DNA of 37,417 nt from Planctomycetota bacterium. GTDB taxonomy: Bacteria; Planctomycetota; Planctomycetia; Planctomycetales; Planctomycetaceae. A program made the position numbers and the translations under genes. Under the pieces are notes generated by a model. It made no database searches. It was given only the letters and a program-made list of their open reading frames with translations, and was not told the DNA's origin. This document shows, in pieces, positions 1 through 37,417 of this stretch (its first letter is position 1; the number at the start of each line of letters is the position of its first letter). The stretch is taken from NCBI GenBank assembly GCA_027618475.1, contig JAQCEJ010000049.1, positions 1-37,417 on the forward strand. The letters are read 5' to 3'.

Positions 1-33
1 GAGTCTCCTTGCCTTATTGGGCAGCTGAGACTC
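1..33. other. nested inverted repeat at left edge
   Basis: GAGTCTC (1-7) pairs perfectly with GAGACTC (27-33), and inside it TGCC (10-13) pairs with GGCA (20-23), giving a nested stem-loop. It lies at the window edge, so the full structure may be cut. The rest of 1-230 contains no convincing gene. It could be a terminator of a gene left of the window or part of a structured RNA; the sequence does not decide. Confidence 0.35.
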
Positions 34-230
34 TCATAACATCTGGTTCAGGTTTTGGGGAGCATGCCACAAACAAACGATAGCAAATTTTGACTGGCTC
101 GCACACGTCGCATGTGACTGATCTGACGAGGAGAAATAAGCAGCACAATTTTAGTCGCACAGCGTATGCGGGATGCACTTGGAAAATGAATTTGCTTGCG
201 GCACTCCATCTTAGCAGGGGGGATTTATCA

Positions 231-260
231 GGAGTTGTTTGTGTCTATCCGAACAACTCC
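231..260 (-). terminator. 9-bp perfect hairpin over the stop codon of the DUF1501 gene
   Basis: GGAGTTGTT (231-239) and AACAACTCC (252-260) are perfect inverted repeats separated by 12 bases, and the stop codon of the minus-strand gene lies in the loop. There is no T tract on the minus strand after the stem, so this may be a transcript 3' stabiliser or a U-less terminator rather than a classical intrinsic terminator. Confidence 0.4.
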
Positions 261-1648
261 ATAATCGGCTTTCCGCTTGTCAGTGAACGTGAAATTCCAC
301 TGGCGTCTTGGGGATCGTTGATCGGGATGTCGAGCGCGTGGTAGATCGTCGCAGCGAGCTCTTCTGGGCGGACGGGGTCGGCGACGGGGATTTCGCCATA
401 CTTGTTAGACTTGCCGTACACTTTGCCTCCTCCGATTCCGGCACCCGCGATGATCGACGAGAAGCATTGCGGCCAATGTTGGCGTCCGGGGGGATCCTGT
501 TTCAGCACATACGGAGTACGTCCGAATTCTCCTGTGACGACGACGAGGGTGTTCTCAAGCATGCCACGTTCGACAAGATCCTGAAATAACGCTGCGAGTG
601 CCTGATCGAGTCGCGGCATGCAGAATCCCAAACCATAAGAGCCGTTGCCAAACGCATTCCCCATGCCCATGTTTCCACCGTGCATGTCCCAACTGCTGCT
701 GGGGGGGCCAGCTTTGTCATGTTCGGCCTGGCCAGTCCAACCATTGACAGTCACGAATCGGACACCCGACTCGACCATTCGCCGTGCAAGAAGGAGATTC
801 TGTCCGAGTGGATGCATGCCATATCGATCGCGGACATCGACTGGTTCGCGGTTGAGTTCAAACGCGTGCCGGCCTTCGGAGCGTGTCATCGCATCGTATG
901 TTTTTTCGCGCAGGTCGGACCAGTCTTTTACGTACTTGTCTTTATCGAGCCGGGAGGATTCGAGCAGCCGCAGCAGAGACTTGCGATCACCAAATCGTTC
1001 TTCGTCATACGATTCATAAATCTGGGGCGGATTGAATTCATTCATAGCGGGGTGATTGTCTGCCGAGCCGACGAACAGAGGCGCGTACGCTGATCCGAGG
1101 TAGCCGCCGATGCCGATGTTCGGTGCGCAAAAGACGGGATCTCCCACACACTTGATGAGCCACGCATTCGATATAAAGTTTCGCGTGCTCGGCTTGTGTT
1201 TCGAGACGAACGAACCGAGATAAGGTTGCTCGTTCGGTTGCCCCTGCTGAACTCGCTTCTCGGACTGACCGCTGAGCAAGTTGTGCATCGCATCAAAATG
1301 ATTGCTAATCGCCCCAGGATGCGACATCGAATTGATCAGCGTGAAATGATCGGTCCACTTTGCCAATTCGGTGTGCATTTCGTTGATGAGCATTCCCGGC
1401 ACTTTGGTGGCGATCGGTTCGTAGGGTCCACGGTAATCAATAGGAGCGTCGGGCTTCATATCCCAAGTATCCACATGGCTTGGACCGCCGCAGAGCAACA
1501 CGAAGATGCACGACTTATCCGAAGCGACGGCATTCCCCGATGCATCAACCTTGTCGCTTCCCATCACGATACCGGGCATCCCAAGACTGAGCGCTCCTAA
1601 CCCACCTGCGATGAGGGCCTGCCGTCGGTTCATTTCAAAAGCGTTCAT
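245..1648 (-). CDS. DUF1501 domain-containing secreted protein
   Basis: This 467-residue protein belongs to the DUF1501 family, an alkaline phosphatase/sulfatase-like fold that is greatly expanded in planctomycetes and whose reaction is not established. The N-terminus reads MNAFEMNRRQALIAGG, a twin-arginine-like signal (RR then a hydrophobic, Gly-rich stretch to about residue 30). Family hallmarks are CGGPSHVDTWDMKPDAP near residues 53-69, a SHPGAISNH stretch, and GEFGRTP near residue 375. The start at 1648 is supported by GGGGA about ten bases upstream; an internal Met at residue 6 is possible. DUF1501 genes are usually followed or preceded by a PSCyt1/DUF1549/DUF1553 gene, but none adjoins it inside this window. 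The product is probably exported; the function is unknown. Confidence 0.9.
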   Translation of the reverse strand: MNAFEMNRRQALIAGGLGALSLGMPGIVMGSDKVDASGNAVASDKSCIFVLLCGGPSHVDTWDMKPDAPIDYRGPYEPIATKVPGMLINEMHTELAKWTDHFTLINSMSHPGAISNHFDAMHNLLSGQSEKRVQQGQPNEQPYLGSFVSKHKPSTRNFISNAWLIKCVGDPVFCAPNIGIGGYLGSAYAPLFVGSADNHPAMNEFNPPQIYESYDEERFGDRKSLLRLLESSRLDKDKYVKDWSDLREKTYDAMTRSEGRHAFELNREPVDVRDRYGMHPLGQNLLLARRMVESGVRFVTVNGWTGQAEHDKAGPPSSSWDMHGGNMGMGNAFGNGSYGLGFCMPRLDQALAALFQDLVERGMLENTLVVVTGEFGRTPYVLKQDPPGRQHWPQCFSSIIAGAGIGGGKVYGKSNKYGEIPVADPVRPEELAATIYHALDIPINDPQDASGISRSLTSGKPIMELFG

Positions 1649-2174
1649 GCACGAATTCCCCTTTTTTTCGCGATTCGAAATCGTGTAACCTGATCCTATC
1701 CGTTTTCAAACGGGTCGGTCTACCAACACGTGGGTCAGAGATGCGGCATCACCAAGGAAATTTCTCGGATAATCCTCTATTAGAACGTAGTCGATTCCCC
1801 ACGGCAATACCATCATCGATGACTATCAGGTGAATAATACCCTTGCTCCGGCCATTCGAGTAACTGTTACGGGTCAGATCGACATTGGTCTGTTGTTATT
1901 GTGTTTGAAGCGTCAAAATTCGAGATGCAGGAAATCGACTTCCGTGGCGATTGGTGTGTGATTAGGATACCATCGCAGAGGGCATGGTAATTGTGGCCAA
2001 TTGTTCGATTGTTGGCTTCAACTCTTATCAGGTTGTGACGTGACAAGCGTTGATTGCCTCGACCCATTCCAAGTCTCTCCTGGCACTCTATGTTCGCTGG
2101 AATTCGGGTGTTATAGTCGTTGAAATGCGGGATTTTCATCAGTTCGGACTAAATCGTGAATAAGGGAAGTCGCC
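1649..2174. other. intergenic region without a supported gene
   Basis: This 526-base stretch separates two divergently transcribed genes and should hold promoters for both. A minus-strand frame of 90 codons (1867-2139) is open, but it has no family resemblance and no good ribosome binding site. A TATAGT hexamer (2112-2117) could be a -10 element for the thioesterase gene, but no good -35 sits at the right distance. Nothing else stands out. Confidence 0.5.
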
Positions 2175-2612
2175 GTGAACATCCACAACGAGTCGCACGA
2201 CGATTTTAGTAGAGGCATTCCCATCCGCCGACAGGTGCCATTGCTTGATCATCTTTGCATTCGTCCTATCTTGATCGCTCATGGTGAGGCGGAGTTTGAA
2301 ATCACGGTAGACGATCCGCACCTGCGGACTCTCGGCCTGTTGCACGGCGGTGTAGTCGCTACGCTACTCGATACCGCCATGGGTTCGGCGGCATTTTCAT
2401 TGGTTTCCACCGATCAGCATGTCGTTACCGTGCAGCTCAACGTAAATTTCATTCGTGCGGCAGAGAAAGGTGACGTGCTTATCGCTAAAGGACATGTTCG
2501 TCACGGAGGGCGAAAGACCATTGTCTCGGCTGGGGAAGTGCTGAATGCGAACGATGAACTGATTGCGATGGGAACCGCAACGTTTATGGTACTGCCGGCC
2601 CCGAAAAAATGA
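2175..2612 (+). CDS. PaaI-family hotdog thioesterase
   Basis: A 145-residue hotdog-fold protein of the PaaI/acyl-CoA thioesterase group, expected to hydrolyse acyl- or aryl-CoA thioesters in the cytoplasm. The signature HGGVVATLLDTAMG lies at about residues 57-70; its Asp corresponds to the acidic catalytic position of the family. It is followed by the typical VQLNVNFIRAAEKGDVLIAKG strand segments, and the length is normal for the family. The start is a GTG preceded by AAGGGAAG at 2162-2169. The stop overlaps an ATG of the downstream frame (ATGA at 2609-2612), which suggests co-transcription and perhaps translational coupling with the hydrolase. Substrate cannot be inferred. Confidence 0.88.
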   Translation: MNIHNESHDDFSRGIPIRRQVPLLDHLCIRPILIAHGEAEFEITVDDPHLRTLGLLHGGVVATLLDTAMGSAAFSLVSTDQHVVTVQLNVNFIRAAEKGDVLIAKGHVRHGGRKTIVSAGEVLNANDELIAMGTATFMVLPAPKK

Positions 2613-2671
2613 CATTTCTCATTTTTCTTCACAGCGGGAATTGCAAAACTAGACGAGAGGAACATCCACTG

Positions 2672-4696
2672 ATGAAAGCTCGATCCACACTCTTCATATT
2701 GAGTTTGCTCTCATTCCTCTCTCCCGTTGAAGCACGCGTCGTTCGTCTCGAAATTGAACAGCGAGAATCGTTTGCCGGTGGACACGAATTCGGCACCGTT
2801 GGAGCGTACGAGCGAATTACCGGAAAGGCGTTTTGCGAAGTCGATGTCGGAATTACGGCAAACGAGCAGATCGTCGACCTGAAACTTGCACCACGCAATG
2901 CTGTAGGCATGGTCGAGTTTTCGACTGATTTCTTTCTGCTCAAGCCGGTGGAGATGGATCGGGGCAACAAACGACTGCTGTATGACGTCAACAATCGCGG
3001 CAACAAGCTGATGCTAGGGGCGTTCAACAACGCCGGGGGAAATGATCCACAAACGGTCGAAGACGCCGGCAACGCATTTCTGATGGAGCAGGGGTACTCG
3101 CTGTTGTGGTGCGGTTGGAACGGCGACGTTCTCCCTGGCGGCGGACGGATGCAGATTTCTCTACCAATTGCGATGGAAAACGGAGAACCTGTGAAGGGAA
3201 AAGTGTTCGCCGAGATCTGCGTACATACTCCGACGTATCATCAGCCGTTGTATTGGGGGAATTCCGATCCGTATCCGGTACTCAATCCGGATTCTGCCCG
3301 TCTCACAGTCCGTCCTTATCGCGAAGCAGAAGCGAATGATGTTGCACGTACCGAATGGGACTTGGGTCGCTGGGAGAATGAAAAACTCATTCGTGATAAC
3401 ACGTTTCTGTATCTGAATAACGGATTTCAGCCAGGATTCATTTACGACCTGCTCTACGAAACGGAGGGATCGCGAATCACGGGGCTCGGTCTTGCAGCAA
3501 TACGCGATGTGGTGTCATTCTTTCGTTATCGAGGATTTGACGTCGAACGGACCGTCAATCCGCTGCATCCTTACATTGAATACGCATATGGATTTGGCAT
3601 TTCTCAATCGTCGCGCGTACTCAATCAAATCGTTCATGAAGGATTCAACAACGATGAAGATCAACGAGTTGTCTTTGACGGTATTCTGTCGCACGTCGGC
3701 GGATCGGGGAGAGGGATGTTTAATGTTCGTTTTGCGCAAACGACGCGGCACGGAAGTCAGCATGAAGATTTGCTCTTTCCGTCTGAACGATTACCCTTCA
3801 CAACAGTTGAGCAGACGGATCCTGTCACAAGTTCGATCGGTTCGTTACTCGACGAGGCGAAACGCATCGGACAGATGCCGAAAATTATGTTCACGAATAC
3901 GTCCACCGAATACTGGTGTCGTGGAGCGTCGTTGCTGCATACCGATGTGACGGGCAAAGTCGATGTGCCGCTGGCGGCTAACGTGCGGCTGTATTTCATC
4001 GCCGGGGCGCAGCATGGGAATTCGTCGTCGCTCGAAAAACCCGGGTTTTTGCAGCCGGGGAACGTGCTGGACCATCGTCCGATATTGCGAGCCATGCTCG
4101 TGCACCTCGATCGCTGGGTGAGTGAAGGCATCGCGCCGCCAGAATCGAGGTATCCACGCATCGCTGATGGCACGCTGGTGGATCTCGAAACGTATCGGCA
4201 ATCCTTTCCGTCGTCGGATTTGTTTCGTGCTCCGGAAGTGATGTATCAACCCTATCGGCTCAACTTCGGTTCTCGCTGGGAGAGCGAGGGGATCGCGGAT
4301 GTCATTCCTCCTGAAATCGGTCGACCGTTTCACACGCTCGTTCCTGACGTAGATGACGACGGTAACGAGATCGCCGGGATTCGCTTGCCCGATGTCGCCG
4401 TACCGTGGGGGACATTTACCGGTTGGAATCGTCGCATAACCTCACAGATCGGCCGTGACGTTCTAGGCCGTTGGGAGGGTTCGACATTGCCGTTTCCACT
4501 CACTCCCGAACAGCGCGAGAAAGAACATGACACCCGATTCTCAATTCTCGAACGGTACCCCGAACAGCCCGATTACATGTCGAAGATCAACAGTACCGTA
4601 CAAGCTCTCGAAGACGAGGGAATGATCCTTCCGATGGACGCCGAATCGATGCGTGAACAGGCTGGGAAACGGAAATTCTGGGACGCAAATCGATAG
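2672..4696 (+). CDS. secreted alpha/beta hydrolase, Abhydrolase_10-like
   Basis: This 674-residue protein has a Sec-type signal peptide (MKARSTLFILSLLSFLSPVEA) and resembles the large 'alpha/beta hydrolase domain' family of secreted proteins with unknown substrate. The nucleophile elbow is GISQSSR, with Ser311 as the probable nucleophile. It is followed by the family-typical HEGFN, VFDGILSHVGGSGRGMFN and RFAQ segments. GAQHG near residue 447 likely carries the catalytic His. The frame is open from an ATG at 2609, but 2672 is preferred because it begins a clean signal peptide and has GAGAGG about eleven bases upstream. The TAG stop coincides with the first three bases of a dispersed 93-bp repeat. 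It follows the thioesterase gene closely and is probably in the same operon. Confidence 0.85.
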   Translation: MKARSTLFILSLLSFLSPVEARVVRLEIEQRESFAGGHEFGTVGAYERITGKAFCEVDVGITANEQIVDLKLAPRNAVGMVEFSTDFFLLKPVEMDRGNKRLLYDVNNRGNKLMLGAFNNAGGNDPQTVEDAGNAFLMEQGYSLLWCGWNGDVLPGGGRMQISLPIAMENGEPVKGKVFAEICVHTPTYHQPLYWGNSDPYPVLNPDSARLTVRPYREAEANDVARTEWDLGRWENEKLIRDNTFLYLNNGFQPGFIYDLLYETEGSRITGLGLAAIRDVVSFFRYRGFDVERTVNPLHPYIEYAYGFGISQSSRVLNQIVHEGFNNDEDQRVVFDGILSHVGGSGRGMFNVRFAQTTRHGSQHEDLLFPSERLPFTTVEQTDPVTSSIGSLLDEAKRIGQMPKIMFTNTSTEYWCRGASLLHTDVTGKVDVPLAANVRLYFIAGAQHGNSSSLEKPGFLQPGNVLDHRPILRAMLVHLDRWVSEGIAPPESRYPRIADGTLVDLETYRQSFPSSDLFRAPEVMYQPYRLNFGSRWESEGIADVIPPEIGRPFHTLVPDVDDDGNEIAGIRLPDVAVPWGTFTGWNRRITSQIGRDVLGRWEGSTLPFPLTPEQREKEHDTRFSILERYPEQPDYMSKINSTVQALEDEGMILPMDAESMREQAGKRKFWDANR

Positions 4697-4786
4697 AACT
4701 GGTTTCATAACCTGCTTGGCGACGGAATGATCGTTCAAATGACAGCGAGAACTCCGCCGTCCAGAGGGGGCTTGAACGGCTTGTAG
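4694..4786 (+). repeat. 93-bp inverted-end repeat, copy A
   Basis: The left end is TAGAACTGGTTTCATAACC and the right end is GAACGGCTTGTAG. It matches copy C (19834-19926) at about 68 of 93 positions by hand alignment, with both ends and the TTGGCGAC and GTTCAAATG blocks conserved. The first three bases serve as the stop codon of the upstream hydrolase gene. The right half is more diverged than in copies C and E, and the GGTTATGAAA of the right arm has decayed. The remaining sequence up to 4993 holds only the ribosome binding site of the next gene. Confidence 0.75.
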
Positions 4787-4993
4787 AGAAAATCGGCGAA
4801 CCTGGTGACGCGCAGAAGTCGAGTGACTATGATCCGGATGTTCGTCAATATGATTTCGAGACTGCAGGAGTGTTCCGATTCGTGTCTGACTGGAACGAAT
4901 CAAAGTAATATCGGCATTTTCCGGACAGACAGGAGACTGTGCAGAAAATGAAACAATCGTATTCAATTCAATCTGATTAACGATGAGGACGAC

Positions 4994-6937
4994 ATGAAGT
5001 TGTTTCAATCTTTGAACGGGAATAATGTGACGCTGGTTTTTAGATTGATGATTGCGTCGCTGATTATTGTAGACGCAATTGTGTCAAATGCACAAGAATC
5101 GACGTTACTGGACGATCACTCGATCATGTTGGCACAGCAGGGAAGAGGTTCGTACCGGGAGCGCCGCAGTAGTTTGGGACGTTTCAATCGGTTCAGACAG
5201 AATTCCTCCTTGAGCATCGATACACCGATGGCGCCGCCGGAGTGGGCACTTCTCGAGCGCGAATTGTTGCGGGCAAATGGCGAAGCATGTCGTGCGTTTT
5301 ACGACAAGTATTTCGACGATCGCGGTTACTTGCTATGCGTCGAGCGCTGGGGGGCCAATGATGGTCCAGACGACGCCATTGAATGTTTGCAAAACTGGCC
5401 GATCTTGTATGCACTGGGGGGGGATGACGACGTCGATGCCATGACGCGTCATGCCTGGGAAGGGCATCTGCGTCAATACACGCTGGCGAAGACGACTGAA
5501 GTACCGATGGCCCGTGACGGGATGTATTTCAAAGAGTTTCCCGTGATGATCGACTGGCTGCATCTCTCGGAGGGGCTGACCGTCTTCAGTTATATGGGAA
5601 TGTCCGACCCCGACGATGACTCCTGGCGTGCGCGGACAAAACGTTATGCGGGCTTCTACACTGGTGAGGATTCCACGGCCCCCAATTACGATCCCAAGAA
5701 CAAGATCATTCGGAGCATGTGGACAGGCAGCAAAGGGCCGTTGCTGCGGCCGGCGACTCCGCTGGATTGGGCCGGTGATCCCATCGATATCGAAGGGCGA
5801 TTCAATCCGCTGCATGGCGAAAAAACGTTCGCGCAGTTTCTCGAACATTATCGCGAATATACCGACGTGGTCGGCGATCATCCTTCCAATCTGCTGGCGA
5901 CATCGCTGGCACTCAACGCCTATATGCTCGATCACGAGCCGAAATACAAAGACTGGATTCTCGAATACGTCGGTGCATGGAACGACCGTATCGCGGCCAA
6001 TCAAAATATCATCCCGTCGAAAGTAGGGCTCGACGGCAAGATCGGAGGCGAATCGGGAAAATGGTACGGCGGCACCTATGGATGGGGCTTTACCGTCACC
6101 GTGCCGCAGGATGGCACGAAAGCACACCGCAACACTGTCGGTATAGGCTTCTTTGGATTCGCTAACGCATACCTGTTGACGAGTGACGATAAGTATCTCG
6201 ACGGATGGCGGCGACAAATTGACGATATCAATAGCCATTTCAAGATGGTTGAGGGACAAAAAATGTACCCTCGGATGTTTGGAGATCGAGGGTGGTATGC
6301 GTATTCGGCGAGCCCCTATCAAACTGGTGCGCTGGAGATTTACTTTCTCACGCAGAATCCTAAAGACAAGGGCAGGGTGCGCAGCCGCGCCTGGCTCGAC
6401 TGGCTTGACGGCAAGAATCCCGACTATCCTGTTCGTGCACTCAAGGGAGACTGGGAAAGAGTTCGGTCGCAGATCGCCCGCATGAACGCCGATCCGACGA
6501 CACCCGACACGAGATTGGCCGACGACCCGATGGTCTTTAACCCGGCGAGCGTCAATTCGCTCGTCGAACTGATGTGGGGTGGAATTCCGGGAACGAAAAA
6601 CTCAATGACTATGCTTGCCGCCGTGCGGTATTTCGATCCCGATGAATTGCGTGCCGGTTTGCCAGACGATGTGGCAGCACTCGTCGAAAAGATTGCGCCT
6701 GAGGGAGTGATCCTCTCGCTGGTCAATCTCGATCCCGTCGCCTCGAAAACCGTCATCGTGCAGGCGGGAGGATACGGCGAACACCAGATCACGACGGCGT
6801 CGATCGGCAATCGGAATGTGAATGTGAACGCGCCGTATGTGACCATCCATCTCGCCCCCGGAGCCGGCAGCAAGGTGAAGATATTGACGAACCGTTTTCG
6901 AAATGCCCCGAGTTTACAGATGCCCTGGAACCGTTGA
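4994..6937 (+). CDS. large secreted protein of unknown function
   Basis: A 647-residue protein with an N-terminal signal or anchor (hydrophobic residues about 13-32, ending SNAQES) and a strong ribosome binding site (GAGGAC, 4985-4990). I do not recognise a named family. The body is rich in Trp, Tyr and Asp with repeated helical segments (residues about 75-480), compatible with an (alpha/alpha) toroid like those of polysaccharide lyases and glycoside hydrolases, then a short beta-rich tail (about 575-630: ILSLVNLDP, TVIVQAGG, VTIHLAPG). This fold assignment is inference only. No sortase or exosortase sorting tail is present at the C-terminus. The exosortase-like gene starts seven bases after its stop, so the two are almost certainly co-transcribed, which may link it to cell-surface glycan or protein processing. 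Confidence 0.85.
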   Translation: MKLFQSLNGNNVTLVFRLMIASLIIVDAIVSNAQESTLLDDHSIMLAQQGRGSYRERRSSLGRFNRFRQNSSLSIDTPMAPPEWALLERELLRANGEACRAFYDKYFDDRGYLLCVERWGANDGPDDAIECLQNWPILYALGGDDDVDAMTRHAWEGHLRQYTLAKTTEVPMARDGMYFKEFPVMIDWLHLSEGLTVFSYMGMSDPDDDSWRARTKRYAGFYTGEDSTAPNYDPKNKIIRSMWTGSKGPLLRPATPLDWAGDPIDIEGRFNPLHGEKTFAQFLEHYREYTDVVGDHPSNLLATSLALNAYMLDHEPKYKDWILEYVGAWNDRIAANQNIIPSKVGLDGKIGGESGKWYGGTYGWGFTVTVPQDGTKAHRNTVGIGFFGFANAYLLTSDDKYLDGWRRQIDDINSHFKMVEGQKMYPRMFGDRGWYAYSASPYQTGALEIYFLTQNPKDKGRVRSRAWLDWLDGKNPDYPVRALKGDWERVRSQIARMNADPTTPDTRLADDPMVFNPASVNSLVELMWGGIPGTKNSMTMLAAVRYFDPDELRAGLPDDVAALVEKIAPEGVILSLVNLDPVASKTVIVQAGGYGEHQITTASIGNRNVNVNAPYVTIHLAPGAGSKVKILTNRFRNAPSLQMPWNR

Positions 6938-6943
6938 TGTGGC

Positions 6944-7918
6944 ATGCGAAGTCACCGTCTAGAACGTCTGCGACGGATACCGTTGATCGTCTTCCCGCTG
7001 ATGCTGTTGGGAGTCGAGATTCTCGGACTGACACCGTTTGTGGAGTTTCGTTCCGGGCCGATGATGTATCTGGCGAACGCCGCATTATTGCAATCGGTGG
7101 TGCTGGGAGTCGTGATTTATCTCACACTGCGTGAGTCGATAACCGACGAAACAGGCTCGATTGAAAATCCACCCGCTATGCCGCCAAGTTACGTGTGGCG
7201 TGGGGCGTTGTGGTCGGTGTTGCACATGCTCCTGTACCTGTTGTGCGTGATGCTCACGATCTGGTGGAACGATGTGTTCCGCGACCACAAGGACGACTGG
7301 TGGAACTGGGGTGTCCCCGCGGCGTGGACCATGCTTGCATTGGGTGTGGCGATGTCGGCATGTCGCATCGTCTTCACCCGCAAGAGGTTCTTCAAGGAAC
7401 TTTACCCACAATGGCCGGCGTTATTACCGGCGGTGGTATGTGTGGGGTTGTACGCCTGTTATTTGTACTATCGCGAGGAAATCTGGCGATACGCCTATCG
7501 GCCGGTGATGTATCTGGCCATGTGGATCATGATGAAGGTCCAGGGGGTGAGCGGATTGGGAATCGCCGCCGATGGCCTGCCGATCTTGGGCAATCAGCAC
7601 GTGCGGTTGAAAGTCACCGCCTACTGCGACGGACTGGAAGCGATCGCCATGTTCTGGCTGTGGTGGGGAGCGATCGCCTTTTATCGCCGCAAGGAAGAAG
7701 GGTTCTTCGGCGGCTGGTTCACGCGGTTGTTCGTCGGAACAATCGCGTTATGGCTGTTGAATACGTTAAGGTTAGACGTGCTGATCTGGCTGGGGCAGTG
7801 GAAAGGAGCCTGGCTCTCCGTCCGCATGGTTCATTCACAATGGTGGGCCATCGGAGCATTGTGTTTATCGGCGTTGGTTTTATTGTGGCTAGGCAGAAGA
7901 CCTGCTGAGTGCCTCTGA
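6944..7918 (+). CDS. exosortase/archaeosortase-like membrane protein
   Basis: A 324-residue polytopic protein with about eight hydrophobic segments. The C-terminal third carries the three conserved positions of the exosortase/archaeosortase superfamily: Cys228 in YCDGLEA, Arg276 in LNTLRLD and His297 in MVHSQWW, each at the edge of a membrane segment. Members of this superfamily cleave a C-terminal sorting signal (such as PEP-CTERM) and transfer the protein to a surface acceptor. The order and context of the Cys, Arg and His agree with the family; the subtype is unknown. It lies directly behind the large secreted protein gene, with no clear ribosome binding site, which suggests translational coupling. 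No protein in the window ends with a PEP-CTERM-like motif plus hydrophobic segment plus basic tail, so its substrates must be elsewhere or use another signal. Confidence 0.8.
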   Translation: MRSHRLERLRRIPLIVFPLMLLGVEILGLTPFVEFRSGPMMYLANAALLQSVVLGVVIYLTLRESITDETGSIENPPAMPPSYVWRGALWSVLHMLLYLLCVMLTIWWNDVFRDHKDDWWNWGVPAAWTMLALGVAMSACRIVFTRKRFFKELYPQWPALLPAVVCVGLYACYLYYREEIWRYAYRPVMYLAMWIMMKVQGVSGLGIAADGLPILGNQHVRLKVTAYCDGLEAIAMFWLWWGAIAFYRRKEEGFFGGWFTRLFVGTIALWLLNTLRLDVLIWLGQWKGAWLSVRMVHSQWWAIGALCLSALVLLWLGRRPAECL

Positions 7919-7982
7919 GAGATGTTTCAGGTTGTCGCGATACTTCCAGGAAAACTCTTTCGACAATTCGTACCGATACTCC

Positions 7983-8018
7983 AAAAAAAATCCCTCCCGG
8001 GTGAACCGAGAGGGATTT
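7983..8018 (-). terminator. intrinsic terminator of the DUF11 gene
   Basis: AAATCCCTC (7988-7996) pairs with GAGGGATTT (8010-8018), and CGG/CCG extends the stem inside. Read on the minus strand the stem is followed by a run of eight T (7983-7990), the classical intrinsic terminator layout. It lies 30 bases past the stop of the minus-strand gene and 65 bases past the plus-strand exosortase-like gene, so it may work in both directions. Confidence 0.85.
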
Positions 8019-8047
8019 GAATATTTATGAATCAAACGATCGCTGGC

Positions 8048-10432
8048 TTACTCACCATAAAACCGCGTCAATTCTTCGTCGACGATCGGCTCGTTCAGCG
8101 AGTCACTATTGAGTTGGGCACGCAAACGGTGTTGTCCTGCTGTCTTGCCTTGGACAACCACACGATAGATGACGCTTTCTCCCGGTTTAAGGGTTGAAAT
8201 GGAATCGAACGAAACGTCGCCCAGACTGCTCGTGTGTTTGCTCGGTCCGCTTGCGGACTGGAAATCGAGACCATTGGGGATCGTGCAACTCAGTACGAGA
8301 TTGCTCGCGGCTTTCGTACCGTCATTTCGGACCTTGATTTCGTACACGGCGTCAGTACCGATTTCAACCGGATCTTCATCCTCGCTCACTTCGAGTACGA
8401 GGTCAACGGCACCGTCGACTTCGGTCTTTGTCGAGGTTGCGAGAGTCGTTCCGCCGTCAGAGACGACGCTGACATCGTGTGTGAATTGACCTGCTTCGAC
8501 AGCCTTGAGGTCGAGCGTCAATTCTCGTGACTGATCGCTGCCGAGTTGACCGACAAACCAGAGAACCGAATTCTCCTTTGAATGGAATTCGCCACCTTGT
8601 CCCGCAGTAACAAATCGGAATCCTCGGGGAATAGCGTAGATCACGCGGATATTGTTGCTTTCGGCCTGACCCGAATTGCTGATGGTGACGGTATAGTGGG
8701 CAGTTCTCTGTAAGTAACGGAAACCTGGTCCTTTTACCACGGCCTCCAAACTGGGAGCACTGACGTCAATCGTCGATTCCGAAGAATCCGTCAGTCCGCC
8801 ATTGGCCTGTGCGACGACTTTTACGAACTGCTTTCCGCCCTGTGTTGCTTCAACCGGAAGTCGGAACTGTCGTGATTCGCCCCCATCCAATGAACCAACT
8901 TCGAGTTTGAACTCGCGTCCTTTTTTGTGCGTCAATCCTTCCGAAAGCGTGCACTCAAGCACAATGTTCTGTGCCACACCCGTACCGGGGTTCGAGACCA
9001 CGACTACTTGTGACGCGGGATCGCCGAGCGCAACTTCACTCGGACCTTTGACAGCGAGTTTCAACATTGGCTCTTCGACCGTCAACGAAGCTTTTGCGAC
9101 ACCGGAAAACCGCACCTGTGCAGAGAGCGGTAACTCTCCTCGTTCATTGGGGATGAGTTCGATCTGGATTTTGTATTCTTTCTGCGTTTCGAGCGTCGGG
9201 ATGACCCATGTCAGATGATCGACTTCCTCGCGGGCAGGCGGTTCAGCTTTCGTCATGCGCACCGTGAGCGGGACATAAACCTCGACGTTCACGTTCTCTA
9301 CGCTGGTGTTACCTGTGTTTTGAACGATCAGTTCAGCGGAACTCGGTTGACCGATATTAACGGTTCCATGTTTAACCCACGTCAGGCTGATTGACGGCGT
9401 AACGACGCTCGATGTCGTCGGTGCCGAGGTAACGGTATGCGTTGACGACGACACTGGCACTGTACGCACTGTTTTTGATGGCAATTGGCTGTTGGAGGGT
9501 TGATTCAAGTTTTCAACCGGTTCCAAAGTCCGCGTTTGGGTTGACGGTTTGATATTACGATTCTGCTGTCGTACGGGAGCAGGTTGACGTTTCGACCCGG
9601 CGGAATCGGACACCCGATTCGAAGGGGTCTCCTCTCGGGGATCGAACAATCCCTGGAGATCGTCATTGTTCGACGAATTGGTTCTTGACCGTTGCTTGTT
9701 TCCGAGCTCGATTTCGATCAGATCCTGCTCATCATCCAATCGAAAGTTGGGGTCGCGATCTTCTGGAGCGCGAGGTACACCGTCGGCGAACGACTCATCG
9801 ATCGGGTCGAACGGTGACAAGGAATCGCCTTCGTCCTCTTCGCGGTCGCTGATTCGTCGAGACGGGTCGTTCAGGTCATTCGGGTCGATCGTCAGATCAG
9901 TTTCGGCATCTTCCTCTTCGGTGCCTTCGATTCCTATTGTCTTTTGTTGCCCTGCATCATCCGACTTCGCCGTTGTTGAGGATTGGTTGGAACTGCTGTA
10001 ACGTGAGCGACGACCGAACAATCCGCCGGTCGGAACGATTTCACCAGCCGCGTGATTCACAGATTGGGGAGAAGCATAATCGTCATCCAACTGGGCCGGT
10101 GCCTCGAATAAGGACGGATCGCCTTCCTCTTCAGGAACCGCACGCAGAATCGCTGAGTCAGTGTTTTTCAACAGGCCTTCGAATTCAACGTCAGCGTCTT
10201 TGAGCGTTGATGAAGACGTCGGATCGATTCGTAGTGGATCGACATCGTCGCCGGTGTCGGCTGCCGATCCGGAGACTCCTTCGTGCCCGCTGTTACTCGC
10301 AAAAAACGATTGATTTTTGACGGACGTCGAACGTTCCGACTTTGGCGATTTCGAGGCGTTGTCGGCGATGGCAACCGTGAAGAGCGCGCCGGACAAGCCT
10401 GTGACGGCGAGATACCAGTAGGTCCGCTTCAT
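8048..10432 (-). CDS. DUF11-repeat surface or secreted protein
   Basis: A 794-residue protein starting MKRTYWYLAVTGLSGALFTVAIADNA, a typical signal peptide. The open frame extends 47 codons further upstream, but that part is not signal-like, and GGGAG stands about ten bases before the chosen ATG. Residues about 30-340 are a low-complexity Ser/Asp/Glu-rich region with many acidic patches, probably disordered. From about residue 345 to the end come four or five immunoglobulin-like DUF11 repeats, visible as recurring 'NTGNTSVENVNVEV', 'NPGTGVAQNIVLEC', 'NSGQAESNNIRVIY' and 'NDGTKAASNLVLSC' strands. Such proteins are usually cell-surface or matrix components; adhesion or structural roles are inferred. 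It is convergent with the exosortase-like gene and has no C-terminal sorting tail. Confidence 0.88.
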   Translation of the reverse strand: MKRTYWYLAVTGLSGALFTVAIADNASKSPKSERSTSVKNQSFFASNSGHEGVSGSAADTGDDVDPLRIDPTSSSTLKDADVEFEGLLKNTDSAILRAVPEEEGDPSLFEAPAQLDDDYASPQSVNHAAGEIVPTGGLFGRRSRYSSSNQSSTTAKSDDAGQQKTIGIEGTEEEDAETDLTIDPNDLNDPSRRISDREEDEGDSLSPFDPIDESFADGVPRAPEDRDPNFRLDDEQDLIEIELGNKQRSRTNSSNNDDLQGLFDPREETPSNRVSDSAGSKRQPAPVRQQNRNIKPSTQTRTLEPVENLNQPSNSQLPSKTVRTVPVSSSTHTVTSAPTTSSVVTPSISLTWVKHGTVNIGQPSSAELIVQNTGNTSVENVNVEVYVPLTVRMTKAEPPAREEVDHLTWVIPTLETQKEYKIQIELIPNERGELPLSAQVRFSGVAKASLTVEEPMLKLAVKGPSEVALGDPASQVVVVSNPGTGVAQNIVLECTLSEGLTHKKGREFKLEVGSLDGGESRQFRLPVEATQGGKQFVKVVAQANGGLTDSSESTIDVSAPSLEAVVKGPGFRYLQRTAHYTVTISNSGQAESNNIRVIYAIPRGFRFVTAGQGGEFHSKENSVLWFVGQLGSDQSRELTLDLKAVEAGQFTHDVSVVSDGGTTLATSTKTEVDGAVDLVLEVSEDEDPVEIGTDAVYEIKVRNDGTKAASNLVLSCTIPNGLDFQSASGPSKHTSSLGDVSFDSISTLKPGESVIYRVVVQGKTAGQHRLRAQLNSDSLNEPIVDEELTRFYGE

Positions 10433-11047
10433 GAACGAAGGCTCCCAAACAAATTGATCTTTATGGCTTGATGGACATGGCGAGACGTTGATTTGCTGAT
10501 TTGTCCCAAGAACGGAGCTAACGCCCGATACTTTTAGACGATTGAATAAGTGAAAAAACCAGCACTCAAACAAAATCGAACGACCTCTAATACTGAATCG
10601 GTTTTAACGGTTATGCGACTTGAAGCACTTTGAGGGATGGTAGCGGATTTAACGTTGAATTCCACACGTCGATTACGTCTCTTGACCGAACGTAATTTCC
10701 TGAGGGACCATTTTTGGGTGAATGGGCATTTTCACAGTCCAAACCGGCAAATGCTGCCGCTGCAATTGCATTTCAATGTCGCATCAGCGAAACTGCCTGC
10801 GCAATGGCGAAGGTAGATTAGGGGAGCCGGTGATGGTGCGTGAAAAACGGTCTGTCGTTGATGATCGTGTGCGAGGGAGGTCGGAATATTTTATTTCAAT
10901 CTCAGCGATACAAACTGCCTGATTGTTTCGGCGATTTCATCGCTGATTTGGTCTCACTATTCAGTCAAAAAGGCTTATCCTCGCCCGTAAAAAACGCTTG
11001 ATTCGCAACCGGTTGTACACACGTGTTATTCATGAAAGAGGATCCAG
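10433..11047. other. intergenic region between divergent genes
   Basis: This 615-base stretch lies between the divergent DUF11 and gamma-glutamyltransferase genes and should contain both promoters. A perfect 7-bp inverted repeat, ATTACGT (10672-10678) and ACGTAAT (10690-10696) with an 11-base spacer, is the only clear structure and could be a hairpin or operator. A plus-strand frame at 10722-10922 (66 codons) is open but looks non-coding. No repeat of the 93-bp family is present. Confidence 0.5.
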
Positions 11048-12805
11048 ATGAAAAAGTGGAGCCTGTGGATCGTAGCGGTCGGACTCTGCTGGATTATCGA
11101 ACACGAGGTGATTATGTCGGTATCGGGTTCTTATCCCAAATCGGCCCAAGTATCGGCCGGTGAATACGATCGCTCGGGACGAAACCCACATCAAAGTCGG
11201 TCGGTTGTCGTCGCTCAGAATGGCATGGTCGCCACGAGTCATCCCCTTTCCGCCCAAGTCGGTATCGATATCCTCAAGGCGGGCGGTAATGCGGCTGATG
11301 CTGCCATTGCCACCAGTGCGATGATGGGCCTTGTCGAACCGATGAGTTGCGGTATAGGCGGCGACCTGTTCCTGATTTATTGGGACAACGCAACACAGAA
11401 ACTCTACGGCCTGAACGCGAGTGGTCGCAGCCCTTATGCACTCAATCGAAAAGTATTTGCTGACCAAGGACTCCCTCAAATTCCAGAGACGGGTCCGTTG
11501 TCGTGGTCGGTTCCCGGTTGCGTCGATGGCTGGGACATGCTGCGCTCGCGCTTCGGCACGAAATCGTTTGCTGAGATTCTTAAACCGGCCATAGAATACG
11601 GTGAGGCCGGTTTTCCGATCCCTGAAGTCATCGCCGGCTATTGGGCAGGGGGAGCTGTGGGACTGAAAGATTGGCCCGACTCAGCGGCCACATATCTCAT
11701 CGATGGCCGTGCGCCGCGTGAAGGAGAGCTTTTCAAAAACCAGCGGCTGGCAGCGACCTATCGCCAGATTGGCGAACATGGCCGTGATGCTTTCTACAAA
11801 GGTTCGATTGCCGAACGCATTGTTGCGTTCAGCGAAATGAACGGTGGTTATTTCAGCATGCAGGATTTCGAAGACCATACGTCAAACTGGCTCGACCCGG
11901 TATCGACCAATTATCGCGGATACGACGTGTGGGAACTACCACCAAACGGGCAGGGGATCGCCGTCCTGCAAATCTTAAACATACTCGAAGCGTATGACAT
12001 CAAATCGATGGGACGCAACAGCGCCGATTTCATCCATCTATTCGTCGAAGCGAAGAAATTGGCCTATGCTGACCGTGCAAAATATTATGCTGATCCTGAC
12101 TTTCAAGAAATTCCCGTTGCGAGCATGATATCAAAGCCATACGCCGTCAAACGCCGACAACTGATCGACCCCAATGTGGCCTCGAAGCAGGTGCTGCCGG
12201 GTGATCCGTTCAATGCGCAAGCTGACACGATTTATTTGACGGTCGTCGACAAAGACCGTAACTGTTGCTCTCTGATACAAAGTAATTATTACGGGTTTGG
12301 ATCGATGGTCACGCCAGGCGATGTCGGATTTGTGTTGCAAAATCGCGGGTCGCTGTTCTCGCTCGACGAGAAGCATTGGAATCGGCTTGAACCGCATAAA
12401 CGACCATTTCATACAATCATTCCTGCGTTTGTCACGAAAGAAGGAAAACCATGGTTTTCCTTCGGCGTGATGGGAGGTGATATGCAGCCCCAAGGACAGG
12501 TGCAGGTTCTCGTCAACATGATTGACTTCGGCATGAACGTACAGGCTGCGGGCGATTCATCTCGCGTGAGTCACAGTGGTTCTCAGACTCCGACCGGTCG
12601 ACCGATGGAGCAGCAAGGGGGGACCGTTGCAGTGGAATCGGCCGTCACCGATGAGACGATTCAGGAACTCATAAAGCGGGGGCATAGAGTCATCCGGTCA
12701 CGCGGGGGATTTGGAGGCTACCAAGGAATTCTCATCGACTGGGAGCATGGCACTCTGCATGGCGCAACAGAAGCGCGCAAGGACGGTGCCGCAGTCGGAT
12801 ATTGA
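11048..12805 (+). CDS. ggt: gamma-glutamyltransferase family protein (Ntn hydrolase)
   Basis: A 585-residue exported protein (N-terminal hydrophobic segment, residues about 4-18) of the gamma-glutamyltransferase/cephalosporin acylase family, which is made as a precursor that cleaves itself before a Thr nucleophile. That residue should be Thr394 in ADTIYLTVVD. Supporting motifs are GGNAADAAIA, EPMSCGIGGD, NASGRSP (gamma-glutamyl-binding Arg), NYYGFGS and VMGGDMQPQG. The segment that holds a Ser-Ser pair in classic enzymes reads RPFHTIIP here, as in the non-classical subfamily, so the true substrate may not be glutathione. Start supported by AGAGGA at 11036-11041. The transporter gene follows after 137 bases and may share the transcript. 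Confidence 0.9.
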   Translation: MKKWSLWIVAVGLCWIIEHEVIMSVSGSYPKSAQVSAGEYDRSGRNPHQSRSVVVAQNGMVATSHPLSAQVGIDILKAGGNAADAAIATSAMMGLVEPMSCGIGGDLFLIYWDNATQKLYGLNASGRSPYALNRKVFADQGLPQIPETGPLSWSVPGCVDGWDMLRSRFGTKSFAEILKPAIEYGEAGFPIPEVIAGYWAGGAVGLKDWPDSAATYLIDGRAPREGELFKNQRLAATYRQIGEHGRDAFYKGSIAERIVAFSEMNGGYFSMQDFEDHTSNWLDPVSTNYRGYDVWELPPNGQGIAVLQILNILEAYDIKSMGRNSADFIHLFVEAKKLAYADRAKYYADPDFQEIPVASMISKPYAVKRRQLIDPNVASKQVLPGDPFNAQADTIYLTVVDKDRNCCSLIQSNYYGFGSMVTPGDVGFVLQNRGSLFSLDEKHWNRLEPHKRPFHTIIPAFVTKEGKPWFSFGVMGGDMQPQGQVQVLVNMIDFGMNVQAAGDSSRVSHSGSQTPTGRPMEQQGGTVAVESAVTDETIQELIKRGHRVIRSRGGFGGYQGILIDWEHGTLHGATEARKDGAAVGY

Positions 12806-12942
12806 CCAACAGTTACATTCGACTGTTTGGCGGGGTGTCGTAGCCAGAAACTCTCATTGTTCGACACATCGGTCTCGTTACGTCAACAATTGCGTCGTTT
12901 TCGTAGGTTGTATTTCGAGGTCTTTCTGAAGATTCGCATATT

Positions 12943-14541
12943 ATGAACGCTCTGTTTCTTATGCTGGCCCAAGTCGACAACGCGGCGGAATCGATTCATC
13001 TCTCACAGGGAGGAAAGATCGCCCTCTCGATCGCACTGGGATTGTATCTCTGCGGTCTTATCGGGCTGAGTATCTTCGCCACGAAAAAAGTCGAGACCGA
13101 AGAAGACTATCTTGTCGCCGGTCGACGGTTACCTCTCTTTCTTGCCTGGGGGACGTTACTGGCGACGTGGTACGGAGCCGCATCGATGATGGGAGCTTCG
13201 CAAGCTGCGAGGGAAGAAGGAATTCTTGGCGTGATTCTCGATCCACTGGCGTGCGCCGTCACGCTGGTCCTTTCGGGATTGTTTTTCGCTGTCCCTTTGT
13301 GGGAGATGCGACTATTAACGATCGCCGATTTCTATCGCATTAAATACGGTATCAAAGCCGAGATTACGTCGTGTTTGATTCAGGTTCCGAGCTATTTTGG
13401 CTGGATCGCGGCTCAGTACATCGCGCTGGCCGCTGTGCTCGAAGCGTATTACAACATCCCGCTGAAGTACGGTATTATGATCGCATCGAGTATTACGTTG
13501 TTTTATACGTTGATTGGTGGTATGTGGTCGGTCACGCTTACCGATACTGCACAAATCGCAGTCGCCTTGATAGGACTAGTCATTCTGGCATATTCGACGT
13601 TTTCGCAACTCGGAAATACCGTCGTCGGCACACCCAGTTTTGCCGCTGGCTGGGAGCGTTTTATGATCTACGCCCGCGACGAAAAGCCAGATTTTTTCCG
13701 GCTTTGGCCGACGGCCGGTGCAGGGACCGCTGTGTGGCTGGCATGGATGGGGGCCTGGTCTACCGGAATGTTCGGCAATTTGCCGGGGCAGGATTTGAAT
13801 CAACGTGTGTTTGCATCGCGTGATACCTGGACGGCCAAATGGGCCTGTATTATTGCCGGCGTCATCTATCTCATTTTCGGAATGATTCCCGTCACTTTGG
13901 GGTTGGTGTCAAATATCACTCATCCCGACGAGATCAATGGAAAAATTCTGCCGGTGATGGCAGGCGCGTTTCTCAGCCCGGCGATGGCAGTCGTCTTCGT
14001 GGTCTCGTTTGTGTCGATCGTGGTCTCTACCGCAACGAGTGCTGTGCTGGCCCCGGCGACAATTCTCGGGCACAATTTGCTCGGTCGATTCAAGATATTT
14101 CAGGGACATCACCTGTTGCTCGACCGCGCCTGTGTCGTGCTGGTGACAATCGGTGGATTGGTTCTCGCCTACAGCGGTGAATCGATCATGGGGCTGCTCG
14201 ATATCTCGTTGTCGATCGCGCTCGTTGCTTTGTTCATTCCGCTGGCGATGGGTATCTACGGCAAGCCGCGCGGCGAAATGAGCGCGGTGCTTGCGATGTG
14301 GTTCGGCTTCGTCGTTTGGGTGATACGCTACGCGATTGAAGGAGTAGTCTTCGTTATCCCCGAAGACAGCCCGCTCGAATATCAAGACTGGCTGGCCAGT
14401 TCGTGGAACGCGGGGTCGTTTATGTATCATAGCGTTCGCTGGTTCGGTATGATCCCCGCCGACCTGCAAGGGCTTGCCGCGAGTCTGGTTGGTTATTACA
14501 TCGGGCAATGGGTCTGCCGGAAGCATCCGCTGTCGATGTGA
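12943..14541 (+). CDS. sodium:solute symporter (SSS family)
   Basis: A 532-residue inner-membrane transporter with about 13-14 hydrophobic segments, of the sodium:solute symporter family. Typical features are the early KKVETEEDYLVAGRRLPLFLAWGTLLATWYGAASMMG stretch (after the first membrane helix), the LPGQDLNQRVFASRD loop, and the SFVSIVVSTATSAVLAPATILGHN segment. It should couple sodium uptake to import of a small solute that cannot be named from sequence. It follows the gamma-glutamyltransferase gene on the same strand, so a role in taking up the amino acids released by that enzyme is possible, but this is inference. The ribosome binding site is weak (TGAAGA). It ends 47 bases before the convergent thioredoxin-like gene. 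Confidence 0.9.
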   Translation: MNALFLMLAQVDNAAESIHLSQGGKIALSIALGLYLCGLIGLSIFATKKVETEEDYLVAGRRLPLFLAWGTLLATWYGAASMMGASQAAREEGILGVILDPLACAVTLVLSGLFFAVPLWEMRLLTIADFYRIKYGIKAEITSCLIQVPSYFGWIAAQYIALAAVLEAYYNIPLKYGIMIASSITLFYTLIGGMWSVTLTDTAQIAVALIGLVILAYSTFSQLGNTVVGTPSFAAGWERFMIYARDEKPDFFRLWPTAGAGTAVWLAWMGAWSTGMFGNLPGQDLNQRVFASRDTWTAKWACIIAGVIYLIFGMIPVTLGLVSNITHPDEINGKILPVMAGAFLSPAMAVVFVVSFVSIVVSTATSAVLAPATILGHNLLGRFKIFQGHHLLLDRACVVLVTIGGLVLAYSGESIMGLLDISLSIALVALFIPLAMGIYGKPRGEMSAVLAMWFGFVVWVIRYAIEGVVFVIPEDSPLEYQDWLASSWNAGSFMYHSVRWFGMIPADLQGLAASLVGYYIGQWVCRKHPLSM

Positions 14542-14588
14542 GTGGAACCGAATCGGTGTTTTGCATTGTCCACGTGTCTAATTTATTG

Positions 14589-15137
14589 TCACCGATACAA
14601 TATCGACTTCCAACCTTCGCCATTTTGCACCAAGATTGCGTCGGCGATTCTTTGTTCGTTCACTTCGTCAACTTTGAACACAATCGGCGATACATGTCCG
14701 CTCACTTTCCTCGGAAAAACAGCGATGCCAAGTGGAATTGTATCATCGAAAGTGCGACGCCATTTTTTTTCGATTTCGATATACTTCAGATCGTTAGCAT
14801 CTTCATATTTGGTTATGTCCACACGCAAGCAGACAACGTCGCGACTGTTGACTAATCGGCGGACGCGAGCGCTTTGAAAGGGAACTTCGTGAAATTTAGA
14901 CAAATAGTCCCAGTTTGCCATTACGCTGACTACAACAAGCTTGTCATCTCGTAGCATTTTTTCCAGCAACTCGTCCGAATACGGTTGCCATTCGAAGGGG
15001 GTTGCATCGCCGGAGTTGATGAGATAGAGCGGCGCGGACAACAACCCAACTATCCCAAGGATCGCCAGCCGTCGCTTAACGACGTTGGGAACACAGTCCG
15101 ATAATCTTGATTCATGATATTTGCGCCGGTGAATCAT
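14589..15137 (-). CDS. membrane-anchored thioredoxin-fold protein lacking CxxC
   Basis: A 182-residue protein with one N-terminal membrane segment (residues about 22-40), then a domain that reads like the C-terminal thioredoxin domain of DsbD. The pattern is WQPYSDELLEKML, VVVSVMANWDYLSK, VVCLRVDITK and TIPLGIAVF with the expected cis-Pro. Where DsbD-type proteins have W-C-x-x-C-K, this protein has Trp76-Asp77-Tyr78-Leu79-Ser80-Lys81, so both redox cysteines are missing and it cannot work as a thiol oxidoreductase by the normal route. It may be a chaperone-like or binding derivative. It lies 33 bases downstream of the secreted EF-hand protein gene on the same strand. Confidence 0.75.
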   Translation of the reverse strand: MIHRRKYHESRLSDCVPNVVKRRLAILGIVGLLSAPLYLINSGDATPFEWQPYSDELLEKMLRDDKLVVVSVMANWDYLSKFHEVPFQSARVRRLVNSRDVVCLRVDITKYEDANDLKYIEIEKKWRRTFDDTIPLGIAVFPRKVSGHVSPIVFKVDEVNEQRIADAILVQNGEGWKSILYR

Positions 15138-15170
15138 AACTGGTCTGATTCAAACGAGTAGTCATTGAGT

Positions 15171-16445
15171 CTAATTAAACCAGATCGCAAACCCGATAAA
15201 CTCCCCTTGGAAAACTCGCATCAGGCGTTCCCATACCTCGGGGTTGGTGATTTGCCCCTGTTCGACATATGGTGCCGCACCGGTTCCTTGAATCCACAGT
15301 ATCAGATCGAAATTGGTCGGTTCGGTGAAGACTTTTTTGAAATTGATCCCTTGTGAACCGTCTCCACGCCAGAAGGGAATCAGTTTGTCTCCATCGAGGA
15401 TTTGTTCCATCTCTGTCAAAAACAGATGCCAGGCTTCGACCATTTCTTTGCTGACGCGCACTCCGGGAATCACACCCGTCTGCTTTGGGTTCGGTACCCA
15501 TTCGGCAACATCGTCTTTTTCGGAAAGTATCGATTTCCACGACGACCGGCTAAGGTCGATCATCGCCTTTAAATGCTCGTGAGCGGCCGTCATGCGTTCC
15601 GGTTCTTTCACCGGGAAGTTGATCAGATGAATAAAAGCCACGACGTCGGCAACGTCCACCTCGCCGCCGAATTCGAAGACTTTTTTCCAACCCTCCAAAA
15701 ATGTGTATGGTGTCTCGGTCTTCGGCCACAGCAAATGCCCCGTTCGCTCGAACAACTCTTTGCCATCATACGCGAGACTTACTTCACTGAAAAACATCAG
15801 CAGATGACAGTATCCGCGTAGCCAGTAAGCGTCACCCGTGTCGAACTGAATCACGAAGTTCTCAGCATCTTCGGGGGTTACGTCTCGCACAGTCCCGGCG
15901 GAAATCGCTGCGTAGATTTTCCACAGCGTTTCGCCTTCATTCGCCACACCGTCACCGTTGAGGTCGAGACGAATCAATCCGAAATGCAATGGAAGTACCA
16001 CCGGCTCATTACCGATCCCCGCTAATGTTTTCTCCGCGACGGCAAGATCGTTCGCAAATGACTGGAGGATGTCGCGCAAACCGCCGTACGACAACGTCTG
16101 TGGATTCTCGTTTGCCGGCACCGGTAAACGCAACAACGGCAAGTTTCTTGAAACATCGTGGAGCAGACCGTATTTGTAATGCGACTGTGCGAGATGTTCG
16201 ATCGATTGTAAAAATTCAATGACGCCAAGACCGAACCGCGCCTGCTGATCGTCGGGGTGATCTTTCAAATGAGATGAGAGTGCCATCTTACCGTCGGCCA
16301 ACTTTCCGCTTTGCAGATATTGTTCGGCCATCGGCGGCTCAGCAGCACGTCCCGATGTCGCGAAGCCTGACAGAGCGAAGACGACAAACAACACAAAACG
16401 AAATTTCACACAACCAACCCATCGAACAGTTTTTTGATTCGACAT
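15171..16445 (-). CDS. secreted protein with EF-hand loop, unknown function
   Basis: A 424-residue protein with a signal peptide (hydrophobic residues about 15-28, then SGRAAEPP). I do not recognise a named family. Residues 36-80 look like a tetratricopeptide-type helical pair (AEQYLQSGKLADGKMALSSHLKDHPDD). A canonical EF-hand calcium loop, DLNGDGVANEGE, occupies residues 161-172 with Asp, Asn, Asp, Gly and a final Glu in the right positions. The rest is mostly helical and rich in aromatic residues. It is the middle gene of a minus-strand cluster; a degenerate 93-bp repeat separates it from the upstream lipoprotein gene. The ribosome binding site GGGAAAG precedes the ATG. Calcium binding outside the cytoplasm is likely; the role is unknown. 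Confidence 0.82.
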   Translation of the reverse strand: MSNQKTVRWVGCVKFRFVLFVVFALSGFATSGRAAEPPMAEQYLQSGKLADGKMALSSHLKDHPDDQQARFGLGVIEFLQSIEHLAQSHYKYGLLHDVSRNLPLLRLPVPANENPQTLSYGGLRDILQSFANDLAVAEKTLAGIGNEPVVLPLHFGLIRLDLNGDGVANEGETLWKIYAAISAGTVRDVTPEDAENFVIQFDTGDAYWLRGYCHLLMFFSEVSLAYDGKELFERTGHLLWPKTETPYTFLEGWKKVFEFGGEVDVADVVAFIHLINFPVKEPERMTAAHEHLKAMIDLSRSSWKSILSEKDDVAEWVPNPKQTGVIPGVRVSKEMVEAWHLFLTEMEQILDGDKLIPFWRGDGSQGINFKKVFTEPTNFDLILWIQGTGAAPYVEQGQITNPEVWERLMRVFQGEFIGFAIWFN

Positions 16446-16468
16446 GATGTCTTTCCCATTGCTTGGCT

Positions 16469-16560
16469 GATAACTGGTTTCATGACCCGTCTGGCTGAAG
16501 TATTTACATACCGATGGTGTCGAAAACGCCGTCGTCCGTGATATGATGGAACGGCTTAAG
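16469..16560 (+). repeat. 93-bp inverted-end repeat, degenerate copy B
   Basis: The left end AACTGGTTTCATGACCC and right end TGATGGAACGGCTTAAG match the arms of the better-kept copies with few changes and at the right distance (about 92 bases), but the centre is no longer alignable by eye. It occupies most of the gap between two minus-strand genes. I regard it as an old decayed copy. Confidence 0.5.
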
Positions 16561-16565
16561 GTCGA

Positions 16566-17219
16566 TTAATCGATCGACTCGTTGAAGAGATCGTCGTTCG
16601 ACGTTGTCGGTGTTGCCGCGTGCATCTTCAGGTAGTACTCGACTTTTTCACCGGCGGTTTCAAGAGACTGCGAAAGTGTTTCTCCCAATTCTTCGAGTAT
16701 CGCCCGCTGTTCGTCGCTGAATCCGTCAAGTTGGATCTGTCGGTCGTTTACTTCGAAGGCCGGGGTTTCGTCGGGAAATAAATTGCACGCCTTTTCGAGA
16801 AGGTCGGAGGCATCTTTCATATCGATGTTCTTCAGTGCCGTTACGGTTTCTCGTGCATGCTTTCCCGCCAGGTTGAAGAAGTAGTATTCCAGCCCTCCTT
16901 GCAGCACTTCGTAGCGAATACGGAGAGTGAGATATACGACTTGTTCGTCGTCTGAAAGACTGCTTAATCCATCGAAGTCGACTTTGTCATAAAGCTGTTG
17001 GAAAATCTGATCAAGCGGGTCGCCGGTTTCTTCCTCTTCGCCTTCAGCTTCAGTTGCGGAGATGGGACCAGCGTTTTCAGTTTCCGGTCCTTTCGACGTC
17101 GGAGGTGTTGCCGATGGCGGTGTCGAGTCGTTGTCCGAGCCGCACCCGTTGGCAACAGTCGCGCAAAACCAGGCGATTGCCACCAAGGGAAAACTGCAGT
17201 GAACTCGAAATACTGACAC
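16566..17219 (-). CDS. putative lipoprotein with DMP19-like (DUF4375) domain
   Basis: A 217-residue protein. The start is set at a GTG (17217-17219), because AAAGGG stands five bases before it and the product then begins with a short signal peptide ending in VANGC, a plausible lipobox with Cys26; the frame is open to a TTG at 17267 but that start is weaker. Residues 27-70 are a linker rich in Ser, Pro and Glu. The remainder resembles the DMP19/DUF4375 family: GGLEYYFFNLAGKHARETVTALKNI followed by ASDLLEKACNLFPDE. That domain has been proposed to bind DNA mimics or nucleic-acid proteins in other bacteria, and an exported version is unusual. It heads the minus-strand cluster and is divergent from the HD-domain gene. 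Confidence 0.75.
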   Translation of the reverse strand: MSVFRVHCSFPLVAIAWFCATVANGCGSDNDSTPPSATPPTSKGPETENAGPISATEAEGEEEETGDPLDQIFQQLYDKVDFDGLSSLSDDEQVVYLTLRIRYEVLQGGLEYYFFNLAGKHARETVTALKNIDMKDASDLLEKACNLFPDETPAFEVNDRQIQLDGFSDEQRAILEELGETLSQSLETAGEKVEYYLKMHAATPTTSNDDLFNESID

Positions 17220-17290
17220 AGAAGCCCTTTCTCGGTTTGCGTGCGACTCATCTTTCGATATTGGCAATCGATTTCTCCAGCGAGTTGTCG

Positions 17291-17325
17291 GATTGTAGTC
17301 ATTCTATCCGGCGGACTGTACAATC
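17291..17325. promoter_or_regulatory. inverted repeat in divergent promoter region
   Basis: GATTGT (17291-17296) plus AGTC pairs with GACT (17314-17317) and ACAATC (17320-17325), interrupted by a two-base bulge. It lies between the divergent lipoprotein and HD-domain genes, where an operator or promoter element would be expected. No protein-binding evidence is available from sequence alone. Confidence 0.3.
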
Positions 17326-17430
17326 AAAATACACATTCCAAGATGGAATTCTGCTTTTCCCATCGATTTTCAGCGTGGAGGCCGAGTTCTACCGTCAAGA
17401 AGAACGTTCATACCATCGGAGAGTATATAC

Positions 17431-18012
17431 GTGAGTCGTGAAGACGATCTGGCGCTGGTGTGCGAATTTACGCAGAGCGAAAGTCTTGTCAAACATATGC
17501 TTGCTGTCGAAGTTGCCGTTCGCGCTTATGCAAAGAAGTTCGGTGAAGACGAAGATAAGTGGGCGACGGTCGGTCTGTTGCATGATTTCGATTACGAGCG
17601 ATGGCCGAATGCTCCCGATCATCCACTGAAGGGGGCCGAGATCTTGAAAGAACGAGGATATCCTGACGATGTGATCTATGCGATCAAATCTCACGCCGAT
17701 TACCTGACCGATTGCCCGCGTGTTTCGCGACTCGACAAAACGTTATATGCGTGTGACGAATTGTGCGGATTTCTCACAGCGTGTGCCCTCGTTCGCCCCG
17801 AACGATTGAACGGTCTGGCCGCCAAGTCGGTCCGAAAGAAGATGAAGCAAATCTCGTTCGCCGCTGCCGTCAAACGAGAAGACATTATCAATGGCGCCAA
17901 AGATTTGGGAGTCGATCTCGACGAACATATCAATTTCTGCCTGGATGCCATGCGAACGATCGCCGACGAGTTAGGGCTCGCCGCCGATGGTCTGTCAGCC
18001 ACAGAACAATAA
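17431..18012 (+). CDS. HD-domain protein
   Basis: A 193-residue soluble protein of the HD/HDIG-type metal phosphohydrolase superfamily. Visible metal-site residues are His22 (SLVKHML), His51-Asp52 (GLLHDFDYE), His64 (DHPLKGAEIL), His88 (IKSHADYL) and Asp109 (YACDELCG), the usual order for the fold. Related proteins are annotated as hydrolases acting on nucleotides or unknown phosphate esters; the substrate is not known. The start is a GTG with GGAGAG upstream at about 17418. The phosphotriesterase-family gene begins 67 bases after its stop on the same strand, so the two are probably co-transcribed. Confidence 0.85.
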   Translation: MSREDDLALVCEFTQSESLVKHMLAVEVAVRAYAKKFGEDEDKWATVGLLHDFDYERWPNAPDHPLKGAEILKERGYPDDVIYAIKSHADYLTDCPRVSRLDKTLYACDELCGFLTACALVRPERLNGLAAKSVRKKMKQISFAAAVKREDIINGAKDLGVDLDEHINFCLDAMRTIADELGLAADGLSATEQ

Positions 18013-18079
18013 ATTCACGAATCTGCGTAATATGCAGTTCACTGGGCCTGAAAATCATTCACTATCATTGGAGAACATC

Positions 18080-19288
18080 ATGTGGTACGGAGATCAATCC
18101 TCTGTTTCGCGCCGTAACTTCTTGCGACTTTGCGCGGCGGGTTCTGTTGCCGCAACGCATCTCATCGGCGAATCGGCTTCGGCTCAGGTCAGACGCAGAC
18201 GTCGTGGGGTCGAGAATTCCCATTCGTCACGGGAAAGAGTTGCAGCGACAGTGGGTTCTCCCCAAGTCCGCACGGTTCTCGGAGAAATTGCTCCCGATCA
18301 GCTCGGCACCGTCTTGATGCACGAACATGTGCCGTTCGTCGATTGGTCGGAATTGTACGACACACCCGCAGCGCCGCTTGGTGAACAGCGAAACGCCATG
18401 ATCGCGCGGGCTGTCGAGGCGATGCAACACTATACGGCGTCGCTTCCGGACGGAACCGGCCCTGGAGCGGTGGTTGAATGCACTCCGATTCGCGTCGGAC
18501 GTTACCCTGATGTTCTAGCTGAAATTTCGCGTAAGTCGAATGTGCATATTATCGCCTGCACCGGTTTCTGGGGTGAATCGCACGCCTCGCAACACCCGTG
18601 GGCCGTTCGGCTGTCAGTTAGTGACGGCGGTCTTGAACAACTCGCCGGGCTCTACATCAAGGAAATCACCGAAGGCATGGAAGACCCTGCTGGTGCGTGG
18701 GGTGAGCGGTTTACCGACATTAAGGCGGGGATCATCAAATGCGCAAGCAGCACCTATCTGAAACCGAGCGAGCGGTTTTGTCATAAAGCTGCTGCGATCG
18801 CGAGTGTCGAAACTGGTTGTCCGATTACAACACATACAACCGACGGCGGTGGACTTGAGCAATTACAGCTATTTCTCGAATCCGGCGTCGATCCCGGAAA
18901 AATTATCATTGGTCATCAAGGGAATATGGATGACCGCGAAAACCAGGCGGCACACGAATACCATCGCCGCATTGCCGGAGAAGGATGTAATGTGCAGTTC
19001 GACCGCGTGGGCCACGGCAAATACACGGTTGAAAATCAGGCCGAGCAGATTCTCGAACTCGTCAACTCGGGTCATATAAAACAAATACTCGTGAGCCACG
19101 ACAGTGCACTGTATGTGTATCCCGAATACGCACTGATGGAGAAATCGGCCGAGCGATGGAAATCGGTTGAAGCCGACTTCACAATTTGCACGGTGCAGTT
19201 GCGAAAGGCCCTCGCCGATCGTGGTGTCGGAGAAGCCGATTTGCAGGCGATCTTCGTCGAGAATCCGCAGCGTGTTTTGGCATTTTGA
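18080..19288 (+). CDS. phosphotriesterase-family metal hydrolase, Tat-exported
   Basis: A 402-residue amidohydrolase-superfamily protein of the phosphotriesterase family. The start at 18080 has GGAG seven bases upstream and gives a twin-arginine-like signal, SRRNFLRLCAAGSVAATHLIG. The complete binuclear metal site is visible: His81-x-His83 (LMHEHV), Lys220 (GIIKCAS, the residue that is carbamylated in the family), His252 (ITTHT), His279 (IIIGHQG) and Asp341 (VSHDSA). Family members hydrolyse phosphotriesters, lactones or related esters; the physiological substrate here is unknown. The frame is open 31 codons further upstream and overlaps the HD gene, but that extension lacks a signal. A RidA-family gene follows after 65 bases. 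Confidence 0.9.
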   Translation: MWYGDQSSVSRRNFLRLCAAGSVAATHLIGESASAQVRRRRRGVENSHSSRERVAATVGSPQVRTVLGEIAPDQLGTVLMHEHVPFVDWSELYDTPAAPLGEQRNAMIARAVEAMQHYTASLPDGTGPGAVVECTPIRVGRYPDVLAEISRKSNVHIIACTGFWGESHASQHPWAVRLSVSDGGLEQLAGLYIKEITEGMEDPAGAWGERFTDIKAGIIKCASSTYLKPSERFCHKAAAIASVETGCPITTHTTDGGGLEQLQLFLESGVDPGKIIIGHQGNMDDRENQAAHEYHRRIAGEGCNVQFDRVGHGKYTVENQAEQILELVNSGHIKQILVSHDSALYVYPEYALMEKSAERWKSVEADFTICTVQLRKALADRGVGEADLQAIFVENPQRVLAF

Positions 19289-19353
19289 AAGCCGAGACAA
19301 GATCTCATAATAAAGTAAACAAATCCTATAAGAACAACAGCAGGAGGCCTTGC

Positions 19354-19836
19354 ATGAGCATTGAAAAACGCATTTCCGAATTGAATCTCGAACTTCCCAC
19401 GGCACCGAAACCAGGAGGAACCTATTCTCCAGTCGTGATTGTTGGCAACATCTGTTATGTCTCAGGTCATGGACCGTTAAAGCCGGATGGTACGATGATT
19501 ACGGGTCGAGTCGGCGATCAACTCACTGAAGAAGAAGGAAACGCCGCCGCCAGGCAGACCGGTTTGGCAATACTTGCGACATTGCAGGCGCAACTCGGTT
19601 CGCTCGACCGCATCGAACGTTTTGTCAAGACATTAGGGATGGTCTATGCTGTTCCAGAGTTCAAACGTCACCCTCAGGTGATAAACGGCTTCAGTGATTT
19701 AATAGTCGAAATCTGGGGCGAGAAGGGAAAAGCAGCCCGCAGTGCTGTGGGCATGGGGTCATTGCCAAACAACATTCCGGTCGAAGTCGAATGCATCGTT
19801 CTCTTAAAAGACGAGGGTGAGCACGAGATTGCGTAG
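19354..19836 (+). CDS. RidA (YjgF/UK114) family protein
   Basis: A 160-residue protein of the RidA family, whose best-known members deaminate reactive enamine/imine intermediates released by PLP enzymes. The C-terminal signature ARSAVGMGSLPNNIPVEVECIVLL includes the conserved Arg and the LP...VEVE strand; the N-terminal VVIVGNICYVSGHGP strand also fits. The start at 19354 is chosen for a near-perfect ribosome binding site (AGGAGG, 19342-19347). The TAG stop (19834-19836) is also the first three bases of repeat copy C. It is the last gene of the HD - phosphotriesterase - RidA run. It could equally be one of the RidA subgroups without deaminase activity. Confidence 0.9.
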   Translation: MSIEKRISELNLELPTAPKPGGTYSPVVIVGNICYVSGHGPLKPDGTMITGRVGDQLTEEEGNAAARQTGLAILATLQAQLGSLDRIERFVKTLGMVYAVPEFKRHPQVINGFSDLIVEIWGEKGKAARSAVGMGSLPNNIPVEVECIVLLKDEGEHEIA

Positions 19837-19926
19837 AACTCGATTCATAACCCGGTTGGCGACCGAAAAGTCGTTCAAATGGTCCTGAAATACTCGAAGT
19901 CCAGAGGGTTATGAAACGGCTTGTAG
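19834..19926 (+). repeat. 93-bp inverted-end repeat, copy C
   Basis: It begins TAGAACTCGATTCATAACCC and ends GGGTTATGAAACGGCTTGTAG minus its outermost bases; the inner arms TTCATAACCC and GGGTTATGAA are perfect inverted repeats. It matches the reverse complement of copy E at 87 of 93 positions by hand alignment. Its first three bases are the stop codon of the RidA gene. The remaining 180 bases to the ClpS gene show nothing clear. Confidence 0.85.
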
Positions 19927-20106
19927 ACGATGATGATCAATGAGGGATGAACGTCATCATTTCTGCAGTGTCTACGACGGCTTTGGCGAAGGCTTTTGCT
20001 TGCAGAGCAGAATATGTCATGAGGCGTGTCAATTCACAAATGCTCGTTGGTCATCGTCTGGTATCCTCAAGTGCAGGAGATGAGTGTATTTCACAGGAGG
20101 AAAATC

Positions 20107-20505
20107 ATGGCCGATTCGATTTTTGATGACGATGCAGGCGTGGCTGTCGATGAGCCTGTGGTGCGTCCTCGAGAAAAGTCAGAACCCCTGAAACACGAGG
20201 AAACAGATGACCATAGAAAAACGAAAAAGCAGCCTCCTTATGCTGTGATCATCGAGAATGACGAATTTCACACGTGGCCTTATGTGATTGACGTATTGCA
20301 GCGCGTCTGCGGTCATAGTAAGCAGCGGGCATATGTGTTGACTTCGTCGATTCACCATATGGGAGAAGCGATTGTCTGGACGGGGACGCTCGAACTTGCC
20401 GAGTTGCGTCGAGATCAGATACGTGGATTCGGAGCCGATTTTTACGCCTTACATCCGGTGAAATTTCCATTGACGGTCCGCCTTGAACCTCTGCCTGTCG
20501 ATTGA
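20107..20505 (+). CDS. clpS: ClpS-like adaptor of the Clp protease
   Basis: A 132-residue protein with the ClpS fold, which hands N-degron substrates to the ClpA/ClpC unfoldase. Residues 1-42 are acidic and charged, probably flexible. The core starts at PPYAVIIENDEFHTWPYVIDVLQRVCGHSK: Asn51-Asp52-Glu53 take the place of the N-D-D peptide-binding residues of Escherichia coli ClpS. The helix with SSIHHMGEAIVWTG carries the conserved His, and ELAELRRDQIRGFGAD matches the following helix. The C-terminus PLTVRLEPLP fits the last strand. The start at 20107 follows AGGAGG directly upstream. No clp ATPase gene is nearby. The gene lies between repeat copies C and D. Confidence 0.85.
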   Translation: MADSIFDDDAGVAVDEPVVRPREKSEPLKHEETDDHRKTKKQPPYAVIIENDEFHTWPYVIDVLQRVCGHSKQRAYVLTSSIHHMGEAIVWTGTLELAELRRDQIRGFGADFYALHPVKFPLTVRLEPLPVD

Positions 20506-20514
20506 CTGAACCGG

Positions 20515-20604
20515 CTACAATCCGTTTCATAACCTACTGGACGCTGGGTTTAAGGGCAATTTGAACGATTGTTCGTCGCCAACCCGGTTATGAAATGAGT
20601 TCTA
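20515..20604 (-). repeat. 93-bp inverted-end repeat, copy D
   Basis: This 90-base copy is in the opposite orientation to A and C. Its left end is CTACAATCCGTTTCATAACC and its right end GGTTATGAAATGAGTTCTA. Arms and the CGTCGCCAACC and TTTGAACGA blocks agree with the other copies; the centre is shorter by three bases. Its right end contains the ATG (20595-20597) at which the downstream pseudouridine synthase frame begins. Confidence 0.85.
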
Positions 20605-21416
20605 ACAACATCGCTCTCCAGATAAGATCGACGACAGTGACTGACAGCAAACATTTTCGGACTGGCCCCGAGCAACGCAATGAACAGTTCTGGCCGTTAC
20701 ACATTCTGTGTGAAGACGGCCCCGTCATCGCGATCAACAAACCGGCGGGTTTGCTCACTCAGGGAGGGCCGCCGGGAAACCCGGATACGGTTACTTCTCT
20801 CGTCAAACGGTATCTCAAAGAAAAATACGATAAGACAGGAAATGTTTACCTGGGAGTACCACATCGCCTCGATCGACCTGTGACAGGCGTGCTGGTGCTG
20901 GCTCGTAATTCAAAAGCAGCGGCCCGACTGGCGGAGCAGTTTCGCGAACGAAAGGTACGCAAAGTCTACTGGGCGGTCGTTGAGGGAATCATCGAAGTGT
21001 CGGAGGGGGAATTCACCGACTGGCTGGTGAAACATCCTGACAAAGCTCACGTGGAAGTCGCCGATCAACACCATGACGAATCGAAAGAATGCCGGTTACG
21101 TTACCGGACAATTTCAGTCGTCAATGGTCACGAGGGACGATTTAGCGTCGTTGAAGTTGAATTGCTCACCGGTCGGTCACATCAGATTCGAGTGCAGTTT
21201 TCCAGCCGAGGACATCCCATCGTGGGGGACGTCCAATACGGTGCGACGTACAATCTCCCGATGATCTCTGGTTCGGATAATTTTCGCGAGCGACCCATTG
21301 CGCTTCACGCACAGTGCCTGACGATATTGCATCCCATACGATATGACGAACTGACGATCGAGGCTCCGCCACCAACATCGTGGGGGAAGTGGATGAATGC
21401 AGACGTCAACCGCTGA
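20595..21416 (+). CDS. RluA-family pseudouridine synthase
   Basis: A 273-residue RNA pseudouridine synthase of the RluA/RsuA superfamily, converting uridine to pseudouridine in rRNA or tRNA. The catalytic motif reads HRLDRPVTGVLVLARN, with Asp93 as the catalytic residue (Pro replaces the usual Thr or Glu of HRLDxxTSG). Supporting segments are NKPAGLLTQGG, KVYWAVVEG, LTGRSHQIRVQFSSRGHPIVGDVQYGA and RPIALHAQ. There is no S4 domain. The only ATG that fits (20595) lies inside repeat copy D and has no good ribosome binding site. A GTG at 20637 is an alternative that would remove 14 residues with no obvious function. The target nucleotide is unknown. Confidence 0.88.
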   Translation: MSSNNIALQIRSTTVTDSKHFRTGPEQRNEQFWPLHILCEDGPVIAINKPAGLLTQGGPPGNPDTVTSLVKRYLKEKYDKTGNVYLGVPHRLDRPVTGVLVLARNSKAAARLAEQFRERKVRKVYWAVVEGIIEVSEGEFTDWLVKHPDKAHVEVADQHHDESKECRLRYRTISVVNGHEGRFSVVEVELLTGRSHQIRVQFSSRGHPIVGDVQYGATYNLPMISGSDNFRERPIALHAQCLTILHPIRYDELTIEAPPPTSWGKWMNADVNR

Positions 21417-21566
21417 ATTCGACAGGTAACTGGTCGGATGAAATGGACGATCAAATGCGTGCAGGTGCCCGAAGTCAGGGTGTGGATGACCCCGCGAGAA
21501 ATCTCTCGCCGCTCATCATTTGAGAATCGACCGCAATCCGTTAGAATGTTGCGGAATCAAACTTAT

Positions 21567-21659
21567 TACAAGCCGTTTCATAACCCTCTGAACTTTGAGT
21601 ATTTCAGGACCATTTGAACGTCTTTTCGGTCGCCAACCGGGTTATGAAACCAGTTCTAG
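21567..21659 (-). repeat. 93-bp inverted-end repeat, copy E
   Basis: Best-kept copy with C. It starts TTACAAGCCGTTTCATAACC and ends GGGTTATGAAACCAGTTCTA, in the same orientation as D. It fills most of the gap before the oxidoreductase gene. A plus-strand frame is open right through it and joins the oxidoreductase frame, but the gene has its own start further down. Confidence 0.85.
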
Positions 21660-21687
21660 TATTTCAATGACTGAGGAGTCACGCGAA

Positions 21688-22761
21688 ATGGCTGTGGGAT
21701 TTGGCATTGTCGGTTGCGGTATGATTTCGGGGTTTCACGCTCGAGCCTTAAGCGAAATTCGCGGTGCGAAACTCGTTGCGTGTTACGATACGTTTCCGGC
21801 GGCGGTCGAAAAATTCTCGACCGCGAATAACATCAAAGGGTACACCCAGCTCGATGAAATGCTCGCTGACCCCGATGTCGATGTCGTCACAATTTGTACC
21901 CCGAGCGGGTCGCATAGAGAACCAGCCGTCGCAGCGGCGAATGCCGGTAAACACGTTGTTGTCGAAAAACCGCTCGAAATTACACTTAAACGGTGCGACG
22001 CGATCATTGATGCCTGCAAGAAAAACAAGGTCAAACTGGCGACGATTATGCCGTCACGGTTCGGGGCAGCGAATCAGACAATTAAGGCGGCAATCGAGAG
22101 TGGACGCTTCGGAAAACTGACGCTTGGCGATACATACGTCAAATGGTTCCGTACGCAGCAATATTACGACGCCGGCGGCTGGCGCGGCACTTGGGCGATG
22201 GACGGTGGCGGAGCCTACATGAATCAGGCGATTCATAATGTTGATCTGTTGTATTGGTTGATGGGTGATATCGACGAAGTGTGCGGTATCACGTCGACTC
22301 TGGCACACCAACGTATCGAAGTCGAAGATGTCGGCGTGGCGACTGTAAAATTCAAGAATGGAGCGCTCGGCGTGCTCGAAGCCTCAACGGCCGTATTTCC
22401 GGGACTGCTTAAAAAAATCGAAATCCATGGTGACCAGGGTTCGGCAATCATTGAACAGGACGACATCCTCTTGTGGAATTTCGCGAAGAAAAACGCGAAA
22501 GATGACGCCATTCGCGAAAAATTTGGTAAACAGAGCAGCGGAGCAGGCGGTGCCAGCGACCCGGCATCGATCTCTCACGCCGGCCATCGCGAGCAGCTCA
22601 AGGATTTCATCAAGTGCATCCAGACCGGTAAGAAACACCTCGTCGACGGCGAAGAAGGCCGCAAGAGCGTGGAAATTATTTTGGCGATTTATCAGTCAGC
22701 CTGGACGGGCAAGCGTGTAAAGCTGCCGCTCAAGGGAGATCCGAAACGGCCAAAGGTGTAG
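21688..22761 (+). CDS. Gfo/Idh/MocA-family oxidoreductase
   Basis: A 357-residue NAD(P)-dependent sugar or polyol dehydrogenase of the Gfo/Idh/MocA family. The Rossmann motif is GIVGCGMIS at residues 6-14, followed by CTPSGSHREPAVAAANAGKHVVVEKPLE, which contains the family EKP motif, and HNVDLLYWLMGD in the substrate domain with the conserved His. The start at 21688 has GAGGAG nine bases upstream. The frame is open further up to a TTG at 21595 through repeat copy E, and another ATG sits at 21667, but neither has comparable support. There is no signal sequence, so it acts in the cytoplasm. Substrate unknown; planctomycetes carry dozens of such genes for sugar metabolism. Confidence 0.92.
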   Translation: MAVGFGIVGCGMISGFHARALSEIRGAKLVACYDTFPAAVEKFSTANNIKGYTQLDEMLADPDVDVVTICTPSGSHREPAVAAANAGKHVVVEKPLEITLKRCDAIIDACKKNKVKLATIMPSRFGAANQTIKAAIESGRFGKLTLGDTYVKWFRTQQYYDAGGWRGTWAMDGGGAYMNQAIHNVDLLYWLMGDIDEVCGITSTLAHQRIEVEDVGVATVKFKNGALGVLEASTAVFPGLLKKIEIHGDQGSAIIEQDDILLWNFAKKNAKDDAIREKFGKQSSGAGGASDPASISHAGHREQLKDFIKCIQTGKKHLVDGEEGRKSVEIILAIYQSAWTGKRVKLPLKGDPKRPKV

Positions 22762-22864
22762 CGAGATGCTCTCGTTCCGTGCTCCGCTTGCGAACGCATG
22801 GTCACCGAGACTCCAGCGACACAGAATGAATTTCACGGTGACGGGGACTTCCTATTGCTGTGCG

Positions 22865-22889
22865 ACCCCGGTTGACAAGCAACCGGGGT
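22865..22889. terminator. bidirectional hairpin between convergent genes
   Basis: ACCCCGGTTG (22865-22874) and CAACCGGGGT (22880-22889) form a perfect 10-bp stem with a 5-base loop. It lies 18 bases after the stop of the minus-strand pseudopilin gene and about 100 bases after the plus-strand oxidoreductase gene. There is no strong T tract on either side, but position and stability make a terminator the best explanation. Confidence 0.65.
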
Positions 22890-22906
22890 TGCTCATTATG
22901 GGATGT

Positions 22907-23761
22907 TCAATTCCCAAAATCCCCAATCGTTTGTCCATCGTTTCTATTTGCCAGTCTCTGAAATGTTCCCTGCGGCGGATCTAACTTATCAGACGAATTG
23001 ATCGTTTCGCTGATAAACCGCACCGAGCCGTCGCAGAGCAGGAAGTAGGTCCCCCCTTCGTGCTTGCTGGAATATGCCCCCTCGACGGTGTTGATCTTTT
23101 TCTCGTCGTTGCTGCTGGCGACGGCGTCCTCCGCTTGTCCATTTGAACGCACGATCGACCAGATTGCCGCGCCAGTTGCCGCACCGCGCTCGCCGACCAT
23201 GATCGTATTGCTCGTGCCGTCGCGAACGTCCCTCATAGCGATTTTACTGTTCCGGAAGAAGAAGCCCGACGCAGGTTCGGCGTCTCCTTCTTCGGGAATG
23301 AGTTCGACGCCGTAGTTACCGACGTAGTTGGAGGTGCCGAATCCGCCGCGGTTTTTGAGCTTGCTCGGAGACTCGTCGGCGGGACAGCGGAGGACTTTGA
23401 TATCTTTTCTATAGTCGCGCGGCGATTTCAGCGACGGGTGATTGGCGACGTCCAAGTCGTTATATAGTGGTGCCTCATCCACATACGGCAGCAATTTCGT
23501 CGACCAGGCAAATGAAGGGCCGGCCTTCGCTTCAGACTCTTTCAGCACCCAGCCGGGCGGAAACGTCGCGTAGACATCGTGATAGTTATGCAGAGCAAGA
23601 CCGATTTGCTTCAGGTTGTTCGTGCATACACGGCTGCGTGCATCTTGGCGTGCATTCTGCATCGCCGGGAAAGCCAGCGACAAGGCAGTCGAGATGGTCG
23701 CCGTGACAGTGACCAGTTCCACCAACGTAAATCCGCGAGTTGACCGACGATGTGAGAGCAT
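22907..23761 (-). CDS. DUF1559-domain pseudopilin
   Basis: A 284-residue protein of the planctomycete-expanded DUF1559 family. The N-terminus is a type IV pilin-like leader: basic MLSHRRSTRG, cleavage between Gly10 and Phe11, then FTLVELVTV with Glu at mature position 5 and a hydrophobic helix. DUF1559 features follow: NNLKQIGLALHNYHDVYATFPPGW, NTIMVGERG, and the C-terminal SSKHEGGTYFLLCDGSVRFISETI. The ribosome binding site AAAGGACG supports the start. It is expected to be processed by a prepilin peptidase and assembled at the cell envelope; the role of these proteins is not established. Confidence 0.92.
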   Translation of the reverse strand: MLSHRRSTRGFTLVELVTVTATISTALSLAFPAMQNARQDARSRVCTNNLKQIGLALHNYHDVYATFPPGWVLKESEAKAGPSFAWSTKLLPYVDEAPLYNDLDVANHPSLKSPRDYRKDIKVLRCPADESPSKLKNRGGFGTSNYVGNYGVELIPEEGDAEPASGFFFRNSKIAMRDVRDGTSNTIMVGERGAATGAAIWSIVRSNGQAEDAVASSNDEKKINTVEGAYSSKHEGGTYFLLCDGSVRFISETINSSDKLDPPQGTFQRLANRNDGQTIGDFGN

Positions 23762-24024
23762 GGCGACGTCCTTTTGAGAAGTATTTGTCGATCAGTGATT
23801 AACGGGAATTCATAATACCGTTTGCAATGGCGATGCTCAATAAGATGCCGCTCATCGACGCGGATGGCACCATAGAGAGCCTTTGAATTTCGACAGTCCT
23901 TCGACATTTCCCATTGATAAGACCTCGTCTTGACTTAACCCGTCTCAACGACGACACTTTGTGTCATCAGGGAGGAGCATGACGGTGTAATCGTCAGGAG
24001 ACACGGGCCACGGAGGCGGCCGGG

Positions 24025-24975
24025 ATGGGGTTTCACTCAATTCGACATCTTGCGGAATCTGTCACGCTGCGTCTGCTCGTTTGCGTGATGCAGATGTTTT
24101 CACCCCGTCAGACGGCGTTTCTCTGCCGGTTATTTGCCGCTTTCATTCGGAGAGCCCTCCCGGAAAAATTGACGCGGACAGCCGTCGTTCGCGAGAATTT
24201 ACGGCTTTCTTTTCCCGAGAAATCAGCCGCAGAAATTGAAACGATTATCGACGGGATGTGGGTCCATCTATTCCGTTTGCTCGCTGAAATCGCACAACTC
24301 CCCCGCCGACTGAGCTTACAACGAATCTATGACGTGCTTGAGTTTCGCAATCGGCCCGATGTGTTGGGAGCGCTCAGTTCGGGGCGTCCCGTCTTGTTGC
24401 TCAGCGGGCACGTGGGCAATTGGGAAATGGCCGTGGCCACCTTTGGGATTTTTGGATTTCCCATGGGGGTTGTTGCCCGCGATCTTGACAACCCACGACT
24501 CAATGATTGGATGCGTCAGTTTCGCTCGCATACCGGACATACGCTTCTCTCCAAAAAAGGCGACTACGAAAAAATCCTCAAGCAACTCGAGCAGAACAAT
24601 CATCTGGCGCTGCTTGGTGATCAGGATGCAGGCGCTCATGGCCAGTTTGTCGAATTCTTCGGTCGACCGGCGTCGACGTTCAAGTCGATCGCACTCTTGT
24701 CGCTACAGTACGAGGCGCTGATCGTTGTGGGTTATGCCAGGCGATTGCCCGATGATTTCGAGAACTATCCGTGGTTCCGCTTTGAACTCGGTTGTGAAGA
24801 AGTGATTGATCCTCTCACCATCGATTCGATGAATCCTGTGTGGGAGATAACACAGCGGTACACGTTGGCACTCGAACGTATCATTCGTCGCGATCCCGAG
24901 CAATATCTCTGGTTGCATCGCCGCTGGAAGAGCGTACCAGCCAAACGAAAACGTCGGCCCGCCAAAGCCGCTTGA
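24025..24975 (+). CDS. LpxL/HtrB-type lysophospholipid or lipid A acyltransferase
   Basis: A 316-residue protein of the LpxL/HtrB acyltransferase family, which adds acyl chains to lipid A precursors or related lipids at the inner membrane. The catalytic HX4E motif is His129-Val-Gly-Asn-Trp-Glu134 (SGHVGNWE). A family-typical LLGDQDAGAHGQFVEFFGRPAST segment and a C-terminal QYLWLHRRWKS follow. The hydrophobic N-terminal part (residues about 15-45) may associate with the membrane, and the basic C-terminus (KRKRRPAKAA) is exposed. Start at 24025 follows a GC-rich leader with GGAGG about 14 bases upstream. It is probably monocistronic with its own promoter, divergent from the pseudopilin gene. 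Confidence 0.9.
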   Translation: MGFHSIRHLAESVTLRLLVCVMQMFSPRQTAFLCRLFAAFIRRALPEKLTRTAVVRENLRLSFPEKSAAEIETIIDGMWVHLFRLLAEIAQLPRRLSLQRIYDVLEFRNRPDVLGALSSGRPVLLLSGHVGNWEMAVATFGIFGFPMGVVARDLDNPRLNDWMRQFRSHTGHTLLSKKGDYEKILKQLEQNNHLALLGDQDAGAHGQFVEFFGRPASTFKSIALLSLQYEALIVVGYARRLPDDFENYPWFRFELGCEEVIDPLTIDSMNPVWEITQRYTLALERIIRRDPEQYLWLHRRWKSVPAKRKRRPAKAA

Positions 24976-25164
24976 AGTGTCTGTCAAATGGGTCTCGTTT
25001 TTGTTGGCGATGGGATATCGATTCATATTCGACCGTTACATCAAAATATTCTGATATCTGTGTTGACGAATTACCAGACGTTAATTAAGTTTAGCTTTGG
25101 ACGTTCTTACAGGTCACTGTCCGTTCTGATTGCAATCGTTCGACTCCCATGTATGGAGGAAAGC

Positions 25165-26508
25165 ATGCTTACGATTCAGACAAATCACCGTTACAGAGAT
25201 TGTTCTGGCGTGACGCGACGTGATCTGATGAAAGTGGGTGTGATGGGGGCGGGGACCGTGTCGCTACCGCAATTGCTCGCCACTCGCGCTGCGGCACAAG
25301 AAGCGAAGCGTCCGATCGCAACCGAGAAATCGATTGTCTGGCTCTGGCTGGGGGGCGGACCGACGCATGTCGAAACGTTTGACCCCAAGATGACCGCTCC
25401 GTCAGAGTACAGAAGCGTTACAGGAGAAGTCAGCACGAACGTTCCTGGTGTAACGCTCGGAGGATCCTTCGAAAACCTGGCAACCGTCGCCGACAAAATG
25501 GCATTTGTTCGCTCATTTGCTCATACCAACAGCGGTCATGGTGGTGGTACTCACTATGTGATGACCGGTTACAACCATCCGCCGGCGGATAACAGCGCAC
25601 AACCCATTCGACCGTCGATGGGGTCTATCGTGTCGCGCGTCCGCGGGTGCAACGATCCGGTTTCAGGTATGCCGACCTACGTTCGCATGAATGGAATTTA
25701 CAGTGACGGCCCCGCGTTTTTAGGGACGGCATTCGCCCCGTTCGATCCTAATGGTGCGGCGCAGAAAAACATGTCGTTGCAGACGAATGTCGATCGTCTG
25801 GCTGACCGCCGCAGTCTGCTTTCGGGGTTAGATCGCCTGAATCGCGATGTCGATCGCTCGGGGTTGATGCAGGGCCTGGACGAATTCGAACAGCAGGCCT
25901 TTAGTCTAGTTCTCGGCAAAGCGCCCGAGGCCTTCGATCTCAAGAAAGAAGACCCGCGTGTGCTTGCTCGTTATGGAATAAACGATGGCCAGGACAATCG
26001 CCGTCGTCGCCGCGGAGGACTCGGACAGCAAATGTTGATGGCACGCAGATTGTGTGAGGTCGGTTGTGGATTCGTGACGATTCATTTCGGCGGCTGGGAC
26101 ATGCATGGCAACATCAAACGCGGAATGGATAATCTAGGTCCGCAGGTCGATCATGCCGTTGCAACGTTTCTGGATGACGTCGCACAACGGGGGATGAGCG
26201 ACAATATTCTCTTGGTGATCACCGGCGAATTCGGTCGTACGCCGCGTGTCAATCGGAATGCCGGCCGTGATCACTGGGCACCGCTCAGCACTCTGGCGCT
26301 CGCTGGAGGTGGCCTGAAGATGGGTCAGGTCGTCGGTGAATCGAACTCCAAAGCCGAAGTGCCGAAATCGACGCCGATCACGCCACAGGATCTTATGGCA
26401 ACGATCTTCCACACGCTGAACATCGACCAGAAGATTCAATTTCCCAGTCAGGCAGGTCGACCGACGTTTATGAACGAGAACGGTAAAACGATTGTCGAAC
26501 TGGTCTGA
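25165..26508 (+). CDS. DUF1501 domain-containing secreted protein
   Basis: A 447-residue DUF1501 protein. The start at 25165 is set by GGAGGA five bases upstream; a second ATG lies four codons before, and the frame stays open to 24988 without support. The Tat-like signal is VTRRDLMKVGVMGAGTVSLPQLLATRAAA. Family motifs are WLGGGPTHVETFDPKMTAPSEYR, FAHTNSGHGGGTHY, FGGWDMHG and TGEFGRTPRVN. A TTGACG hexamer at 25063-25068 could be a -35 element with a poor -10. No DUF1549/DUF1553 partner gene adjoins it; instead a secreted esterase and an NHL-repeat protein follow on the same strand. Confidence 0.9.
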   Translation: MLTIQTNHRYRDCSGVTRRDLMKVGVMGAGTVSLPQLLATRAAAQEAKRPIATEKSIVWLWLGGGPTHVETFDPKMTAPSEYRSVTGEVSTNVPGVTLGGSFENLATVADKMAFVRSFAHTNSGHGGGTHYVMTGYNHPPADNSAQPIRPSMGSIVSRVRGCNDPVSGMPTYVRMNGIYSDGPAFLGTAFAPFDPNGAAQKNMSLQTNVDRLADRRSLLSGLDRLNRDVDRSGLMQGLDEFEQQAFSLVLGKAPEAFDLKKEDPRVLARYGINDGQDNRRRRRGGLGQQMLMARRLCEVGCGFVTIHFGGWDMHGNIKRGMDNLGPQVDHAVATFLDDVAQRGMSDNILLVITGEFGRTPRVNRNAGRDHWAPLSTLALAGGGLKMGQVVGESNSKAEVPKSTPITPQDLMATIFHTLNIDQKIQFPSQAGRPTFMNENGKTIVELV

Positions 26509-26536
26509 GACGTTCTGCAGTATAAAACGTTGTATT

Positions 26537-26580
26537 CACATCCTCTTTGAGACTCCCCGTCGCGAAGGGGATGTGTTATT
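26537..26580 (+). terminator. possible terminator after the DUF1501 gene
   Basis: CACATCC (26537-26543) can pair with GGATGTG (26569-26575), or CCCC (26555-26558) with GGGG (26567-26570), and TTATTTTAT follows. The two foldings compete and both are weak, so this is a tentative call. Confidence 0.3.
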
Positions 26581-26633
26581 TTATAGTGAGACAAATCCCA
26601 CGACCACTTTCCATAGTTCGTATTGAGAGTCTC

Positions 26634-27695
26634 ATGTTGCTTCACGCGCGTATAAATTTTCCACGGCGTCACTCCCTTTCCATTGTGTTGGGTTCGCTGA
26701 TTGTTACCATTGCGACTCGAGTCGGTAGTGCTCAGGCTGAGAACCCACAAGATTACGTTGACGTCCCTAAGACGATCACAGTTGATTTCAAGCCCGCATC
26801 GTCAGAGGAAGATGTTCCCGATCGATTCCGCCTCAAATCGCACGCATTTTCATCTCACGCCGAACTCTTGCGGAAGAGTGGTCCTGTTCGTGTATTCCGT
26901 GTGCAGTTTCCATCGCCCGTTGAGACCGACGTTCCCGAAAACAACACCGTGCATGCCGAGTATTTTCAGCCCGAAGGACCGGGGCCGTTTCCGGGTTGCG
27001 TTGTGTTACATATTCTCGGAGGTGAATTTCCTCTGTCTCAAATGACGGCGAATGCTTTAGCGCGTAAGGGGGTAGCGTCGTTATTCATCAAGATGCCGTT
27101 TTATGGAGAGCGTCGGAGTCCGACATCTTCACGCCGCATGATAGCACGCAATCCACACGAAACCGTTGCCAACATGACCCAGGCCGTTCTCGATATTCGC
27201 CGAGGGGCGGCGTGGCTTTCGGCGCGTCCCGAAGTCGACAATTCGAATCTCGGTGTGACAGGTATCAGTCTCGGGGGTATCATGTCGGCGCTTTCAGCGG
27301 CGGGAGAACCTCGCTTTCAAAATGTAGCGATCTACCTCGGGGGTGGTCAGCTGGCTGAAATACTCTGGGAAATGGAACGGTCCGAAGCCGGCGATTTTCG
27401 CGAAGAATGGATCAGAAACGGCGGATCGCGCCAATCGTTTCTTGATCTGGTATCGCCTGTCGACCCTGCCAAATATGGGCACCTGCTCAAATCACGCCGT
27501 GTGCTGATGGTCAACGCGCTGCATGATGAAATCATTCCTAAAGAAAGTACATTGGCGCTTTGGGAATCGATCGACAAGCCCGAAATCGTATGGCTCGACG
27601 CCGGCCATATCACAGCAGCCGCATTTTTATATGGAGAGACCGAAAGGCTCTGCACTTTTTTCACCGCAAAGGAACAATCACGAGTAAAGCCTTGA
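26634..27695 (+). CDS. secreted alpha/beta hydrolase (esterase-like)
   Basis: A 353-residue exported hydrolase. The signal peptide (MLLHARINFPRRHSLSIVLGS... ending SAQAENPQ) starts at 26634, with GAGAG about six to ten bases upstream. The catalytic triad can be seen: Ser212 in GVTGISLGG, Asp298 in NALHDEIIP, His325 in DAGHITAA. The oxyanion-hole strand is GCVVLHILGGEFP. It resembles dienelactone hydrolase or acetyl-xylan-esterase-like enzymes, but the exact substrate class cannot be fixed. The frame is open to a TTG at 26547, which is not supported. The NHL-repeat gene starts 36 bases after its stop, so the two are very likely one transcript. Confidence 0.85.
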   Translation: MLLHARINFPRRHSLSIVLGSLIVTIATRVGSAQAENPQDYVDVPKTITVDFKPASSEEDVPDRFRLKSHAFSSHAELLRKSGPVRVFRVQFPSPVETDVPENNTVHAEYFQPEGPGPFPGCVVLHILGGEFPLSQMTANALARKGVASLFIKMPFYGERRSPTSSRRMIARNPHETVANMTQAVLDIRRGAAWLSARPEVDNSNLGVTGISLGGIMSALSAAGEPRFQNVAIYLGGGQLAEILWEMERSEAGDFREEWIRNGGSRQSFLDLVSPVDPAKYGHLLKSRRVLMVNALHDEIIPKESTLALWESIDKPEIVWLDAGHITAAAFLYGETERLCTFFTAKEQSRVKP

Positions 27696-27731
27696 GATTG
27701 TTAGATAATGCACCACCAGGAGAGATTACAC

Positions 27732-28742
27732 ATGTTTCGCGTTACTTATTTTATTGGTTTTCTGACAGTCTTGTTGTTCGTATCAAATGAGCAAGCCTCG
27801 GCACAATATCCTAAAATCAACCTCGCATATGGTTATGAAGTCGACGTCGAGTGGCCGAAGAAACCGTTGCCTCATCGCTGGCGTTATGTCACGGGTGTCG
27901 CCGTCGATTCGAAAGATCACATTTGGATCGTCAATCAGATGGATCCACCGGTGCAGTGTTATGATCGTGAAGGAAATCTCATTGAAGCGTGGGGCGACGG
28001 GCAGTTTGCGTTTCCGCACTTTCTTCGTGTCGATGCCGATGACAACATCTGGGTCGCCGACTTCCGCAAACACGCCGTCCGCAAGTTTACGCAAAAGGGC
28101 GAACTGCTGCTGACGCTCGGCACACTCGATGAAGCCGGCAGCGACAATGCCCATCTCAACGGCCCGACCGATATCGCCATCGCCAAGAATGGCGATCTGT
28201 TTGTCACCGACGGCTACGGCAACAACCGCATCATGCATTATGGTCCCGACGGCAAGTTCATCAAGACGTGGGGCGAACTCGGTCAGGAACCGGGACAACT
28301 CAGCCAGCCGCACGGCATCACGATCGATTCCGAAGGGAAAATCTACGTGGCCGAACGAAACAACTGCCGCATTCAGGTCTTCAATCAAGAGGGGGAATCG
28401 CTCGATCAGTGGCGGCATCTCGTCAATCCGTGGGGAATGTGGATGACCGACGACGACGAACTGCTGATCAGCGGCTCTGCCCCCGCCCGCTGGAAAGAGG
28501 AGTTCGGCAACCTCGGCAACCCGCCGAGCAATCAGCTCGTCGTGAAGTTCGACCGCACGGGCCGGATGAAAGAACTATGGGTCTTGCCGTTGTCGAAGCC
28601 GGGCACCATGAACCCGGGTGAACTCGACTGGGTCCACGCCATTGCCGCCGATAAAGATGGCAATATTTATTTAGGAGACGTAGCCGACGAGAGCCCATTT
28701 CATCGAATTCAGAAATTCAATCGATTAGTGCCGGAGAAATAA
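27732..28742 (+). CDS. secreted NHL-repeat beta-propeller protein
   Basis: A 336-residue protein with a signal peptide (MFRVTYFIGFLTVLLFVSNEQASA) and NHL repeats that build a beta-propeller: the recurring pattern is 'G(V/I)AVDSKDHIWIVN', 'LRVDADDNIWVADF', 'DIAIAKNGDLFVTDG', 'GITIDSEGKIYVAERNNCRIQVF' and 'AIAADKDGNIYLGDV'. It resembles the peptidyl-alpha-hydroxyglycine alpha-amidating-lyase type propellers, but metal and active-site residues were not verified. The start at 27732 is preferred over 27708 because GGAGAG lies directly upstream. The DUF433 gene follows 27 bases after its stop. Confidence 0.88.
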   Translation: MFRVTYFIGFLTVLLFVSNEQASAQYPKINLAYGYEVDVEWPKKPLPHRWRYVTGVAVDSKDHIWIVNQMDPPVQCYDREGNLIEAWGDGQFAFPHFLRVDADDNIWVADFRKHAVRKFTQKGELLLTLGTLDEAGSDNAHLNGPTDIAIAKNGDLFVTDGYGNNRIMHYGPDGKFIKTWGELGQEPGQLSQPHGITIDSEGKIYVAERNNCRIQVFNQEGESLDQWRHLVNPWGMWMTDDDELLISGSAPARWKEEFGNLGNPPSNQLVVKFDRTGRMKELWVLPLSKPGTMNPGELDWVHAIAADKDGNIYLGDVADESPFHRIQKFNRLVPEK

Positions 28743-28769
28743 CATCCCTGCGCATCAGGAAAACTCATC

Positions 28770-29000
28770 ATGTTTGAACGCATCATTTCCGATCCGGCCA
28801 TCTTAGGCGGCAAGCCAATTATCCGCGGCACACGTATCAGCGTCGAGGCGATCCTGGAATGGGTCGCCTCGGGGGCGACTCGCGACGATATCATCAGCAG
28901 ATATCCGCATTTAACCGTCGCCGACGTGGAGCAGTCCCTCGGATACGCCGCCGCGGCCATGAAAAATGAGATTTTACTCACAACCCAGGTGAATGAATGA
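28770..29000 (+). CDS. DUF433 antitoxin-like protein
   Basis: A 76-residue protein of the DUF433 family: ISDPAILGGKPIIRGTRISVEAILEWVASGAT followed by DIISRYPHLTVADVEQSLGYA. The family is a small helix-turn-helix-like antitoxin that usually precedes a DUF5615 gene. Its stop overlaps the start of that gene by four bases (ATGA at 28997-29000), typical of translationally coupled toxin-antitoxin pairs. It should bind the toxin and its own promoter; this is family knowledge, not shown here. Confidence 0.9.
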   Translation: MFERIISDPAILGGKPIIRGTRISVEAILEWVASGATRDDIISRYPHLTVADVEQSLGYAAAAMKNEILLTTQVNE

Positions 29001-29383
29001 AACTGCGGGATTTCGCGCTGCTGACCGACGAGAATGTCGATCCGGCCGTTGTTCTATGGCTGATCAACACGGGATTTGACGTGCTGGATATCCACTGCTC
29101 AGGCCTGCAAGGAGCAACTGACGTCGAGCTCATGCAGCGAGCCTTCACCGAAAACCGCGTTATTATCACACATGACTCCGATTTCGGTACACTGGCGATA
29201 TTCCAGAATGAACCCATGATCGGCTTGGTTTTTCTGAGGCCCGGACATATCGACCCGCAATTTACCATCGGGACGCTAAACAGCTTGCTCACTACCGATC
29301 CCGACGTCGAACCACCTTTTGTCATCGTGGCACGACGTGCTGAAGATCAGGTCGCCATTCGTATTCGCAGGCTTGCCCCGTGA
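28997..29383 (+). CDS. DUF5615 PIN-like toxin-like protein
   Basis: A 128-residue DUF5615 family protein related to PIN-domain ribonucleases. The acidic residues expected for the metal site are visible at LLTDENVDP (Asp11, Glu12) and IITHDSDFG (Asp60, Asp62). The family is predicted to act as an RNase toxin held by the DUF433 partner. Start codon overlaps the antitoxin stop. No other toxin-antitoxin genes are near, and no mobile element flanks it. Toxicity has not been shown for this copy. Confidence 0.88.
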   Translation: MKLRDFALLTDENVDPAVVLWLINTGFDVLDIHCSGLQGATDVELMQRAFTENRVIITHDSDFGTLAIFQNEPMIGLVFLRPGHIDPQFTIGTLNSLLTTDPDVEPPFVIVARRAEDQVAIRIRRLAP

Positions 29384-29450
29384 AAGTCGGCTGCCAATAA
29401 ACCCATAGCTTGCACTCGTCGCCGCCCTGTTCCATCTGTTATAGTCCGCG

Positions 29451-29459
29451 TGGTATAAT
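29451..29459 (+). promoter_or_regulatory. extended -10 promoter of purD
   Basis: TGGTATAAT is a perfect extended -10 (TGn plus TATAAT), 67 bases before the purD start codon. The matching -35 region (TTCCAT, about 18 bases upstream) is weak, as is common for extended -10 promoters. Confidence 0.5.
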
Positions 29460-29525
29460 GCTTCGTGTTGGCCTGCCGACATTCCTGCAAGAAATTTGCC
29501 TTTAATTAAGTTGATCCATATCGCC

Positions 29526-30824
29526 ATGAAAGTACTTGTCATCGGTCAGGGGGGGCGTGAGCACGCTCTGGTCTGGAAGTTGAAACAGTCGCCGCTGGTG
29601 AACGAGGTTTATTGTGCGCCGGGGAATGCCGGGACGGCTTTGGACGGCATCAATGTCGATATCTCGGCGACCGATACCGATCGACTGCTGAAATTCGCCC
29701 AGAAAGAGCAGATCGGGCTGACCGTCGTCGGTCCTGAAGTGCCGTTGGTGAACGGACTGGTCGACATCTTCGAAGCCGCGGGGCTGAAAGTGTTCGGCCC
29801 GTCGAAAAAAGCGGCTCAGCTCGAAGGGAGCAAGGCGTTTGCTAAGGAGATTATGCGGAAGGCGAATGTCCCGACCGCCGAGGCGAAGGTTTTTTACAAC
29901 GTCGATGATGCCTTGCATTTCATCGACGAGCGGGAAGAAATTGCGCTGGTCGTGAAAGCGGATGGCCTAGCATCGGGGAAGGGAGTCACCGTTTGTGGCA
30001 ATCGTCACTCGGCGACGCGAGCGATCAAAGAGTGTTTTGTCGATCAGGTTTTCGGCGAAGCGGGACAAACCGTTCTGATCGAAGAAATGGTTTACGGGCA
30101 GGAAGTCAGCATTCTCGCGATCGTCGACGGGCAGACGATCATTCCGCTCGAAACGTCGCAGGATCACAAAGCCGCGTACGATGACGATCAGGGCCCGAAC
30201 ACCGGCGGCATGGGAGCCTACAGCCCCGCCCCACTCGTCACGCCCGAGTTGATGGATGTCATTATCGATAAAATTCTCGTCCCCACCGTGCACACACTAC
30301 GACGCGATGGTATTAAATTCCGCGGAATCCTTTATGCGGGGCTGATGATCACGGCTCAAGGTCCGAAGGTGCTCGAGTTCAATGTGCGATTCGGCGACCC
30401 TGAGGCCCAACCGTTGTTGATGCGTTTGAAGTCGGATCTTGCAACGGTATTGCTCGCCGCAGCGGAGGGAAAACTCGCTGAGTTGCCGCCGCTCGAATGG
30501 ACGGCGGAGCCAGCCGTCTGCGTGGTCATGGCAGCGGAGGGTTACCCTGGCACATATCGAAAGGGACTGCCGATTCGCGGCTTCGCGGAAGCAGCCGCAT
30601 TGCCGAACGTCAAAGTCTTTCACGCCGGCACCACCCAGCATGGCGACCAGATTGTGACGGATGGGGGTCGAGTGCTCGGTGTGACCGCCTTGGGGGAATC
30701 GATTCCCGATGCGAAACGACGGGCTTACGAAGCGGTCAAGTGCATCCGCTGGGATGGAGCCTGGTGCCGCAAGGATATTTCTGACAAAGCACGAAAACAA
30801 CTTAAGGAACCAGCCGACGAATAG
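29526..30824 (+). CDS. purD: phosphoribosylamine--glycine ligase
   Basis: A 432-residue glycinamide ribonucleotide synthetase, the second step of de novo purine synthesis, ATP-dependently joining phosphoribosylamine and glycine. The N-terminal MKVLVIGQGGREHALVWKL, GPEVPLVNGLVD and the ATP-grasp core with VVKADGLASGKGVTVC, and DQGPNTGGMGAYSPAP are characteristic, and the length is normal. Start at 29526 is supported by homology of the MKVLVIG N-terminus; the frame is open to 29496. The next gene starts ten bases after its stop and is probably co-transcribed. Confidence 0.97.
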   Translation: MKVLVIGQGGREHALVWKLKQSPLVNEVYCAPGNAGTALDGINVDISATDTDRLLKFAQKEQIGLTVVGPEVPLVNGLVDIFEAAGLKVFGPSKKAAQLEGSKAFAKEIMRKANVPTAEAKVFYNVDDALHFIDEREEIALVVKADGLASGKGVTVCGNRHSATRAIKECFVDQVFGEAGQTVLIEEMVYGQEVSILAIVDGQTIIPLETSQDHKAAYDDDQGPNTGGMGAYSPAPLVTPELMDVIIDKILVPTVHTLRRDGIKFRGILYAGLMITAQGPKVLEFNVRFGDPEAQPLLMRLKSDLATVLLAAAEGKLAELPPLEWTAEPAVCVVMAAEGYPGTYRKGLPIRGFAEAAALPNVKVFHAGTTQHGDQIVTDGGRVLGVTALGESIPDAKRRAYEAVKCIRWDGAWCRKDISDKARKQLKEPADE

Positions 30825-30833
30825 GGTTTGGTC

Positions 30834-31562
30834 ATGAAGTCGTCGTTGCAAGATCAGGTCGCCGTTATCATCGGGGCGTCAAGTGGAATGGGCCGCGCCA
30901 CGGCGATCGCCTTGGCGAAATCCGGTGCACTGGTTACGGCGGCAGCCCGTCGAACCGAACGTCTCGACAGTTTACGCACAGAACTCGTCGATCAGAAAAT
31001 CAGCCTCGATACATTCACCGTCGATGTCACCAAGCCTCAGTCCATCTGCGACTTGATCGACCACGTAATTCACATTCGAGGGCGTATCGATTTGCTTGTG
31101 TATGCTACGGGAACCAACATTCCCGAACGCGGTCTGAAAGTGTTGACCGCTGACACGTGGCAGATGATGCTTGAAACTAACCTCACGGGTGCGTTTCACG
31201 CGACCCAGGCCGTTTTACCCTCGATGCGCAAGCAGCAAAACGGATTGATTGTTTATTTGTCGACAGCTGCAGTGCAGTTTCCTGATGTGTCGGGCGTGGC
31301 CTATCAGGCAAGCAAGCATGGCCTGTCAGGACTTGCCCACGGTACTCGTGCAGAAGGAAAGAAGTCGGGCATTCGTACGACAGTGATTTTCCCCGGTTTG
31401 TGCCGGACAGAAATTCTCGCCAAACGCCCCGTACCTACTCCAGACGATGTCTTGCAGCATGCTCTCGAACCGCAAGATGTCGCTGATGCGGTGTTGTTCG
31501 TTGCCCAGTTGCCACCGCGTGCTGTGGTGACCGAAATGCAGTTATGGCCCAGCCGATTGTAA
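30834..31562 (+). CDS. short-chain dehydrogenase/reductase
   Basis: A 242-residue classical SDR: cofactor motif IIGASSGMGRA near residues 12-22, catalytic Ser143 (YLSTAA), Tyr157 and Lys161 (YQASK). The usual NNAG motif is changed to YATGTN at about residues 91-96, and the N-A-G Asn is displaced. It should be an NAD(P)-dependent oxidoreductase; the substrate is unknown. The ATG at 30834 is preferred over the TTG at 30828, with ATAGGG upstream. The operon with purD is indicated by the nine-base gap but has no metabolic reason that I can see. Confidence 0.9.
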   Translation: MKSSLQDQVAVIIGASSGMGRATAIALAKSGALVTAAARRTERLDSLRTELVDQKISLDTFTVDVTKPQSICDLIDHVIHIRGRIDLLVYATGTNIPERGLKVLTADTWQMMLETNLTGAFHATQAVLPSMRKQQNGLIVYLSTAAVQFPDVSGVAYQASKHGLSGLAHGTRAEGKKSGIRTTVIFPGLCRTEILAKRPVPTPDDVLQHALEPQDVADAVLFVAQLPPRAVVTEMQLWPSRL

Positions 31563-31711
31563 TATTATGAAATCAATTGATGGCGAATTTATAATTGAGA
31601 TCTACGTCGAAGTGGCCTCTGTTTTTGCTGTTGGCCACGCCAACGCGGTTTCTGATCACGGTTGAATGCAAAAACCTCCGAATGTTATCGCTCAAACTCA
31701 TAAAAAGAGCG

Positions 31712-32923
31712 CTAATGCGTTCTGATCGTGGCATCGAGCACGACCAGTGGACTGTTGCCGTTCTGACGCAAAGTTGCTGCCAGCCTGCCGGGTATCCCGA
31801 AGTGATCGTGTGCGTGGACTTCGCGTTCGATACCGTCGATCGAAACAGTTGCCGTACCGCGAGAAATCGAGACTGCACGAAAGTCATCAACAGGGTACGA
31901 GTAGCCGTACGAATTGATGCGAGTGAGACTGAGTTCTAGTCCGCCGCTGCCGCTGCCGCTGCCGCTGCGATTCGTCACCGAATACGGAATGAGTGTCTTT
32001 CGCATATTCGACGCCACTCGCGCGGCGTTATCGATTTCGCGTTCGAGATAAACCATCTGACTGAAGCGCATACTCTCGCGTTCGACCCACGTCAAATGAT
32101 CGACCGGCTGCTGGCTCGCTTCCACGTCGAGAAACACTCCCCACCCCGCATGGGCGAGCGAACCGAAGATAAACGGCACATGATGCGGTGTCTCACTTGT
32201 ATTCACCCAGCCGTGATCGGTCTCCGGTGGAATCGGCATCGCATACCCTTCGTCGACTTTAGCCCGATAATCGCCGAGAACAGTAACGCCGTGCGTCGGT
32301 TCATAACCGAGATGTATTTCGACGCCGTGATGATGCCGGTGCGTGGGGACGTTGCGTTCCTCCCCTGCGAGCCAGGCGAGATTCCACGAATGGTGATCGC
32401 CATAGACGAGCGGCACAATGGTGATGCCGAGTCCCGGGACGACGAACCCCGCTTGTTCAGGAGCATGGGTATCCTGCATCACATGGATGCCGCAAGACGT
32501 CGTAATCTCTTCGACAATCTGGATAAAACGTTCGGTGATTCTGTTCAGTTTCGTGTTATTCGATTCGCGTTGTTCGGCAGAAAGAGAATCGATCACCCGG
32601 CGGATTTTGCGGTCGTAGCGATGGACAGTCGAGACGACGACCCGGAAATCTTCGGGGATCGGTTCTGTCGATTGGCCTGTGAGATCTTCGAGCGTTTCGA
32701 CGGTCCGTTGCCGCAGGATTTCTGCGATCGCCGATGTCGGCGGACAGCTTAAAAGCGCCACCCGTGTGGCGTGGAATACTCCGATGACATGCAGTCGAAA
32801 CGCATAACTGTAAAGTCGCCCAAGCGTAATATCTTGAGCCGAAATCTCACCGGGATTGCGATTCTGCTGATGACAGCGATTTGCCTTGTCAACGACCGAT
32901 TGGTAGTTTTCGTGAGTTCTCAA
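31712..32923 (-). CDS. double-cupin protein of unknown function
   Basis: A 403-residue protein. The region from about residue 175 to 265 contains a cupin-type His cluster (VPTHRHHHGVEIHLG, then MPIPPETDHGWVN), and a second cupin-like segment (residues about 350-395: VSISRGTATVSIDG, HAHDHFGIPG) ends the protein. The two are separated by a Gly/Ser linker encoded by a simple repeat at 31943-31966. The N-terminal 170 residues are helical with no recognised domain. It starts with TTG (32921-32923), so the exact start is uncertain. It lies 33 bases downstream of the DUF1501 gene in the same operon. Metal-dependent sugar or small-molecule processing is possible; the function is not known. Confidence 0.72.
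   Translation of the reverse strand: MRTHENYQSVVDKANRCHQQNRNPGEISAQDITLGRLYSYAFRLHVIGVFHATRVALLSCPPTSAIAEILRQRTVETLEDLTGQSTEPIPEDFRVVVSTVHRYDRKIRRVIDSLSAEQRESNNTKLNRITERFIQIVEEITTSCGIHVMQDTHAPEQAGFVVPGLGITIVPLVYGDHHSWNLAWLAGEERNVPTHRHHHGVEIHLGYEPTHGVTVLGDYRAKVDEGYAMPIPPETDHGWVNTSETPHHVPFIFGSLAHAGWGVFLDVEASQQPVDHLTWVERESMRFSQMVYLEREIDNAARVASNMRKTLIPYSVTNRSGSGSGSGGLELSLTRINSYGYSYPVDDFRAVSISRGTATVSIDGIEREVHAHDHFGIPGRLAATLRQNGNSPLVVLDATIRTH
31943..31966 (-). repeat. (GCCGCT)4 simple repeat in the cupin linker
   Basis: Four perfect copies of the hexamer GCCGCT lie inside the coding region and encode (on the minus strand) Ser-Gly repeats linking the cupin segments. Repeat-number change would alter linker length by two residues per unit and keep the frame. 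Confidence 0.9.
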
Positions 32924-32956
32924 AGGTTGAGCGTCCCAGGGTGATGGCCGAACGGA

Positions 32957-34423
32957 TTAAGCAATCAACTCGTCGATTACTTTTGCCGGGTACACATCCG
33001 TCAGCCGTTCATCCCGGCCGTTGAGATTGTAGGTAACACGCTCGTGATCGAGCCCGAGTTGATGCAAAATCGTGGCATGCAAATCGGCAACCATTGTGGG
33101 CTTTTCAACGGCGTAATATCCCAACTCATCTGTTGCTCCGTACGCCTGTCCCCCTTTGATTCCGCCGCCGGCCATCCAGACACTGAAACCCTGTTTGTGA
33201 TGATCGCGGCCATCACCCGACTGGCTTACTGGCGTGCGCCCGAACTCACCTCCCCAGACGATCAGCACATCGTCGAGCATGCCGCGCTGCTTGAGATCCT
33301 TAATAAGCGCTGCCGCCGGCTGGTCAGTCTTCTCGCAGCAGTTGCGCGTGGCGACGGCGTTGTTGCCATGCGTATCCCAGATTTGTCCTGCAACGAAGAT
33401 CTGCACATAGCGCACGCCCCGTTCGACGAGGCGGCGGGCGATAAGACACCGGCGTGCGTAACTGTCGGTTTTCTCACTTCCGATGCCGTAAAGATCGTGT
33501 GTCTCTTTCGTCTCTTGCGCGAGCTCCAGCGCTTCTGCGGCGTGAAGTTGCATTCTGCCAGCGAGTTCGTAACTGGCAATGCGGGCTTCGAGTTGCGGTG
33601 CAAGACGTGGATGTTGCAAGAGATGATCGGCGTTCATCGTCTTGAGCAAATCTCGCCTCAGGTTGTCGATAGATGTCGAGACCGGCGTCGTCGGGTTGAG
33701 ATACAGCACCGGCGTCCCTGTATGGCGGAAATGCACGCCTTGATATTTTGGTGGTAGAAAACCGCTTGACCAGTTTCGGGCACCATCGGTCGGCAGTGAC
33801 GAATCATTTCGCAAAACAACGTACGCCGGCAGATTTTCGGTCTCGGCACCGAGCGCATATGTCACCCACGAACCGATCGACGGCCGGCCCGAAACGATTC
33901 GACCGGTATGCATCTGCCACAACGCCTGCTCGTGGTTGTTGTGCTCGCAATGCATCGAACGAATGACGGCGATGTCGTCGGCACAACCTGCAACGTGCGG
34001 CATTACTTCGGAATACTCGACGCCGCATTCCCCCGCAGGGGCGAATTTAAATGGCGATTTCATCAAGTTGCCATGCGCACTGATTTTTACCAGATCGGTG
34101 AACGAATCGGGCATCGGCTGCCCGTCACGTTTTGTCAATTCGGGCTTGGGATCGAGCAAATCCATATGACTCGGCCCACCATGCATGAAAAGTTGGATCA
34201 CCGCCTTCGCCCGCGGTTTGTGGTGCGGTGCGAGCGAAATTTCGCCTCGGGCGGACGAGTCGCCAAGCAGAGAGGCGAGCGCAAGTCCGGTGAATCCGGC
34301 CGCCGTCCGTTGAAACAATTCGCGGCGATCGAGGAGGTCGTAGAGATGGCGGATTTGGGGGGAGATGTTGAGCATGAGATTGCTTTCGTTGTGACTTTTC
34401 TTCATGGCTCTTGGCCGTAACAT
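32957..34423 (-). CDS. DUF1501 domain-containing protein
   Basis: A 488-residue DUF1501 protein, the usual partner of the PSCyt1/DUF1549/DUF1553 gene just upstream (59-base gap, same strand). The N-terminus lacks a strict RR motif in a classical position: RRELFQRTAAGFTGLALASLLGDSSARG near residues 33-60 is the Tat-like signal. Motifs are FMHGGPSHMDLLDPKPE, HCEHNNHEQA and WGGEFGRTPVSQSGDGRDHH. Start is uncertain: ATG 34423, ATG 34405 (preceded by AAGAG) or ATG 34375. The double-cupin gene follows. Role unknown, but tight pairing with the DUF1553 protein suggests a joint function in the cell envelope. Confidence 0.9.
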   Translation of the reverse strand: MLRPRAMKKSHNESNLMLNISPQIRHLYDLLDRRELFQRTAAGFTGLALASLLGDSSARGEISLAPHHKPRAKAVIQLFMHGGPSHMDLLDPKPELTKRDGQPMPDSFTDLVKISAHGNLMKSPFKFAPAGECGVEYSEVMPHVAGCADDIAVIRSMHCEHNNHEQALWQMHTGRIVSGRPSIGSWVTYALGAETENLPAYVVLRNDSSLPTDGARNWSSGFLPPKYQGVHFRHTGTPVLYLNPTTPVSTSIDNLRRDLLKTMNADHLLQHPRLAPQLEARIASYELAGRMQLHAAEALELAQETKETHDLYGIGSEKTDSYARRCLIARRLVERGVRYVQIFVAGQIWDTHGNNAVATRNCCEKTDQPAAALIKDLKQRGMLDDVLIVWGGEFGRTPVSQSGDGRDHHKQGFSVWMAGGGIKGGQAYGATDELGYYAVEKPTMVADLHATILHQLGLDHERVTYNLNGRDERLTDVYPAKVIDELIA

Positions 34424-34482
34424 CGACTGCGAAAATTAGCCCAAGGCGACAGGCACACGAAACGGCTGTATTTTATGAGAGA

Positions 34483-37131
34483 TCAATCGATATAAAGAAA
34501 CTCATTGCTATTGAGCAATACGAGCGCCGCTTGCTCCCACGCGGTCCTTGATGCGGCGTATCGGGCTTCTGGGGTGGCGGCGCTACCGAGGTCGGATTGA
34601 AGTTGTGTGGTTGCAGAGGTTATGAATTCCTGGAGGGTTTTCACTTCATGAGGATTCGCCGTTCGCGAGAATAGGAGCTGATATGCCGTCTGAATGCGTT
34701 CGGGATCTTCATCACTCGACTGAATCAGCCGATCGGCTAATGCCTGCGCGGCCCGTTCGGCGAACGGGCCATGCCACATTGCCAGCGCCTGGAGCGGGAC
34801 GATCGACGTTGTTCGTTCGGGGCAGTTGACTTCCATCATGGGGGTGTCGAACAGATCGAACATCGTCAGGTGCTGGCTACGGCGGATGATGAGATACACG
34901 CTGCGACGATGGCCTTGTGCATCATCGGCAGTAATTACCGACCCATCGCCAAGCTGCTGTACGGGAACTGGTGTGCCGAAAAACTGTTCATTCATAAGCC
35001 CCGATACCGCCAGCATGCTGTCGCGAATCATTTCTCCTTCATGTCGGCGAGGGGGCCAGGCGCCGAGCAAAATGTTATCGGGATCAGCGGCGGTGAGCGC
35101 CGGCGTCACGGCGGATGACTGACGATATACGTTCGATGTAACGATCAGCCGGTGCATCGCTTTCATGCTCCAACCAGAATCCATAAACTCGACCGCCAGC
35201 CAGTCGAGCAGCTCGGGATGCGTCGGCCGCGCACCGGTGATGCCGAAGTTTGCCCGCGTCGAGACAATGCCGCGACCGAAATGATGCGCCCACATGCGGT
35301 TGATCTGCACGCGGGCCGTCAGCGGATTCTCGCGGGCCGTCAACCATTCGGCGAACGCCTTGCGTCGACCCGAGGTTTTGTAACTTTCTTCGGGGGAGAA
35401 TTCGAAACCAGCGGGTGCGAGGACTTCGGGGACATCGGCCTGGACGACGGCTCCTGGTTTTGTGTGGTCGCCGCGAATGAGAACATGCCCTTCAGAAATC
35501 GGGCCTTCGAGGTCCTGCAGTCCTCGAAGGAGCACAACACTTGAGTGCGATTTGATCGACTGTTCGGCAGCGAGTGCTGCGTTCAACGGAGCGAGTTCCG
35601 TCAGATACTCGGCATAACGCTGCTTCAATTCATCATCAGCAAGTCCGACTTCGGGCAAATATTGCGCAATCAAACTTTTCTGCTCGTCATTACGCTGGGC
35701 TTCAGCGGTGACGACAGCTGCCAGAACTTTTTCGCGTACTGTGGCGTCAATCGCATTTATCGATTCGGCGAGATGCTCGTTTGCCCGTTTTTTACGAAAT
35801 CGGCCGCCGACATCGGCGATGGCCGCGTTGAGTTCGACAATGCGTGCCTCGGCCCGTTCGGACATCTGTTTTTTTCGCGCCTGTTCGGCTTCGGTCGCTA
35901 ACGGAATACCACGTTCGATCGACGGCTTCCAGCGGTCGAGTTTAGGATCGAGTGCCGGCAAGAGAATCGCTTGCAGCGAATAATAATCGCGCTGCGACAG
36001 GGGATCGAATTTGTGCTGATGGCATTTTGCACAATGAATCGTCAGTCCGAGAAACGTCGTCCCCACGATCTGCATGGTGTCGCTCATCACCTGCTGGACT
36101 TCGTTATCTTCGATATAGCTGGGATACGTCGGATCGCTCGCGGTCCGCAAAAAACCGGTCGCCGTCATTTGGCGGATCATTTCGGAGGTGAGCTCGTCGG
36201 CTCGCCGCCAGTCGCTGAGTTCATCGCCGGCGAGTTGCTCAGTTACGAACTGGTCGTACGGCAAATCATCGTTGTGAGCGCGAATCACATAGTCGCGATA
36301 CCGCCATGCTTCGGGGCGAACGCGGTCGGCCGCGAGGTAACCGTCAGAGTCGGCATGTCCGGCGATATCGAGCCAATGACGGCCCCATCGTTCTCCGTAG
36401 TGCGGCGAAGCGAGCAATCGATCGACGAGTTGTTCATAAGCATTGGGAGATTCATCGGACAGAAATTCTGCGAGTTGTGCCGGCGTCGGCGGCAGACCAG
36501 TGAGATCGAAATACAACCGGCGAACCTGCGATTCTCGTGATGCATCACCTTGAAAAGTCAATCCTTTTTCTTCGAGTTTAGCGAGCAGAAAGGCGTCGAT
36601 CGGCGTGCGTACCTGACCGATATGCATTACGGTCGGGATCGGCAGTTTGACCGGCGATTGAAACGACCAGAACGCGCGGTCTTCAGCGGTGACCCGTTTT
36701 GCAGCGTCCGATTCTTCTAGAGGCAGTTCGGTTTCGTTCTTAAGTTTTGCACCGCCGAGAATCCACTCTCGCAAGAGTTGCTTCTTTTCTTTGTCGAGCG
36801 GCTCTTCATCCGGAGGGGGCATCTCGCCGCTTTCGATCTTTTCGAGCAACAGTGATTCGCCGGGTTTGCCGATTGATAGTGCCGTCCCGCTGTCGCCACC
36901 TTTGACGATGGTGAACCTCCGGCGAAGATCGAGTCCCCCTTCCAGTTTTTCGCCGCCGTGACATTTCAGGCAGTGAGCTTCGAGCAACGGTACGATGTCG
37001 GTTTCGAAGAAAATCTCGCGTAAAACATCAGCGGCCGGATCATCAAAAGCGACTGCAGAAGGTAACGAAACCTGCGACCAGACTAGCATCGCTGCCATAA
37101 GAGCCGAAAATTGCCCCAACTGAATGATCAT
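34483..37131 (-). CDS. PSCyt1/DUF1549/DUF1553 cytochrome-like protein
   Basis: An 882-residue secreted protein with a signal peptide (to about residue 29) and three planctomycete-specific parts in order: an N-terminal cytochrome c-like domain with C54-L-K-C57-H58 (heme site, HCLKCHGG), then DUF1549 (PSCyt2; a second CAKCH site at the HCAKCHQHKFDPL motif, typical for the domain), and DUF1553 (PSD1) in the C-terminal third, with GRGIVSTRANFG and HPELLDWLA. The region between the domains (residues about 430-530) is helical and charged and may form a coiled coil. The DUF1501 gene follows directly. Such proteins are thought to act as envelope redox or sugar-processing proteins in planctomycetes, but no reaction is established. 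Confidence 0.93.
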   Translation of the reverse strand: MIIQLGQFSALMAAMLVWSQVSLPSAVAFDDPAADVLREIFFETDIVPLLEAHCLKCHGGEKLEGGLDLRRRFTIVKGGDSGTALSIGKPGESLLLEKIESGEMPPPDEEPLDKEKKQLLREWILGGAKLKNETELPLEESDAAKRVTAEDRAFWSFQSPVKLPIPTVMHIGQVRTPIDAFLLAKLEEKGLTFQGDASRESQVRRLYFDLTGLPPTPAQLAEFLSDESPNAYEQLVDRLLASPHYGERWGRHWLDIAGHADSDGYLAADRVRPEAWRYRDYVIRAHNDDLPYDQFVTEQLAGDELSDWRRADELTSEMIRQMTATGFLRTASDPTYPSYIEDNEVQQVMSDTMQIVGTTFLGLTIHCAKCHQHKFDPLSQRDYYSLQAILLPALDPKLDRWKPSIERGIPLATEAEQARKKQMSERAEARIVELNAAIADVGGRFRKKRANEHLAESINAIDATVREKVLAAVVTAEAQRNDEQKSLIAQYLPEVGLADDELKQRYAEYLTELAPLNAALAAEQSIKSHSSVVLLRGLQDLEGPISEGHVLIRGDHTKPGAVVQADVPEVLAPAGFEFSPEESYKTSGRRKAFAEWLTARENPLTARVQINRMWAHHFGRGIVSTRANFGITGARPTHPELLDWLAVEFMDSGWSMKAMHRLIVTSNVYRQSSAVTPALTAADPDNILLGAWPPRRHEGEMIRDSMLAVSGLMNEQFFGTPVPVQQLGDGSVITADDAQGHRRSVYLIIRRSQHLTMFDLFDTPMMEVNCPERTTSIVPLQALAMWHGPFAERAAQALADRLIQSSDEDPERIQTAYQLLFSRTANPHEVKTLQEFITSATTQLQSDLGSAATPEARYAASRTAWEQAALVLLNSNEFLYID

Positions 37132-37178
37132 GACCTGATTCCGATCGAATCACCGGGATAGTGGATCGCAAGCACGAG

Positions 37179-37196
37179 AACCTCTGACGAGAGGTT
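37179..37196 (-). other. stem-loop near the predicted transcript start
   Basis: AACCTCT (37179-37185) and AGAGGTT (37190-37196) are perfect inverted repeats with a 4-base loop. In relation to the minus-strand promoter at 37204-37232 it would form a hairpin at the very 5' end of the DUF1553 transcript, where it could protect the mRNA. Confidence 0.4.
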
Positions 37197-37203
37197 ATTC
37201 TAT

Positions 37204-37232
37204 ATTATTGCTTATCCCACAATGAGTTGCAA
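37204..37232 (-). promoter_or_regulatory. sigma70-like promoter of the DUF1553 operon
   Basis: On the minus strand TTGCAA (37227-37232) and AATAAT (37204-37209) are spaced by exactly 17 bases and match the -35 and -10 consensus at four and five positions. It lies about 75 bases upstream of the start codon. The strength is only inferred. Confidence 0.5.
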
Positions 37233-37276
37233 TTAATGTTCCGGTGAAAATATTCCGTTTGTAACGGTCGAATTCA

Positions 37277-37306
37277 TCGACCAATCTTGCTTCACCGATC
37301 TATAAT
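37277..37306 (+). promoter_or_regulatory. possible promoter of the gene at the right edge
   Basis: A perfect TATAAT (37301-37306) with TCGACC 18 bases upstream (37277-37282, four of six matches) precedes the plus-strand gene that begins at 37413. Confidence 0.4.
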
Positions 37307-37412
37307 TGCAATAATACATGTAGAAGCGTCGATGAATTTATAAGATGTAAGACGCGCACCCTAGCCCGAATGGACCCACCGGACGGTTACCCCGCCTTAT
37401 AAGGAGTACCTC

Positions 37413-37417
37413 ATGTT
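37413..37417 (+). CDS. start of a gene cut by the window edge
   Basis: AAGGAG (37401-37406) stands seven bases before an ATG at 37413-37415, an ideal ribosome binding site and start codon, and the window ends two bases later. Nothing can be said about the product. Confidence 0.6.

Follow-up and report, generated by a model that had tools for sequence, protein, structure and literature searches.

An unusual stand-alone exosortase probably serves a classical set of PEP-CTERM proteins in a planctomycete genome

We identified a divergent exosortase, P0001, in a window of planctomycete DNA (the whole stretch analyzed, 37,417 nucleotides), and we conclude that this unusual enzyme probably serves a classical substrate set. 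The original prediction had described an exosortase-like protein without a visible substrate. The genome removes this supposed orphan, as it very likely encodes substrates of the classical kind. For the 23 to 26 PEP-CTERM proteins, no candidate other than this one divergent enzyme was found. P0001 is probably the general-purpose PEP-CTERM exosortase of this genome. As judged from sequence, this reading draws together superfamily membership, conserved residues, a repertoire of PEP-CTERM proteins, and the finding of no other exosortase in the assembly.

The membrane protein had been predicted to carry Cys228, Arg276, and His297, and all three residues were present (in TAYCDGLE, LLNTLRLD, and RMVHSQWW, respectively; Table 1) in a protein with eight hydrophobic segments, as counted with a simple Kyte-Doolittle scan rather than a dedicated predictor. 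P0001 matched the NCBIfam model TIGR04178 (exo_archaeo) at 9.6e-07 and 29 bits, above the curated cut-off of 23 (32.6 bits in the genome search). No other NCBIfam model matched it at an E value of ≤1, and this included TIGR02602 (EpsH/XrtA type) and TIGR04162 (exosortase E/protease; cut-off, 150 bits); Pfam gave nothing above cut-off. The exosortase/archaeosortase-like character of the protein was thus upheld by the HMM comparison, with no better match to another membrane family, and we place P0001 in this superfamily on the basis of its sequence. The protein stops after the exosortase domain and has no fused C-terminal CPBP protease. Because full-length relatives exist, the reading frame is not a chance ORF. 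An AlphaFold2 model of P0001 alone was poor (pLDDT, 50), and sequence searches of the PDB with P0001 and with its neighbor P0002 gave no match.

TABLE 1 Coordinates of the exosortase gene, its putative active-site codons, and nearby genes in the window
Feature	Position	Strand	Remarks
Secreted protein P0002, 647 aa	4994..6937	+	Ends 6 nt before the exosortase gene, same strand
Exosortase gene, protein P0001	6944..7918	+	ATG-started ORF, 324 aa, intact; stand-alone, XrtE-related
Cys228 codon, proposed nucleophile, in C-D-G-L-E	7625..7627	+	Conserved in every row of A2 (5-row alignment) and A4 (4-row alignment)
Arg276 codon, in N-x-x-R	7769..7771	+	Invariant in A2 and A4
His297 codon	7832..7834	+	Invariant in A2 and A4; Trp301 replaces the Gly usually found four residues later
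DUF11 and CARDB repeat protein, no C-terminal anchor	8048-10573	-	Downstream of the exosortase gene, opposite strand

The EpsH family was described in 2006 with six perfectly conserved residues, arranged as Cys-x-Gly, Asn-x-x-Arg, and His-x-x-x-Gly, of which Cys, Arg, and His were proposed to be catalytic in EpsH/exosortase (PMC1569441). As defined in the same source, an EpsH/exosortase also has no fewer than eight membrane helices, matches TIGR02602, and occurs in a genome that encodes PEP-CTERM proteins (PMC1569441). P0001 keeps five of the six residues: CDG and NTLR are present, and H-S-Q-W-W is without the final Gly. Its three stand-alone relatives, which share 24 to 28% identity with it in A4, all lack the Gly of Cys-x-Gly (P0008 of G595, CAE; P0011 of G726, CSE; the G791 protein, CAE). 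P0008 and the G791 protein are also without the Gly of His-x-x-x-Gly, the Cys-x-Gly glycine being the only loss in P0011. Thus, none of the four branch members has all six residues together. All four retain Cys, Asn, Arg, and His and share a Glu four residues past the Cys (A4); this Glu was also present in 14 of the 18 rows of XrtE-like fusions. The original prediction depended on Cys, Arg, and His being conserved in close homologs, and they were invariant in the relatives aligned (A2 and A4). By these alignments, the predicted catalytic set is conserved across the branch and the glycines are not. With Cys, Asn, Arg, and His retained and the "invariant" glycines of the 2006 EpsH alignment lost, the branch helps to define the real active site.

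Relatives of this kind were rare. In a single-sequence search of 170 genomes of the same family, no full-length relative of P0001 was found; besides itself, P0001 had three matches below 0.001, all of them partial and to longer exosortase proteins. The search of 392 genomes of the phylum matched 3, including its own, and the two other matches were again partial and to longer proteins, which proved to be exosortase E/protease (TIGR04162, 185 and 202 bits; cut-off, 150). Among 397 genomes of the class, 8 were matched, including its own, and two of these encoded full-length relatives without extra domains (G595, 31% identity; G726, 29%). No relatives were found in plasmids, in viral contigs, or in the named genome collection. 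We built a profile (A3) from P0001 and the G595 and G726 proteins and ran it on 392 genomes of the class at 1e-8. The 21 genomes matched were those of the three profile members, G791, and 17 with longer open frames (435 to 685 aa; 3e-16 or weaker). The G791 protein (4e-42) is the fourth stand-alone member of the branch. The four members come from three families of one class (f1, f107 twice, and f116, by genome code), and their open frames span 326 to 375 aa versus 435 to 685 aa for the XrtE-like fusions. We detected a CPBP-type protease motif in 17 distinct fusions (18 rows, as one gene appears twice), and 13 of these fusions belong to the 17 longer matches of A3.

In a tree of exosortase domains with 50 rows, the four stand-alone members grouped together (support, 86/82), and the 22 rows made up of these and the 18 XrtE-like fusions were split from the XrtA/EpsH type and XrtU at 100/100. 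The P0001 branch is long, at 2.4 changes per column, and therefore its exact position is less sure than the split on the XrtE side. Profile-profile alignment with hhalign agreed, with a probability of 98.8% over 298 columns against five XrtE-like proteins and of 3.2% against five XrtA/EpsH-type proteins. The motif filter used for the tree missed 4 of 22 XrtE-like, 2 of 33 XrtA/EpsH-type, and 1 of 4 XrtU loci; one row that was mis-cut and five that were near-identical were then left out of the tree. Labels were checked with NCBIfam for the XrtE rows L033 and L034 (L034 lies outside the tree), the XrtU proteins, and the five XrtA/EpsH-type proteins, and those of the remaining rows rest on length, motif, and TIGR04178; none of the four branch members passed a specific NCBIfam model. 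Taken together, the sequence comparisons place P0001 in a rare stand-alone branch that is related to XrtE and is without the fused protease. No description of this branch was found in the listed titles and abstract openings of the papers searched on exosortases/archaeosortases, exosortase E/VPEID-CTERM, and planctomycete exosortases/PEP-CTERM.

Compared with the known types, P0001 is nearest to XrtE (TIGR04162), as indicated by sequence, by the tree, and by the profile match, and the Glu past the Cys is common to the branch and most fusions. However, XrtE has a fused CPBP/CAAX-type protease, which P0001 does not, and the tails in the P0001 genome are PEP-CTERM rather than the VPEID-CTERM of the model's name. 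P0001 resembles EpsH/XrtA (TIGR02602) in its eight hydrophobic segments, its Cys...Asn-x-x-Arg...His order, and the PEP-CTERM proteins in its genome, but it differs in having no TIGR02602 match, no His-x-x-x-Gly, and no exopolysaccharide genes recognized among the 20 window proteins scanned. Exosortase U (NF033780) is another planctomycete exosortase, found in four genomes of the same family; it has a long C-terminal domain, which P0001 lacks, and its three rows lie on the opposite side of the tree.

The P0001 genome also encodes a stand-alone TIGR03008 (pepcterm_CAAX) protease on contig C50 (L219:2457-3290), which scored 117 bits against a cut-off of 81 and has no linkage to the exosortase. 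Stand-alone copies were also present in G726 and G655, and none above cut-off was found in G595 or G791. A split XrtE, made up of P0001 and the TIGR03008 protease, was unsupported: the three stand-alone copies formed their own clade at 100/100, and one of them occurs beside a fused XrtE in the same genome. The grouping of the fused XrtE proteases as one clade had a support of only 55/42.

The first reading of the DNA had seen no PEP-CTERM-like C terminus in the window, and this was confirmed for ORFs of at least 60 aa: none carried [VTILF]-P-[ED]-P-[ASTG] in the last 50 residues. Three C termini in the window, those of a thioesterase, of P0001, and of an ORF of 60 aa, passed a loose helix-plus-basic-tail test, and none was PEP-CTERM-like. 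No substrate was seen at first because none lies in the window; the likely targets are dispersed across other parts of the genome. On the whole genome, TIGR02595 (PEP_CTERM) gave 26 matches at an E value of ≤10 (best, 5e-7), and all 23 of the matches listed exceeded the 16-bit cut-off. We read the tails of these 23, and every one had the classical layout, in which V/I-PEP is joined by a hydrophobic segment and a cluster of basic residues; by a crude test, 21 of the 23 proteins also had a hydrophobic N terminus. Two genomes of the same family without a TIGR04178 match at 0.001 (G078 and G085) had 3 and 1 PEP-CTERM matches, with 0 above cut-off. Eight of the tails were near-identical, e.g., VPEPSTIALLLTGGVGLIGYGWRRKKKLAV, and sat on bodies without mutual matches; among the bodies of all 23, a single further pair matched at 1e-4. 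Near-identical tails on nonmatching bodies suggest an active tag that may have spread recently within the genome. The eight lie on contigs C215, C149, C72, C29, and C14 (L200-L203, L206), with three on C149 and two on C29.

An undescribed sorting signal had been offered as one explanation for the apparent lack of substrates. We scanned for proteins with a hydrophobic N terminus, no internal helix, a C-terminal helix, and a basic tail, without reference to any motif, in 40 stretches of the P0001 genome, which span 780,014 bases when overlaps are counted (∼13% of the genome) and hold 588 gene models. Eight tripartite proteins were found and seven carried PEP, a frequency that is biased upwards because 7 of the 8 contigs were already known for PEP-CTERM matches. 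The eighth protein (L265:1500-2342) had no recognizable motif. The scan recovered 7 of the 8 PEP-CTERM genes in its stretches, missing one on C182. With seven of eight tripartite C termini in 0.78 Mb being PEP-CTERM and no second tail class, we rejected the undescribed signal.

P0001 was the only match to TIGR04178 in the genome at an E value of ≤10. The assembly consists of 218 contigs, and its completeness is estimated at 100%. In five relatives, the best-scoring exosortase of each genome reached 7.7e-21 to 5.9e-17 against TIGR04178, so strongly that a second such enzyme would not have been overlooked here unless it lies in an assembly gap, as the 218 contigs would allow. We assign the 23 to 26 PEP-CTERM proteins to P0001 because it is the only candidate found. 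Organisms in which one exosortase accompanies a dispersed PEP-CTERM repertoire are known: in Nostoc punctiforme, 35 PEP-CTERM proteins occur with only one putative exosortase, and deletion of the exosortase led to fewer PEP-CTERM proteins in the exoproteome (PMC12188702).

PEP-CTERM proteins occur beside several exosortase types. Genomes with one XrtA/EpsH-type exosortase only (TIGR02602 over cut-off; G183, G004, G120, and G186) had 33, 11, 30, and 46 PEP-CTERM matches, and those with an XrtU-type exosortase only (G061, G169, G060, and G010) had 17, 5, 6, and 4. Matches were fewer in the XrtU-only than in the XrtA/EpsH-only genomes of the same family, in a small hand-picked sample with no XrtE among them. 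G595, G726, and G791 had 29, 30, and 68 PEP-CTERM matches, respectively, and each of the three has a second exosortase (those of G595 and G726 pass TIGR02602); the branch thus need not be the PEP-CTERM enzyme there and could have another role. The other three branch members (loci L120, L121, and L147) had no PEP-CTERM-type gene next to them, and among five XrtE-like loci (L122-L125 and L148), one had a PEP-CTERM gene within a few kilobases. At this locus, L148 of G655 (1617-2756 and 5314-6990), a gene with a PEP-CTERM-like tail lies ∼2.6 kb from the XrtE/protease fusion gene with other ORFs between, and a gene further upstream (329-1594) has a tail of similar type in which SEP takes the place of PEP.

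From the enzyme and the tails, we infer how P0001 could act on the PEP-CTERM proteins, including its chemistry and its acceptor. The secreted PEP-CTERM proteins, which have a signal at the N terminus and a tail made up of V/I-PEP, a short helix in the membrane, and an Arg/Lys cluster, would cross the inner membrane and stay anchored through the tail. Bound to the PEP motif on the outer face, P0001 would attack the chain at this motif through Cys228, helped by Arg276 and His297, and release the tail. The enzyme would then hand the protein to an acceptor, leading to release or attachment outside. For archaeosortase ArtA, a model that its own authors present as speculative has the active-site cysteine hold the new C terminus before lipid transfer (PMC7157517). 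A bolder version is rather unlikely: P0001 may represent a distinct, undescribed branch that has lost the Gly of Cys-x-Gly and/or His-x-x-x-Gly and fixed the Glu (C-x-x-[LM]-E), with an altered active-site geometry or choice of acceptor, and that alone can run full PEP-CTERM sorting outside an exopolysaccharide locus.

P0001 had been predicted to be coupled to a large secreted protein of unknown family, P0002. Their adjacency stood, with the two genes separated by a 6-nt gap, but the link was not conserved: an exosortase profile search found none at 65 other loci of the P0002 family. These loci represent 60 distinct places (L045-L047 rest on weak partial matches), with flanks of 1.5 to 8 kb, some cut by contig ends, and the genome sets searched may overlap. 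Neither NCBIfam nor Pfam had a model matching P0002 at an E value of ≤1, in keeping with the predicted lack of a named family; the family itself is widespread in several phyla, with members in 12 other genomes among 392 of the phylum and at 46 loci in named genomes (Caulobacter, Caldilineaceae, and Opitutaceae among them). Matches to most relatives start near residue 70, past the signal-like N terminus. P0002 has a hydrophobic N terminus and no C-terminal anchor, and its C terminus is conserved across the family without a helix or a basic tail. It is therefore probably not a dedicated substrate of P0001. An AlphaFold2 model from 16 sequences (pLDDT, 79.5; pTM, 0.82) gave as its best Foldseek match a GH127 arabinofuranosidase (2.5e-5; TM, 0.32), followed by sugar epimerases and a GH76 mannanase. 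TM-scores by query were 0.20 to 0.33 across the 21 matches at 0.001 or better, and these low scores make assignment to an (alpha/alpha) toroid a fold-level lead only. Perhaps P0002 is a glycan-active enzyme of this fold.

A dedicated one-substrate system, in which P0001 processes P0002, had been the other explanation proposed. The shared strand and the 6-nt gap are what would be expected of it; the CTERM-unlike P0002 C terminus, the absence of an exosortase from all 65 other loci of the P0002 family, and the different neighbors of the P0001 relatives leave it next to no probability. Another alternative is that P0001 is a secondary, specialized enzyme with an unseen target, as the branch may be in G595, G726, and G791, and that the PEP-CTERM proteins depend on a different exosortase that the assembly lacks. 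Three of the four branch members do coexist with another exosortase, the active-site motifs of the branch are altered, and an assembly in 218 contigs leaves room for a gap. Against this, the genome is estimated to be complete, no other TIGR04178 match appeared even at an E value of ≤10, and the motif-blind scan of ∼13% of the genome yielded no second tail class. We therefore regard a secondary enzyme as unlikely.

It is also conceivable that P0001 is an inactive or repurposed exosortase-like protein whose target would be, for example, a lipid or exopolysaccharide and not a protein. This would fit the loss of the canonical glycines and the long branch. However, Cys, Asn, Arg, and His are kept in all four members although the other three share only 24 to 28% identity with P0001, the P0001 ORF is intact, and PEP-CTERM tails conserved so sharply would need a processing enzyme, so that we consider a loss or change of function very unlikely. 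The reading that we prefer remains that of P0001 as the processor of the PEP-CTERM proteins of this genome.

Conservation of the gene neighborhood was raised in the original prediction as a check; the other three branch members have neighbors different from those of P0001. The G791 member has an FtsH gene upstream (TIGR01241); the G595 member also has an FtsH gene upstream, recognized by eye, with a small gene in between; and the G726 member has unrelated neighbor genes. No exopolysaccharide genes were recognized among the 20 proteins of the window that were scanned. In both f107 genomes, the gene for the FtsH-type protease (L120:853-2781 and L147:7359-9455) precedes that of the exosortase and shares its strand.
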